A DNA stretch of 64,000 bases from Ignavibacteriales bacterium (GTDB lineage Bacteria > Bacteroidota > Ignavibacteria > UBA10030): assembly GCA_016193365.1 (NCBI GenBank), contig JACPSI010000073.1:1-64000 (forward strand), given 5' to 3'. Of this stretch, positions 1 to 64,000 are shown one piece after another; within the stretch, counting starts at the first letter, position 1; every line of letters begins with the position of its first letter. Made by a program: the position numbers and the translations under genes. Under the pieces are notes generated by a model. It worked only from the letters and a program-made list of their open reading frames with translations. It did no database searches and had not been told where the DNA came from.

Positions 1-25
1 AGCCGATTAGGTTCGAGGTCGCAGT

Positions 26-493
26 GTGAAGCTGATCATCATTGCAGCGCTCAGCCGCAATAGAGTGATCGGCAAAAACGGAAGAATCCCCTGGCACATC
101 TCGGAAGACCTCAAGCGCTTTAAGCGCATCACCACGGGTCACACAGTGCTCATGGGCCGGAAGACATACGAGTCCATGGGCAAACCGCTCGCCAATCGAA
201 GGAACGTTGTTCTGACGTCCATGACCATTCCGGGCGTTGAAACCTTTTCCTCTCTCGGAGAAGCTCTCCAGGGATTAGCTGGCCAGGAAAAAGTATTCGT
301 GATTGGAGGTGGGGAGCTTTTTGCCCAGGTTCTGGAAAGTGCCGATGAAATGCACCTCACCCTCGTGGACAAAGACGTCGAGGGCGACGCGTTCTTTCCG
401 CCTTTCGAACATCTTGTGGGTAAGGTTTTCAAAGAGGTGAGCGGGGAACAGGGTGATGGGTTTACGTTCGTTGATTACAAGAGAATATCTTGA
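26..493 (+). CDS. folA: Dihydrofolate reductase (GTG start)
   Basis: MKLIIIAALSRNRVIGKNGRIPWHISEDLKRFK...VLMGRKTYESMG is the DHFR signature; 155 aa full length. Confidence 0.95.
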   Translation: MKLIIIAALSRNRVIGKNGRIPWHISEDLKRFKRITTGHTVLMGRKTYESMGKPLANRRNVVLTSMTIPGVETFSSLGEALQGLAGQEKVFVIGGGELFAQVLESADEMHLTLVDKDVEGDAFFPPFEHLVGKVFKEVSGEQGDGFTFVDYKRIS

Positions 494-567
494 CCGACGA
501 CCAGCCGGCGATCCATTAATCCCCGCCCGAACGACTGTAAAATGACCAGTATCGTTTGGTCGGGCCA

Positions 568-618
568 GCCCGCCTCGCGGTCTGGCGGGCGGGCAATAAT
601 CCAACAATCCAATAATCC
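568..618. repeat. GC-rich hairpin (GCCCGCC-9nt-GGCGGGC) followed by three 8-bp units aataatcc/aacaatcc/aataatcc
   Basis: Arms 568-574 and 584-590; tandem units 595-618; lies between convergent genes. Confidence 0.7.
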
Positions 619-621
619 ATC

Positions 622-1413
622 TCAGTGTATTCCTCGCACTATTCCTCCGTCAACAAGCAAATTCACGCCGTTGATGTAGCTCGCCCGCTCTGACGCCAAG
701 AAAGCCACCACGCTCCCGATTTCGTCCGGTCTCCCTATGCGTTCAGCGGGGATTTGTTTCGCGGCATCCGCAAGATACTCCTCGAGAGTCATGTTCTTCT
801 GAACTGCCCGGCCGCGGTTGAGCTCTTCCTGGCGCTTCGTGAGAATATTTCCAGGACAAACCGTATTGACCGTAATATTGTATTTTGCGTACTGATTCGA
901 AAGAATTTTTGTGAGCCCATGAATGCCGGGCCGCAGAGAGACAGATAAGAGGAGTTCATTGAGAGGCTGCTTTGCGACAAAGGACGTGATCGTAATAATC
1001 CTGCCCCACTTCTGCTGAACCATCATCGGCAGGACTTCACGCGTCATCCGGACCATGCTCATCATCGTGAGGTTAAATCCTTTTTCCCACTCTGCGTCCG
1101 GCATGTCCAGAATTGTCCCCGTGGGAGGACCTCCGGCATTGTTGACGAGCACATCGACTGTTCCAAACTCCTTCTTCGCTTCGGCAACGAGGTTTTTGAT
1201 ATCGCCGGGATTCGCTACGTCAGCAACGACCGCCACGACGTGAGCTTTGGTTCTTGACCGAATTTCCATTGCGGCGTCATTAATTTCCTTCTTCCGCCTT
1301 GAACAGATGACGAGATGCGCTCCTTCTTCAGCGAGTGCAAGTGCGGAGGCTTTTCCCAAGCCTTCACTTGCTGCCGCCACGACAGCCACTTTGTCCTTAA
1401 GTCCCAAATCCAT
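622..1413 (-). CDS. SDR family oxidoreductase with atypical active site
   Basis: Rossmann motif, NNAGG, C-terminal YINGVNLLVDGG; usual YxxxK position reads SVSLR. Confidence 0.85.
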   Translation of the reverse strand: MDLGLKDKVAVVAAASEGLGKASALALAEEGAHLVICSRRKKEINDAAMEIRSRTKAHVVAVVADVANPGDIKNLVAEAKKEFGTVDVLVNNAGGPPTGTILDMPDAEWEKGFNLTMMSMVRMTREVLPMMVQQKWGRIITITSFVAKQPLNELLLSVSLRPGIHGLTKILSNQYAKYNITVNTVCPGNILTKRQEELNRGRAVQKNMTLEEYLADAAKQIPAERIGRPDEIGSVVAFLASERASYINGVNLLVDGGIVRGIH

Positions 1414-1447
1414 GGTTTCTTCTTGTTTAAGCGAGGACCGGCATTAC

Positions 1448-2041
1448 CTATTGAACTGCCATCATCCCAGTCAATCCTACTCGAATCATCATCACCGCTA
1501 TGGCAGCCATAAACAACGAAGCTACTTTTGAAAATACTCTCGCACCGCCTTTGCCAAGCACTTTGAAGACATACTTTGAATTCCTGAACACAATCCACAC
1601 AATCGCGAGATTCGCCATCAACGAGATAATCGCCACACCATACCCGTAGTTATCGACAAGGATCAGAATCGTTGTAAGCGCCGCCGGTCCGATGATGAGA
1701 GGGATGCCAATAGGCACGATGCCTACTGATGAATCCGGGTTGCGTTGTTTCTCGTGCGAAAAAATCAGATCGACAACCGAGAGAACCAGTAAAACGATAC
1801 CACCGCCGACACGAAAATCATTTTCCGTGATTCCCAGAAAACTAAAAATCAGCCTTCCGCCAAAAAGAAAAAGGAGTGAAACAGCCAGCGCTGTCAATGT
1901 CGCTTCACTCACAAGTTTGCTTCGTTGGGGTGGCTCAAGGCCATCGGTAAGAGAATGAAAAAGGGGAACAACGCCAAGAACATCAATTGCAACGAACAGC
2001 GGGATGAAGGAAAGTAGGAGTGAGTTGAAATCTATCGACAT
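1448..2041 (-). CDS. MarC family integral membrane protein
   Basis: Multi-TM protein with MarC-like motifs (FVAIDVLGVVPLF, GIPLIIGPAALTTILIL). Confidence 0.85.
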   Translation of the reverse strand: MSIDFNSLLLSFIPLFVAIDVLGVVPLFHSLTDGLEPPQRSKLVSEATLTALAVSLLFLFGGRLIFSFLGITENDFRVGGGIVLLVLSVVDLIFSHEKQRNPDSSVGIVPIGIPLIIGPAALTTILILVDNYGYGVAIISLMANLAIVWIVFRNSKYVFKVLGKGGARVFSKVASLFMAAIAVMMIRVGLTGMMAVQ

Positions 2042-2044
2042 TCG

Positions 2045-2311
2045 TCAAACAAGCTTGACGCCGTGTTCTTCCAATCGTTTGGCAATGATTTTGTAGACTT
2101 CCCCGAGCGGCAATTCCGTCCTTGAGCCCGAGTTGATGACGGCTTGTTCGAGCGTTCCCGTTCGTTCTTTTAACCACGCCCAGACGTGATAGCCCAGACG
2201 GTTGCGGTCATTTGGCTCGCGCGTGGCTATATCGGAGACGACCTGATACGCAAGTTTTTCGATTGAATCGCTCGGATACTCTGCAACGGATGGAGGCGGT
2301 TTTGTTGTCAT
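2045..2311 (-). CDS. Hypothetical protein (88 aa)
   Basis: ORF abutting marC on the same strand. Confidence 0.6.
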   Translation of the reverse strand: MTTKPPPSVAEYPSDSIEKLAYQVVSDIATREPNDRNRLGYHVWAWLKERTGTLEQAVINSGSRTELPLGEVYKIIAKRLEEHGVKLV

Positions 2312-2389
2312 TTGACGAAACGTTCATGTTGTGAGTGATGTGAACGTGGTGAATATAGAAACTTTTGCATTGAGAGGAAAGCAGAAGGC

Positions 2390-4924
2390 TTATCTTCGCT
2401 TTCTCGGCTGTGGCGCCCCTTTGACCACAACCATGGTAAGGTCGTCATGCTGCTCCGAAGGTCCACGGAATTCCTCCACTGCTGTCAGGATCGTCTTCTG
2501 AAGAGCTGAGGCAGGAAGATTTCGTCGCGTTTTCACAAGGTCGGCGACCGCATCTTCGCCGAATTGCGACCCGTTTCCGTTCATCGCCTCTGTGAGCCCG
2601 TCTGTGTAGAAAAGGAAAAGGCTGTCAGGCGTAAGAGGTTTCACGATTTCCCGCAATTCGCTTTCAAAGACAGGACCCCGCTCCAACCCCAGGCCAATGC
2701 CCGGCGCATCGAGGTAATGCAGTTTACCGTTTGAACCTATGAGAGCCTTGTTGTGCCCTGCGCGACAAATGCGGACTTTTTTCTTTTGCAGGTCGAAAAG
2801 TGCAAGGATCATCGTGATAAACGACTTTCGCTCTATTCCGTCGAAAATTCTTCGATTGACGTGAATCAGCATTTCCTTGGGTGAGTTATACATATGTGCT
2901 GCGAGTTGGACCATTCCCTGGACTTTCGACATGTACAATGCGGCCGACATTCCCTTTCCCGAAACGTCCGCAACAACAACGAGAAGTTTCTTTGGAGTTA
3001 GTTGGATAAAATCGAAATAATCGCCGCCGACGGTTGTCGCCGGAATCGATATCCCTGCGATTTCAAGTCCCGGAAGCTCAGGGTTCTCTTTGGGTAACAA
3101 TCCTTCCTGAATTTTTCTTGCAAGTGTGATTTCTTCCTTGATCCGTTGCTTTTCAATCTCGGACTGGTGGAGGCGCGAGTTTTCAATTGCTACTGCAGCC
3201 TGGCTGGCCACCGTGGAAAGGAGGTCGATGTCTTCCTGCGAATAGACCTTTCCGGACATTTTTGGACCAACGTTAATCATCCCAATGAGTTGATCCTTTA
3301 GAAACATGGGGACGGAAAGGACAACGCCCGCTTTCAGAAGTTTTTCTTTGTCGTGCGTGTTTAACGCAACCGAATCCGGCTCCTCGGCAATGAGCGCAAA
3401 CGATTGAGGCCGCTGTGTCTGCCGCAGAACGGAAAGCAATCCCTTGTTCTCTTCCGTAAAAAGACAGCATTCCTGGTCGATGTTCATGCTCACGCAACCG
3501 AATTGCTCGTCACAAAGAATCACCGCGGCCTTTTCAATGTGCATGGTGTTTGAAATGCGATTCACCATGGAATGCAGGATCTGCTCAAGATTCATTTGCC
3601 GCGGAAGTTCACGGCTGAAATCAAGCAATGCCTTCTGATAATTCTGCCGCTCGCGATAAAAGAAAAGGTCGATTCCCTGTTGGATGCGTTGTTTCAGAGG
3701 GTCGAAGGTAAACGCAATCACTGCCAGCGCGACAAGATTGACTGCGCTGTTTTCTTCTGTGCCAAAGACATACGCGATGAAATTGCCGACTCCATAGACG
3801 ATGACGACATATAGCGCAGCAATGACAGCCGTGACGAGGCTGTAGAGAAGACTTTTTCGTATGACGACATCGATGTCCATAAGGCGATAGCGAAAAATCG
3901 AATAGCCGAAGAATATCGGGACAACAGGGATGAGGATTCCCGGCAACAACAGAATTGGCTTCAAGAAGAGTACAAAGGGATTCCAGGCGGCAATCAGGAG
4001 GCTGTAGGTGAACGCTACCCAGCCAATCGCTATGCCGATCAGAATCGGACGCAGTTGTCTTTGGCGGCTCTTGTCAATTTTTTTGAAGTAACTGTAAATG
4101 AATATCGCCAGCCCCACGAAGTAAAAGACATAGGAAATGAAGATTGAAGAACGAATAAGGATCACGGGTGCTTGAGCTCCGAGGCCATTGAAAGGAATGA
4201 ACGGCAGGCACAAGACAGCACCGGTGACGTAGAGAACCACACCAACCCATCGTTTATCGAGCTCCGCAAGGTGGACCGGAAAATGGAAAAACGTCCTTGT
4301 GAAAACCGACGGTCCAAAGAAATGAGCGACAAAGAAGCCCCCTGCTAGAACAAGAAGTTTCCACCGGGAGTCGACTAAGGGGTCCACGTTGATTGTGGAA
4401 AGGCCAAAGAACAACATCATGATAATACTGTAGCGCGCAAAGCGTCGTTGAATTTTCCCCTGTGGACGCGACATCACCACGACATATCCTACAACGAGAA
4501 AACCCAATCCCAAAAGGAACTGGGAGAGATATGGCATGTTGACCACACGGAGGATTTCGACTTTTGTTTCAAAAGTCTTATCCGCCCTTTGAACGAGGTA
4601 CGTCGCGAAATTCCCCGGGGTCACGGCATTAATTCTCTGCTGCGCCTCCTGACTTGTCTTGAATGGCGTCCCGTTGACATCAAGAAGCACATCGCCGTCC
4701 TTGATGCCTGCTTTGTCGGTCACACCGCCCGGAACGACATCGGTAATCAGAAGCCGACTGCCGGAGCCATCCAACGGTCTCCATGCGCATTGGTCATTAC
4801 CGATCGTTTTGAGAAACATGACGTCGGCAAAGTTCACCATGACAACGGCCAGAACTGCCAGCATGAGAAACGTATAGACTCCGCGAATACTCCTTGCAGA
4901 CATGCTTTCCAACGGGTTTTTCAT
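2390..4924 (-). CDS. Membrane PDZ-GAF-SpoIIE/PP2C-type serine phosphatase
   Basis: N-terminal TM plus PDZ (VVPGGVTDKAGIKDGDVLLDVNG), multi-TM, GAF, then VGGDYFDFIQL...VADVSGKGMSAAL...FYTDGLTEA. Confidence 0.88.
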   Translation of the reverse strand: MKNPLESMSARSIRGVYTFLMLAVLAVVMVNFADVMFLKTIGNDQCAWRPLDGSGSRLLITDVVPGGVTDKAGIKDGDVLLDVNGTPFKTSQEAQQRINAVTPGNFATYLVQRADKTFETKVEILRVVNMPYLSQFLLGLGFLVVGYVVVMSRPQGKIQRRFARYSIIMMLFFGLSTINVDPLVDSRWKLLVLAGGFFVAHFFGPSVFTRTFFHFPVHLAELDKRWVGVVLYVTGAVLCLPFIPFNGLGAQAPVILIRSSIFISYVFYFVGLAIFIYSYFKKIDKSRQRQLRPILIGIAIGWVAFTYSLLIAAWNPFVLFLKPILLLPGILIPVVPIFFGYSIFRYRLMDIDVVIRKSLLYSLVTAVIAALYVVIVYGVGNFIAYVFGTEENSAVNLVALAVIAFTFDPLKQRIQQGIDLFFYRERQNYQKALLDFSRELPRQMNLEQILHSMVNRISNTMHIEKAAVILCDEQFGCVSMNIDQECCLFTEENKGLLSVLRQTQRPQSFALIAEEPDSVALNTHDKEKLLKAGVVLSVPMFLKDQLIGMINVGPKMSGKVYSQEDIDLLSTVASQAAVAIENSRLHQSEIEKQRIKEEITLARKIQEGLLPKENPELPGLEIAGISIPATTVGGDYFDFIQLTPKKLLVVVADVSGKGMSAALYMSKVQGMVQLAAHMYNSPKEMLIHVNRRIFDGIERKSFITMILALFDLQKKKVRICRAGHNKALIGSNGKLHYLDAPGIGLGLERGPVFESELREIVKPLTPDSLFLFYTDGLTEAMNGNGSQFGEDAVADLVKTRRNLPASALQKTILTAVEEFRGPSEQHDDLTMVVVKGAPQPRKRR

Positions 4925-4983
4925 GATTTCCTTGAATCAGGGATACTCAAAGATACGACTTTCAGCTGATTTCGTTTCACAAA

Positions 4984-7678
4984 CTACAACGGATAGCCGA
5001 TGCTGAAATAGGCAACGAACGGACCAAGGCTTAGTGGGTTGTCGAGGATTTCTTTGCGGAAAAAGAAGCTTCGCCCAATCGAGAATTCCGCCGACCCGAT
5101 GGGCGTGTCAAACGCAACCCCGATGCCAATGCCATGCAGGAAATCTACGATACGCATCTGTTCCGGCGTATCCCAAATTGCCCCGAGGTCATAACGCGCT
5201 TTCAAGTAGGTGTCAAAGAACAAACTGAAGGGACTCTGGTATGTGTATTCCAAGCTCGCAACAATCATCTGACGGCCGCGTGCATTGTCCTCCCGCAGAC
5301 CAAAAAAACTTTGCTGGCCACCCATGCTGAATTCCTCCGTCAACGGGGTCGTCTCATCGGCCACGCCGATCGTGATTTTCGGACGGAGAACATGACGGGG
5401 AAACAAGGTTTGATACTTTTCGTACTCAAACGACATTTTTGTAAAACCGATGGCGTCGGTCACTTTCACGAGCGCAGTCTCGTAGGTAAACTTCAGAAGC
5501 GCTCCGTCGTTCGGATACGGAAATTTATTTTGTGTATCGACCATCGTGCCAAACTTGATCGAAGAAATCTTGTATTGTTCGTTCTGAACCGGTTGATTGA
5601 AAATATTTGAGATTCGGTGATTCTCAAGGCGGCCTTCTATGGTGACGCTGCCCAAACGCTCAAGTTGCGTTCCAACGCTGAGCGACCCACCAACCCGGAG
5701 CTCCCGATACTCACCCACACGTAACCGATCCCAGCGCAGGAGGTCTCCGGCAAGCGAGGCATCATCTCCGTAGACATTGATGTCTCGGATCGCTGAGTAT
5801 CCCCTCAGATTCATCGTGAGATACGAATCAAATATTCGCGTTGCTTTGAATTCGGCGAGAAAACTCCGGTTCCGCGAACCGCCGAAGAATCGCACCCCCA
5901 ATTCGGCCCCAATGCCGAGCAAATTTTCATCCCGCACATCGATGGAAGGCTGAACGTTTCGTTCGTTGTCGATGCGAAGGCCAAGTCGAATGAGATCCGT
6001 GCTTCTCTCCCGCGCTTTGATTACCAGGACATTCTGGCCGTCCTGTCTCTTGACGCTGACCAGCACCTGTTCGAACAAACCGGTACCGTACACGTTTCGA
6101 ATCCCCTGCGCCACATTGTGAATCTGCAAAACGTGGCCGTCATGCACAGGCAATTCCCGCCAGATGACATAATCCCGCGTCTCCACCGTACCTTCGATCT
6201 CCTTGCGCGAGATTATTCCTTCATCCACGGTAATCTCCGCAACGCCGTTTGAGCGGTCAAAATCTACCTTCTGGATGTCTGCCAGGGAGTATCCGCTTTT
6301 GCGGTAAGCAGCCAGAACATGTTCCAGCGCGTTGCGCGTCTCCTGGCAATTTATTCTCTTTCCCAATAACGGAAGGAAAAAGTATCGGAGCGAGTCGACC
6401 GGGAGATGATAATTGCCGACGAACTGAACATTCTTCAAGACGGGATGGGGAACAGTCCGAACCTCAACGGCAGTCGATTCAAGTTCCTTGTGAACAACAA
6501 GCTCCACAGATTCGTACGATCCGCTCTGATACATCGACGTCACAGAAGCCTGCAGTTCCGATTCTGAAACCGATGGGCGGGACTCGAGCTGTTTCAACTC
6601 CGGCGGAAGATCGAATGGGCTCAGAAACCTGGGGTTTCTGAATTCCGTCGACTCGCCCGCTTTTTGTGCCTCTTGCCGTGCACGATGCTTCATCAGTATT
6701 TCCCCTATCGTGGAATCGGAGGCTTCCTCTCCTTGCCGTATGACCCAATCGAGATTTGTGAAATCTGATGAGAGGTGGTTGCCCAGTTCTGGCTTGATGA
6801 CGATATCTGCTTGTGTGAGCGCCCTTTTGTTCGATTCCTGCATCATAATACCCATCAGCTGGTCGGCAAACTCCCAGGGCGCATTCAGCTTGCTTGGCGG
6901 CCTGAGCGGGCTCGTAAGGTCGACAGCCACAACGACGTCGGCGCCCCACTGTCTGGCAACGTCTACGGGGATATTGGACACAAGGCCGCCATCCAGCAAC
7001 TCGAGGGTGGCTTGCCCTCATAGCCTCGGTCAGATCTCCGTCTTCAATCACGATCCTTTTCCCGGAGATGAGGTCGGTGGTCACGGCTCTGTACGCAATT
7101 TTCAACTGGTCGAATGACGGTTCAGGATGATAGAGGCCCTGAAGCGTAAGAATGTTCAGATAATTTGTCAGTCTCTGGCCCGTGGAAAACGCGGAAGGAA
7201 TGATGGGTTCAAAACCGTTGAAGCGGAGGACAAGGACGCTTCGCTCCCGTACGATTTTTTGGTCCAGGAACATCTCGCTGCGTCGGGAGTCTTCCGTGAA
7301 ACTCAGCACTTCGTCCCAATTTGTTGAGTCGACCAGGCTTTTGAGTTGAGATGTCGAATAACCAGCCGCGTACAGCCCGCCGATAACACTGCCGATACTC
7401 GTTCCGACAATGAAATCAATCGGAATATTGTTTTTTTCAAAGGAACGGAAAACGCCGACGGCGGCGACGCCGCGTGCACCGCCGCCGCTTAGGACGACAG
7501 CAATTTTTGGACGTTTCACCTCATACGAGTTTACAATATTGGGAAACTTTTCGCGTGTCCCCGTAAAAACGGGTTGAATGGTGAAGACGCGATTTGTTTT
7601 TCCGTCCGAAGATTGCGCGGTCAACTGCGGCGAGAATAACAACCACAGAAAGGGCAAGATGTAAAGCAGTCGGTTCAT
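4984..7678 (-). pseudogene. Patatin-like phospholipase fused to POTRA/Omp85 beta-barrel, broken by frameshift/deletion near 7009
   Basis: N-part in ORF 6479..7762 ([19 protein letters not shown], ...EAMRAS then nonsense); C-part in ORF 4984..6999 starts [21 protein letters not shown] and continues with POTRA and barrel. Confidence 0.8.
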
Positions 7679-7880
7679 TGCAGCAAGAAAATTACCGAAA
7701 TATGTCCCGAATATCAACGCAACGCTCGCCTTGCTATTCGTGACATTGCAGGCTATCTTCATTCATACAATGCATGGCTCTTTGCTCCAAACACTGCAAC
7801 GCTTTGCTCGCCGGTTCCTGAAATGACAAACAATTTCGACGGAGGGGCAAAAGCCGGGAGTTTCTGATAGCGGTCATTCT

Positions 7881-10061
7881 ATGACGTTTCTCAATCCGGT
7901 TGTGCTTTTTGGCCTCCTCGCGGCAACTATCCCCATTCTGCTCCACATCTTCAACCTTCGCAAACTCAAGACCATTGAGTTCAGCACGCTGAGTTTCCTA
8001 AAAGAGCTTCAAAAAACGAAGATCCGTCGTCTGAAGATCCGTCAAATTCTTCTTCTGATTCTTCGTACGCTGCTTGTCATTTTGCTCGTTACTGGTTTTT
8101 CGCGGCCGACGTTGAAAGGAAGTTTCTCGGAGAGTTTTGGAACACAGACAAAGACGACTGTCGCGTTCATCATTGATGACTCATACAGCATGACGGGTGC
8201 CGACGACCAAGGCGAGTTTCTCAGGCAGGCAAAAGAAGTGGCAAACAACACAGTGGATCTGTTAACGGACGGCGACGAGGTATTCCTCCTGAGGCTTTCG
8301 GAGGCGCGTGGCGAGCCCTCCGAGGATCAGCGAGTCTCTCTGCGGAGTTTTGCCTCGTTACGGGCAGCCATAGCTGAGGTGCGGCCGTCCTTCATCCACC
8401 GCAAACTGGAAGACGCACTGCGAACGGCTGCGCCATTGCTCTCCGCGTCGTCAAATTTCAATAAGGAGATTTACTTTTTCTCCGACTTCCAGTCGGGACT
8501 TCTTCGGAGCAATTCGCGGGAAAGTTCAATTTCAGGACGCCTTTTTCCGCCCGAAGCCCGTTTCTTTCTTGTGCCTTTGGGAAATCGCCAGCTGAGAAAT
8601 ACTTCCGTCGATGCTGTGACAATTCCAAACGTCATTTTCGAGCCAAACAGACCCTTTACGGTGACAGCGAAAGTGACGAACCATCGCGAGAAAGAAATTG
8701 CAAACGCCCTTGTCAGCGTCTTTGCGGGCGGAACACGGGTGGCTCAGAAAGGCGCCTCAATCCCGGGCCTGGGCTCGGCTGATGTATCCCTCTCGGTCGT
8801 TCCAAAGTCTTCGGGATTCATTGAAGGAGTTGTCGCGCTCGAAAGCGACGACCTGGAATTCGACAATTCAAGGTATTTCATCCTTGCCATTCCGAGGGAG
8901 CTTCGGGTGTTGCTTGTGGGCAATCCAGCCGACCTTCGCTACATCAAAATCGCACTCGCAACCAGAACGACATCCGACTCCTCCTTATTGAGGATCTCCG
9001 AATCTTCTCTGGAAAGAGTTTCCATTAATCAAATCTCGGCAGCGGATGTCGTTGTGCTTTCCAACGTGAAAGAATTGTCGGCGACGCAGGTTGACCGCCT
9101 GAGGTCGTTTGTTGTTGAGGGAGGTGGGCTGGTCATTTTTCCGGGTGTTGCCACTACTCAACAGAACTTCAACGCAACCTTCGCCGGCACTTTGCGATTG
9201 CCAAGCCTCGTGGCGATTGAAGGTATTCAGCAGATTACATCACGGTCATTTTTAGAATTCGAGAAGGCGGATTTGCGCCACCCTCTGTTTGCAGGCATGT
9301 TTGAGGAAGAAGATGGATCGAGAACAACACGCAACGTAAAGCAGTCCAAGACAATCGAATCCGCCAGAGTCAAGGCCTTCGCCCGGTATCTCGTCAACCC
9401 GCAATCGTTGCCCCTGATCACCCTTTCCAACGGCGCGCCCTTTCTTCTTGAGCAGCGCGTTGGTGAAGGCCGGGTACTGTTATTCAGTGTGGCGGCAAAT
9501 CTCGAATGGTCCGACTTTCCCGTGAAAGGGCTTTTTGTCCCTTTGCTGCATCGTGCGCTCTCCTACCTCACCCAGGATCAATCGAGCATGGAAGTTCATC
9601 TGGTGGGGGACGAAGTTCGCGTGAAAAATATTCGAAGTACCGCCGCAGTGTTTACCGTTCAAGATCCCCGCAGGAACGAATTCTCCCTGCGACCGACTGT
9701 CCGGGGAGCGGAAAAAGCGTTGCGTGTTGCCGAGACATCTCTTCCGGGCGTGTATGCCGTCAAATCGGGGGGGGACGTTGTGGGAAAATTTGCTGTCAAC
9801 GTGAACCCCGATGAATCCCAGACAGAGAAAGCCGACGAAAAAGCCCTTCTGACATTGCTGGCCCGTGCGGGCGTGGAACCGTCATCCGTGTTCACGGTTC
9901 AATCTCGTGCGGAGCTTCCTCGTGTCGTGGCCGAATCCAGATTTGGCGTTGAGCTCTGGAAACATTTTCTGCTTGCCGCACTCGTCGTCGGCATCATCGA
10001 AATGTTTGTCGCAAAGGACAGGAAAGAACTAACCGAATTCACGCCGGAAAGGGCACCATGA
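7881..10061 (+). CDS. BatA/vWA-domain membrane protein (aerotolerance-type N-terminus)
   Basis: MTFLNPVVLFGLLAATIPILLHIFNLRK N-terminus, vWA-like region (AFIIDDSYSM), C-terminal TM. Confidence 0.85.
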   Translation: MTFLNPVVLFGLLAATIPILLHIFNLRKLKTIEFSTLSFLKELQKTKIRRLKIRQILLLILRTLLVILLVTGFSRPTLKGSFSESFGTQTKTTVAFIIDDSYSMTGADDQGEFLRQAKEVANNTVDLLTDGDEVFLLRLSEARGEPSEDQRVSLRSFASLRAAIAEVRPSFIHRKLEDALRTAAPLLSASSNFNKEIYFFSDFQSGLLRSNSRESSISGRLFPPEARFFLVPLGNRQLRNTSVDAVTIPNVIFEPNRPFTVTAKVTNHREKEIANALVSVFAGGTRVAQKGASIPGLGSADVSLSVVPKSSGFIEGVVALESDDLEFDNSRYFILAIPRELRVLLVGNPADLRYIKIALATRTTSDSSLLRISESSLERVSINQISAADVVVLSNVKELSATQVDRLRSFVVEGGGLVIFPGVATTQQNFNATFAGTLRLPSLVAIEGIQQITSRSFLEFEKADLRHPLFAGMFEEEDGSRTTRNVKQSKTIESARVKAFARYLVNPQSLPLITLSNGAPFLLEQRVGEGRVLLFSVAANLEWSDFPVKGLFVPLLHRALSYLTQDQSSMEVHLVGDEVRVKNIRSTAAVFTVQDPRRNEFSLRPTVRGAEKALRVAETSLPGVYAVKSGGDVVGKFAVNVNPDESQTEKADEKALLTLLARAGVEPSSVFTVQSRAELPRVVAESRFGVELWKHFLLAALVVGIIEMFVAKDRKELTEFTPERAP

Positions 10062-11347
10062 TCGACCTTTCTTCAGCTGGAAAAGAATCGTGTCTTCTCG
10101 TTGGGGTTTCTACTCGCGCCACGGGGAAACTTCATACCGAAGAGTCGTTGGATGAGCTGGCACTTCTCGCCGACACAGCCGGCGCAGAAGTCGTCGCCCG
10201 CGTCACGCAGGATCGCGATCATTTTGAAGCGGCCACGTTTATTGGTAAGGGAAAAGTTGAAGAACTGAGCTATCTCGTGAAGGAGAAGAAGATTCATCTG
10301 GTCATATTTGACGACGACCTTTCGGCCGTTCAGGTAAGGAACCTCGAACGTACCCTCGAATGCAAGGTTCTCGACCGCAGCGCACTTATACTCGACATCT
10401 TTGCCTCTCGTGCAAAGTCAAATGAAGCGAAGACACAGGTTGAGCTCGCGCAACTTCAGTATCTGCTGCCGCGCCTAACGAGGCAGTGGACGCACCTTTC
10501 AAAGCAATACGGGGGCATCGGCACAAAGGGGCCTGGCGAAACGCAGATCGAAACAGACCGACGCATGATCAAAACGCGCATTGGCCACCTGAAGGAAAAA
10601 ATTGAACGCATCGGCAGGCAGCGCATTACACAACGCAAGGGCCGGCGAAAGCATACGCGGGGAGCCATGGTGGGCTACACGAATGCGGGCAAATCGACAT
10701 TGCTGAACCTTCTTTCAGGGTCTGATGTGTTCGTGGAGAACCGCCTTTTTGCTACGTTGGACCCAACAACCCGGCTCGTACCGCTCACTGCCGGCCAGGA
10801 TATCCTCATTACTGATACGGTCGGATTCATTCGCAAGCTTCCTCATCATTTGATTGCATCCTTCAAGAGCACTCTGGAAGAAATTACCGAGGCCGACTTC
10901 CTCATGCACCTCGTCGATGTGTCGAGCAAGCACATTGAGGATCAGGTTCGCGTCGTCCGGGAGACGCTCGAGGACCTTCGCGGGAGCGAGAAGCCCACAC
11001 TCATGGTCTTCAACAAGGTCGACCTATTAACTGACAGAAGTATCATCGCTGAACTTGCGAAAACACATCCCCATGCCGTTTTCATATCGGCCACACGCGG
11101 CATTAATATTCTCGGCCTGAAAGAAAGCATTGCGAGGCTTCTCCGTGATGAGTTTGTTGAAAACGACGTGAGAATTTCCCAGCAACATCAGAAGCTTATA
11201 TCTCAATTATATGAGGTAGGCGAGGTTCTGGAAGTCCAGTACGAAAATAACTCCGTTCTGTTGAAAATCAGACTCCCGAAGAAAGACACCGACCGAATTA
11301 TGCGGCTGGTGAAAGACGCGAAGGATGGCGTACAGGAACTTCCGTGA
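10058..11347 (+). CDS. hflX: GTPase HflX
   Basis: GGIGTKGPGETQIETDRR and GYTNAGKSTLLNLL motifs; full length. Confidence 0.95.
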   Translation: MIDLSSAGKESCLLVGVSTRATGKLHTEESLDELALLADTAGAEVVARVTQDRDHFEAATFIGKGKVEELSYLVKEKKIHLVIFDDDLSAVQVRNLERTLECKVLDRSALILDIFASRAKSNEAKTQVELAQLQYLLPRLTRQWTHLSKQYGGIGTKGPGETQIETDRRMIKTRIGHLKEKIERIGRQRITQRKGRRKHTRGAMVGYTNAGKSTLLNLLSGSDVFVENRLFATLDPTTRLVPLTAGQDILITDTVGFIRKLPHHLIASFKSTLEEITEADFLMHLVDVSSKHIEDQVRVVRETLEDLRGSEKPTLMVFNKVDLLTDRSIIAELAKTHPHAVFISATRGINILGLKESIARLLRDEFVENDVRISQQHQKLISQLYEVGEVLEVQYENNSVLLKIRLPKKDTDRIMRLVKDAKDGVQELP

Positions 11348-11354
11348 TTTCTGA

Positions 11355-11876
11355 CTACGAGGGAAACTTCGGGTTAACGGGAACGAGCGTGAGGACAATG
11401 TTCGAAAGGAGAGCTTTCCCCATGCGGAGTTTCATTATCTCGATGACGACCCGCTCACCGGCAATCTTGCGCCATGGGTCCTCCACAACTTCCGTGTCAG
11501 ACCCGTCGATGGTGACCGTGTACTCCTCCCCCGGCGCAATTCTCACAAAAGGCAGCGGCAGCGATTTTCCACTGTACTGATACCGAACGTTTTCCGAAGT
11601 TCCTCTGACGTATGCCTGGCCTAGGTCGAGTGTATCCCTCCCACGGTTCTGAAATGTGATCTCAACGTGCGAACTTATCCTCTCTCCAACTTTGTAGGAC
11701 GACCGAACTATCACGTTGAACTTTTTCACGTCATCGCGGTAAGTGTACGTTTGACAATTGCAGCCTTCGTTCGTAACCAGATAAGGGTAGGATGGACTGC
11801 AGCCCGAGAGGCCGAATAAAAGAAAAGCTACACACACTGCACCTGCTTGCCGCAACTTTTTCCTCCTGAACCTCAT
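11355..11876 (-). CDS. Lipoprotein, hypothetical
   Basis: Signal peptide with lipobox LFGLSGC. Confidence 0.6.
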   Translation of the reverse strand: MRFRRKKLRQAGAVCVAFLLFGLSGCSPSYPYLVTNEGCNCQTYTYRDDVKKFNVIVRSSYKVGERISSHVEITFQNRGRDTLDLGQAYVRGTSENVRYQYSGKSLPLPFVRIAPGEEYTVTIDGSDTEVVEDPWRKIAGERVVIEIMKLRMGKALLSNIVLTLVPVNPKFPS

Positions 11877-12511
11877 TTCTCCGGACTCTTGATGATCGTT
11901 TCTCCCTTAAACGCCTTTTGTGCCTCCGATGCGTCCTTGTTCGTTCCGACGATATCACCCCAGTGCATGGGTATGAGAGCTTGCGGCTTAAACGTGTTTG
12001 CAGCGTCGGCGGCCTCTTTGCCTGTCATCGTGTAGGTTCCACCGCAAGGCAAAAGCGCAAAATCTGCGACCACAGTCCTCATTTCCGGGGTAAAATCCGT
12101 ATCTCCGCTATGATAAATCCGTTGTCCGGTAGAAAGCGTCAGAATATATCCCACCCAGTTGCTGTGCTTCGGATGAAATTGCTTTCCCAGATTGTACGCA
12201 TGGACGGTTCTTACTTTTAGTTCACCAAGATTGTAGGATTGGCCCGGCAACACGGAGATGACATTCCCGTCAAGCTGAAAGGCAACATCCTTGGGTGCAA
12301 AAAATGTCGTCCCCTTATTTCTTATTCTCGCGATGTCTTCGGGGGAAAAGTGGTCGTAATGGGCGTGAGTAATGAAAACAACGTCTGCTTTGGGGGATGT
12401 GCCGGGGAGCTTCCACGGGTCGATGTAAATCTGCGTTGCTCCATCTTCGATGCGGAATGAAGCATGTCCCAACCAATGAATATGCTGGTGATTCATAGTC
12501 CCTCCTCTCAA
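11873..12511 (-). CDS. Metal-dependent hydrolase (beta-lactamase fold, UPF0173-like)
   Basis: HWLGHASFRIE, THAHYDHFSPEDI, HSGDTDFTPEM. Confidence 0.85.
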   Translation of the reverse strand: MRGGTMNHQHIHWLGHASFRIEDGATQIYIDPWKLPGTSPKADVVFITHAHYDHFSPEDIARIRNKGTTFFAPKDVAFQLDGNVISVLPGQSYNLGELKVRTVHAYNLGKQFHPKHSNWVGYILTLSTGQRIYHSGDTDFTPEMRTVVADFALLPCGGTYTMTGKEAADAANTFKPQALIPMHWGDIVGTNKDASEAQKAFKGETIIKSPEK

Positions 12512-12520
12512 GGCTTCGTT

Positions 12521-13615
12521 TTACTTCTTTTCTTTTTTCAGTTTCTCCCTTGCCCTGGCAAAACCCGGCTTCAAAACATCATAGATGATAGCAATCCGTT
12601 GTTTGTACGGGATGAATGCGCTCTTCATCGAGTTAATGGTGAGTTTTTCAAGGTCCTCGATTCTCAAGCCAAACGTATCAGCTGCCGTTTGGAATTCGTC
12701 CGTGAGCGTAATATTGCTCATCAAGCGGTCGTCTGTATTTAGACTCAAACGGAATTTGTACCTGTAATACATTGCAAACGGATGTTCCGCCAGGCTCTTC
12801 ACAGCGCCCGTGTGCACATTGCTGGTGAGGCAGATCTCCAGCGGTATGCGTTTATCGAGAACGTATTGCGCCAGAGTACCCATGCTCAGCAATTCGCCGT
12901 CCTTGATGCGCATGTCCTCGATCAATCTGGTAGCGTGCCCTATTCTATGCGCCCCGCACCATTGTATTGCCTGCCAGATAGATTCCTTTCCAAAAGCCTC
13001 GCCGGCATGAACAGTAATATTGAAGTTCTCACGTTGAATATAGTGAAACGCGTCGACATGCTTTTTTGGCGGAAAGCCCCCTTCTTCACCTGCGAGGTCA
13101 AATCCGACAACTCCGTGAGCGCGGTAATCGACGGCGAGTTCGGCGATTTCCTGAGAAAGCGCCGGATCCATATTTCTCATAGCGCAGAGGATCAGGCCGT
13201 ATTGAACGCCGAAATCCTTCTTCCCTTTTTCCAGCCCTTTCAGCACCGACTTCACGACCGTCTCCAGGTGCAATCCTTTGGATGTGTGGAAAATCGGCGC
13301 GAACCTCGTTTCCACATACACAACACCGTCGCTCTTCATGTCTTCCAGCATCTCGTAGGCAACCCGCTCAAGAGACTCCTCCGTTTGCATGACGCCGCAC
13401 GTGTGCTCGAACCCTTCAAGGAACAACGGCAAGCTCCCTCTCGTGGCTCCGCGATGAAACCATTTCGCAAGGTCGCCGGGATCCGTTGTGGGAAGCTTCT
13501 TATAGCCGGCGTCCTTCGCCAATTCAATCACCGTTTGTGGCCGGAGTCCGCCGTCGAGATGATCGTGGAGCAAAACTTTTGGCAAAATTCTGAGAAAATC
13601 TTTTTTCAGCTTCAT
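12521..13615 (-). CDS. add: Adenosine deaminase
   Basis: LLHDHLDGGLRP, VGFDLAGEE, HAGEA, HRIGHATR, SLNTDDRL. Confidence 0.92.
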   Translation of the reverse strand: MKLKKDFLRILPKVLLHDHLDGGLRPQTVIELAKDAGYKKLPTTDPGDLAKWFHRGATRGSLPLFLEGFEHTCGVMQTEESLERVAYEMLEDMKSDGVVYVETRFAPIFHTSKGLHLETVVKSVLKGLEKGKKDFGVQYGLILCAMRNMDPALSQEIAELAVDYRAHGVVGFDLAGEEGGFPPKKHVDAFHYIQRENFNITVHAGEAFGKESIWQAIQWCGAHRIGHATRLIEDMRIKDGELLSMGTLAQYVLDKRIPLEICLTSNVHTGAVKSLAEHPFAMYYRYKFRLSLNTDDRLMSNITLTDEFQTAADTFGLRIEDLEKLTINSMKSAFIPYKQRIAIIYDVLKPGFARAREKLKKEKK

Positions 13616-13643
13616 CGAGGTTTGTGTTCCTGATTTTACTATT

Positions 13644-15224
13644 TCAATCCAGTGGGCCGATGCTTTTCTCGGTTGCTCGCAGAACGCTCCCGTCGTGGAC
13701 TAATTCAACTGCTTTCTGGATATCATCATAAAGAATTCGATCCCGGTCGAGATGAGCAATCTTTTTGCGAACCGCGGCAAACGCGGCTTCAACACCTTTT
13801 CCGGATTTCATCGGACGGTCCGAGTTCATGCGTCTCGCAAAATCCAGTCCTTGAGAGGCACACATCAACTCGATCGCCAGCACAGTCTGCGCATTCTGAA
13901 GCACTTTCCATGCTTTCTGTGCGCTGATGGATCCCATGCTGTTATGGTCTTCCTGATTCGCCGATGTTGGAATGGAATCGACACTCGCTGGATGACATAA
14001 CACTTTGTTTTCGGAGACTATCGATGCCGCCGTGTATTGAGCGATCATCAGGCCGGAGTTGAGGCCTCCTTGTGTGGTGAGGAATTTCGGCAAGCCGCTG
14101 AGCAACCCGTTGACGAGCCTTTCTATGCGCCGTTCCGAGATATTGGCCAATTCAGACATTGCAATGGCCAGAAAATCCATAGCCAGCGCCATCGGCTGGC
14201 CGTGAAAATTCCCTCCTTCGAGATGCATACCCTGGTCCGGGAAGATCAACGGATTATCGTTTGCAGAGTTTATTTCAATGGCGACTTTATCGTAAACATA
14301 TTCAACTGCATCCCGTGATGCTCCATGCACTTGAGGTATGCAACGAAGAGAATAAGCATCCTGCACTCTTGGATCACCGTATCTATGGGATTCACGAATC
14401 TCGCTTTTGTGCATCAACCTTCGGAGGTTCTTTGCTGAGGCGCTCTGGCCTTTATACGGACGAAGCCTCTGGATACGATCGTCAAACGGCGTGTCGCTCC
14501 CACGCAGTGCCTCGACACTCATGCTTCCGGCAATATCCGCGATTTTGCACAATTCCGCAGCCTGTTCAGCAGCCAATGCCGCGTAGGCCGTCATCATTTG
14601 CGTGCCGTTGATGAGCGCGAGTCCTTCTTTGGCCGAGAGGCGCACGGGTTTAAGATTCGCTTTCCGCAGGGCAACTTCGGAAGGTAGAAATTTTCTTTGT
14701 TCAGAACCGTCTCTCCGGTTTTTTCCGTTCCCCCATACCTTTCCTTTTCCCATCATCGACAGGACGAGATGAGCCAGTTGAACGAGGTCTCCGCTTGCCC
14801 CAACGGAGCCTTGCGATGGTATAATAGGAATGATGCTTTTATTTAACATCTTCAGCAGAAGCTCGAGCGTTTCCAGCCTGATCCCGGAGTGGCCTTTCGC
14901 AAGAGCGTTGACCCTCAGGGCCATCATTGCTTTCACAACTTCAACGGGCAGAGAATCTCCCGCCCCCGCCGCGTGCGAGAGAATGAGGTTGTGTTGAAGT
15001 TCCTCAAGATTTTGACGGTCGATCAGAACGGTACTGAACTCTCCGAAGCCCGTTGTTACGCCGTAGATGGTCTCACCGTTTTTTATCCATTGTTCGACCT
15101 GGCGACGCGCGGCATTGACCCTTCCCGCTGCTTCCTTTGAAAGCGTCACGGATACGCTGTCATAAGCGATGTGCGAGAGATCGGCTACGGTGAGTGAATT
15201 CCCGTCAAGGATGATGGTGTTCAT
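13644..15224 (-). CDS. hutH: Histidine ammonia-lyase
   Basis: SQGSVGASGDLVQLAH (MIO-forming ASG), GLALINGTQMM, SANDNPLI; start taken at MNTIILDG. Confidence 0.95.
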   Translation of the reverse strand: MNTIILDGNSLTVADLSHIAYDSVSVTLSKEAAGRVNAARRQVEQWIKNGETIYGVTTGFGEFSTVLIDRQNLEELQHNLILSHAAGAGDSLPVEVVKAMMALRVNALAKGHSGIRLETLELLLKMLNKSIIPIIPSQGSVGASGDLVQLAHLVLSMMGKGKVWGNGKNRRDGSEQRKFLPSEVALRKANLKPVRLSAKEGLALINGTQMMTAYAALAAEQAAELCKIADIAGSMSVEALRGSDTPFDDRIQRLRPYKGQSASAKNLRRLMHKSEIRESHRYGDPRVQDAYSLRCIPQVHGASRDAVEYVYDKVAIEINSANDNPLIFPDQGMHLEGGNFHGQPMALAMDFLAIAMSELANISERRIERLVNGLLSGLPKFLTTQGGLNSGLMIAQYTAASIVSENKVLCHPASVDSIPTSANQEDHNSMGSISAQKAWKVLQNAQTVLAIELMCASQGLDFARRMNSDRPMKSGKGVEAAFAAVRKKIAHLDRDRILYDDIQKAVELVHDGSVLRATEKSIGPLD

Positions 15225-15424
15225 CAAGGGATCATTCGGGGGAAATGTGAGACGTCGTCTCCCAATGTAGCAGAGGGTTGCATGAAATTCAATAAAAGAA
15301 CCATGTGACATTACGTCACAATGCGATTGACTTTTCAGCCGATTCTCGTTATCATCTTTGCGAACATTTGGGGCGGCATACCCTCGCCTTCTTCCCGACT
15401 CCCATGGTTCCCACTCACTAACCT

Positions 15425-16534
15425 ATGGCCGACGAAAAAATCAAAGTCCTCGTTGCAGACGACGAAGACCCTCTCCGCATGACCATTACTGCCTGGCTCT
15501 CCGACGAGGGTTTTGACGTCGATCAGGCACCCGACGGCCTGGAAGCCATCAAGAAGGTCCAGGGCGTGGATTTTGACATCGCCATTCTCGACATCAAAAT
15601 GCCAGGGGCGAATGGGCTTGAAGTCCTTCGGTATATCAAGAAGAACTCCAATGCCACCGAAGTCGTCATGGTAACAGGAATGAGCGATGTGAGCATGGCC
15701 GTGGAGGCAATGAAGCTTGGCGCTCGTGAATATCTTACCAAGCCCATAGACATGGATCAGCTCGTTCCGCAGCTGCGTTCGCTGCTTCGAAAACGTGATG
15801 CTGAAGAACGAATCCGAAAGCTTCAAGCTGAACATACCTCGCGGCTGCTCTACGATCTCCACAACCCTATCGCCGGTTTGAAGCAGAGTATCGGATATCT
15901 TCTCAAGGGAATGGCGGGCCCGGTCGGCGACCACCAGAAGGAACTTCTGGGCTACATGACAGCTTCCATCGACAAAGTCATCCTGCTCCTCAACGACATG
16001 ATGGATCTGACCAAGCTGGAAGGCGGTCGCGTTCGTCTGAATAAAGGCATCGGCAACGTTGCAGACACCGTTTCAAAAATTGCCCAGGAATTTCGTGTCC
16101 CAATACAATCCACGAAGATTACGCTCGATTTCCATACAGAACCGGACCTTCCGCCAATTGAATTTGACTCCGAGAAGATCGCGCAAGTCCTTCAAAACTT
16201 CATCAGCAACGCTATCAAGTATACACCCGAACAGGGAGCAATCGTCGTCCAGGTAAGGAAGGTTTCGCTGGTTGCAGAAGAGGGTCAGCCGCCCGCAGAA
16301 TACATTATGGTTTCCGTCTTCAACAGCGGCAGCGGTATTCCCAAAGAGCAACTCCCGCTGATCTTCGATAGGTATCGTGACCTTGTGGCCAGTAAATCGG
16401 ACGACAAGAAACGTTCCACCGGTCTTGGCCTCGTTATTTGTCAGCGAATTGTCGAAGCCCACAACGGCAAGATCTGGGTTGAATCCGAACCTGGCAAAGG
16501 CGCCACCTTCTACTTCGCCCTGCCAATCCGCTAA
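15425..16534 (+). CDS. Receiver-domain histidine kinase (REC-HisKA-HATPase)
   Basis: N-terminal REC (VADDEDPLRMT...DIKMPGANGLEVL), H-box LLYDLHNPI, HATPase boxes (NFISNAIKYTPE, STGLGLVICQRIVE). Confidence 0.9.
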   Translation: MADEKIKVLVADDEDPLRMTITAWLSDEGFDVDQAPDGLEAIKKVQGVDFDIAILDIKMPGANGLEVLRYIKKNSNATEVVMVTGMSDVSMAVEAMKLGAREYLTKPIDMDQLVPQLRSLLRKRDAEERIRKLQAEHTSRLLYDLHNPIAGLKQSIGYLLKGMAGPVGDHQKELLGYMTASIDKVILLLNDMMDLTKLEGGRVRLNKGIGNVADTVSKIAQEFRVPIQSTKITLDFHTEPDLPPIEFDSEKIAQVLQNFISNAIKYTPEQGAIVVQVRKVSLVAEEGQPPAEYIMVSVFNSGSGIPKEQLPLIFDRYRDLVASKSDDKKRSTGLGLVICQRIVEAHNGKIWVESEPGKGATFYFALPIR

Positions 16535-16554
16535 CCTCCTTCGGAGGAGCTGTT

Positions 16555-17934
16555 TTGTCCAACAATTCCATTTCCATCCTCGCCGTCGACGATGAGGAAT
16601 CCTTCCGCGATCTCCTGAAAAAGATCCTCGAGTCGGAGGACTACATAATTGACACCGCAGCCGATGGTGTGGAAGCCATCAACAAGCTTCAAATCAAGTC
16701 GGTTGACCTCGTGCTTTGCGACGTCAAGATGCCGCGTGTCGATGGGCTCGAAGTGCTGAAATTCGTCAAGGAACATTACGTTGATACGCAGGTCATCATG
16801 CTCACGGGCGTGAATGATGTCAGTATCGCGGTCGATTGCATGAGGCTTGGCGCCTACCATTATCTGACGAAACCCTACTCTGCAACAGAGCTCCTCGCAG
16901 TGATCGAGCGGGCGCTTGAACGAAAAAAATTGGCCATTGAGAATAAAGTCCTGAAATCTGAGCTTGCCCGACATTCGCTCAGCGGGCAAATCGTTGGCAA
17001 TGCGCGATCCTTCCTTGAAGTCCTCAACGTCGCAACAAAAGTCGCCCCGACAGATTCAACTATCCTTATTCAAGGCGCAAGTGGCACGGGAAAAGAACTT
17101 GTCTCCGGACTTCTCCATCGGAACAGCCTTCACAAGGACCAGCAATTCGTTGCGCTCAATTGTGCTTCGATCCCCGAAACGCTCATTGAAAGCGAGCTCT
17201 TCGGGCACGAAAAGGGCTCTTTCACAGACGCGGTGGCAATGCGACAGGGGCTTGTCGAAATCGCAAACGGCGGCACGCTGTTTCTCGACGAAGTGGGGGA
17301 AATCTCCCTCACGGTGCAGCCCAAGCTTCTCCGTTTTCTCCAGACCGGCGAATTTCGACGCGTGGGCGGCAACAAAAACCTGAAATCAGATGTTCGAGTC
17401 ATCTCCGCCACCAATAAAGACCTTAGGGACGAGGTTTCCCTGGGAAGATTTCGTGAAGACCTGTTATACCGAATCAACGTGATAACCCTGCAGCTTCCCT
17501 CACTCAAAGAGCGCAAGGAGGATATTCCGTTGCTCGTCGACCATTTTCTGAAAAAACGAATTCGTTCAAAGGAGCAAAAACGGATCGACCAGAAGGCGCT
17601 GGAATTGCTGGAGAAGTACGACTGGCCCGGAAACGTCAGGGAGCTGGAGAATGTGATTGAGCGTGCGGCAATTCTTTGCAGGGACGGCACCATTCGTGTA
17701 GAGGACCTTGCCCTACCATTGGGCAGCAGGTCGTTCCAGGATCAGCAATCGGGAGGAATTTCAAAGGGGCCGGCCATTGGAACCGCTGTTTCCATAAGAG
17801 AAATCGAAAAAAGTCATATCGAAGGAGTTTTGAACACAGTGAACTGGAACAAGAACACTGCTTCAAAAATCCTCGGCATCAGCCTGAAGACGCTTTACAC
17901 AAAAATCCAGCAATACAATCTTTCAAAAGACTAG
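16555..17934 (+). CDS. Sigma54-dependent NtrC-family response regulator (TTG start)
   Basis: REC domain, AAA+ motifs (GASGTGKELV, ELFGHEKGSFTDA, GTLFLDEVGEI), C-terminal Fis-type HTH. Confidence 0.93.
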   Translation: MSNNSISILAVDDEESFRDLLKKILESEDYIIDTAADGVEAINKLQIKSVDLVLCDVKMPRVDGLEVLKFVKEHYVDTQVIMLTGVNDVSIAVDCMRLGAYHYLTKPYSATELLAVIERALERKKLAIENKVLKSELARHSLSGQIVGNARSFLEVLNVATKVAPTDSTILIQGASGTGKELVSGLLHRNSLHKDQQFVALNCASIPETLIESELFGHEKGSFTDAVAMRQGLVEIANGGTLFLDEVGEISLTVQPKLLRFLQTGEFRRVGGNKNLKSDVRVISATNKDLRDEVSLGRFREDLLYRINVITLQLPSLKERKEDIPLLVDHFLKKRIRSKEQKRIDQKALELLEKYDWPGNVRELENVIERAAILCRDGTIRVEDLALPLGSRSFQDQQSGGISKGPAIGTAVSIREIEKSHIEGVLNTVNWNKNTASKILGISLKTLYTKIQQYNLSKD

Positions 17935-17972
17935 CCTGACAGACCCGCTGAGCATTACCTTCTCGATGCGCA

Positions 17973-18458
17973 ATGTTGATTTATCTCCTCCGACACGGAG
18001 ACGCCGCTCAAAATCCTTCCTTACATGACAGAGAACGTCCTTTGACTGAGCTGGGACAGCAACAGGCTGAGACCGTTGCCGATTTTCTTAAGCGCTCCCA
18101 TACCTCCATCAACGCAATTCTGTGCAGCCCGTTGCAGCGTGCCCGAGAGATGGCCGCTCCTGTGCAAAGACATCTTGACATCCGGAACTTCCGCCTCAGC
18201 GAATATCTCATTCCAGGAAACGATGTGCGGCAATTGCTTGCTCAAATCAATGCCGACTCCGTGGAATCGGTTTTGCTGGTTGGACATGAGCCTCTCCTCG
18301 GAGAGCTGACTTCACTTCTCGTGACTACTGCAAACGATCTCAAAGTCGAATTCAAGAAAGGCACACTTGCTCTCATCGAAGCCGGTTCGCCCGTTCGGGA
18401 AGCTCAAGGTGTTTTGAAATGGCTCGTGACTGCCGAACACATGGAACAGGTGAAGTGA
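17973..18458 (+). CDS. sixA: Phosphohistidine phosphatase SixA-like
   Basis: LIYLLRHGDAAQNP and LLVGHEPLLGEL (RHG family). Confidence 0.85.
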   Translation: MLIYLLRHGDAAQNPSLHDRERPLTELGQQQAETVADFLKRSHTSINAILCSPLQRAREMAAPVQRHLDIRNFRLSEYLIPGNDVRQLLAQINADSVESVLLVGHEPLLGELTSLLVTTANDLKVEFKKGTLALIEAGSPVREAQGVLKWLVTAEHMEQVK

Positions 18459-18495
18459 ACTTCGCGTCCTTGTTCTTCGAAAACCCGGAGGAATC

Positions 18496-18978
18496 ATGGA
18501 ACTCTCAATCTTGCGAATCGACAAGCCTGAGGCAACAAATTTCATTCTCGGACAATCCCATTTTATAAAAACCGTCGAGGACATTTACGAAGCTGTCGTC
18601 CAGACAAATCCTCAAATAAAATTCGGATTAGGATTTTGCGAATCCTCTGGACCTGCACTCGTCCGATGGGTGGGAAACGATCCGAACCTCATTGATGTAG
18701 CAAAGAAAAACGCGAAGGCACTATCGTGCGGACATTGTTTCATCCTGTTTCTTGAAAATGGTTTTCCGGTGAACATCCTCAATGCTATCAAAGGTTTGCC
18801 TGAAGTGTGCAATATTTATTGTGCGACAGCCAATCCCGTAGAAGTCGTCATCGCGGAGACGGAACAAGGGCGAGGCATTATGGGCGTGATTGACGGAGTT
18901 AAAACAAAAGGAATCGAAACTGAATCGGATATAACGACCCGAAAGGAGTTCTTGAGAAAGATAGGATATAAGCTGTGA
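18496..18978 (+). CDS. Adenosine-specific kinase-like protein (DUF355 family)
   Basis: Full-length match to remembered family pattern (FGLGFCESSGPALVRW..., CATANPVEVVIAETEQGRGIMGVIDG). Confidence 0.8.
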   Translation: MELSILRIDKPEATNFILGQSHFIKTVEDIYEAVVQTNPQIKFGLGFCESSGPALVRWVGNDPNLIDVAKKNAKALSCGHCFILFLENGFPVNILNAIKGLPEVCNIYCATANPVEVVIAETEQGRGIMGVIDGVKTKGIETESDITTRKEFLRKIGYKL

Positions 18979-19019
18979 TGGATGTTTGTCGAGAACTTCT
19001 TAATCTGAAAAACACAAAT

Positions 19020-19520
19020 ATGGAGACTCACAACATGAGAGGACTGGTTGTGCTACTGTGCGTTTGGGGACTTCTCGGATGCGCTAAATCTGACGATGAG
19101 CTGAGGACATTGATGCAGGAAGAAATCGCGAGGGCTTCGTCCAAGAGTCTTATCACGAATGCTCAGGTTGTCGGACCATATAACCCCGCCGTCAAGGTTG
19201 GAAACTTCTTGTTTGTTTCTGGACAGATTGGCATCAGCCAGGAAACCGCCGAACTTGTAGGAAACGACATCGAGTCACAAACCAGGCAGGCGATGACAAA
19301 CCTCATGTCGCTTCTGACTGAGGTAGGGTTTGACTCAACCGATGTTGTCCAATGCTCCGTATTTCTCACAGATATCAAGGATTTTCCGAGAATGAATTTG
19401 ATTTACGGAGGATTCTTTGCGGAAAACAACTACCCGGCGAGGTCCACAGTCGAGGTTTCAAATCTTCCGAGGAATGCTAAAGTGGAAATCGCGGCGATTG
19501 CTTTCAAAAGCAAATTCTGA
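19020..19520 (+). CDS. RidA/YjgF family protein with lipoprotein signal peptide
   Basis: Lipobox VWGLLGC, then FVSGQIGI...YPARSTVEVSNLPRNAKVEIAAIA. Confidence 0.85.
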   Translation: METHNMRGLVVLLCVWGLLGCAKSDDELRTLMQEEIARASSKSLITNAQVVGPYNPAVKVGNFLFVSGQIGISQETAELVGNDIESQTRQAMTNLMSLLTEVGFDSTDVVQCSVFLTDIKDFPRMNLIYGGFFAENNYPARSTVEVSNLPRNAKVEIAAIAFKSKF

Positions 19521-19592
19521 TATCAAAATACGAAATCCTAGACAATTTCATATTACCGAAAAAGACAAACGACGCTCTGACCTGAACAAAAC

Positions 19593-21263
19593 ATGAAAAA
19601 CAAAACCCCGAATCAGCCTAGAACCATCCGAGCACCACGAGGTACAAAACTCAACTGCAAAGGTTGGCTGCAAGAAGCCGCGTTGCGTATGCTGATGAAC
19701 AACCTTGACCCGGAGGTGGCCGAAAAACCTCAGGAGCTGATTGTCTACGGTGGCACGGGAAAAGCTGCGCGCAACTGGGAATGCTTTGATGCCATCGTCC
19801 AAGCACTAAAGAATCTGGAGAATGACGAGACATTGCTTGTCCAATCGGGCAAGCCGGTCGGCGTTTTCAAAACTTATACGGACGCGCCGCGAGTCCTCAT
19901 CAGTAATGCAATGCTCGTCCCAAAGTGGGCAACGTGGGACGAATTCAGACGCCTTGAGGGGCTCGGACTTACGATGTACGGACAAATGACGGCGGGTAGT
20001 TGGATTTACATCGGAACACAGGGAATTTTGCAGGGAACATATGAAACCTTCGCTTCCTGCGCCGTGAAACATTTTGGCGGTTCCCTGGCTGGAAGATTCC
20101 TCCTCACGGCCGGCCTGGGGGGTATGGGTGGAGCTCAACCATTGGCTGCGACAATGAACGGTGCAGCCTGCCTTGTTGTTGAGGTTGATAGAGGAAGGAT
20201 TCAGCGGAGGCTCCAAACAAGCTATCTCGACACCATGACAGAAGACCTTGACGATGCCCTTGCACAAGTCCGGGCTGCCAAAGAGAAGAAACTTCCATTA
20301 TCCGTTGGATTGCTTGGCAATGCCGCTGCGATAATTCCTAGAATCGCAGCGGGAAAGTTCCTTCCCGATGTCGTGACCGACCAGACCTCAGCACACGATA
20401 CACTCAACGGCTATGTGCCGGCTGGAATACCCTACTCCAGAGCCCTCGATCTTCGTAAGAAAAATCCAAAAAAATATATTCAATTGGCAAAGGCGTGCAT
20501 TGTCGAACACGTCCAGGGTTTGTTGAAACTGCGCAAAAAGGGCTCGGTCATCTTCGATTATGGAAACAATATTCGCGGAGAGGCACAATCCAGCGGCCTC
20601 AAGAATGCCTTCGACATCCCCGGGTTCGTGCCTGAATACATTCGTCCGTTGTTCTGTGATGGAAAAGGACCGTTTCGCTGGGCTGCGCTCTCGGGCGATC
20701 CGGAAGACATCTTGCGAACTGACAGAGCAGTGATGGAAACGTTTCCTGAAAACAAACAACTCTGTACATGGATCGAAAAAGCCCAAAAAGAAGTCGCCTT
20801 CCAGGGCCTCCCTGCCAGAATTTGTTGGCTCGGTTACGGCGAACGCGCACAAATGGGAAAGATCTTTAATGACCTAGTGGCAAACGGCGAAGTGAAAGCC
20901 CCTTTGGTCATCGGCAGAGACCACCTTGATTGTGGCAGTGTCGCGTCTCCGAATCGCGAAACCGAGAAAATGCGGGATGGGAGCGACGCGATTGCCGATT
21001 GGCCAATCTTGAATGCGCTATTGAATGCCGTCGGGGGGGCGAGTTGGGTGAGTGTTCATCACGGCGGCGGTGTGGGAATCGGGCTCGCCATTCATGCGGG
21101 ACAGGTGATTGTGTGTGATGGAACGAAAGAGGCTGAGGCTCGGCTCCAGCGTGTCTTGACGTACGATCCAGGAACCGGAATAGTCCGACATGTCGATGCC
21201 GGGTATGATCGTGCAGTTCAGAATGCGAAAAAGTGGGACGTGAGGATTCCAATGATGAAATGA
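19593..21263 (+). CDS. hutU: Urocanate hydratase
   Basis: [31 protein letters not shown]...; 556 aa. Confidence 0.95.
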
Positions 21264-21282
21264 CAACTAACAAAACATCACA

Positions 21283-21903
21283 TTGAAAACAAAATCCCGA
21301 CGTAAAGGTGACAACAGAAATGAACCAGTGCCGTCCAGTTTTCTGGCATTGCTGTTAAGTGTTCTCCCTCCTAGATTTCAAAAGCCTTTCTCTGCCACTT
21401 TCTTGAGTTTTGGGATTCTGATACTCGCTTATAGCTATCGAGATACCCTAAACGACTTTTTCTTTAGATTCGTTTTGTGGACTCCGTACAGTTTGGAGCT
21501 CCTCAGTTCAAGGATTCAAGCTCAACATGAATTGACCACACGAGATTTCAAAGAAATTCTTTCATACTCTTATTCCTCACACACTATTGAATTCATTGTC
21601 CACAACAATCTCAAATTGGAGACAGTTGAAATCGATTCAGTCAACGTGTATAATGGCTTGACGAAACTTCAACTTTATGCTTTTTCTCACAGCAACCGAG
21701 GCTGGATCATTCCACCTGAAAAGAGTAACCATATAACGATGGGACATAACAACCCTCCTGCGGACAGTTTAACGAAACAAGCTCTGTTAAACGGAGACCA
21801 AAGAATCGAGGTCTACACAAATTATGGTCAAAGAATGCTTCAAGTTTCATTTTTCGACTTTTTTGATGTGAACGGCAATAATCTTCACAGCATTCAAAAG
21901 TGA
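21283..21903 (+). CDS. Hypothetical membrane-anchored protein (TTG start)
   Basis: ORF between hutU and panE, one predicted TM. Confidence 0.5.
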   Translation: MKTKSRRKGDNRNEPVPSSFLALLLSVLPPRFQKPFSATFLSFGILILAYSYRDTLNDFFFRFVLWTPYSLELLSSRIQAQHELTTRDFKEILSYSYSSHTIEFIVHNNLKLETVEIDSVNVYNGLTKLQLYAFSHSNRGWIIPPEKSNHITMGHNNPPADSLTKQALLNGDQRIEVYTNYGQRMLQVSFFDFFDVNGNNLHSIQK

Positions 21904-21909
21904 GCAATC

Positions 21910-22848
21910 GTGAAATTCCTCATTTTCGGTGCCGGCGGCGTCGGCGGATATTTCGGAGCTGAGTTAGCTCGCGCCGGTGAAGATGTCTGGTTTATTGCCC
22001 GCGGCAAGCACCTTGAAGCTATGAAGGCTGCAGGCCTGAAGTTGCACACTACACACAGCAATTTCACCGTTCCACCTGGCAAAATGTCCGAAGACCCTGC
22101 AGATGCTGGCTCTGTGGATGTTGTCCTTTTTTGCGTAAAATCCTTTGATACCGAAAAAGCTGCAGCTCAGCTCAATCCGATTCTCAATGAAAATTCCGTG
22201 ATCATGTGCCTTCAAAACGGAATTGACAACGAAGAGAAAATCCAGCGTTCAATAAAGAAGGGGTTAGTGTTTGGAGGAGCGGCATATATTTCTGCCCGGA
22301 TCTCTGCCCCAGGAGAAATAACCGAGACTGGCGGGCTCCAGCGAATTGTGTTTGGACCGATGAACGGAACGGCCGACAACCGGGCGGAGGAAATCCTGCA
22401 AGTCTTTGCAAAGGCGAAGATCAATGCATCCCTCAACCCGAATATCCTTCAGGAGCTCTGGCGGAAGTTCACTTTCATCACATCGATGGGCTCCATGACC
22501 GCACTTTCCAGACTTACCCAGGGTGAAATCCTTGCATCGACGGAAACGATAAATACCGTTTTTGCAGCGATGAAAGAAGTTGAAGGCGTTGGACGGGCGA
22601 AGGGCGTCCAGATACAGCCGCTTGATCCCGTGAAAGTCATCGAAGGAATCCGGCGCTTCGACCCGAACACTCGTTCTTCGATGTATTACGACCTCGTTAA
22701 CGAAAAACCGATGGAGGTCGAAGCTCTGAACGGTACAGTCGTGAGACTCGGAAAAGACACTGGCGTACCCACGCCGATCCATCAGGCCATTTTCGGTGCT
22801 CTGCTTCCTCACCATCTCAAGCACCTTCAAAAACGCATTTCCTCATAG
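21910..22848 (+). CDS. panE: 2-dehydropantoate 2-reductase
   Basis: MKFLIFGAGGVGGYFGAELARAG and WRKFTFITSMGSMTAL. Confidence 0.9.
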   Translation: MKFLIFGAGGVGGYFGAELARAGEDVWFIARGKHLEAMKAAGLKLHTTHSNFTVPPGKMSEDPADAGSVDVVLFCVKSFDTEKAAAQLNPILNENSVIMCLQNGIDNEEKIQRSIKKGLVFGGAAYISARISAPGEITETGGLQRIVFGPMNGTADNRAEEILQVFAKAKINASLNPNILQELWRKFTFITSMGSMTALSRLTQGEILASTETINTVFAAMKEVEGVGRAKGVQIQPLDPVKVIEGIRRFDPNTRSSMYYDLVNEKPMEVEALNGTVVRLGKDTGVPTPIHQAIFGALLPHHLKHLQKRISS

Positions 22849-22853
22849 CTCCA

Positions 22854-23084
22854 ATGCAAAACGCAGCTACTGAAGAACTCAATCCGAAGATTGGTTTATG
22901 TGAAACATGCGCGTATTCACGTATTGTCAAGAACGCGCGAGGTAGTGAATTCTATCTTTGCATACTATCCGAAACTGATACTCGATTTGATAAATATCCA
23001 ACACTCCCTGTCCTCTCTTGTGTCGGTTTCCAACGAAGCAAGCCTCAAAAAGGAAAAAAGGAATCTACCAACCGTCATCCTTGA
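22854..23084 (+). CDS. Small Cys-containing protein
   Basis: GLCETCAYSRIVKNARGSEFYLCILS...KYPTLPVLSCVGF: spaced Cys residues. Confidence 0.65.
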   Translation: MQNAATEELNPKIGLCETCAYSRIVKNARGSEFYLCILSETDTRFDKYPTLPVLSCVGFQRSKPQKGKKESTNRHP

Positions 23085-23138
23085 TTCTTCAGCATTATCT
23101 TCGTTTCTTTTCATCGCTCTTCTTTCATTACTTCTTCC

Positions 23139-24386
23139 TTGCAGCTCCTCCTGAAAAATATCAAGCAGCTTGTTACGGTAAGCGCCGACGGTAACCTGAT
23201 GAAAGCCGGCAAAGACATGCGCAACATAGGTGTTACTGAGAACGCGTCTGTCTTTATTGAGGACGGAATTATTCGATGGGTTGGACCATCGAAGGAGTTT
23301 CCTGACAAGATGAAGAAAGACGCAGATGTCATTGACGCCAGAGATTATGTCGCTTTACCTGGATTCGTCGATGCACATACCCACCTTGTTTTTGCCGGAA
23401 GCCGGGAACACGAGTTTGCCATGCGGTCTCAAGGAATGACCTATCAGCAAATCGCCGAAGCCGGAGGGGGCATTATGAGTACAGTCAAAGCAACGCGCGC
23501 CGCGACAAAGAAAGAACTTAAAAAGCTCGCCGCAAAGCGTCTCGATGCAATGATGAAACATGGAACAACAACCGCTGAGGTGAAATCCGGCTACGGACTC
23601 GATGAGGACAATGAAGTCAAGTTGCTTGAGGCAACGAAAGAACTTGAGTCAGAACATCCGATGACAATTGTGCCCACATTTCTTGCCGCCCATGCTTTTC
23701 CACCGGAGTATGCCGGCCGACACGATGATTATGTGAGTGCAATATGCGAGAGAATGCTACCTTATACGGCAAAAAAGAACCTTGCGAAGTTCTGTGATGT
23801 TTTTTGCGACAAAGGATATTTCACCGTCGACCAGGCGAGGACAATACTGAAGAAAGCACAATCTCTGGGAATGGAATCAAAAATCCACGCCGACGAACTT
23901 GAGAACATCGGAGCCTCAAGTCTCGCAGCCGAATTAAGTGTTGTTTCAGCAGACCATCTTGAACAAATAACGAGTGAAGAGATAACAAAACTGCAAAAGT
24001 CGGGCACGATTGCGGTCGTTCTTCCCGGAGTCTCGTTTTTCCTCAGTCATAAGTACGCAGACGCACGATCGCTTATCGACGTGGGCGTCCCCGTCGCCAT
24101 AGCTTCAGATTTCAACCCCGGTTCCTGCATGTCCTTCTCCATGCCGCTGATGATGACACTCGCATGCACGCAGATGAGGATGACACCGGAAGAAGCCATC
24201 ACGGCCGTCACACTCAACGCTGCCGCAGCGCTGAAACTTTCGCAGAAAATCGGCAGCATCGAGGCCGGTAAAGAAGCCGACATTGTCTTATGCGAAATCC
24301 CGGATTACAGGTTTTTGGCTTACCATTTTGGAGTGAACCTCATCTCAAAGGTCATAAAAAAAGGGACCATCCTTGAGTTCTCCTAG
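23139..24386 (+). CDS. hutI: Imidazolonepropionase (apparent TTG start)
   Basis: FVDAHTHLVFAGSREHEFAMR, KSGYGLD, SDFNPGS. Confidence 0.93.
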   Translation: MQLLLKNIKQLVTVSADGNLMKAGKDMRNIGVTENASVFIEDGIIRWVGPSKEFPDKMKKDADVIDARDYVALPGFVDAHTHLVFAGSREHEFAMRSQGMTYQQIAEAGGGIMSTVKATRAATKKELKKLAAKRLDAMMKHGTTTAEVKSGYGLDEDNEVKLLEATKELESEHPMTIVPTFLAAHAFPPEYAGRHDDYVSAICERMLPYTAKKNLAKFCDVFCDKGYFTVDQARTILKKAQSLGMESKIHADELENIGASSLAAELSVVSADHLEQITSEEITKLQKSGTIAVVLPGVSFFLSHKYADARSLIDVGVPVAIASDFNPGSCMSFSMPLMMTLACTQMRMTPEEAITAVTLNAAAALKLSQKIGSIEAGKEADIVLCEIPDYRFLAYHFGVNLISKVIKKGTILEFS

Positions 24387-24987
24387 AGTCGTCGGTATTG
24401 ACCTCGCCGGAAGTCCCAAACGGAATACGGGAATCTGTGTCCTTGAGGGAAACCGTGTTCGAGAATGGCAAACAGTATTCTCCGACAAGGAAATTCTTGA
24501 GTTTGGGAAGAAACACAAGCCGAAGCTTGTGGCCATTGACGCACCACTCAACCTCCCCCCGGGGCGAAAAACGATCGAAGACAGGAACGGGGAACATTTC
24601 CGTCCTTGCGACCGCGAGCTGCTTGCCCGCGGCATCAGGTTTTTCCCCATTACACTCGGCCCAATGCGAACGTTGACAACGCGAGGCATCTCACTGAAGA
24701 AGAAACTCGCGCGTCGCAACGTGAGGGTTATTGAAATGTACCCTGGCGCGGCGCAAGACGTTTGGAAGATTGCACGAAAGCAGGATGGGCTCAACAAACT
24801 GCGCAAAGGGCTTGAAAGACTCGGGCTGAAAGGCCTCGACAAGAAAATGAATGGAGATGAGCTCGATGCCATAACGGGTGCGCTTGTGGGAAGACATTTC
24901 TTGAACAGGAAAGCAGAAATCCTTGGGAACTTCCGTCAGGGCGCCATTATTGTCCCAAAAGCTGAAGAGCGAAGTAATCGGCGATGA
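24373..24987 (+). CDS. DUF429-family protein
   Basis: VVGIDLAGSPKRNTGICVLEG...VAIDAPLNLP...IEMYPGAAQDVW. Confidence 0.75.
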   Translation: MSSPRVVGIDLAGSPKRNTGICVLEGNRVREWQTVFSDKEILEFGKKHKPKLVAIDAPLNLPPGRKTIEDRNGEHFRPCDRELLARGIRFFPITLGPMRTLTTRGISLKKKLARRNVRVIEMYPGAAQDVWKIARKQDGLNKLRKGLERLGLKGLDKKMNGDELDAITGALVGRHFLNRKAEILGNFRQGAIIVPKAEERSNRR

Positions 24988-26015
24988 AGAAGATTGTCGA
25001 ATGCGTGCCGAATTTTAGCGAAGGACGCAACAAGGAAGTCATCGATGCCATCAGTGAGAGCGTACGCAGGGTTTCGGGCGTTAAACTTTTGAATGTTGAA
25101 CCCGACAAGGATTACAACAGGACTGTCGTGACGTTTGTGGGGGATCCTCCGTCTGTTGTTGAGGCGGCCTTCCAGGCAGCGAAAACAGCCTCAGAGTTGA
25201 TCGACATGAGAAATCACAAAGGAGAACATCCCCGATTAGGCGCAACGGATGTCGTGCCGTTTATTCCCATCTCGGGCGTTACCATGCAGGATTGTGTCTG
25301 GCTTGCAAACGACTTCGCCAAACGTGTGGCGGAAGAATTAAGAATCCCTGTCTACCTCTATGAATTTGCTGCAAAATCTCCCCAGCGAAAAAATCTCGCT
25401 GATATTCGCAAGGGTGAGTACGAGGGTTTGGCTCAGAAAATCCTTGACCCTCTCTGGAAACCTGATTACGGCCCCGCAGAATTCAACGCAGCATCGGGAG
25501 CGACAGTGACCGGAGCAAGAAAGTTTCTGATTGCGTATAACGTCAACCTGAACACGCCCGATCAGGCCGTGGCCAACGAAATCGCGGCCCGCATCCGAGA
25601 GAGCGGACGGCCGAAAAAAGACGCTGCCGGGAAAGTCGTGAAAAATGAAAAGGGGGAGTCAGTAAGAATCCCTGGAACGTTGAAAGCAGTGAAAGCGATG
25701 GGCGTCCTCCTCGAGCGATTCAACATTGCACAGGTTTCCATCAACGTCGTCGATTTTGAAACGACGAACATGCATGAAGCGTTTGAGGAAGTGAAAAAAC
25801 AGGCGAAGACCCTTGGCTCTGATGCAACCGGAAGCGAGATCGTCGGCCTTGTTCCCCTTCAGGCGATGTTACTCGCTGGAGAGTTCTACGCACCACGGGA
25901 AGCTCACGAGAAAATATCAGAACGCCGGTTGGTGGAACTTGCGATTCATCATTTGGGCTTGAGTCAGCTTGAAACATTTGACCCCGGCAAAAAGATTATT
26001 GAATATATGCTCTAA
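24984..26015 (+). CDS. ftcD: Glutamate formimidoyltransferase
   Basis: KKIVECVPNFSEGRNKEVIDAI...HPRLGATDVVPFIPI. Confidence 0.93.
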   Translation: MKKIVECVPNFSEGRNKEVIDAISESVRRVSGVKLLNVEPDKDYNRTVVTFVGDPPSVVEAAFQAAKTASELIDMRNHKGEHPRLGATDVVPFIPISGVTMQDCVWLANDFAKRVAEELRIPVYLYEFAAKSPQRKNLADIRKGEYEGLAQKILDPLWKPDYGPAEFNAASGATVTGARKFLIAYNVNLNTPDQAVANEIAARIRESGRPKKDAAGKVVKNEKGESVRIPGTLKAVKAMGVLLERFNIAQVSINVVDFETTNMHEAFEEVKKQAKTLGSDATGSEIVGLVPLQAMLLAGEFYAPREAHEKISERRLVELAIHHLGLSQLETFDPGKKIIEYML

Positions 26016-26051
26016 ACGCGACGCGAACAAAAGAGAATAACAGGAGTTTTC

Positions 26052-26675
26052 ATGCTTACATCAAAAACCGTTCAGCAGTTTCTTGACGAAACCACCTCGA
26101 GCTCACCGGCGCCCGGCGGCGGCAGCGTTTCTGCTCTGACAGCTGCGCTTGGTTCAGCGCTCACATCCATGGTCTGCCGACTGACAATCGGAAAAAAGAA
26201 ATACGCCGAAGTGCAGAAGGAAATGGAAGAAACGCTGATTAAGTCTGAAGAACTTAGATTGCGCTGCACCGCCCTCATTGACGAGGATACTCAGGCTTTC
26301 AACGACGTCATTTCTGCTTTTGCTTTGCCGAAAGAATCGGAAGTGCAGAAAACCAGGCGGAATGAGGCGATTCAGGGTGCAACAAAAACAGCAACACGAG
26401 TGCCGCTCAAGCTTATGCGAACATGTTCGGAGGCATTGGAATCGGCTGCCAGAGCTGCTCTGCAGGGAAATTTGAACTCGGTATCGGACGCCGGAGTGGC
26501 AGCCCTGATGATTCAATCGGCATGCGAGGGAGCGTTTTACAACGTCCGCATAAATCTGAACTCCATCGAAGATAAATCCTTTTCATCGCAGACCTTGGCA
26601 CAAGCGGAAGAAATCCGGAAATCCGTCGCGATTCACGCCAGGGACATTATCTCGGTGGTTGAATCGAAGCTCTAG
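26052..26675 (+). CDS. Cyclodeaminase/cyclohydrolase family protein
   Basis: FLDETTSSSPAPGGGSVSALTAALGSALTSMV signature; adjacent to ftcD. Confidence 0.9.
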   Translation: MLTSKTVQQFLDETTSSSPAPGGGSVSALTAALGSALTSMVCRLTIGKKKYAEVQKEMEETLIKSEELRLRCTALIDEDTQAFNDVISAFALPKESEVQKTRRNEAIQGATKTATRVPLKLMRTCSEALESAARAALQGNLNSVSDAGVAALMIQSACEGAFYNVRINLNSIEDKSFSSQTLAQAEEIRKSVAIHARDIISVVESKL

Positions 26676-27392
26676 TCACCATCCTCCCACAACCCAGCTG
26701 AGAGCCGAAATCGCGGCTGTCTCAGACCTCAGCCTTCGAGGCCCCAACGAAATCGGGACAAACCTGCAGTCGGCTGCCTGGGCCAATTCTTCATCCGAAA
26801 ATCCTCCTTCCGGACCTATCACCACCAAAACAGACTGAGGTTTTTTGTGGTGCTGCAGAACCGAGCCGATGAATTGCGACTGTTCAGTTTTTTCATGCGG
26901 AATGAGCCGCAAAGAATAATCCCGGGAGTGATTGACAAGCATGGAGAAGCGCGAAAGCGCAAAAATTTTCGGAAGGTAGGACCGCCCGCATTGCTTCATT
27001 GCTGCAAGGGCGATTTTCTCCAAACGGGCGTGTTTTTCGTGTTTCGGAATGGTTCGTTCACACAGAAGCGGTATAATAGCGCGGACACCAAGCTCGGTTG
27101 CTTTCTCAACAAGGAAATCCAAACGCGCCGGATTTCTCAGAAGCGACACGGCCAGCGTCACATCGGTTTTGGGCTCGTTCACGCGGAGTTTCGTATTGAA
27201 AATTTCACATTCCGCTAGAGAGTGGTCAAACGAACTGACCACCGCCTCGAACATATTGTCGTCCCCGTCCGTCACGAGAATGTGGTCGCCTATCTTCTTC
27301 CTCAAAACACGCGAGAGATGTTTGTATTCCTCATCCCGGAGGATCAACGTCTTCCCGTGAACATCTTTTGGCTGCACAAAGAAATAGTCCAT
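26676..27392 (-). CDS. rsmE: 16S rRNA (uracil(1498)-N(3))-methyltransferase
   Basis: MDYFFVQPKDVHGKTLILRDEEYKHLSRVLRKKIGD...VVIGPEGGFSDEEL...LGPRRLRSETA. Confidence 0.9.
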   Translation of the reverse strand: MDYFFVQPKDVHGKTLILRDEEYKHLSRVLRKKIGDHILVTDGDDNMFEAVVSSFDHSLAECEIFNTKLRVNEPKTDVTLAVSLLRNPARLDFLVEKATELGVRAIIPLLCERTIPKHEKHARLEKIALAAMKQCGRSYLPKIFALSRFSMLVNHSRDYSLRLIPHEKTEQSQFIGSVLQHHKKPQSVLVVIGPEGGFSDEELAQAADCRFVPISLGPRRLRSETAAISALSWVVGGW

Positions 27393-27393
27393 G

Positions 27394-28689
27394 TTAAAAT
27401 GACGCTCCGACATCAAGGATGAATTGTCCCCGTCCGCGGTCGTTCCAGGCGTATTCTGTCCGCACAACCATGCTATAAGGCAGCATAAAGTGCAAACCCG
27501 CCCCGATGCCGGCCAGCCATGGTTTGGAAGAAAATGCTTCACCCCGATACCAGATTTTCCCTGCATCGGCAAAAATTCCTGCGGAAAGTCCATACCTCAA
27601 AATGCTGAATTGAGGGATAGGAATCGGTACCTGAAGATATCTCGGGCTGAAAATGGGAAAGCGAATTTCCACATTACCTCCAAAGATGTTCTCGCCTTCT
27701 TGCACGTCTTTGAAGTAGCCGCGGATCCTCTCGTCATATCCGAGGAACACCCGACGATACGGCGGCGTCGCTCCTCCTCCTATCTTTACGCCGTAGGAAC
27801 GAACGCCCAACGACCATTCCTCGCTCAGGAGAGCGTATGCACGCGCATCGTACGCATACGTCATCAGGTTCACTTCAGACTCACCGAACCCCGCTTTGGT
27901 AGCGCCAAAAGAAACAATGCTGCCCTCCGTCGGATATTCTCGAATGTTGCGCGAATCGTAGCTGTACCTGACACCGAGAGAAAAGAATGCGTCCCTCCCA
28001 GTCTGCGACGCCGTCCGCCCAACCTGAGGGTCTGAGACAATCCAAACGTCGTAATTCAAAAACCCATACAATGTTTGAAACAGCCCGTATCTCTTTCCCA
28101 GGTTTAAGCCAGAGCCGAAGTTCGTTTGTTCATACTCACCGCTGTTCACGCTCAGGTTATGAACTTTCTGGTAGGAGATACTACCACGGAAGAAAATGTC
28201 GTCGTCGTCGGTCACCCTCGGATTCTGATACGCCAGGGAAATCCAGCGGTCGTAACCAAGCGCAAAAGAAAGGAACAATTTTTCGTTTCTTCCACGAAAG
28301 TTCTGATGCACAACGCCGGCGCCATAATATATCTTACTAAAATCACGGTAGCGAATGCCGAGAACGGGATAGGGAAAGAGATACCAGCGTTCATGGACTC
28401 TGACGAGAAGCGTTGCGCTGTCGCTGTGTTCGACCCTTTCGATCTCGACCTTGTTGAAGAGCTGGAGGCTGTAAATACGGTCTCTATCGCGTTCAAGCGC
28501 CTCTGGGGTGATCCGATCCCCGACTTTCAACGACATTTCCCTCAGGATCACGTGATCTTTCGTCGTTTCATTTCCTTCGACGATGATTTCTTTCACGACG
28601 AAGATAGAATCCAGCGCCGGACGGGCAAACAGTTGAGATGCCGTTGCCGCCACAAGCATGCACGCAATCAAGAAGCGAAAAAACATCAT
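27394..28689 (-). CDS. BamA/TamA-family outer membrane protein (POTRA plus Omp85 barrel)
   Basis: Signal peptide, POTRA-like EIIVEGNETTKDHVILREM, barrel with GYDERIRGYFKD. Confidence 0.88.
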   Translation of the reverse strand: MMFFRFLIACMLVAATASQLFARPALDSIFVVKEIIVEGNETTKDHVILREMSLKVGDRITPEALERDRDRIYSLQLFNKVEIERVEHSDSATLLVRVHERWYLFPYPVLGIRYRDFSKIYYGAGVVHQNFRGRNEKLFLSFALGYDRWISLAYQNPRVTDDDDIFFRGSISYQKVHNLSVNSGEYEQTNFGSGLNLGKRYGLFQTLYGFLNYDVWIVSDPQVGRTASQTGRDAFFSLGVRYSYDSRNIREYPTEGSIVSFGATKAGFGESEVNLMTYAYDARAYALLSEEWSLGVRSYGVKIGGGATPPYRRVFLGYDERIRGYFKDVQEGENIFGGNVEIRFPIFSPRYLQVPIPIPQFSILRYGLSAGIFADAGKIWYRGEAFSSKPWLAGIGAGLHFMLPYSMVVRTEYAWNDRGRGQFILDVGASF

Positions 28690-28705
28690 TGAGAAATCCT
28701 TGAAT

Positions 28706-28730
28706 GAAAAACCCCTTCCGATGGAAGGGG
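28706..28730 (-). terminator. Rho-independent terminator downstream of the CoA-binding protein gene
   Basis: CCCCTTCC-gat-GGAAGGGG (28712-28730), followed on the minus strand by TTTTT. Confidence 0.85.
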
Positions 28731-28756
28731 CTTCGATGACTTCGAAACCAATTTCC

Positions 28757-29164
28757 TCACATCAGCCTTCGATGATCCACAAGGATACATCTGTCCATGA
28801 CAACTTGTATTCCTGCCTCTTCCGCTTTCCATGCCGCTTCCTCGTTCACGACGCCCAGTTGCAGCCACATTGTCTTCGCTTTTGTCTCTATTGCCCCTTT
28901 CACAATTTCGTCGAGATGCTCCGGGTTGCGAAAAACATCCACGATATCGACCCGCTGCGGCACCGATTGCAGGTCCGGGTAGCATGTGCGGCCCAGGACG
29001 GTTTCGTATTTCGGGTTTACGGGGATAACGTCGTACCCTTCACGAATCAAGAATTCAGCAATGTTCTTGCTGTCGCGCCACGGTTTTTCCGAAGCTCCGA
29101 CAACCGCTATCGTTTTTGCCTCCTTCAGGATTTTCCTGAGTGTTGCGTCATCGTCGAACGGCAT
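28757..29164 (-). CDS. CoA-binding domain protein (YccU-like)
   Basis: KTIAVVGASEKPWRDSKNIAEFLIREGYDVIPVNPKYETVLGRTCYPDL. Confidence 0.9.
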   Translation of the reverse strand: MPFDDDATLRKILKEAKTIAVVGASEKPWRDSKNIAEFLIREGYDVIPVNPKYETVLGRTCYPDLQSVPQRVDIVDVFRNPEHLDEIVKGAIETKAKTMWLQLGVVNEEAAWKAEEAGIQVVMDRCILVDHRRLM

Positions 29165-29169
29165 CGTGG

Positions 29170-29991
29170 CTATGCCTGAGGATCAGGGACAGGTTCTTTG
29201 CTGATCTTTGAAATTGCGACGGCGGCGGCAGCCTGTTCGGCATCTTTCTTGCTCCTCCCGCTTCCCACGCCGTAACTTTGAGTCCCCACGAAGACTTCCA
29301 CGGTAAACCTTCGGTCGTGTTCAGGCCCTTCTTCGCGGACGACGGCATACCGCGGGATCCCGAGTGCCCGGCCCTGCGCATACTCAAGAAGAGTGCTCTT
29401 GTAGTTATCATCGGCCCAGGCCCCTAAGAGGACGTGTTCTTTGGAGAGAATCGTCCGGTCGACAAAGCCGCGTGCAGCCTTCATGCCGCCATCCAGGTAC
29501 AACGCCCCGATGATGGCTTCAAATGCGTCTGCAAGGATCGACTCGGAGCCGCTGTCAATAGACTGGGCGGCGCTGGAACTGAGGAACAAAAAATCCGAGA
29601 TATGGAATTCCTTCGCACGCTGGGCAAGGATCTTGCGATTGACAAGCCTTGAGCGATACTTTGTCAACTCGCCTTCCTCCATGCCGGGATGAGCGGAATG
29701 AAGGTAATCGGCAACGATGAAATTCAGCACGGCGTCCCCCAGGAATTCAAGCCTTTCGTTGGAATTCCACTGTTCTCCGACAAACTGAAGGTAGGAGCGG
29801 TGGAGGAGCGATTCGAAAAAGAATTTCCAGTTGGCAGGCTGATAACCGATCGTATCCTGAAAAAGCCTCAGGTTAAAAGATTCCCGGTTGAGTTCTCGTG
29901 CCCAGCGTTTTCCGCGTGGACGCGAACGTAATGAATGGAACAATCGAAGAAATGAATGCTTCACGACACCGGGCGGAAGAACGTTCCGCAT
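29170..29991 (-). CDS. rnc: Ribonuclease III
   Basis: NERLEFLGDAVLNFIVADYL, ESILADAFEAIIGALYLDGG and C-terminal dsRBD. Confidence 0.93.
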   Translation of the reverse strand: MRNVLPPGVVKHSFLRLFHSLRSRPRGKRWARELNRESFNLRLFQDTIGYQPANWKFFFESLLHRSYLQFVGEQWNSNERLEFLGDAVLNFIVADYLHSAHPGMEEGELTKYRSRLVNRKILAQRAKEFHISDFLFLSSSAAQSIDSGSESILADAFEAIIGALYLDGGMKAARGFVDRTILSKEHVLLGAWADDNYKSTLLEYAQGRALGIPRYAVVREEGPEHDRRFTVEVFVGTQSYGVGSGRSKKDAEQAAAAVAISKISKEPVPDPQA

Positions 29992-30000
29992 CCTGACGAT

Positions 30001-31260
30001 CTACTGTCGGTATTTTTTAAAGAGGATTGAGGCGTTGTGTCCGCCAAATCCAAACGTGTTGCTGATGGCCACATTGACATTCCAGTCCTGCGCCTTGTTG
30101 GGAACGTAGTTCAGGTCGCACTCCGGATCCGGCGTTTCATAGTTAATTGTGGGATGGACTTTATTATGAAAAATGGACAGAATCGTCACGACGGCTTCCA
30201 CGGCGCCGGCCGCACCGAGAAGGTGGCCTATCATGGATTTCGTGGAATTGACTGCGAGTTTGTATGCTCGTTCGCCGAACACCGTTTTGATGGCAGCGGT
30301 CTCACTTTTATCCCCGACTGGTGTTGACGTACCGTGCGTGTTGATATAATCGACTTCGGGGGCCGTTATGCCGGCGTCTTTCATAGCTGTTCGCATAGCG
30401 CGCACCGCCCCTTCGCCGCCTGGAGCGGGCTCGGTGATATGGTGCGCGTCGGCGGTAAAGCCGATGCCGCTGACCTCCGCGTAAATTTTTGCACCGCGTT
30501 TGACCGCATGGTCCAAGGACTCGAGAATGAGAATTCCCGCGCCTTCACCCATGACAAACCCGTCACGTCCTGCGTCAAACGGCCTGCTTGCTTTTTCCGG
30601 ATAGTCATTCCGCGTTGAGAGCGCTTTCATTGCGTTAAAGCCTCCAATGCCCATCGGACAAATCCCCGCCTCAGAACCGCCGGTGACCATGACATCAGCG
30701 TCACCCCGTTGAATGAGAATAAATGAATCCCCTATGGAATGCGACGACGTCGCACACGCCGATGTTGTCGCGTAATTCGGGCCTTTCAAACCGTAGCGCA
30801 TGGAAATCCGCCCGGCAGCCATATCCGCAATCATCATCGGAATAAAAAACGGACTGATGCGATGGGGACCCTTTTCACTCCACAAGGATTCCTGTTGCTT
30901 GTGGTATGTCGCCATGCCTCCGATTCCGGAGCCCACGATAACGCCGACGCGTTCTTTGTCCATCTTGTCCGCAGTCAGTCCCGCATCCAGAAGCGACATC
31001 TCCGCCGCCGCCAGCGCGTATTGTGTGAAAGGGTCGCATCGCTGGGCCAGCTTGCGGTCCATAAACCTCAGCGGATCGAAGCCTTTGAGCTCGCATGCGA
31101 ACTTTGTATCATACCCCGAGGCGTCGAAGTACGTAATCGGAGCTGCCCCGCTTTTGCCGGCGAGGAGATTTCCCCAGAACTCATCCAGGGAAAGCCCCAC
31201 GGGGGCTACGACACCCATCCCCGTGACGACCACACGTCGAGATTGTCCGTTAAAACCCAT
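30001..31260 (-). CDS. fabF: Beta-ketoacyl-ACP synthase II
   Basis: RRVVVTGMGVVAPVG, ATTSACATSSHSIGDS, NTHGTSTPVGD. Confidence 0.95.
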   Translation of the reverse strand: MGFNGQSRRVVVTGMGVVAPVGLSLDEFWGNLLAGKSGAAPITYFDASGYDTKFACELKGFDPLRFMDRKLAQRCDPFTQYALAAAEMSLLDAGLTADKMDKERVGVIVGSGIGGMATYHKQQESLWSEKGPHRISPFFIPMMIADMAAGRISMRYGLKGPNYATTSACATSSHSIGDSFILIQRGDADVMVTGGSEAGICPMGIGGFNAMKALSTRNDYPEKASRPFDAGRDGFVMGEGAGILILESLDHAVKRGAKIYAEVSGIGFTADAHHITEPAPGGEGAVRAMRTAMKDAGITAPEVDYINTHGTSTPVGDKSETAAIKTVFGERAYKLAVNSTKSMIGHLLGAAGAVEAVVTILSIFHNKVHPTINYETPDPECDLNYVPNKAQDWNVNVAISNTFGFGGHNASILFKKYRQ

Positions 31261-31278
31261 GCGATGCTTTCAGAATGC

Positions 31279-31515
31279 TCAGGAGACTTTTGATTTCAGG
31301 TAGTTGACGGCATCTCCCACGGTCGAGATTTTCTCCGCATCTTCGTCAGGAATCTGAATATTAAACGCCTTCTCAAACTCCATGACAAGTTCAACCGTGT
31401 CCAGCGAGTCCGCACCAAGGTCGTTGGTAAAGGACGCCTCCGAGGTTATTTGACCCTCGTCAACGCCGAGTTTCGAAACAATAATTTCTTTCACTTTTGC
31501 GGCAACGTCTGCCAT
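31279..31515 (-). CDS. acpP: Acyl carrier protein
   Basis: [17 protein letters not shown]; start at [10 protein letters not shown]. Confidence 0.96.
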
Positions 31516-31559
31516 TGTTGATTCTCCTTTGTGATGGGTGAAATGGTTGCGTGAGTATT

Positions 31560-32306
31560 CTACATGACGATACCGCCGTCCACACACAGGACCTGTCCTG
31601 TCATATAGCTGGCGGCTGATGACGCAAGAAAAACAACCACGCCGGCGATTTCTTCCGGTTTTGCCGTGCGCTTCATCGGGATCATCGTGAGCAGCTGTTC
31701 CCGCTGTTGGGGTGTCAGTTTTTCGGTCATGTCCGTGTCCACAAAGCCCGGAGCGACCGCATTCACTTGAATATTGCGAGAAGCAAGCTCTTTCGCAAGC
31801 GTTTTTGTCAGGCCTAGCATACCCGCCTTTGCTGCCGAATAATTTGCCTGTCCGGGGTTGCCAACCATCCCGGAAATAGAGCTAATATTAATGATCTTTC
31901 CGCTTCGCTGGCTCATCATCGGACGACACACGGCCTTTGAGAAATTGAAGGCACTTTTAAGGTTGTTGTCAAGGACCTCGTCCCAATCCTGCTCCGACAT
32001 CCTCATGATGAGAGTATCACGGGTAATACCGGCATTGTTCACCAAAATATCAATCCGTTGAAAATCCTTCACGACAGCGTCAATAACCTGTGTGGCGGAG
32101 CTGGCATCTTTCGCATCTGACTGATAGGCAACCGAGCGACGATTTTTTTCTTCAACCTGTACGACAACTGCCCTTGCAGCATCGGCCGCGCTCTTGTAGG
32201 TGAAGACAACGTCGGCGCCTTCATCGGCGAGTGCAAGAACAATGGCCCGGCCTATTCCGCGGGAACCGCCTGTCACGAGTGCAACTCTATCTTTGAGGAG
32301 GTCCAT
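31560..32306 (-). CDS. fabG: 3-oxoacyl-ACP reductase
   Basis: [35 protein letters not shown] overlap with fabD. Confidence 0.96.
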
Positions 32307-33208
32307 TATGCGGAAACGCCTGCGATCTTGTCGATTCCCTTGATCTCGACTGATGCATCAATTCGCTTGACCAATCCTTGCAACACTTTCCCGGGTCCGA
32401 CTTCAACAAACGCTGTTGCACCGTCACGCGCCATGTTCGCAACGCTCTCCTCCCATCGCACAGGGCTTGTCAGCTGTTGAAAAAGCAATTCCCGTATCTC
32501 CTCCGCTTTCTGAACAGGCTGTGCCGTAACGTTGGCGTAGACCGGAATGCTTGCATCGTGAATCTCGGTAGCGTCAAGCGCGGCTTTCAGACCTGTTTTT
32601 GCAGATTCCATCAGCGGAGAGTGAAACGCCCCACTGACCTGCAATTCTTTCACGAGCTTTGCTCCCCGCTCTTTTGCCATTTCCATTGCCTTGCGAACAC
32701 CTTCGACAGACCCCGAGATAACAACCTGCCCGGGGGAATTGAGGTTTGCAGCCTGAACCACACCGGACTCCCACGCTTTACAGCAAATTTCGCCGACAAC
32801 TTTTGCATCAAGGCCAACAACGGCAGCCATCGTCCCCGGCTGCTCGACTCCAGCCCGCTGCATCAACTCGCCGCGAAGGCGAACAAGCTTTAACCCATCC
32901 TCGAAGCTGAGCGCTCCGGCAAAGACAAGAGCCGAGTATTCTCCGAGAGAATGTCCCGCCGCCATCCCTGCCTTCAACCCGAGAAAAATTCTTGTCAGAA
33001 CGACGCTATGAAGAAAAATCGCCGGTTGCGTGTTTTTCGTTTGCTTGAGCTCATCGTCCGGCCCATCAAAGCAGATCGTGCTCAGCGGGAATCCAAGAAT
33101 CCTGTCAGCATGTTCAAAGAGTGATCGCGCTTCATCGTTGCCCTCATACAAATCCTTTCCCATCCCAACATACTGCGACCCCTGACCGGGAAAAACGAAC
33201 GCGACCAT
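32306..33208 (-). CDS. fabD: Malonyl-CoA:ACP transacylase
   Basis: VFPGQGSQYVGMGKDL, AGHSLGEYSAL. Confidence 0.96.
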   Translation of the reverse strand: MVAFVFPGQGSQYVGMGKDLYEGNDEARSLFEHADRILGFPLSTICFDGPDDELKQTKNTQPAIFLHSVVLTRIFLGLKAGMAAGHSLGEYSALVFAGALSFEDGLKLVRLRGELMQRAGVEQPGTMAAVVGLDAKVVGEICCKAWESGVVQAANLNSPGQVVISGSVEGVRKAMEMAKERGAKLVKELQVSGAFHSPLMESAKTGLKAALDATEIHDASIPVYANVTAQPVQKAEEIRELLFQQLTSPVRWEESVANMARDGATAFVEVGPGKVLQGLVKRIDASVEIKGIDKIAGVSA

Positions 33209-33217
33209 TCCCCTGGT

Positions 33218-34228
33218 CTAACTTTTTGCGGGATTTGCCAGTGACCACTTCACCAACGAGGCTCCCCAGGTGTAACCGGCGCCAAACGCCGCGAGAACAA
33301 CATTCTGACCACGTTTCAATTTCCCGCACTGCCACCATTCTGAAAGACATAACGGAATCGTGGCTGCAGTGGTGTTGCCGTACTTGTCGATGTTAATCAT
33401 GACCTTGTCGCGACTCAGCCCCATCCTGTCCGCAGTTGCATCAATGATCCGCAGATTCGCCTGATGAGGTACAAGCCATGAAACGTCGTCTCCTTTGAGG
33501 TTATTGCGGTGCATGACTTCAGCGGCTACTTCTGCCATTCCTATCACTGCAACTTTGAAAACCGCTTTACCATCTTGATAAATGTAATGCATGCGTTTGT
33601 CGACAGTTTCATGGGTGGCGGGATGCAGACTTCCGCCGCCTTTCATGTACAGGTAAGCCCCTCCTGATCCGTCTGTGTAGAGGCGACTATCGAGAATGCC
33701 ATAAGCTGGATCTTCACTTGGCTCAAGAAGTACAGCGCCAGCTCCGTCGCCAAAGAGAATGCACGTGTTTCTGTCTTTATAGTCGAGAATGCTGCTCATT
33801 TTGTCGGCGCCGACGACCAGCACTTTCGAGTATGTGCCGCTTTCCACAAGTTTGGCCCCTGTCGTGAGGGCATAAAGAAACCCCGAGCATGCGGCAGACA
33901 AGTCAAAGCCCCACGCATTGGTGGCACCGATCTTGTCCTGAACAATGCACGCGGTTGCGGGAAAAAACATATCGGGTGTTACAGTGGCCACGATGATGAC
34001 TTCGATCTCTGTTGCATCGATCCCACGGTAGCCGAGGGCCTTCTCAATCGCTTTGACAGCCAGGTCCGACGTCGCACCCTGTTCAAGGATTCGCCGCTCA
34101 TTGATTCCAGTCCGCGAACGAATCCATTCATCGTTTGTATCAACCATTTTTTCCAGGTCCTTGTTCGAGAGGACTTTGTCCGGAACGTAATGGCCGATGG
34201 CGGTAATCGTGGCTCTTCGTGTTGTCAT
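33218..34228 (-). CDS. fabH: 3-oxoacyl-ACP synthase III
   Basis: [43 protein letters not shown]. Confidence 0.95.
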
Positions 34229-34230
34229 GC

Positions 34231-35286
34231 TTATTGAGCTGTCGCTATGACTTGTCCGGGAGAAGGAACGGGCGGTGATTGAGCAAGTGCCTCCTCAATT
34301 TTCCTGTTGATTCGACTTTTTGCCACTTCTAGAGCCTTGAGGATCATGTTTTTTATGGCTTTGGGTGAAGAGCTTCCATGGCCGATGATCGAAACGCCGT
34401 TCACGCCCAGCACCGGTACGCCGCCGTATTCCTCGTAATCCATATCTTTCAGCGATGCACGCAAGGGATTTCGCATGAGCCCTACGAGGAGCCTTCTCAA
34501 GAATCCCGTTTTCGCGTATCGTTTAAGCCGACTTTTCAGGAACGACGGCACGCTCTCGCCGAATTTCAGAAGAACATTGCCAACAAAGCCGTCGCAGACT
34601 ACGACATTTGCTTTACCGGCCAACAGATCCCGACCCTCGACATTCCCAATGAAGTTCAGCGCGCTTGTTTCAAGCATGCGGTATGTTTCCTGCACGATTT
34701 CCGTTCCTTTCTTTTTCTCCTCCCCGACATTCAACAGGGCGACAGTCGGATGCTCGTACTTCATAATTTCTTTGACATACACGCTACCCATGACGGCAAA
34801 CTCGTAGAGATGCTGGGCTCTGCAGTCAACGTTCGTCCCTGCGTCGAGGAGAAGAAAAACACCCTGTTCGGACGGGAAAAAAGCTCCGATTGTAGGCCTT
34901 CCAACGCCTTTCACTCGGCCAAGGATCAGCGTGGAGGCAGACAACACGGCACCTGTGTTCCCGGCGCTGACAAACGCATCTGCCTTGCCTTCCTGGTGAA
35001 GCCTCATTCCCACAGCGAGAGACGAATCCTTCTTTTGTTTCAGCGCCGCCGTTGGAGAATCCTCCATCGTGATGACTTCCGACGCATTCACAACTGAATA
35101 CGATTGGCCGCCCACGCCTTGTTTCCTGAGATGTTCCCGAATCTCCTCTTCCTTTCCAACAAGAATAGCCTCAAAACCGCCATTCGTTTCCTGGAGAGCC
35201 TGGAGTGTTCCGCTGATTTCATGAGCCGGAGCAAAGTCTCCTCCCATCGCGTCGACAACGATTCTCAGTTTTGGCTCAGATTCCAT
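34231..35286 (-). CDS. plsX: Phosphate acyltransferase
   Basis: [16 protein letters not shown]; position in fab cluster. Confidence 0.95.
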
Positions 35287-35325
35287 TCCAGAGGACAACC
35301 CACGCGTGCAGGTGCAGCCGGGAGA

Positions 35326-35508
35326 TCAGGATTCTTTCGGGATGATGATCGAGCGGCCGTTATAGAAGCCGCAGTTCGGACAGGCTCGATGCTGTAATTT
35401 TTGTTCGTGGCAATTCGGACATTCCACGAGGGCCGGGACAGAAGCCTTATAATGCGTACGTCGTTTGCGTCCGCGTGTTTTTGAATGTCGTCGTTTCGGA
35501 TTGGGCAT
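35326..35508 (-). CDS. rpmF: 50S ribosomal protein L32
   Basis: [21 protein letters not shown]...[23 protein letters not shown]. Confidence 0.95.
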
Positions 35509-35607
35509 ACGAAGTTACCTTTCTCAACTTTAGCGAATAACTCTCTTTCACCTGCGCGGGCTCCACATGCCCACATGCGGGGAACGCTGAATTGCCGGAA
35601 GTTTGAC

Positions 35608-36138
35608 CTAATTTTTCAGAAACTTCTGAAGACCCTGCCAGCGTGGGTCAATCTCGTCTTTTTCTCCATGGCTACAAATGGCAGAGTTACGATTGATGCC
35701 ACATTGGGGACAAAGTCCTTTGCAGTCCTCCCTGCAAAGAATCTTTTGCGGTACCGCAAGGACTGCGTACTGGCGGACGTCCTCGTCGATCTCGATAAAA
35801 CTCGTGTCCGGGTGTATGAAGGCAATTTCCTGATTCTCTGGCTTCAGCGTACTCTCCGAGCCAAACATGTACACCATTGAGTACTTCGACCGCACATCAC
35901 GACGACACTCATCCAAACATCTGTCGCACATGAACGTTCCCCCGGTTGAAAGCTCGACGGTGAGATACAGCTGTTTAGTGCTTTTCTCAAGTGTGGCCAG
36001 AACCTTGACGGCCTCGGTAAATCGCTCATCAAGGCCGAGATCTGCGGGCTCAATTTCCAGCGAGCGGCTATGAACACCCTCAGAGAGTTTCGAGATGTTT
36101 ATGCGCAAACCGCTCACAAAATCCCCCTTTTGAGACAA
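35608..36138 (-). CDS. DUF177/YceD family protein
   Basis: FMCDRCLDECRRDV...LCREDCKGLCPQCG; position next to rpmF. Confidence 0.88.
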   Translation of the reverse strand: MSQKGDFVSGLRINISKLSEGVHSRSLEIEPADLGLDERFTEAVKVLATLEKSTKQLYLTVELSTGGTFMCDRCLDECRRDVRSKYSMVYMFGSESTLKPENQEIAFIHPDTSFIEIDEDVRQYAVLAVPQKILCREDCKGLCPQCGINRNSAICSHGEKDEIDPRWQGLQKFLKN

Positions 36139-36238
36139 AAACCGCTCTTTATGTAGGAAAAAGCCGTGAAAATATAAGAAGAACGTCGCAGAGAGTCAAG
36201 AATTAAGGAAAGCGTCTAATTCTCTGCTCGTTTGTATT

Positions 36239-37254
36239 TCATTGATTCCCATAAAGGTCAACATCGAAAACATCCATTACACTGGGAATGGAGAGCAGAA
36301 AGACAAATGGAAACGCTTCATAGTACACCCGAGGCTCGTCGAGGTTTCCAAAAACAAAGACCAGTGCAATCAACGGAGTCAGCGTGACTATCAAACCTGA
36401 GCGAAGGAAGGCTGGCTTTTCGTTCCAACGCCGAAGAATGAGCAGCGCAAACATGCCGTATACCGTGATGACATAAAAAAGTCGTGTTGATTGTGTCAAC
36501 ACATAGAAATTGTATCCAAGGTGGAATTGCGCGAAACTGCCTTCATTATCCTCAAAAGCGTAGGAAATAGCTCCCCTTATAATGATGTAAAGGATGACTT
36601 GAAAAGTAATTTGCGATACGAACCTTGAGAAAGGCATCTTGCCTCTGAAGGCTACATAGAAGAGAAGGATCAACAAGACTGATGTTTCCTTGTTTATTGA
36701 AGCCAGCACGAAACATAGATAGTACCAGTGCAGAGATTTTCGCGTTAACAAAAGGATGCCCATAGCGAAAAGAAGCAGGGTTGCAGGATCGTAGATTTGA
36801 TTATAGTATCGAAAAAAAATTGGGAGGGTTATCAGCCCTAACGATAGGCCAAATTCCGACAGTAAGACATACCGCGGATAGAAAGCCGCTATAAGGCTTC
36901 GCAGTGCGAACGCAAGTCCAAGGAAACATCCAAAAAAAATGAAACTGGCGACCGTATAATCCACCAAACGTTCAGGTTCCCAGCCAAGTTTTTTTACCAA
37001 CCTCGTATCCTGCAATCCTTCGTTGATTATTTCTTTGCAGAAATCTGGCATTGCTACAGTCACGAACTTTATCCCTGAAGGGCTCGAGAAACATAAGGGC
37101 GGTACGCAGTGCCGTCAACCATGTCGGAGAACATTGCTTGTTAAAAGCCATTGTTGCCTGGATGAATGAGAAAAACGAACGTAACAATCGCGGCACAAAG
37201 GCTGTAAATAAGTGTTCGAACCGTTTGACGTTTAAGCGTAATACACTCTCCCAT
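36239..37254 (-). pseudogene. Multi-TM membrane protein, apparently disrupted at its 5' end
   Basis: Start ATG near 37254 (MGECITLKRQTVRTLIYSLCAAIVTFVFLIHPGNNGF) hits TAA at 37141-37143; same frame continues QAMFSDMVDGTAYRPYVSRALQG then TAA at 37069-37071; main ORF (36239..37063) resumes one frame off. Confidence 0.6.
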
Positions 37255-37465
37255 TTAAGAAACACATTACGATAATCTCAAATAAGCGGCCTCTCAACCA
37301 CGAAAAGCTTTCTCTCACACAAAATCCCAAACTGAAGGCAGGAAATTCGATTGAGATGGAATCACGGTGAAGAACATATTGGGTGCCAACACAAGAGAAG
37401 CCCACGCATCCCTGATCGAAAAGGACTGTGGGCTCCCTCGACTTGAAACAACAGTGAACGATATC

Positions 37466-37756
37466 CTAGGGCACGGGCTTTTCTGCCGGAACGCCTCCAG
37501 CCGGGTCGGCAATCGTGAGCAATTGCGCTTTTACGTACTCAACGGTCTCGTCAAGCGCATCGCTGAATTTTTCAAAATCTTCCTTGTAGAGAAAGATCTT
37601 GTGTTTCTCATACTCTTCTTCTCCAACGCGCTTGCTCTCTGTGATCGTGATGTAAAAGTCTTTTTCAGACTTCGTGGATTTCACGTCAAAGAAGTACGTC
37701 CGCTTACCGGCTCTGACGCGTTTGGTAAAGATTTCATCCTTGTAAGTGTTTTCCAA
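37466..37756 (-). CDS. PUR-alpha-like DUF3276 family protein
   Basis: ENTYKDEIFTKRVRAGKRTYFFDVKSTKSEKDFYITITESKR. Confidence 0.85.
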   Translation of the reverse strand: MENTYKDEIFTKRVRAGKRTYFFDVKSTKSEKDFYITITESKRVGEEEYEKHKIFLYKEDFEKFSDALDETVEYVKAQLLTIADPAGGVPAEKPVP

Positions 37757-37850
37757 GGCCTACCTCCCTCAAAATAATGTGATGAAAACATGGTGAATTA
37801 CACGCACAACAAACCTTCAACTCGTTTCGCCTTCCTCTTCTTCCTGTTCC

Positions 37851-40133
37851 TCACCTCCTCACGACGGCCACTTTACCTATGCCGATTTGATTGCCGTTAT
37901 CCGCGAATGCAACAATAAAGTAAATTCCAGTTGAAACAAATCTCCCTTGAGAATCTTTTCCATCCCAGAATGCTCTTCCACCGCCCTGCGCCTTGAACTG
38001 TGAGACCAGCGACCCGTTTACTGTCAGTATTTTGACAGTCGTGTTTCCCACGAGGTCCCTGATGATAAGTTGCTCCTCGTTGGGAACATGGTATGGATTC
38101 GGGCCAACTTCGAGGTCGGCAAACGTCTCCTTCGTCTCTACAGCAACAATGTTCAAACTCGAAAGTCCTTTTTCTGTCCCGAGATACACAATCCCCCTTC
38201 GCTGGTCAATAGCAACCGAACGAACATCGTCGGAAACAAGCTTGCCGCCTGTCGTAAGGACAGTGTGCTGTTCCAGCAATTGAGTCCCGTCGGCGTTGAG
38301 CACAAAAACTCCTTCCCGCGTTCCCACCCACTTGTTGTTCACTCCGTCAACGGCAATTGCCTGGACAGTCTGTTCACGCAATGGGAATGAAGGCGTGCGC
38401 CGAGTTCGCGGGAACTGTGGATCAGTAATGATCATCGCGCCGAGGTCAGTTCCCACCCAGACGTCCCCGGTCGCATCAACGGCAAGAGAAAGGACATAAG
38501 CGCTGGGAAGTCCATCGGTCGTTGAGATGTAACCCCAGCCACCGGTGGCCTCTGTCCCGGAAACGACACTGTTTTCGTTAAAATAATACAGCCCTCGGGT
38601 GGTCGCTTTTGCCGCCGGTTCAGCATTCCCGAGCCACTTCGTGCCGAGCCGGTCAATCACCATATTGTGAAAAAAGCCCCCGTCACCCGGATTGTAAAGA
38701 TTTCGATAATAGACAAACGTTGTATCATCTACCAACCTCGCGAGCACGTTTCCATTCGTCGCTGTTCTGTTCACAAACCAGGAAGACCCGTCGGGGCCAA
38801 CAACGACGCTTCCGATCACCGGGTAGTTCGGGTTCGAACCGTCGGATGTTGCAAGGCTCGGTGTTGTGGCAGCATGAAGTCTTCGGCGGATTGTATCTGC
38901 CACAACTTCAACGACTCCAAACCCCCACGAGCTCGCCCACACTGAGCCGTTGGCTCCGATGGAGACCTTGTAGTAGTCATTGTTTTGGAGAAGTGGACAT
39001 TCCGGATAGACAAAGTTCTTCCATTGAAGTCCTTCGGGCTTTGACGGGTCGTAGCGATAAAATCCTCTTCCGCCTGCGTTGAACCCCGTGCCCACCCAGA
39101 GCACTCCGTCGTCGTCGACGGCGAGGCTGGCAAAGAGGTTCGACTGTGGCCCGTTGGGACTGATGAAGCTCCATGCTGTTCCGTCCCATCGGGCAATACC
39201 GTTGACGGACGTCGACACCCACAGCCCGGGGGAGGAATCCAGCAACAAGTCGCTTCCGAGCATCCCTGCGACCGAAGAAATGAGCTGCGCTGCACTGTTC
39301 ACATGAGTAATTGCTTCGACGGAAAAACTGCCGCCCGAATTCGAAAGTATCGTGAGCGTGTTATTTCGTTGTTCCATATCGACGATCGCCTTGCCTGCAA
39401 AAGCAGTCATCGCAAGGAAGGTGTCTGCAGAAAAAAAGGCAGCGCCGTTGATACATCCGACGATGAGAGTATCGGAAAAGAGGCCAAGAGAGGTCGTATT
39501 CGTCGAAGGCAGGCCACCATATCTTGTCCACGCAGTCGGCGAAGTGAGATTGGAGCTGCCGCGCTGGGCCGAAGCAATACCCTGATTCGTTGCCACCCAG
39601 ATTCTATTGCCATGAACCAAGACGGATTTCACGACGGGCGGTGTCGTGAATCCGAAATTGGCATACGTGTCACCAAATTCCTTTTTTGACATCACATACA
39701 CAGAAACCCCGAAGTCGGTTACAACAAGCATTGAGTCCCCGAGCTGCACAAATTTCTTGATGGACCTTTGAATTCTATTGCTCGCCGCAATGTCGCGAAT
39801 GTCTCTCCAGCCGGCTTCCCGCACGTTGATCGAACCGTCCGAAGCCCCAACCCACACAGCGCCGGACTGGTCGAGCGTAATTGCCGTCAGGTCGTTTGAG
39901 CTGAGTCCGTCCGTGTTGGTGAATTTCACAAAAGCAGATTCAACGGGATCATAGGCAAAGCTGCCGCCAGCCGTGGCCGCCCACAGTGCACCGGTGCCTG
40001 CGCCGAGGGCTCTCACCGTTTTCATATCGGTGAAGTTTTTCCACTGCCCGATTCTCTGAGAACCCTGTCGCGCCTCAAGCGTCGACAAGAGGCTCGCGCT
40101 CCAGAGAACAACCAACACCAGCCTTTGCATCAA
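37851..40133 (-). CDS. Secreted two-component-regulator-type propeller protein with FlgD/T9SS-like C-terminal domain
   Basis: Repeated AVWVGASDGS/VWVGTDLGAMI motifs, signal peptide, C-terminus FWDGKDSQGRFVSTGIYFIVAFADNGNQIGIGKVAVVRR. Confidence 0.8.
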   Translation of the reverse strand: MMQRLVLVVLWSASLLSTLEARQGSQRIGQWKNFTDMKTVRALGAGTGALWAATAGGSFAYDPVESAFVKFTNTDGLSSNDLTAITLDQSGAVWVGASDGSINVREAGWRDIRDIAASNRIQRSIKKFVQLGDSMLVVTDFGVSVYVMSKKEFGDTYANFGFTTPPVVKSVLVHGNRIWVATNQGIASAQRGSSNLTSPTAWTRYGGLPSTNTTSLGLFSDTLIVGCINGAAFFSADTFLAMTAFAGKAIVDMEQRNNTLTILSNSGGSFSVEAITHVNSAAQLISSVAGMLGSDLLLDSSPGLWVSTSVNGIARWDGTAWSFISPNGPQSNLFASLAVDDDGVLWVGTGFNAGGRGFYRYDPSKPEGLQWKNFVYPECPLLQNNDYYKVSIGANGSVWASSWGFGVVEVVADTIRRRLHAATTPSLATSDGSNPNYPVIGSVVVGPDGSSWFVNRTATNGNVLARLVDDTTFVYYRNLYNPGDGGFFHNMVIDRLGTKWLGNAEPAAKATTRGLYYFNENSVVSGTEATGGWGYISTTDGLPSAYVLSLAVDATGDVWVGTDLGAMIITDPQFPRTRRTPSFPLREQTVQAIAVDGVNNKWVGTREGVFVLNADGTQLLEQHTVLTTGGKLVSDDVRSVAIDQRRGIVYLGTEKGLSSLNIVAVETKETFADLEVGPNPYHVPNEEQLIIRDLVGNTTVKILTVNGSLVSQFKAQGGGRAFWDGKDSQGRFVSTGIYFIVAFADNGNQIGIGKVAVVRR

Positions 40134-40624
40134 AGACTTCTCCGTGTCCCTCGTTCCAGCCTCTTGAACAAACTATTCATCTCAATGGCAGCGACGGCCG
40201 CATCCCAACCCTTGTTTCCGAATTTTCCTCCTGCACGCTCAAGTGCCTGCTTTTCGTTCTCCGTAGTCAAAACGCCAAAGAGCACTGGAATTCCACTCCG
40301 AAGGGCGACATCCTGAATACCCCGAGCTGTTTCCGATGCGACGTATTCAAAATGACTGGTCTTTCCGCGAATGACAGCACCGAGACAGACGACGGCATCC
40401 CACCGTCGTTCTTTGACAAGACGTTGCGCGACCTGAGGAAGTTCAAAGGATCCAGGGCAATGGAACACATCATACTTTGAGATCCCATGCTGCCTGAAAC
40501 ATTCTTTTGCTCCCTCCAGCAACCTGTCGGTGATGTCTTTATGAAATTGGCTGACAATGACGGCAATCCTTGCTTTTGGCTCCGAGACGTCTGCTTTCGG
40601 AAAAGAAACACCCTTCCTCATCAC
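40130..40624 (-). CDS. ribH: 6,7-dimethyl-8-ribityllumazine synthase
   Basis: CPGSFELPQVAQRLV, CLGAVIRGKTSHFEYVA, VLFGVLTTENEKQALERAGG. Confidence 0.93.
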   Translation of the reverse strand: MMRKGVSFPKADVSEPKARIAVIVSQFHKDITDRLLEGAKECFRQHGISKYDVFHCPGSFELPQVAQRLVKERRWDAVVCLGAVIRGKTSHFEYVASETARGIQDVALRSGIPVLFGVLTTENEKQALERAGGKFGNKGWDAAVAAIEMNSLFKRLERGTRRSL

Positions 40625-40630
40625 GTACCG

Positions 40631-41488
40631 TCAGCCAAAGAGCCGACTCCGCATGGTTTCAACGACATGAAGTGGAACTGAAAAAGTCCCGAAAGCGTAC
40701 TCGTCGTTTTTCTTGCCCCCATGATAGTCTGAACCTCCACTCTCCAGCAAGAAATATTGATCGACGACGCCGCGATAGTATTCCTGACGGGCTTCGTTGT
40801 GGGAAGGGTGGACAACTTCAATCCCGTCCATCCCTTTCCTGATCAACTCGAGTAATTCGGCGTCCGTCGTATAATTTCCCGGATGCGCGAGGAATGACAA
40901 GCCTCCGCACGACGAAACGAGACGGATTGCATCTTCGGGGCTCAATTGAAATTTTTTCTCGTAGGCGGGACCGTTCGTGCCGATGTACTTGGCAAACGCT
41001 TCGTGATAAGTTCCCGTCAATCCTTTGTCCAGCAGGGCGTTCGCAATATGCGGCCTGCCGACGCTCCCCTCGCCCGCCTTTTCAAGGACGGAATCCAGTG
41101 TGAGAGGAATGTTGATCTTGTTCAGTTTTTCGACAATTCGTTCGGCCCGGCGCAGGCGCTCTTTGCGGAAAATATCAAGGTACTCAAGGAGGTTTTTATT
41201 GGCAGGGTCAAAAAAATACGCAAGGATATGGATATCCTTTTCCCCGAACGTTGCACTCAATTCGAGTCCGGAAATCACTTCAACGCCGTACGTCCTCCCG
41301 CAGTCAACCGCCTCCTCAAGGGCTCCGACATGGTCGTGATCCGTTATCGCAAGGACCTTCAACCCCGCTCCCTGCGCTTTTTTTACAAGGGCTTGCGGGG
41401 AAAGTGCGCCGTCGGAAAAGGTGGTATGGAGATGTAAGTCTGCTCGGCCTTCAGTGGATGGTATCTCTCGCTGCTCCTTCGCCCCCAT
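40631..41488 (-). CDS. PHP domain phosphoesterase
   Basis: RADLHLHTTFSDGALSPQALVKKA...AITDHDHVGALEEA. Confidence 0.9.
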   Translation of the reverse strand: MGAKEQREIPSTEGRADLHLHTTFSDGALSPQALVKKAQGAGLKVLAITDHDHVGALEEAVDCGRTYGVEVISGLELSATFGEKDIHILAYFFDPANKNLLEYLDIFRKERLRRAERIVEKLNKINIPLTLDSVLEKAGEGSVGRPHIANALLDKGLTGTYHEAFAKYIGTNGPAYEKKFQLSPEDAIRLVSSCGGLSFLAHPGNYTTDAELLELIRKGMDGIEVVHPSHNEARQEYYRGVVDQYFLLESGGSDYHGGKKNDEYAFGTFSVPLHVVETMRSRLFG

Positions 41489-41554
41489 CTCAACATGATG
41501 TTTAGTGTTAGAAAACTCTTTCGAACCGACGTTCGAAGAACCAACGTCCGAACG

Positions 41555-42238
41555 CTACAAGTATTTTTTCCGAAACGTTTCGTAATCGTTGATGGTCAAC
41601 TTATTTCCCTTGAGGTCCACTTCACTGTTTCGGATAAAATGATGAATCATCCGCGAGACCGTTTCGCGTGATGTGCCTGCCATGTTGGCAATGTCCTGCT
41701 GCAACGGAAGGTCTTCAATTTCCACTTTGCCTTTTCGGAATACGCCAAGGTCGTCAGAAAGCATCAACAAGACATTGGCTACGCGGCCGGCCGCATCTTT
41801 CAGGGAAAGACTCTTGATTTGCATGTCCGCTTTGCGCAACCGCATCGCAAGTTCGGCAAGGAGAGAAATGGCAACCTGGGGATATTCTTCCAGCAGCTGC
41901 AGGAAATCTCTTCGGTGGATCATGAACAATTCAGATTTCAGCGTTGCAACGACACTCGCAGATCGCGCCAACCCATCCAGGAGGGACATTTCACCGAAAA
42001 ACTCCCCCGGTCCAAACATAGAGAGAATCACCTCTCGGCCATCCTCATCGGTCCTCACGACCTTGACCTTTCCCGTGATAATAACAAAAAGCGCCGCCCC
42101 GCTCTCCTGTTCCAAAACAACAATATTCCCCTTCTTGTATTTCTGTCGAACTCCAAGCTTGACGATTCTTAACAAATCTTTATCTTCGAGGTCGGAAAAG
42201 ATGGGGACGTTCCGCAGAAAGGTTATTTCTTCAGACAT
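41555..42238 (-). CDS. Crp/Fnr family transcriptional regulator
   Basis: cNMP-binding domain (FGPGEFFGEMSLLDGLARSASV) and HTH (QQDIANMAGTSRETVSR). Confidence 0.93.
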   Translation of the reverse strand: MSEEITFLRNVPIFSDLEDKDLLRIVKLGVRQKYKKGNIVVLEQESGAALFVIITGKVKVVRTDEDGREVILSMFGPGEFFGEMSLLDGLARSASVVATLKSELFMIHRRDFLQLLEEYPQVAISLLAELAMRLRKADMQIKSLSLKDAAGRVANVLLMLSDDLGVFRKGKVEIEDLPLQQDIANMAGTSRETVSRMIHHFIRNSEVDLKGNKLTINDYETFRKKYL

Positions 42239-42368
42239 AGACGAGTTGAGAGACTACATGGATGAGAATGGTGGTAGATGTGAAACCGCAGCGCGCGTTC
42301 TCCTTGTTTCGGGGTAAAATATATCTGCTGATGACCTGAAATGCAAGGAAATAATCGACGCCGAACGG

Positions 42369-43148
42369 TCATTCCACGAGCAATTTGTACGCAAGAACAG
42401 CGAAGCTGAGTTGAGTGATCGTAAAGGAGACGCCAGAAAGTTTGTCAAATCGACGCACGGAACTCAAGGATCCGGGATCCTTTGTTCTTTCATAGTTCTC
42501 GAACTCTCGATTTGCATGATCTTTGTAGTACGCCGCCAAGAAGCCCGAAAAAATCATCGCCGTTCCCGCGACGTAATTCACCCATTGACCTACCGGCTCT
42601 CCGTTTGAATCGGAAGAGAGAACATCGGAAAAACTCCACGCTTCACGTGAGTTCAAGCGATTGAGCCGCACCGTCATCCCCACGTAACCACTCCCGCTGA
42701 CCGGAACGTATGCAGTTTCGTATCCATCTTGGTGAAGGGCAATGGACCCGCTCAACGCTCGCGTGGTCTTAAATAATATAGGGGTCAGGCCTAGCGTTTG
42801 CCCTTCGTAATGCACTTCGACGCCCGATGGGATGGACGTCAAACTTACGGTATTCTCCAATTCCAGCTTCATCGTCGTCTCGTGACCATCGCCCACGACA
42901 ACTTCTTCGACTTTCGACGAGCCGTTCCAGGCTGTGAGGGCAGGATAAAACGCCCTGAGCGTGTGCTTGCCAGTATCCACCTCGACGCGGCTCAACGGAG
43001 ACTTTCCTAAATATTGCCCGTCCACAAATAATTCTGCTTCCGTGGGAACAGTTGAGATTGACAGCCATCCAGTGGACTTCTTCAATTCCTGGGCATGGCC
43101 AAAGCACATGAAGCCAGCAAGGAGAAATCCCATGGTATAAGTTCTCAT
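42369..43148 (-). CDS. PEGA domain protein
   Basis: STVPTEAELFVDGQYLGKSPLSRVEVDTGKHTLRA and a second PEGA-like repeat; SD GGAGG before the ATG at 43148. Confidence 0.8.
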   Translation of the reverse strand: MRTYTMGFLLAGFMCFGHAQELKKSTGWLSISTVPTEAELFVDGQYLGKSPLSRVEVDTGKHTLRAFYPALTAWNGSSKVEEVVVGDGHETTMKLELENTVSLTSIPSGVEVHYEGQTLGLTPILFKTTRALSGSIALHQDGYETAYVPVSGSGYVGMTVRLNRLNSREAWSFSDVLSSDSNGEPVGQWVNYVAGTAMIFSGFLAAYYKDHANREFENYERTKDPGSLSSVRRFDKLSGVSFTITQLSFAVLAYKLLVE

Positions 43149-44287
43149 ACATCCTCCAAAGGTTTCAGCGCTAACAGGAGCCGATCTTCTGAGACGACCA
43201 ATAGAGTATTTCTCCATACCAAAGGTGATACCCTGATCCTTCCGGGGGTCGAGTACTCCCACAGAATTTTCCCACTCTGGATATCATAGGCACGAAGGGT
43301 TCTATCAAGCGAACCGACATACACAAGATTGCCAGCAACAAGGGGCGGTGTGTTGATCACGCTTTTCGCAGCGGCGCTCCATGCAAGCTGGCCGTTCTTT
43401 GCATCCAGCGCATAGCACGTACCATCCGATGAACCCACGAAGATGCGTTTCCCGTCCGTCGATGCCGAGCCGTAGATCCTTGATTTTGTATCGAACCTCC
43501 ATACCAGTTCTCCGCTCTCAGTCCCGAGGCAATACACAGAGCCGTCCAGAGATCCAACGACAACCTGCTTCTCAAAGACAATCGGCGTGGCAAACACGCT
43601 TCCGTTGGTCCGAAATTTCCACCGTAGTTTTCCCTCCTGCGCTCCGACTGCGTAGACACCGCCGTCATCAGACCCAAAGAAAAGAATGTTTCCGTCTGAT
43701 GCGGGCGAAGACCGAATCGGCTTTCGGCCGTTATTCCCGTTTGCTTTAAACTGCCAGATTTCGGTTCCATCGTCTACGTTCAAACAAAACACCTTCCCCT
43801 CAAGAGTCGTCACGTACACCCGATCCTTGAAAAGCAGCGGCGAAGATTCGATCGGACCGAGCGCAAGAGACCAGGCGCGGTCGGAACCCTTCAGGGCAAC
43901 AGAGATGAGCGACTGATTCGAGCTTGAGAGCGGGACAATGATACTCGTTCCGTTCCAGACTGGGGTTCCCGCAATCGGAGCATCGAGAGCGACGTATGAT
44001 ATTCGTTTCCCGTCGAGAAAATTCACCAGCTGAATTTCGCCGTTCAACGTTCCGAGCACAATGACGCTATCGCGGACCAGCGGAGACGCCGTAATCCCCG
44101 CGACGGTGTTGTATTGCCATTTTTCAACAAGTGGCGGAAGAACGATTGTAGAACTACGGTTTGTCCGTGCAGGGTCACCTCCGGCAGTGACCCAGTCGTC
44201 CTGGGCAACCCTGAGCGAACGATTTACGCGTAGTCCAGCACAACTTGAGAACAAGAACAGAGCAAGCAGCAGTCTCTTAGATTCCAT
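43145..44287 (-). CDS. PQQ-like beta-propeller repeat lipoprotein
   Basis: Lipobox LFSSC; repeats such as DGTEIWQFKANG, EGKLRWKFRTNG, SGELVWRFDTKS. Confidence 0.85.
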   Translation of the reverse strand: MESKRLLLALFLFSSCAGLRVNRSLRVAQDDWVTAGGDPARTNRSSTIVLPPLVEKWQYNTVAGITASPLVRDSVIVLGTLNGEIQLVNFLDGKRISYVALDAPIAGTPVWNGTSIIVPLSSSNQSLISVALKGSDRAWSLALGPIESSPLLFKDRVYVTTLEGKVFCLNVDDGTEIWQFKANGNNGRKPIRSSPASDGNILFFGSDDGGVYAVGAQEGKLRWKFRTNGSVFATPIVFEKQVVVGSLDGSVYCLGTESGELVWRFDTKSRIYGSASTDGKRIFVGSSDGTCYALDAKNGQLAWSAAAKSVINTPPLVAGNLVYVGSLDRTLRAYDIQSGKILWEYSTPGRIRVSPLVWRNTLLVVSEDRLLLALKPLEDV

Positions 44288-44295
44288 GTCTGATA

Positions 44296-47106
44296 CTAGA
44301 AGTCCCAGCCGAAGAAAAACTGATAAAAAAGACCTTGTTGGAATCTGCCAAAATTTTGTTCTATACGTTTTCCGATATCGTACCGCAGAACGAGCACGCC
44401 GCCAAGATTGAGTCGGATGCCACCCCCGACGCTTCCCTTTGTATCCCTGTAGGCTTCATCCCACGCGCCTCCGGCGTCTGCAAAAAGAGCGCCCCGAATG
44501 GAGCCAAAATTAACGCCGCCGAAAGGAAAACGGATTCCCAGCTGGTCAATGAATGGAAAGCGCAATTCCGTGCTTGTGAGCCACAGTTTCTTCCCTCGAA
44601 TTGACCAACGCGGCCAGCCACGCAAATCCCAGCTCCCGCCCATGAAGAATCGCCGAGCTTCTTTGCCCTCGTTATACCAGAGGTGAGCGCGTGAAGCAAG
44701 GGCACTTCGCGTAGATAAACGGAAATAATTTCTGTAGTCGGCAATGATCGAATAGTAGCTGACGTTGGAGTTCTGTACATCGTTCGTGTATGCGAGAGTC
44801 ATTTTCATTCGATTCCCGTCGATGGGCCCGCTGGGGCCCCACAAAGAATTATCCCACACAAACGAAATGCCGTTTGAGACAAGGAGGGCTTTTCGCGGCA
44901 ACAGGTTCGTAAAAATGTCTTTTTCTGAATTACTGACCGTGATGCCGGTTTCGATGCGCTTGAATTTTGAAAGCGGATAACTCAGAACGAAATACCCGCC
45001 GAAGGAACGCTCGAAGTAAAACAGGTTTGGGTCGGTCAGGTCATACCGGTTGCCTGAAAAACGAAACACGCCGTACGAATAATTGGCCCGCTTGCTGAGC
45101 GATATCCTGGAAATGGCGAAGTTGAAGCTCTCAATGAGGTCGGAACTCGATTGCGCCGTGTTAAAAATAAGAAACTCGTACTGGTCGTTACCGAGGATGT
45201 CGCTCATCGCGAGCGTGGCTCCGCCCGATGTGCCAAAAATCGGGTCGGTCGATATCTGGCTCTGCGCAATGTCCAGCGTATAGTCGCCGGCGTATTTGAA
45301 TTGGCCCACGAGCGAAGACCCTTCCAGTTTGCGGTCGCGCCATGCAGGCCGCATGTCTGCAAAATCGAATGCTTTTACGACGTCTGAGGAATCGTAGAGT
45401 GTAGAGATCCCTGGAAGCGAGCGAATTTGGAAGCTGAAATTTTCAAAAGCGGTAAAATAGATATCGTCCGATTCTCCCCAGGAAGGGTCAAAAGCTGCGG
45501 TCGCAAGATTCGTTACTCTTCGCATGCTTCGTTGGGCGGCCGGCGTCCCGTCCATTCGCATCATCCAGATGTTTTGCGCGCCTTCCGCGTCGGACGTAAA
45601 AACCAGGGACTTCCCGTCGCGCGACCATGAAGGAGAATAGTAGTTCTCGTTGCCAAACGTCGCGTAATCAATTCGTGACGATTTCATGTCGTACAAGAAC
45701 AAATTGTACCTGCCCCGCTCGCCGTACGGAGTACGGTCTGAGCTAAACACCAGTATATCGTCCACCGGCGACCATGCAGGGTCGCGATCGTCATAAAAGT
45801 CATTCGTCAGACGAAGCAGAGAACGTGATTCCAGTTCGTAGACGTAGAGGTCGTTGTTGCCGCCTTTATCGATAGACGAAAACGCCACGCGTTTTCCGTT
45901 CGGCGCCCAGCTCGTTGAACCAAGGACGACGAGGTTTTTGAATCGTATCGTCTCCAGAAGATTATCGCTCTTGACATCATAGAGATGCAGGGCGTCATTT
46001 TCGCCGCTTTTGGTGATAAACGCAAGTATCCCGTCCTTCGAAATGCTCAACCTCCCCTGAAACAGGTGAAATGCCTCGAATTCATCCGTGCGCTCACCTT
46101 CCACGACAACTTCGGGCTTTGCTTTTTCTACGCCAAGGTTGAGTCGATACACATTCGTGTAGCCCGTGTGGTTGCCGATGAAATAGATTTCTTTCTTTCC
46201 GTTGTGAGAATAGAAAATCGGCTTTGCGTTGAAACCGACGTCAACAACGCTCGCCGTGACTCTACTCGGCAAATCTTCATCCTTGACGACGGGATAATAG
46301 TTCTTTTTCAGAAAGTAGAGCCATTCCTCGTCAAGCTCCTTGTATCCCTTGCCGATAGTGCTTTTCATGATCTCGTTGAAGCTCGATGACTTCCAGAAAT
46401 TCTCCATGAGAAGCAGGATTTTTTCTTCACCATAACGTTCTGCGATAAACTGCAACACGTGCTGACCTTCCTTGTACATCAGGAAGGATCCATAGATTTT
46501 TTCCATGTCGCTCAGGGGGACCACATAATTGTTGATCGACGCATCCCTCAGAATCATTTCAGCCTGCGTGTCCCATTCTGTCGACCAGAACTCCGCTAAA
46601 CCTTCTGTGAACCACAGAGGCGTGACTCTGTCCAGGGGCGTGCGATGGTCAAGCATGACTCTGTTGATTTTGCTGTGCATAAAAACGTGGACAAGCTCGT
46701 GCCTGATGACGTGCCTGAACTGTGCGGTTGATCCGTCGGAGGGAATGACGACGCGGCCTTTGAGAAATTCGAAGAACCCGCCTACTCCTTCTGGAATAAA
46801 CCCCGGTGTTGTGTTTGTCTGCTGGAAGTGCAGGTGCGAGCTGTAAAAGATGAGCGGAACACGGTGATTGATGTTGTGGTTGAATCTCTGCTCGAGCTGC
46901 TTGTAACCCTCCTCGGCAAAATACGCGCCCCGCTCGGCGAGCTCCTTCATTTCAGGATAATAGTAAATATCAAAATGCTCGGTTTGAAGCGTGTGCCAAT
47001 CGAATTCAGTGTACTGGACTTTATTGCGTCCGAAGTAGTAGAATTGCGCGGGCGCCGAACTCACCAACATCAGGAGGAAGATGATATGGTAGCAAAGAGT
47101 CTTCAA
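44296..47106 (-). CDS. Gluzincin-type metalloprotease, TolB-like propeller and outer-membrane beta-barrel fusion
   Basis: RHELVHVFMH (HExxH) with WFTEGLAEFWS; WD40/TolB repeats (SWAPNGKRVAFSS, SPSWSRDGKSLVFTSD); C-terminal barrel (MGGSWDLRGWPRWSIRGKKLWLTSTELRFPF). Confidence 0.85.
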   Translation of the reverse strand: MKTLCYHIIFLLMLVSSAPAQFYYFGRNKVQYTEFDWHTLQTEHFDIYYYPEMKELAERGAYFAEEGYKQLEQRFNHNINHRVPLIFYSSHLHFQQTNTTPGFIPEGVGGFFEFLKGRVVIPSDGSTAQFRHVIRHELVHVFMHSKINRVMLDHRTPLDRVTPLWFTEGLAEFWSTEWDTQAEMILRDASINNYVVPLSDMEKIYGSFLMYKEGQHVLQFIAERYGEEKILLLMENFWKSSSFNEIMKSTIGKGYKELDEEWLYFLKKNYYPVVKDEDLPSRVTASVVDVGFNAKPIFYSHNGKKEIYFIGNHTGYTNVYRLNLGVEKAKPEVVVEGERTDEFEAFHLFQGRLSISKDGILAFITKSGENDALHLYDVKSDNLLETIRFKNLVVLGSTSWAPNGKRVAFSSIDKGGNNDLYVYELESRSLLRLTNDFYDDRDPAWSPVDDILVFSSDRTPYGERGRYNLFLYDMKSSRIDYATFGNENYYSPSWSRDGKSLVFTSDAEGAQNIWMMRMDGTPAAQRSMRRVTNLATAAFDPSWGESDDIYFTAFENFSFQIRSLPGISTLYDSSDVVKAFDFADMRPAWRDRKLEGSSLVGQFKYAGDYTLDIAQSQISTDPIFGTSGGATLAMSDILGNDQYEFLIFNTAQSSSDLIESFNFAISRISLSKRANYSYGVFRFSGNRYDLTDPNLFYFERSFGGYFVLSYPLSKFKRIETGITVSNSEKDIFTNLLPRKALLVSNGISFVWDNSLWGPSGPIDGNRMKMTLAYTNDVQNSNVSYYSIIADYRNYFRLSTRSALASRAHLWYNEGKEARRFFMGGSWDLRGWPRWSIRGKKLWLTSTELRFPFIDQLGIRFPFGGVNFGSIRGALFADAGGAWDEAYRDTKGSVGGGIRLNLGGVLVLRYDIGKRIEQNFGRFQQGLFYQFFFGWDF

Positions 47107-47114
47107 GACGAAAT

Positions 47115-48164
47115 CTATACTTTTGCCAGCTCGCCTTTCAGAAAGTCAATGACTTTCACCGGCGTAGGATCCTGGTTGTTGAGAATGGCGAGATAGAAGC
47201 TTACCCAGTCGCCAACATGGATCAACGAAAACATTCGCGCAAGGAGCGATATTCCCTCGCTCCACACTTCGGTGACGCTCGAAGTGTATTGAGAAACGAT
47301 ATCCTTTGTGATGTTTTCGCGCATAGCCACGCGTTTGTGCGTTCCTTTGTCTTTCAGGAAGATAACATGCATCTGCCTCATCAAGTCCGCCAGCACTTTC
47401 CAGCCGACGAGCTCGTTATGGTTCATTTCCGGCAGAACGTGGCCGAAACCAAGCTGCTTGGCGTTCTCCGCAATCTGGCCGCGCCATCTGATATTGACGG
47501 CGTCGAGATGTTCATTGGCGGAATAAATAATGGGGAGTTTGCCCTTGAGTTGTTGGGCCAAGTGCAGGGCGGCGTTCTCAGGAGAATCCGGGTCCGACAA
47601 AACCATGCCCTTGCGCTGAAGAAGAGAGATCGTCTCTTTCATATCCTTGTCTTTGGACTTGACGAAGCCAAGCTTTGAAAGAACGACAAGGAGAGGAAAA
47701 AACGAGTACCCGAGGGCTGCGCGCGGTGAGTAGCCAGGCGGAATCTGAATCCACGGTTGTTTATATTTTTTGGCCATTTTTTCCGTTTCTCCCCCTGTGC
47801 TGATGCAGAGAACTTTTGCTTTTCGCTTCACCGCATCCTGATGCGCCGCTATCGTTTCCTCGGTATTGCCGGAATAACTCGAGACGACCACGAGTGTATT
47901 TTTGTCAACAAAATCGGGTGCATAATAGTGCCTGTTAATAATGAAAGGAACGGCCAGCTCATCCGCAAGATAAGAGCGAAGTAAATCACCGCCAATCGCC
48001 GAGCCGCCCAAGCCTGTGAGGACGATATTGCGAACTCCATGTACGTTGAGTTTAACCTTTGCCGCCTTGCCAATTTTTACGCCATCCTCAACCTGCCTGT
48101 GAAAATCGCGAACCCAAACATACATTCCGGATGGATCCGCCCGCTTGATGTCTTCGAGTGTCAT
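47115..48164 (-). CDS. Bifunctional phosphoglucose/phosphomannose isomerase
   Basis: LTGLGGSAIGGDLLRSY, VVSSYSGNTEETIAA. Confidence 0.9.
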   Translation of the reverse strand: MTLEDIKRADPSGMYVWVRDFHRQVEDGVKIGKAAKVKLNVHGVRNIVLTGLGGSAIGGDLLRSYLADELAVPFIINRHYYAPDFVDKNTLVVVSSYSGNTEETIAAHQDAVKRKAKVLCISTGGETEKMAKKYKQPWIQIPPGYSPRAALGYSFFPLLVVLSKLGFVKSKDKDMKETISLLQRKGMVLSDPDSPENAALHLAQQLKGKLPIIYSANEHLDAVNIRWRGQIAENAKQLGFGHVLPEMNHNELVGWKVLADLMRQMHVIFLKDKGTHKRVAMRENITKDIVSQYTSSVTEVWSEGISLLARMFSLIHVGDWVSFYLAILNNQDPTPVKVIDFLKGELAKV

Positions 48165-48206
48165 GGTTATTCCTTGATGTGTGGGAGAAGAAACGAAGAA
48201 AGAAAA

Positions 48207-49967
48207 TCATCCCGTCGGTATATCCGGGAACTTCTCTTTCATGATACGCTGTAAATACGATTTTATTTCATCCTCGGTCTGCATCGTCAAGACTTTCTCC
48301 GCAATGTGTTTTGCTTCTGTAAAGTGAACTGACCGAATAATTTTCTTGATCTCAGGCAGAGTCGTCGGCACAACGCTGAATTCGTCAAGGCCGAGCCCTA
48401 AAAGAAGCATCGTCGCTAAAGGATCGCCAGCCATTTCTCCGCACATTCCAACCCACACATCCCCCTTCTTTCCGCGTTCGATAATTCTGCGAAGAAATCT
48501 TACAACTGCAGGATGAAACTCCTGATACAACGAAGAAACGATTTCATTGCTCCTGTCCACTGCGAGCAAATACTGTATCAAATCATTCGTGCCGATGCTT
48601 AAGAAATCAACCTCCTGAGCGAGGTCCTCGGCGATCACAGCCGCTGAAGGAACTTCCACCATAACGCCAACCTTGATATTTTCGTCAAAGAGGATATCCT
48701 TTGCCTTCAGCTGACGTTTCGCTTCTTCAAGGTGCTTCTTTGCGCTCCGGACTTCCTTAATGCTGGAGATCATGGGAAACATCACGGCAACATTCTTTCT
48801 CGTGCTTGCTCTCAGGATTGCCCTGAGCTGGTCGAGAAAGAGATCTTCTTTATCGAGCATGACTCGAATTCCGCGCCATCCCAGAAACGGATTGTTTTCT
48901 GAAATCGTCTGCATCATGAGCTTATCGCCCCCGATGTCAAACGTTCTAATGATCACTTGTTTCGGATGCAGAGCTTCGGCAAGGATTTTGTATTGGTAAA
49001 CCTGTTCCTGCTCGGTGGGAAAAACTTCTTTCCCGAGAAGTAACACTTCCGACCGGTAGAGCCCTACGCCGTCAGCTCCCTGCATTTTGACAAACTCCAG
49101 TTCCTCCTGAAGTTCAATGTTTGCTGCGAGCTGGACCCTGTGCCCGTCAAGCGTTTCAGCCGGAAGCTCGCGGAGGACGGAAAGCCGATCCTCGAAATCC
49201 TTGTACTCTTTCTGCTTGCGCTCATACTTGTGGACGGTCCCTTCGGTAGGGTTGATAATCACCATCCCGCTGTAACCGTCCAGAATCATCGTATCGCCCT
49301 CATGGGCTTTTCCGGCCACATGCGGCAATCCCACGACCGTTGGAATCTGCATGGCGCGGGCAAGAAGGACGCTGTGCGATGTCGAACCTCCGATCTCCGT
49401 GGCGAAGGCAAGGACTTCATTACGGCTCAGGATCAGCGTATCTGCGGCAGAGAGATTAGGCGCCACAACGATATTCGCCCCTTCGAATTTCGAGACCAAT
49501 CGTTGTTCCTGCAAATTACGCAGGATTCTGTTCCGGACGTCTTCAAGGTCGTTAGCCCGTTCACGCGTGTACTCGTCTTTTGCCGCAATCATGAGCCGGT
49601 GGTACTTGCCGATCTCGTCCTGAACGACAAACTCTGCGTTCTTTTTTTCCTTTCGTACACGCTCGAATACAGTGCCAAAGATAATTGCGTCATCCAGAAT
49701 GAGGAGCTGCGCCTCAAGAATCTTCGCTTGATTGTTGCCGAGCTTTTTTTCGGCGAAGTCGTAGATTTTTCTGAGTTCTTTTTTGGAACGGGCGATGGAT
49801 TGCTCGAGACGCGAGATTTCCTTTTCGACTTCATTCCCCACTAGTGTACGCTCCTCTACAATCGGCTCGTGTTTTCGAAAAAGATACACGGGCCCTTTGG
49901 CAATTCCCGGCGAGGCAGGGATTCCTTTGAGCGTGATCTCTGGTCTTTTTGGCTCAGTCATAAGCAT
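48207..49967 (-). CDS. ptsI: Phosphoenolpyruvate-protein phosphotransferase (EI)
   Basis: GGSTSHSVLLARAMQIPTVVG, DGVGLYRSEVLLL, FLSIGTNDLIQYLLAVDR. Confidence 0.95.
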   Translation of the reverse strand: MLMTEPKRPEITLKGIPASPGIAKGPVYLFRKHEPIVEERTLVGNEVEKEISRLEQSIARSKKELRKIYDFAEKKLGNNQAKILEAQLLILDDAIIFGTVFERVRKEKKNAEFVVQDEIGKYHRLMIAAKDEYTRERANDLEDVRNRILRNLQEQRLVSKFEGANIVVAPNLSAADTLILSRNEVLAFATEIGGSTSHSVLLARAMQIPTVVGLPHVAGKAHEGDTMILDGYSGMVIINPTEGTVHKYERKQKEYKDFEDRLSVLRELPAETLDGHRVQLAANIELQEELEFVKMQGADGVGLYRSEVLLLGKEVFPTEQEQVYQYKILAEALHPKQVIIRTFDIGGDKLMMQTISENNPFLGWRGIRVMLDKEDLFLDQLRAILRASTRKNVAVMFPMISSIKEVRSAKKHLEEAKRQLKAKDILFDENIKVGVMVEVPSAAVIAEDLAQEVDFLSIGTNDLIQYLLAVDRSNEIVSSLYQEFHPAVVRFLRRIIERGKKGDVWVGMCGEMAGDPLATMLLLGLGLDEFSVVPTTLPEIKKIIRSVHFTEAKHIAEKVLTMQTEDEIKSYLQRIMKEKFPDIPTG

Positions 49968-49994
49968 GTGCCGGATTGAATTCGCGGTTCGAAT

Positions 49995-50264
49995 CTATAT
50001 TTCCTCGTCGAAACCGCGTTGGAACAAATCAACCATGGATTTCGAAGCTTGTTCTTCGTCCTCGCCGGTAAATCGGAGCAACATCCTGGACCCTTGTTCT
50101 GCTGCAAGCGTCATGACGCCGATGATGCTCTTTCCATTGATTTCAATGCCATCTTTCTCGATGTAAAAATCGGATTTGTATTTTGCGGCGAGCTTCACGA
50201 TGGAGGCTGCGGGCCTGGTGTGAAGCCCCATCTTATTTCGGATCGTTACTTCGCGTTCGACCAT
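49995..50264 (-). CDS. HPr phosphocarrier protein
   Basis: IRNKMGLHTRPAASIVKLA (active His) and GKSIIGVMTLAA (regulatory Ser). Confidence 0.94.
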   Translation of the reverse strand: MVEREVTIRNKMGLHTRPAASIVKLAAKYKSDFYIEKDGIEINGKSIIGVMTLAAEQGSRMLLRFTGEDEEQASKSMVDLFQRGFDEEI

Positions 50265-50275
50265 GCACGAGGCTT

Positions 50276-51253
50276 CTAATGAGTCCTGTGCATGAGCATA
50301 TCAGCCAACCAGGAAAGCATCTCGCGTGCATCGGATGGGTGAAGCTGTTGAAGCTGAGCTTTGGCGTCCGCAATATCGCTTTTCACCTGCGACCGTGCAG
50401 CTTCAAGTGCACCGGTTCGCTCATAGATTCTTCGGAACTCCGCAATCCGCTTCTTTGATACTCCACCATTCCTCATGAAGCTCAGCAAGATGGATTTGTC
50501 TTTTCCTTTTGCCCGCTTCAAAGCTTCCAGCAGCAGAAATGTCTTCTTCCCTTCGACCAGGTCTCCTCCGATGGTTTTTCCCAACTTTCTTTCGTCGGCG
50601 ATGATATCGAGGAGGTCATCCTGAACCTGGAAAGCTCTTCCCACGCACTCGCCATACGACCGCAAGGCGCGAAGTTCCTGATCTCCCGCGTTCCCGATCA
50701 ACCCGCCAACCTGCGAGGACACAGCCACCATGGCTGCGGTTTTTTTCCCTATCATTGTTAGATAATCTTCGACCGCAACCCGACTCCTCGTCTCAAATTC
50801 TTTGTCAAAAGCTTGCCCCTCGCATACCACCACCACACCTTCCGTGAAGGTTTTGCTGATTTCCTGTATGCGCGAGGAGTTGGTTCTCAGCAATGCGCGG
50901 TAGGCGAGTGCAAGAAGGGCATCTCCCGCGAGGATAGCAACGTTGGTATCCCACTTCTTGTGGACTGTAGCTCTTCCACGACGCGAACTGGCATGATCCA
51001 TGATATCGTCGTGCACGAGAGTGAAGTTGTGTAGAATCTCAACAGCGACTCCTGCATGAATAGCTTCGCTTACACTTCCACCAACTGCTTCACAGGAGAG
51101 GAGTACAAGGAGAGGTCGAATCCTTTTTCCGCCGCCATCGAGAACGTATTTAGCTGGCTGGTACAGACTTCTGGGACTCGTTTCTTCGATGAATCGATTC
51201 AGGTACTCATCGACTTTTGTTTTGTATTCGATGTATCGTTGATTGAAATCCAT
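50276..51253 (-). CDS. Polyprenyl synthetase family protein
   Basis: GGKRIRPLL, LVHDDIMDHASSRRGRATVH, FQVQDDLLDI. Confidence 0.93.
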   Translation of the reverse strand: MDFNQRYIEYKTKVDEYLNRFIEETSPRSLYQPAKYVLDGGGKRIRPLLVLLSCEAVGGSVSEAIHAGVAVEILHNFTLVHDDIMDHASSRRGRATVHKKWDTNVAILAGDALLALAYRALLRTNSSRIQEISKTFTEGVVVVCEGQAFDKEFETRSRVAVEDYLTMIGKKTAAMVAVSSQVGGLIGNAGDQELRALRSYGECVGRAFQVQDDLLDIIADERKLGKTIGGDLVEGKKTFLLLEALKRAKGKDKSILLSFMRNGGVSKKRIAEFRRIYERTGALEAARSQVKSDIADAKAQLQQLHPSDAREMLSWLADMLMHRTH

Positions 51254-51306
51254 GATTTGCCTGCGAATGAAGGCTTGGTAAATCTACGCTTTCGATTCTT
51301 GTTTCG

Positions 51307-52398
51307 TCATTGTGCTTTCAATACCAGTTGCCGTTGTTGTAATTCTGAAACGGTTCTTGACCCTGTGAGAAACATTGCCCCCTTCACTTGCATCATCCAG
51401 GTATCGATTTTTTGGATAAGCCCCTTCCTTCCGCCCGACTCAAGCGCTTTCAGCATAGGCCGCGCAGCGCCCACGAGGTCTGCTCCAAAGGCTATGGACT
51501 TTGCTACATCAAGCCCTCCGTGAATTCCTCCCGAGGAAATAACTGTGAGTCCCTGTGTTTCGGACTTGAGGCTGCAGACCTGCCGTAACGCATCCACAGT
51601 GGGAATTCCCCAGTCCCAAAAGGCCGAGGTAAAGGATTCCTCTGAAAACTTTCCGTTTTTCTGTGTAGCTCTCGACGGCCTTCCGTTTTCATTCTTTCGC
51701 CTTATGATCTCCACACCGGCCCAGCTCGTCCCGCCTGCGCCCGCCACGTCAATGATTCGCACGCCGACATTGAGAAGTCGTTTTGCAACGTCCCTTGAGA
51801 TTCCCGCTCCGATTTCCTTTACAAGAATCGGAATGTTCAACTGCCTGACCAGCAGCTCAATGCCTGACAGCACTCCATGAAAATCCGGGGAACCTTCAGG
51901 TTGAAGGAACTCCTGAAGAGGATTCAAATGAACGGCAAATCCGTCCGCATGAATAAGTTCGGCGAGTTTCTGAACTTTCGAAGCATCCTTCAGTTTCGCC
52001 ACCTCGGCGGCGCCAATGTTCCCAAACACGGGAATATTTTTTGCTACTTCGCGCACAACGCTGAACGACCGATGATACGTGGAATCTTCCATAGCCTGGC
52101 GCTGGCTGCCCACCCCCATCGCCAGCCGTTTCTCGGCGCACACTTCAGCAAGTTGGCGGTTGATCCTCTGAGCGTCCTTGTAACCCCCTGTCATGCTGGA
52201 CACAATAAGAGGGAAAGACAGCTCTTTGCCTAAAAAGCTGACGGTAGTATCGATGTCGGAAAAATTGAGCTCGGGAAGGGCGTTGTGGAGGAACTCGAAG
52301 CGCTCAAACCCCGATGTTTTTGTGCGGAATGAAACATCCTTCGAAAGCGTAATTTCGACGTGTTGCTGTTTTCGCGAGGATGTCCGTGTGTTTTTCAT
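51307..52398 (-). CDS. fni: Type 2 isopentenyl-diphosphate delta-isomerase
   Basis: LIVSSMTGGYKDAQRINRQLAEVCAEKRLAMGVGSQRQ; VIDVAGAGGTSWAGVE-type motif. Confidence 0.93.
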   Translation of the reverse strand: MKNTRTSSRKQQHVEITLSKDVSFRTKTSGFERFEFLHNALPELNFSDIDTTVSFLGKELSFPLIVSSMTGGYKDAQRINRQLAEVCAEKRLAMGVGSQRQAMEDSTYHRSFSVVREVAKNIPVFGNIGAAEVAKLKDASKVQKLAELIHADGFAVHLNPLQEFLQPEGSPDFHGVLSGIELLVRQLNIPILVKEIGAGISRDVAKRLLNVGVRIIDVAGAGGTSWAGVEIIRRKNENGRPSRATQKNGKFSEESFTSAFWDWGIPTVDALRQVCSLKSETQGLTVISSGGIHGGLDVAKSIAFGADLVGAARPMLKALESGGRKGLIQKIDTWMMQVKGAMFLTGSRTVSELQQRQLVLKAQ

Positions 52399-52540
52399 AA
52401 TTCATGGAGTTTGCATTATAATACAGAAATGAGTAGGGAAAGGCAAGAAAGCGATTGAGACCTTTTTACCCGAAACCAGACTGAAGATACGGTTTGATTT
52501 TCGTATCTTGGGTAGCCATCTATCCAATGAAAGCACGTTT

Positions 52541-53626
52541 ATGCAAATCGGTATTGTCGGATTACCCTTCTCGGGAAAATCAACGCTCTTCCAAACTATC
52601 ACCAGGATGCATCTCGATGCACACGCTCTCTCCAGGGCTGAGGCGCATCATGCGATCGTGAAAGTGCCTGATGCGAGACTGGATAAACTCTCAGAGCTCT
52701 TTTCCCCCAAAAGCACCGTTTATGCTACGATTGAATTTGTCGATGTCGTCGGACTGAAAAAGGGAGAAACCGGCTCGACACAGTTCACCACGAACTTCTT
52801 TTCCAACGTTAAAACCAATGACGCGCTGGTGCAAGTGGTCCGCTTGTTTTCCAACGACGCCGTGCCGCATCCCGACGGCTCCATAGACGCTGTCCGTGAC
52901 ATCAGGGCTTTTGAAACCGAGTTCATTCTTGCCGACCTGGCGATCACCGAAACGCGTGTGGACAGGGTCAAAAAGCAGCTTCAGAAGACTCAGGATGACC
53001 ATCTGAAGAAAGAATTGCCCGTTCTTGAAAAATGCAAACACACGCTGGAATCAGAAAAACCTTTGAGGGAGGCAGACTTTACAAAAGAAGAACTTCAGCT
53101 CCTGAAAACCTACCAGCTCCTCTCGGTCAAACCGATGCTTCTTGCTTTGAACTTCGACGAATCACAGCGCACGACTGCAGGGGAAATTTCCAACAAGATT
53201 GCTGCATCATCTGGCGGCCGAAACACCAAGGTGATGTCATTCTTCGGAAAGATCGAAATGGAGTTATCAGAGCTCTCCGACAGCGAAGCGACGGAGTTTA
53301 TGCAAGAATACGGCATCAAGGAGTCGGCGTTGCGTGCACTTATTCGGGAATCGTATTCGCTCCTCGGCCTTCAATCGTTTTTTACCGTCGGTGAAGACGA
53401 ATGCAGGGCGTGGACGATGAAGAAGGGGATGACAGCGCAGGAAGCCGCCGGAGTCATTCACTCGGATTTTTACGCAAAGTTCATCCGCTCCGAAGTTGTG
53501 CACTATGACGACTTTGTCAGGCATGGAGGATCTTTCGCCAAAGCAAAAGAAGCCGGGCTCTGGCGCCTCGAAGGAAAAGAATACGTCGTCAAAGATGGCG
53601 ACATCATGTCCATACGTCACAGCTGA
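52541..53626 (+). CDS. YchF/Obg-type GTPase
   Basis: MQIGIVGLPFSGKSTLFQTIT, FVDVVGLKKG, C-terminal TGS-like domain. Confidence 0.9.
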   Translation: MQIGIVGLPFSGKSTLFQTITRMHLDAHALSRAEAHHAIVKVPDARLDKLSELFSPKSTVYATIEFVDVVGLKKGETGSTQFTTNFFSNVKTNDALVQVVRLFSNDAVPHPDGSIDAVRDIRAFETEFILADLAITETRVDRVKKQLQKTQDDHLKKELPVLEKCKHTLESEKPLREADFTKEELQLLKTYQLLSVKPMLLALNFDESQRTTAGEISNKIAASSGGRNTKVMSFFGKIEMELSELSDSEATEFMQEYGIKESALRALIRESYSLLGLQSFFTVGEDECRAWTMKKGMTAQEAAGVIHSDFYAKFIRSEVVHYDDFVRHGGSFAKAKEAGLWRLEGKEYVVKDGDIMSIRHS

Positions 53627-53670
53627 CGCCTTTTTTTTGTTTCTCTCATCATTGTTTCGTATCTTCATTT

Positions 53671-53692
53671 CCCCTCTGTGAGGGGATTTTTT
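53671..53692 (+). terminator. Rho-independent terminator after the YchF-like gene
   Basis: CCCCTC-tgt-GAGGGG followed by ATTTTTTT. Confidence 0.88.
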
Positions 53693-53707
53693 TCGCCCGG
53701 AAATCCC

Positions 53708-54682
53708 ATGCGCGCTATCATCCCCGTTGCAGGCGTTGGCAGCAGGCTGCGTCCGCACACATATACCGTCCCAAAAGTGCTTTTGAACGTCGGTGGTAAA
53801 CCGATTATCGGGCACATTCTCGATAAAGTCATCGAAAACGGCTTTACGGAGGCGACGATTATTGTCGGGTATCTCGGGGAAATGATCAAGGATTACGTCC
53901 TCGGGAATTACAAGATCAAAGTCGACTTTGTCGAACAGGAAGAGCGCCTCGGATTGGGCCATGCGATCTATCTTTCGCGCCACACTTTTTCACGAACACC
54001 AATTCTGATTATCCTCGGAGATACGATTTTCGACGTGGATTTGAAGGCTATGATCGCTCTCGACTCATCGGTGCTTGGTGTGAAACAGGTGGATGACCCG
54101 AGGAGGTTCGGCGTGGCAGAAACGACGAACGGTTATATTTCACGTGTTGTCGAAAAACCTGAAAACCCGACGAGCAATCTTGCCATCATAGGCTTGTATT
54201 ATATCAAACAGCCGGACCTCCTTGTGCAAAGTCTGCGCGAAATCATCAAGAGCAACATTCGGACACGGGGCGAGTTCCAGCTGACGGATGCTCTTCAAAT
54301 GATGATTGAGCGAGGAGAGAAGTTCAAGACCTTTGACATTCAAGGATGGTACGACTGTGGAAAGCCGGAAACGCTCCTTTCTACAAACAGACATTTGCTT
54401 GACAGCAATCCGCTCATGCCAACGTCGAATGATGTTTTGGTAAAACCCCCCGTGTTTGTTTCACCGGAGGCAGTCGTCAAGAATTCGGTCATCGGACCGT
54501 ACACAACGATTGCGGCAGGAGCTCACGTCGAGAATTCCGTTATTCGCAACTCGATCGTCAGCGAGGGTGCAAAAGTAGCCGATGCACTGCTCGAAGACTC
54601 CATTGTCGGGAGCAATGCCACCGTGCGAGGCAGTTACAAGCGCATCAACATCGGAGATTCGTCTGAACTAGAGTTTTATTGA
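53708..54682 (+). CDS. Sugar nucleotidyltransferase (glucose-1-phosphate thymidylyltransferase-like)
   Basis: [38 protein letters not shown] plus hexapeptide-like C-terminus. Confidence 0.9.
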
Positions 54683-54699
54683 TTCATGAAGGAGAACAC

Positions 54700-55842
54700 A
54701 TGAAACACCTCTTTACATCAGAGTCAGTTTCGGAAGGCCACCCGGACAAGGTGTGCGACCAAATTTCGGACGCGATTCTTGATGCGATTTTAGCCCAGGA
54801 TAAAAAAGCACGCGTGGCGTGCGAAAGTTTTGTCACCACCGGCCTCGCTCTCGTCGGCGGAGAAATTACGACCGACGCCTACATCGAAGTGCAGGATGTG
54901 GTCCGACAGGTTATTCGCGATATCGGCTACACGAAGGCCGGCTCGGGATTTGACTCGGAGTCGTGCTCGATCCTTTCAGCGATCCATTCACAATCCCCCG
55001 ACATTGCGCGCGGAGTCGACACGGGAGGAGCCGGCGACCAGGGGATGATGTTCGGTTACGCCTGCACGGAAACTCCGGAATACATGCCGATGCCGATCAT
55101 GTATGCTCACAAACTCGTGCATCGTCTCGCCGACATTCGCAAGAGCCAGAATGGACGAATGTCGTACATCCGGCCAGACGCGAAATCTCAGGTGACCATC
55201 GAATATGAGGGAAAAAAACCTCTTCGAGTGCACACGGTGGTTGTTTCCACACAGCACGACCCTACTGTCTCTCAAAAACAAATAAAAGAAGACGTCGTTG
55301 AACACGTCGTCAAACACGTTATTCCCACGGAAATGCTCGATGCGAAAACGAGATATTTCGTGAATCCCACGGGCAGGTTTGAAATCGGCGGGCCACACGG
55401 CGACAGCGGTCTCACCGGGCGAAAAATCATTGTCGATACGTATGGTGGACGCGCTCCACACGGCGGCGGCGCATTCTCCGGTAAAGATCCCACTAAAGTT
55501 GATCGCAGCGCGGCGTACGCGGCACGGCATCTCGCAAAAAACATCGTCGCGGCCGGATTGGCATCAGAGTGCCAAATCCAGGTTTCCTATGCAATTGGCG
55601 TAGCTGAGCCGATTTCGATCATGGTGCAAACATTTGGAACTGGTACGATCCCCGACCACAAGATAGCAGATATGATCATGGAGAAAGTCGATATGACCCC
55701 GCGCGGTATCATCAAGCGACTCGATCTGCGCCGGCCGATTTATCGCAAAACAGCTGCTTATGGACACTTTGGAAGAAACGAGAAGGAGTTCACGTGGGAA
55801 AAGCTTGACCTTGTGAAGACATTCCAGAAGGCGGCGAGATAA
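54700..55842 (+). CDS. metK: S-adenosylmethionine synthetase
   Basis: [60 protein letters not shown]. Confidence 0.97.
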
Positions 55843-55855
55843 ATGCTGAATGGAA

Positions 55856-55885
55856 ATTGGTGAGTGGTTAATTGGTGAGTCGTTA
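55856..55885 (+). repeat. 15-bp tandem direct repeat; contains left arm (55867-55880) of a 14-bp inverted repeat
   Basis: ATTGGTGAGTGGTTA / ATTGGTGAGTCGTTA (14/15 identical). Confidence 0.85.
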
Positions 55886-55916
55886 GTAGACGAAACAAAA
55901 TTGACACTTTGAAAAG

Positions 55917-56360
55917 ATGAATCAGGAAACTGAATACCACTCGTTAGATTTTGACGGTGCGAAGGTACATGAAGCAGGTGAATCCACCTATAGTTTCGAA
56001 GCTCTTGAAGTCTATCAGAAAGCCAGAAAATTCAGGAAGTCGATTTATTCATTGGCAAAAAAACTGCCCCCGGAGGAAAAGCACAACTTGGTTCCCCAAA
56101 TGTTGGATTGTGCAAGGTCGATGACAAATAACATTGCAGAGGGCCACGGTCGCTTTCATTTTCAGGAAACAATGCAGTTCTTTCGAGTGGCGAGAGGCTC
56201 CGCGCAAGAATTGCTGGATGACCTCAATATATGCCTTGATGAGGGCTATTTTGATGCAGATTTCCTAAACCAATTGAAAAAAGACGGATTCCAAGTTGTC
56301 CGCAGCATTAACGGTTACATTGCATATCTCCGCAAAAGAAAGCAAGAGGCGTCTTCGTAA
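55917..56360 (+). CDS. Four-helix-bundle protein (S23/IVS-encoded family)
   Basis: FEALEVYQKARKFRKSIYSLAKKLPPEEKHNLVPQMLDCARSMTNNIAEGHGRFHFQETMQFFRVARGSAQELLDDL. Confidence 0.88.
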   Translation: MNQETEYHSLDFDGAKVHEAGESTYSFEALEVYQKARKFRKSIYSLAKKLPPEEKHNLVPQMLDCARSMTNNIAEGHGRFHFQETMQFFRVARGSAQELLDDLNICLDEGYFDADFLNQLKKDGFQVVRSINGYIAYLRKRKQEASS

Positions 56361-56381
56361 TCGATTCACCAAGTTTTTTTC

Positions 56382-56413
56382 ACTCACCAATTAACAATTC
56401 ACTACTTACCAAT
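56382..56413 (-). repeat. Right-flank inverted copy of the TTGGTGA-type repeat (arm 56382-56395)
   Basis: ACTCACCAATTAAC is the exact reverse complement of GTTAATTGGTGAGT at 55867-55880; further degenerate unit ACTTACCAAT downstream. Confidence 0.85.
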
Positions 56414-56417
56414 CTTT

Positions 56418-57695
56418 ATGAATGAGCAACCTGGAAAATACAAAGTCAAAGACCTTTCACTCGCCAAAGCAGGAAAGATGCGTATTGAGTGGGCAGAATC
56501 ACGCATGCCGGTGCTGATGGCGCTTAAAGAAAAGTACCGAAAATCAAAACCTCTCAAAGGGTTCAAGATTGCCGGATGTTTGCATGTCACGAAGGAAACT
56601 GCTGTCCTCGTGAACACCTTTGTCGAAGCTGGTGCCGACGTGAGCTGGAGCGGTTGTAATCCATTGTCCACGCAGGATGACGTTGCCGCCGCGCTCGCCG
56701 CAGACGGAGTTTCTATCTTCGCATGGCATGGAATGAACGTCCAGGAATTCTATTGGTGCATCGAAGAGACTCTGAAGTTCAAACCCAACCTCACCCTCGA
56801 CGACGGCGCGGATCTGATTTTCACTGTGCATAACAAGCACAAAGAGCTGATTCCGACTGTCATCGGAGGAACAGAAGAAACAACCACCGGAGTCCACCGC
56901 CTGCGTGCGATGGCAAAAGGCGGAGCTCTTCAGTATCCCGTCATCGCCGTCAACGACGCCGAAACAAAGTGGGACTTCGATAACGTTTACGGAACGGGCC
57001 AATCAACTCTTGACGGTATTCTTCGCTCAACCAGTGTACTAATGGCTGGAAAGAACGTCGTCGTTGCCGGTTTTGGCCATTGCGGACGTGGCGTCGCTCT
57101 ACGCGCAAAGGGGCTCGGGGCGAACGTCATTGTCACAGAAGTGAAGCCGACGGCTGCTCTCAAGGCAACGCTCGAGGGTTTCCGCGTTATGACAATGGAG
57201 GAAGCGGCAAAGATTGGCGACATCTTTATAACAGCAACGGGCGTGAAAGACGTCATTATCGAGAGACATTTTAAGATGATGAAAGACGGCGCCATCGTTT
57301 GCAACACGGGACATTATGATTGTGAAATCAATATCGGCGATTTGGCGAAGCTCAAGAAAAATGTCCGCGAAGTACGCGCTGATAACGAGGAATACACACT
57401 GAAAGACGGACGCCGTATTTACTTGCTTGCCAAAGGACGCCTTGTGAACCTTGCCGCAGCCGAGGGCCATCCATCTGAAGTGATGGACATGTCGTTCGCG
57501 AACCAATTCATGTCCCAGCTTCGTCTTGCCGAGTTGCATAAGAAGGGACAGCGACTGGACAACAAGGTGTACGATATTCCCGTGGAACAAGACCAGGAAA
57601 TCGCGACCGTGAAGCTCCGAACGATGGGATATTCCATTGATAGGCTGACAAAAGAACAGCTTAAATATATGGACGACTACTCAGCAGGCACCTAA
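56418..57695 (+). CDS. ahcY: Adenosylhomocysteinase
   Basis: VKDLSLAKAGKMRIEWAESRMPVL, VVAGFGHCGRGVALRAKGLGANVIVTEV. Confidence 0.96.
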   Translation: MNEQPGKYKVKDLSLAKAGKMRIEWAESRMPVLMALKEKYRKSKPLKGFKIAGCLHVTKETAVLVNTFVEAGADVSWSGCNPLSTQDDVAAALAADGVSIFAWHGMNVQEFYWCIEETLKFKPNLTLDDGADLIFTVHNKHKELIPTVIGGTEETTTGVHRLRAMAKGGALQYPVIAVNDAETKWDFDNVYGTGQSTLDGILRSTSVLMAGKNVVVAGFGHCGRGVALRAKGLGANVIVTEVKPTAALKATLEGFRVMTMEEAAKIGDIFITATGVKDVIIERHFKMMKDGAIVCNTGHYDCEINIGDLAKLKKNVREVRADNEEYTLKDGRRIYLLAKGRLVNLAAAEGHPSEVMDMSFANQFMSQLRLAELHKKGQRLDNKVYDIPVEQDQEIATVKLRTMGYSIDRLTKEQLKYMDDYSAGT

Positions 57696-57699
57696 TAGA

Positions 57700-57789
57700 C
57701 CTGCCGAAAGTTTTCCCGAAAGACTTCCGAAGTCTCTCCCCGCTTTCTTCAAAGACTTCGGAAGTCTGATACTGACCCTCGGAAGGTTT
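57700..57789. repeat. Array of short palindromes with an inverted pair AGACTTCCGAAGTCT / AGACTTCGGAAGTCT
   Basis: 57721-57735 and 57753-57767 are exact reverse complements and each nearly self-palindromic; flanked by degenerate ACCTGCCGAAAGT and ACCCTCGGAAGGT. Confidence 0.8.
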
Positions 57790-57803
57790 CCTTGATAGCA
57801 CGA

Positions 57804-57830
57804 CCCTCTGCTCTGCAGGGGGTTTTGTTT
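57804..57830 (+). terminator. Rho-independent terminator after ahcY
   Basis: CCCTCTGC-tct-GCAGGGGG followed by TTTTGTTTT. Confidence 0.85.
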
Positions 57831-57903
57831 TCCGCTGTTTGACATCCATCAAAAAATTGAATAAGATTGCGCTGTTCCTTCCTCGCCACCAGCTGGAGCC
57901 ATC

Positions 57904-58818
57904 ATGGGAATCACTCGCAACGTTCTTCTGTGGGGGTCGCAGAGCAAACAGCTTCAAAACACGCTTACAAAATATAGCTTCTTTCAGGGAGCCGTTAAAC
58001 GTTTCATGCCGGGGGAGGATCTCGGTTCAGCCCTTGCTGCCTCAGAAGCTTTGAAAGCGGAGGGTGTTTCCACGATATTCACTCACCTCGGCGAGAACAT
58101 TTCATACGAACCCGAGGCCGACCTTGTTACACGCCATTACCTGGAAGTCCTCGACCACATCAAAAAACGAAAAATCGACGCAAACATTTCGATTAAGCTC
58201 ACACAACTGGGTCTCGACATCAGCACCGAGTTGGCCTACAAAAAGCTGGAGACCTTGACAAAAAGAGCTGGCAAGCACAAGAACTTCGTCTGGATTGATA
58301 TGGAAGGCTCACCGTACGTCGACCGGACACTGGAGATTTATCGAAAAGCGAAGAAAACGCACAAGAATGTCGGGGTTTGCCTCCAGGCTTACCTACACCG
58401 GACAGCGAAAGACCTCGATTCGCTCCTTCCGCTTTCCCCTGCGATCCGGCTCGTAAAGGGAGCTTATAAAGAGGATCCGTCGATTGCGTTCCAGAGTAAA
58501 GCGGAAGTTGACATGAATTATCTCGCCCTCGTTCGTCACATGCTTCAGAAATGGGGAAAGAACAAAAACATCATCGGCATCGGCACACACGATGAGCAGA
58601 TCATTCGGGCCGTTCAGGCAGCCGACGGTTCGCGCGAGCGGTGCGAGTTCGAAATGCTTTATGGGATCAAACGCGACCTTCAGCTCAGAATAGCACGGGA
58701 CGGCTACAAAATGCGGGTCCTTATCAGTTATGGCGCGTATTGGTTCCCGTGGTACATGCGACGGTTGGCCGAACGTCCCGCAAATGTGTGGTTCGTCATG
58801 AAAAACCTTTTCTCTTAA
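57904..58818 (+). CDS. Proline dehydrogenase
   Basis: FLTHLGE-like (IFTHLGENI), KLTQLGLDIS, VCLQAYLHRTAKDL, RLVKGAYKE, GIGTHDEQII. Confidence 0.92.
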   Translation: MGITRNVLLWGSQSKQLQNTLTKYSFFQGAVKRFMPGEDLGSALAASEALKAEGVSTIFTHLGENISYEPEADLVTRHYLEVLDHIKKRKIDANISIKLTQLGLDISTELAYKKLETLTKRAGKHKNFVWIDMEGSPYVDRTLEIYRKAKKTHKNVGVCLQAYLHRTAKDLDSLLPLSPAIRLVKGAYKEDPSIAFQSKAEVDMNYLALVRHMLQKWGKNKNIIGIGTHDEQIIRAVQAADGSRERCEFEMLYGIKRDLQLRIARDGYKMRVLISYGAYWFPWYMRRLAERPANVWFVMKNLFS

Positions 58819-58840
58819 CCAAAGCACAGAGGAGGCTGAG

Positions 58841-59329
58841 ATGAAATATTTTCAAATGCTTATCATGGCGGCCCTTTTCGTATCGATTTTCGCTACTCTG
58901 TTCGGGCAGGAGTCCAAAAACTCTGCCTTCACGGTTCCAACGGTTATTACGAACCATTACGACAAAAGTCAGATCAAATCGCATGGAGTCGTTACTGTAT
59001 TCCCGGCGGAAGAAGTTGTTCGCATTGGTGTTCGTGACCTCGCTAAGAATACCGCATACGACGTTGTGCTTTTGGATGAGTCTTCCGGCGACCGATCCAA
59101 AATCGGGTCGTTCAAAACCGACGGAAAGGGCGGAGCCTCGGGCGATTACAGCGCCAAAGGAAAACTCAAATCGTTTAATGCGCTTCTTATCGTCGACGGC
59201 GAAGATGTAGTGCAATACGCTCAGTTGCAGGGATCACATCACGGATGCATTTGCAAACATAGCGGCGGAACAATCGTCACCCGCAAACTCGACCAGGAAT
59301 GCTTCGAGTGCCCCTGCGGAGTGAAATAG
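58841..59329 (+). CDS. Secreted hypothetical protein with Cys-rich C-terminus
   Basis: Signal peptide; C-terminus HHGCICKHSGGTIVTRKLDQECFECPCGVK. Confidence 0.6.
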   Translation: MKYFQMLIMAALFVSIFATLFGQESKNSAFTVPTVITNHYDKSQIKSHGVVTVFPAEEVVRIGVRDLAKNTAYDVVLLDESSGDRSKIGSFKTDGKGGASGDYSAKGKLKSFNALLIVDGEDVVQYAQLQGSHHGCICKHSGGTIVTRKLDQECFECPCGVK

Positions 59330-59379
59330 GAAATATGTTGCGGTGGCGTTAGGAAGTAACTTCGTAAAAGCGACCCTCT

Positions 59380-59868
59380 GTGAAAAAAATAGCACTCCTG
59401 TTTTGCGCCCTTCTAACTCCCAGTCTTACGATTCTTTCTCAAGCAGGAGAATTTGGCGTAAACGTTTATGGGCTGTCATATCATGTTAACAGGACAAGCT
59501 CGGACGGAAGGTCGTTCAATGAACTCAACCCGGGGATAGGCGTAAAGTACCTTTTTCTAAGAGTTGGACGAAGCTCTGTGTTCTGTGAGGCCGGAGTCTT
59601 CAGCGATTCTGAAAAAAACACGGCGAGATACGCCGCAGTGGGCTATGGTTTTGATCTCATGGACAGCCTCTTAAGCTTTGGCCTTTCCGTCGGGCCATAC
59701 AAAAGCGCGACCTTGAACAACAATGAAACTCTTCTCGCTGTCATCCCGATGGTTTCAACCCGCTTGAGCTGGATCAGTTTTCAATTGGTCTATCTCCCGG
59801 CCTACAAAGATGTAAATCGTGTCCATACGCTTGGGTTCTTTGCTACAGTTTATCCGTTGGAATTCTAA
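59380..59868 (+). CDS. Hypothetical outer-membrane-like protein
   Basis: Signal peptide and amphipathic beta-rich sequence. Confidence 0.5.
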   Translation: MKKIALLFCALLTPSLTILSQAGEFGVNVYGLSYHVNRTSSDGRSFNELNPGIGVKYLFLRVGRSSVFCEAGVFSDSEKNTARYAAVGYGFDLMDSLLSFGLSVGPYKSATLNNNETLLAVIPMVSTRLSWISFQLVYLPAYKDVNRVHTLGFFATVYPLEF

Positions 59869-59902
59869 CCACACCTGGAGAAACAATAAAAGCAGATGAC
59901 CA

Positions 59903-59949
59903 ACGTCTCCTTTGATAGGACGTCCATTTTACACTATCACACAAAGGAG
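59903..59949 (+). promoter_or_regulatory. Possible SD-sequestering hairpin in the leader of the Spy/CpxP-like gene
   Basis: CTCCTTTG (59907-59914) is the exact reverse complement of CAAAGGAG (59942-59949), which contains the SD of the ATG at 59957. Confidence 0.35.
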
Positions 59950-59956
59950 TACTGAC

Positions 59957-60397
59957 ATGAAGAACACATTATTTGCCTCCATTCTGGGAATCATCCTCGT
60001 GGGAATTCTCTCCTTCACGGGTTGCAGGTCAAGGGAGAGTCACGAGAGTTATTCGGAACGCCGTGCGGGATGGGTCGTTGACAAAATCTCTGACGAGCTC
60101 GACCTGAACGAAACGCAAAAGCTCACCGTGAACCGCATTAAAGGCGAGGTCCTCGCAAAACGTGGCGAATTCAAGAGCCTCTATGCGGGTGTTGTCGACG
60201 AAGTCCTGCAACAGGTGAAGAGCGACAAAGTCGACCAGGAATCGATCAACAAGTCATTCCAGGCGCGAGAGGCAAAGCTCAAGGAATTGCGTTCGTTCGT
60301 GGTGGAAAAGTTTGCCGAATTCCACAGTGTTCTCACACCGGACCAAAGGAAGCAGCTCGCCGACAAGCTTGAGCATTATCGAAAGCGCGGGGGATAA
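59957..60397 (+). CDS. Spy/CpxP-like periplasmic lipoprotein
   Basis: Lipobox SFTGC; helical LNETQKLTVNRIKGEVLAKR and FAEFHSVLTPDQRKQLADKL. Confidence 0.7.
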   Translation: MKNTLFASILGIILVGILSFTGCRSRESHESYSERRAGWVVDKISDELDLNETQKLTVNRIKGEVLAKRGEFKSLYAGVVDEVLQQVKSDKVDQESINKSFQAREAKLKELRSFVVEKFAEFHSVLTPDQRKQLADKLEHYRKRGG

Positions 60398-60401
60398 TTC
60401 A

Positions 60402-60438
60402 AAATAGCCAGACCCTTAAGGATCTGGCTATTTGATTT
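60402..60438 (+). terminator. Terminator-like hairpin after the Spy-like gene
   Basis: AAATAGCCAGA / TCTGGCTATTT perfect 11-bp arms, followed by TGATTTTC. Confidence 0.75.
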
Positions 60439-60479
60439 TCTCTACCCTTGCATTAATTGTAGACTTTTCCAATCATGCT

Positions 60480-60529
60480 GGTAGGACGGCGTTTGGCGAA
60501 GCCATCCCTTCGGGAAACACCGTCCTACC
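60480..60529. repeat. Cruciform-type palindromic element with two inner mini-hairpins
   Basis: Outer arms GGTAGGACGGcGTTT / AAACaCCGTCCTACC (14/15 paired) enclosing GGCGAAGCC, AT, CCCTTCGGG. Confidence 0.85.
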
Positions 60530-60557
60530 GAGAACACATGTATCCATCGGAGGTTCC

Positions 60558-61292
60558 ATGAAGCGCAGAGAATTCGTCACCACATCAATGCTTGCAGGCA
60601 TTTCTACTGTCACAGGGAATTCACCCACCTTCTCCGCAGCAAGCAAGATTCAGTCAAAGGAGCAAAAATCAATGGCTTTCACACTCCCAAACCTCTCGTA
60701 CGCGCACGATGCCCTTGAGCCCTATATTGACAAGATGACAATGGAAATCCATCACGGAAAACATCATGCTGCATATGTAACAAACCTCAACAACGCAGTC
60801 CAGAATACTGAATGGGAAAAGAAAACACTCGAAGAGATTCTCTCGAATGTTTCAAAGCTCTCCGTCGCTGTGCGAAACAACGGCGGCGGCCACTGGAACC
60901 ATTCCGCGTTTTGGAATTGGATGAGGCCGAATGGTGGTGGGCAACTGGCCGGAGAGTTATCGTCTGCAATCAATCGTGATTTCGGCTCGTTCGACAAATT
61001 CAAGGAGCAATTCACTCAAGCTGCTATGACACGATTTGGTTCGGGGTGGGCGTGGCTCATCAAGCAGAACGATAAGCTCGTCATCGCCTCAACGCCGAAT
61101 CAGGACAACCCTCTCATGGATATTGCAGATGTGGATATTGCCGACGTCAAGGGCATTCCGATTCTCGGCGTCGACGTATGGGAACATGCCTACTATCTGA
61201 AGCATCAGAATCGCCGCGCTGATTATTTGCTGGCGTGGTGGAAGGTGGTCAACTGGGAGGAAGCGGCAAAGCGATTCACAGGCGCGAAATAA
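60558..61292 (+). CDS. Fe/Mn superoxide dismutase with Tat-like leader
   Basis: [16 protein letters not shown] leader; [63 protein letters not shown]. Confidence 0.93.
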
Positions 61293-61348
61293 GGGTAAGA
61301 CTCCCGGAGTCTTGCCCTGTCAAACTCAGTGAGACTCCGGGAGTCTCA
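61293..61348. repeat. Two palindromes in the sod/mobA convergent junction
   Basis: GGGtAAGACTCC-C-GGAGTCTTgCCC (61293-61317) and TGAGACTCC-G-GGAGTCTCA (61330-61348); cores are reverse complements. Confidence 0.85.
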
Positions 61349-61919
61349 TCTCATAATCGCGGATGGTGTTGATGTTGGTCAAAAGTCTCTTGTCATAAAA
61401 GGGTAAGTCTGGAGTAATAGGGATGATTGCAGGATGAAGCTTTTCTAGCAAAAACTGAACGTTGAACAGCCCGCCTTTCAGGTTCTCTTCTAACTGCGGC
61501 ATGACTTTTCGCGAATACACTCCACATAGTGGATGCACCTGCCCATCCATCGTCGGCACTTTGATATCGTCGAGTGATTCAAAATCACAAATGTAGTTGA
61601 CAAGTCCCCTCGTCACCAACGGTGTGTCACAACCGACGACGAAGATTGAGTTGGTATTTGTATGGACAAACGCAGAGTGAATCCCACCGACAGGTCCGCA
61701 ATTTTTTTCGATATCGGGATAAACAGGGAGATTCAAAAAGCTGTATGCGTTTCCCCTGTCACTGATAATAACGACTTCTTCAAAAATTTCTCTTAGTACA
61801 CCGGTGATGTGCTGAATGAGCGGGAGCCCGTTCAACAATAACATCGCTTTATCCGTTCCCATTCGAGTGCTCTTCCCGCCCGCCAGAATCACGCCCACAA
61901 TGTTTTGGTGTTTTTTCAT
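61326..61919 (-). CDS. mobA: Molybdenum cofactor guanylyltransferase-like protein
   Basis: GVILAGGKSTRMGTDKAMLLLNGLPLIQHI. Confidence 0.88.
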   Translation of the reverse strand: MKKHQNIVGVILAGGKSTRMGTDKAMLLLNGLPLIQHITGVLREIFEEVVIISDRGNAYSFLNLPVYPDIEKNCGPVGGIHSAFVHTNTNSIFVVGCDTPLVTRGLVNYICDFESLDDIKVPTMDGQVHPLCGVYSRKVMPQLEENLKGGLFNVQFLLEKLHPAIIPITPDLPFYDKRLLTNINTIRDYEMRLPESH

Positions 61920-62254
61920 TTCCTTTTGCGTTGTAAGTCAACGATGTCGTCAACCCAGCTGAGCGCGGCCATCATCGACGGAAAACCGATGGTGGGCAGC
62001 GAGAGCAACGCAACATGCCTGAGTTGATCTTTTCGCAATCCCGCGTCAAGAGCCTTTCGCACATGTGAGTGCACTGCCCCTTCCAGTCTCGCCCCGACGG
62101 AAATCCCGAGTTTGACCAGGGCGCGTTCTCTTGGACTTAACGGCCCGCCGGCATGAACTGCGTCACCGAGCTTTTCATAAGCTTTGGCGATCTCAGGAAA
62201 ATCTTTTGCGAACTTCAGGAATCGTTTGGGAATCGGCATGGTATCCTCCATCAA
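61916..62254 (-). CDS. Carboxymuconolactone decarboxylase family protein
   Basis: LSPRERALVKLGISVGARLEGAVHSHVRKALDAGLRKDQLRHVALLSLPTIGFP. Confidence 0.8.
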   Translation of the reverse strand: MMEDTMPIPKRFLKFAKDFPEIAKAYEKLGDAVHAGGPLSPRERALVKLGISVGARLEGAVHSHVRKALDAGLRKDQLRHVALLSLPTIGFPSMMAALSWVDDIVDLQRKRK

Positions 62255-62307
62255 TGTCCGTTAAACAACAGTTTCCAAATTAGAAGTTCGGACTGACTTT
62301 GTCAACA

Positions 62308-62964
62308 TTAACATCCTTCTTTCTTTTTTTTCTTTTGCGGGCCGGCCTGTGGATTTGCCTGAGAAGGCATTTCGATCTTGGGTAGTGCAACTTGTGGTTG
62401 AACACTCTGATCTGTAACGCCTGAAATTGGCGTTCCTCCGAAATAAGCGCTTGCGGCTTTTGCTTTTTCAAACGCTGCCTTGTCGTATGCCGTAGCATTG
62501 ACTGCGAGCTTTGGAAAGAGAATCTTGTCTTTCCATTCATCGAGTCCTCCACGTAAAATGTAGACAGCTTTAAAGTCTTTTGCCTTCAGGAAAAACCAAC
62601 CCTGAGCTGAATGAATTCCCCCCTCTGAGCATAACACGATTTTTTCGCTTCTCAGGAGATCCGCTTCCGGAATTGTCGCCAGCGGAATATTCTCCGCTCC
62701 GGGGATGTGATACTCTGCGAATTCCTTCTCGCTTCGGAGGTCAACAAGCCTGAAGTCTGCTTTCCCTTGCATAATCCAATCAGCAAGTTCCTCCGGCGAG
62801 ACATGGTCAACTTCTTTTTCTACTGAGATCGCCAGTTCTTTCACATTCACGGTAGCTCCGGAGCCTTTGTAAGGATTCCCCGCAAAGACGGCGACAAAGC
62901 CCAGGAATCCAACTGTGAGTCCGAGTTTTTTGTTTAATGTCATCTGGAATAGTTGTGATTTCAT
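62308..62964 (-). CDS. Membrane-anchored rhodanese-domain protein with Lys-rich, Cys-terminated tail
   Basis: FRLVDLRSEKEFAEYHIPGAENIP, LCSEGGIHS, C-terminus PQKKKKKEGC. Confidence 0.88.
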   Translation of the reverse strand: MKSQLFQMTLNKKLGLTVGFLGFVAVFAGNPYKGSGATVNVKELAISVEKEVDHVSPEELADWIMQGKADFRLVDLRSEKEFAEYHIPGAENIPLATIPEADLLRSEKIVLCSEGGIHSAQGWFFLKAKDFKAVYILRGGLDEWKDKILFPKLAVNATAYDKAAFEKAKAASAYFGGTPISGVTDQSVQPQVALPKIEMPSQANPQAGPQKKKKKEGC

Positions 62965-62965
62965 T

Positions 62966-63565
62966 TTAACTCTTCACTCCTTTCGCCGCAATTCTCTTTT
63001 CGACCCAGGTAGCTCCGGCAAATCCGCCAACCGCCATGAGTATAACGAGAAACACGATGAGTCCATACGGCAAATGCATAATTTGCGGAAGTGTCAGCTG
63101 ACCGAGTGCTGTCGAGTAGTAGAAATCCTTGATGAGGGAAAACGACTCGCCAAAAACGAAAATGCCACCGATGATTCCGAGAAGATACACAACGGCGTCA
63201 ACTTTTCCCGTTGAGAGAGCGACGCAGGATGTTCCCGGACAGTATCCTCCAACGACAAAACCGACACCGAGAATTAATCCGCCAATAACCTGAGGAATAA
63301 TGTACGTGGGCATTTGATAGACCAGCGACAGGTCGACAAATCCAAGCACGGACAGATAATACAGTCCCACCATCGCTGTGATGATTGCCGTGAACATGAC
63401 TTTGAACACCGTCATATCATAGAAATAAAACTGCGCGGTGAGTTTTCTCCCACTGCCGAATCCTGCACGCTCCAGAAAGAATCCGAAACCAATGCCAATG
63501 ACAAATGCGACGACGAGACTCATGTCATCGCCGAAATAGCCAAATTTGAAGAATGGTGCGTTCAT
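62966..63565 (-). CDS. YeeE/YedE family (TsuA-like) sulfur transport protein
   Basis: VIGIGFGFFLERAGFGSGRKLTAQFY, GGYCPGTSCVALSTGK. Confidence 0.88.
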   Translation of the reverse strand: MNAPFFKFGYFGDDMSLVVAFVIGIGFGFFLERAGFGSGRKLTAQFYFYDMTVFKVMFTAIITAMVGLYYLSVLGFVDLSLVYQMPTYIIPQVIGGLILGVGFVVGGYCPGTSCVALSTGKVDAVVYLLGIIGGIFVFGESFSLIKDFYYSTALGQLTLPQIMHLPYGLIVFLVILMAVGGFAGATWVEKRIAAKGVKS

Positions 63566-63999
63566 CGCCATTGTCTCCTTACGAAATACGCCATCGCGTA
63601 TGCTCCGGCAAACACACACATCATAAACACCCAGCTCCCGACATTCAGTAACGCGCCGCCAGTGAGTGCCTGACCGCTTGTGCATCCGCGTGCCAACTTT
63701 GCGCCCATACCCATCATTCCTCCGCCGATAAATGCAAAAAAGAGCCTCCCTCGCACTGAAATGTTGGGCCCTTTTTCTACTGTTTTCCTTACTCTCCCAG
63801 CCAGAATCCCTGAAATGAACCCGCCGACGAAGACTCCGAGAACCTCAAACACAAGCCAGTCCTTCAGCGGACTCTGACTTCCGTCTCCAAGATATTCCGC
63901 AAAGAACTCACTGGATTTTGCGTTTTCGGGAGCCACGGCATTTACGCCAGTGGTAACCAAGGCAGTAAAAGCTCCGGAAGCTCCCAATCCCCGACCCAT
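63562..63999 (-). CDS. YeeE/YedE family sulfur transport protein, probably truncated by the window edge
   Basis: GGGMMGMGAKLARGCTSGQALTGGALLNVGSWVFM; the apparent start GRGLGASGAF looks internal to the family. Confidence 0.8.
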   Translation of the reverse strand: MGRGLGASGAFTALVTTGVNAVAPENAKSSEFFAEYLGDGSQSPLKDWLVFEVLGVFVGGFISGILAGRVRKTVEKGPNISVRGRLFFAFIGGGMMGMGAKLARGCTSGQALTGGALLNVGSWVFMMCVFAGAYAMAYFVRRQWR

Positions 64000-64000
64000 G

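Follow-up and report, generated by a model that had tools for sequence, protein, structure and literature searches.

Why should a gene of the kind known from 23S rRNA intervening sequences (IVSs) lie between two protein genes, metK and ahcY, and why should it be bordered by repeats complementary to each other? This arrangement occurs in the window analysed here, a stretch of 64,000 nucleotides whose closely matching named records are Ignavibacteriales/Ignavibacteriae of the phylum Bacteroidota. An earlier note on this DNA had proposed a dispersed IVS-like or TIR-bounded element, or else a cassette for processing the mRNA of the SAM cycle, with an ordinary gene carrying chance repeats as the opposing possibility.

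An IVP gene enclosed by complementary arrays

The metK-ahcY junction holds a 147-aa ORF that starts 74 nt after the end of metK and stops 57 nt ahead of ahcY (Table 1). The S23/four-helix-bundle pattern previously noticed in it was confirmed, since the ORF is a full-length member of both PF05635 (23S_rRNA_IVP, E 4e-26, 91.7 bits against a cut-off of 33.8) and TIGR02436 ("four helix bundle protein", 83.7 bits against 24); profile matches likewise bore out the two neighbours. The AlphaFold model of this protein (IVP; pLDDT 86.6) has helices at residues 31-48, 58-76, 82-109 and 114-146, with the domain at about residues 26-134 and low confidence over the first 24 residues. Among solved S23-family proteins, the model matched 2gsc (Xanthomonas, the closest) and 2rld (Bacteroides).

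The perfect 14-nt inverted match reported earlier, GTTAATTGGTGAGT at 55867-55880 with ACTCACCAATTAAC at 56382-56395, was found to be the core of a longer one, which extends to 55848-55880 and 56382-56414 (33 nt per arm, 82% complementary, spacing 501 nt). The left flank does contain a 15-bp tandem duplication (55855-55884, TRF score 55) and the right flank an extra degenerate unit. With four occurrences in the window, the motif TTGGTGAGT exceeds its expectation of 0.47. The inverted flank score of the locus is 18, and scores above 15 were reached by just 1.4% of non-IVP genes. In addition, the predicted 575-nt RNA fold closes through the arms (z -2.5), so that complementary termini would enclose the ORF in a loop as in an IVS. 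Rfam gave no rRNA match in the window, which places the cassette outside any 23S or 16S rRNA gene. The coding content of the 567-nt cassette (55848-56414) is the IVP ORF alone, with no transposase encoded, and none of the PADLOC anti-phage defence models was matched (0 families).

Table 1 Coordinates of the metK-ahcY junction in the window
Feature	Position	Strand	Evidence
metK, upstream neighbour	54679..55842	+	TIGR01034, E 6e-177
Left array, degenerate 7/8-nt (15-nt) units, G-rich/C-poor on the IVP sense strand	55848..55885	+	Inverted match, tandem duplication, TRF
Left arm core, perfect 14-nt inverted match GTTAATTGGTGAGT	55867..55880	+	Sequence
IVP/S23 four-helix-bundle ORF, 147 aa	55917..56360	+	PF05635, TIGR02436, AlphaFold, closest solved fold 2gsc
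Extra degenerate right-array unit GATTCACCAAG	56363..56373	+	Sequence
Right array ACTCACCAATTAACAATTCACTACTTACCAATC, inverted partner of the left array	56382..56414	+	Inverted match; duplex -35.2 kcal/mol
ahcY, downstream neighbour	56418..57695	+	TIGR00936, NF004005

Inverted arms accompany IVP genes across families and phyla

At a single locus, 14 perfect bases in AT-rich flanks are not overwhelming, and an ordinary gene with chance repeats might be supposed. For the family as a whole, flanks were scored by comparing the 230 nt that precede the domain with the 200 nt that follow the stop and taking their best local inverted match. The main sample comprised 130 distinct IVPs, all full-length and with flanking sequence, drawn from about 50 genomes belonging to the same family and order. 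Their median score was 14.5, versus 8.5 when flanks were mispaired (left of i, right of j); the non-inverted comparison and the non-IVP ORF controls (n = 278) each gave a median of 8.5 as well. A score of at least 12 was reached by 67% of the IVPs versus 5.8% of the non-IVP controls, a contrast weakened by a few top-scoring controls situated at IVP-hit loci (L073, L079). The Mann-Whitney p of 5e-35 overstates the certainty of this difference, because the loci are related and hence not independent. About one third of the IVPs had no detectable inverted flank.

Two further samples gave similar proportions at this threshold: 71% of 66 copies across Bacteroidota and 69% of 74 copies from named genomes of many phyla. 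Mispaired flanks in the many-phyla sample reached 12 in 13.5% of cases, probably due to unit types common to related Verrucomicrobia. Clear arms were seen at named loci of Verrucomicrobia (L334, L351), Planctomycetota (L347, L364), Nitrospirae (L337), Omnitrophota (L315) and Zixibacteria (L360). The statistics of the three samples refute chance repeats, a reading to which we give next to no credence; the observation is confirmed as real and generalises beyond the window. The IVP cassette was present in nearly every related genome, and four-helix-bundle IVP genes were found in 187 of the 248 Bacteroidota genomes sampled and in many other phyla. Searches of phages returned no match, and those of plasmids 19 distant ones.

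Autocorrelation within the arms peaked at lags of 7, 14 and 21, and more weakly at 8. The arms are tandem arrays of 7- or 8-nt units whose sequence is specific to the locus, left and right agreeing at each. About a dozen PF05635 matches occur in the genome of the window itself, several of them fragmentary or frameshifted (for example on contig C116). All copies inspected, bar one cut by a contig end, had inverted flanks of their own with a different unit each: CGTTATTCGTTATC / AATAACGATTAACG on C153, between sdhA- and sdhB-like genes, AATTGTAAATTGAAAG / CAATTTTCAATTTACAAT on C116 and ATGGATTGATGGATTG / CATCCAAAAATCCATAC on C63. Conversely, 417 kb of this genome contained no inverted pair scoring at least 15 with 7/8-nt periodicity on both arms other than those at IVPs (C35, C116, C87, C63, C61). 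The IVP locus on C61 (L234:485-1143) has extra arrays, in several blocks complementary to one another, and looks as though a piece of its flank had been duplicated.

These copies, together with the many IVPs with inverted flanks in relatives, uphold one part of the earlier reading, a dispersed IVS-like cassette outside rRNA. Another part, a conventional TIR-bounded element, is not supported, as the ends are not common to the copies and no transposase is present. The expectation of further TTGGTGAGT-flanked copies also failed: the motif has 18 matches genome-wide, the same as its reversed control, and was ruled out as a shared element end. Since arm sequences are peculiar to each cassette, it does not serve as a motif of the element in general.

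Between co-directional genes, the cassettes measure 434-573 nt (5-95%; median 485), with a median arm length of 32 nt and arms about 420 nt apart (median). They occupy the intergenic gap, with outer edges of the arms at a median of 4 nt past the upstream stop and 14 nt ahead of the next start, and the right arm begins at the IVP stop codon or no more than 3 nt away in one third of the copies in co-directional pairs. The 5' (left) arm is G-rich/C-poor in 164 of 180 loci, versus 24 of 56 control upstream regions taken from window genes. An alternative open frame was ruled out as a general property of IVPs, the +2 frame being stop-free in only about 3%.

The two arms change together at shared sites

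A second explanation holds that the IVP is an ordinary, vertically inherited host gene whose product is resident in particular operons as a regulator or an RNA-binding protein. The arrays would then be sites at which it binds or at which mRNA is processed, and selection on an RNA stem would keep them complementary. Several results agree with it. Eighteen sites with both neighbours homologous were common to 2-9 genomes, in the widest cases across several families; they include metK-ahcY and, named by eye from the sequences, gatB-tpiA, ftsA-ftsZ and spmA-spmB. Many copies look vertically inherited at such fixed sites (metK-ahcY, ftsA-ftsZ, gatB-tpiA). Between close pairs, dN/dS was 0.03-0.14, a sign of strong purifying selection, and the IVP protein is therefore functional, whatever becomes of the cassette. 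In co-directional gene pairs, the IVP was sense in 98 cases and antisense in 5, a conservative ratio, as gene calling by longest ORF misassigned at least two genuine sense copies (L015, L018). Moreover, the RNA duplex energy was -32.8 for own arms versus -10.6 for mispaired ones.

The arms at shared sites are not static. The unit switches between species at one and the same site, and both arms switch together; at gatB-tpiA, for instance, the unit is GAGTAGTT on both sides in some species, GAGCCATT in another and GAGTCTTT in two more. The mean score was 14.8 for the two arms of one copy and 11.7 for arms combined across species at the same site, and a left arm paired best with its own right arm in 19 of 41 cases, versus 8 expected. 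If selection acted on a sense-strand RNA stem, G-U mismatches should exceed A-C mismatches. No such strand-specific excess was found among the arm mismatches (171 vs 193, p 0.27; 94:88 in another count), and the arms give no sign of RNA-level selection through G-U compensation. The missing excess speaks against the host-gene explanation. It leads us to favour, by inference, copying from arm to arm over selection on RNA pairing, and leaves an RNA-processing step without support from the sequences.

Empty, scarred and filled sites

Comparison of metK-ahcY among relatives substantiated the earlier suggestion that the insert splits a normally adjacent pair. Many relatives have a plain junction of 28-50 nt; others are filled by an IVP with quite different units (L011, L015, L018, L032, G019, G017, L091, L092), and others again retain an array without an ORF (G006 (L025), G018 (L027), L028, L035). 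Empty and scarred sites occur within one family and even one genus, to which both G006 (scarred) and G019 (filled) belong, which is difficult to reconcile with a resident host gene. The G018 scar is a collapsed hairpin of 7-nt units. The L025 scar combines an inner inverted pair with an unpaired outer TTCAACCA-type array, and these two array types suggest successive array generations. At L031 (metK-ahcY of G012), a different small ORF (...TKIFDFFARCKTFAQDVF...) lies between near-identical AAAAAGAAA-type repeats.

In the IVP tree, the metK-ahcY copies cluster, yet are interleaved with L103 and L183 from another site. Two comparisons between IVPs also argue against a fixed host gene. Related IVPs occupy different sites (L085 vs L103). 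L103 and L183 have the same neighbours and 74% identical IVPs and lie in opposite orientation relative to the host genes; the flip is either an inversion across the arms or an independent insertion.

A further objection comes from two loci of different families (L053 and L057), where the cassette lies inside a gene that motifs identify as restriction-methyltransferase-like, between a ...GVYYTPEYIV...GKLLYE block and an IDIACGSGSF motif. The insert of 459-462 nt leaves the host frame, which differs from that of the IVP, uninterrupted. In homologues, the same loop has no insert (L235, L238), a degenerate cassette (L257) or REP-like palindromes (L256). This loop (L053, L057, L255-L267) is a hotspot where unrelated repeat elements (the IVP cassette, REP-like palindromes and simple repeats) are inserted in frame, with lengths of 0-462 nt that are all divisible by three. 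We regard the host-gene explanation as rather unlikely.

With respect to movement, no target-site duplication was seen, the flanks at empty sites being strongly diverged, and the sdhA-sdhB copy had no alignable flank in the sister species G001 for an empty-site comparison. No near-identical copies were found at different sites of one genome (best, 82% protein identity), and no transposition event was caught in the material compared. Active transposition has less support than loss, vertical retention and turnover of the arrays.

Candidate partners in mobility

The hairpin-like ends and the strong strand asymmetry could indicate a single-stranded DNA element that owes its mobility to a Y1 transposase (HUH, IS200/TnpA_REP-type) acting in trans through recognition of the folded ends, and IVP copy number is correlated with Y1 copy number in a set of 61 genomes (rho 0.61, p 1e-7). 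However, once GIY-YIG copy number is controlled for, the partial correlation drops to 0.27. Since GIY-YIG correlates with IVP as well as Y1 does, the Y1 correlation is not specific and may reflect general mobile-element load. Seven genomes have IVPs but no Y1 match, and the copies have no shared end sequence, so we consider mobilisation by Y1 improbable.

Small GIY-YIG endonuclease genes of the same genomes (L197, L185, L198, L205, L209, L213) exceed chance in their inverted flanks, which score above 15 in 26% versus 1%. These flanks are palindromic and REP-like, for example TGAGCGAAGTCGAAGG, and mark a second, different type of one-gene cassette. Lacking 7-nt arrays, GIY-YIG genes were ruled out as another cargo of the IVP-type arrays.

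The IVP model also matched Avd (4dwl) and a DGR RNP (8ub7), with probability 1.00, TM 0.6-0.85 and about 11% identity, which raises the idea of a DGR/Avd-like retroelement in which the IVP, as a relative of Avd, acts with a reverse transcriptase. Against this, the genome of the window (G000) had 0 RVT_1 matches despite about 12 IVP matches, in a search with PF00078 that a diverged reverse transcriptase could escape, and copy numbers of RVT and IVP were not correlated (rho 0.05). The reverse-transcriptase link was thus largely ruled out for this genome, and such a retroelement seems to us very improbable.

Discussion

We consider it probable that 55848-56414 is a dispersed IVS-like cassette, slowly moving or selfish, whose arms are kept alike by copying. 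It consists of one IVP/S23 ORF that would sit in the loop of two complementary arms, as in a 23S rRNA IVS. The purifying selection and the sense orientation mentioned under the host-gene explanation count towards this reading too; against it count the vertical look of many copies, the third of IVPs with no inverted flank seen and the missing traces of a transposition event. Such a cassette may travel with its arms, be kept vertically at favoured operon junctions and be lost repeatedly. The likeness of the arms could arise when one is copied off the other, by hairpin-templated repair or gene conversion, combined with repeat slippage. In a read-through transcript, the arms would form a stem around the IVP cistron, which, by analogy with rRNA IVSs, could be a substrate of RNase III. 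The IVP oligomer probably binds the folded arm ends.

The data suggest an overlooked family of slowly moving elements whose ends are set by self-complementarity instead of any fixed sequence. More tentatively, and as a possibility we would not yet call likely, IVP cassettes may be widespread minimal mobile elements of one structural protein and two short-repeat arrays, with ends recognised by mutual complementarity and 7/8-nt periodicity, arm identity regenerated by arm-to-arm copying, and rRNA IVSs as their best-known members. A puzzle is posed by two arrays that lie 0.4-0.5 kb apart and stay complementary although free to change in sequence. The "four helix bundle protein" family, which has no known role, gains a genetic context outside rRNA as one half of a two-part cassette.

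Among known systems, TIR transposons and MITEs are similar in their inverted ends around a unit and their presence or absence at sites, but the IVP cassette has no transposase and no common end sequence, and target duplication was not seen. REP/RAYT systems likewise combine dispersed extragenic inverted repeats with a small gene, and REP-like repeats are present in these genomes; however, REPs are compact, conserved palindromes associated with a Y1 transposase, whereas IVP arms are variable and widely spaced. The Avd protein of diversity-generating retroelements resembles the IVP in its modelled four-helix fold, but no RVT_1 match accompanies the IVPs of this genome, and a template/variable repeat was not noticed.

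TAACTGA heptamers form intergenic 7-nt tandem arrays near genes in Beggiatoaceae, Cyanobacteria and Bacteroidetes (PMC4679880). They differ from the arms in being one fixed heptamer, direct and not paired-inverted, and that paper draws no link to IVP ORFs. In the open-access literature, we found no publication that connects IVP genes located outside rRNA to paired inverted arrays, which is weak evidence of novelty. IVP ORFs have been reported in rRNA inserts of CPR bacteria (PMC11270868), and in Flavobacterium a four-helix gene is placed between homologues of gmk and nadD (PMC5524665).

The closest relatives of the cassette are the 23S rRNA IVSs of Coxiella, Leptospira and others, which share an S23/IVP ORF looped by complementary termini, a length of about 0.43-0.5 kb and a patchy presence. 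In Coxiella, the IVS measures 428-444 nt, its termini form a stem of 28 bp, its S23 ORF is preceded by heptamer repeats, and RNase III cuts it (PMC4990558). Unlike the rRNA IVSs, the present cassettes lie between or inside protein genes, many per genome, each with its own locus-specific 7/8-nt arms, and the rRNA intervening sequences are thereby placed within a much larger group.
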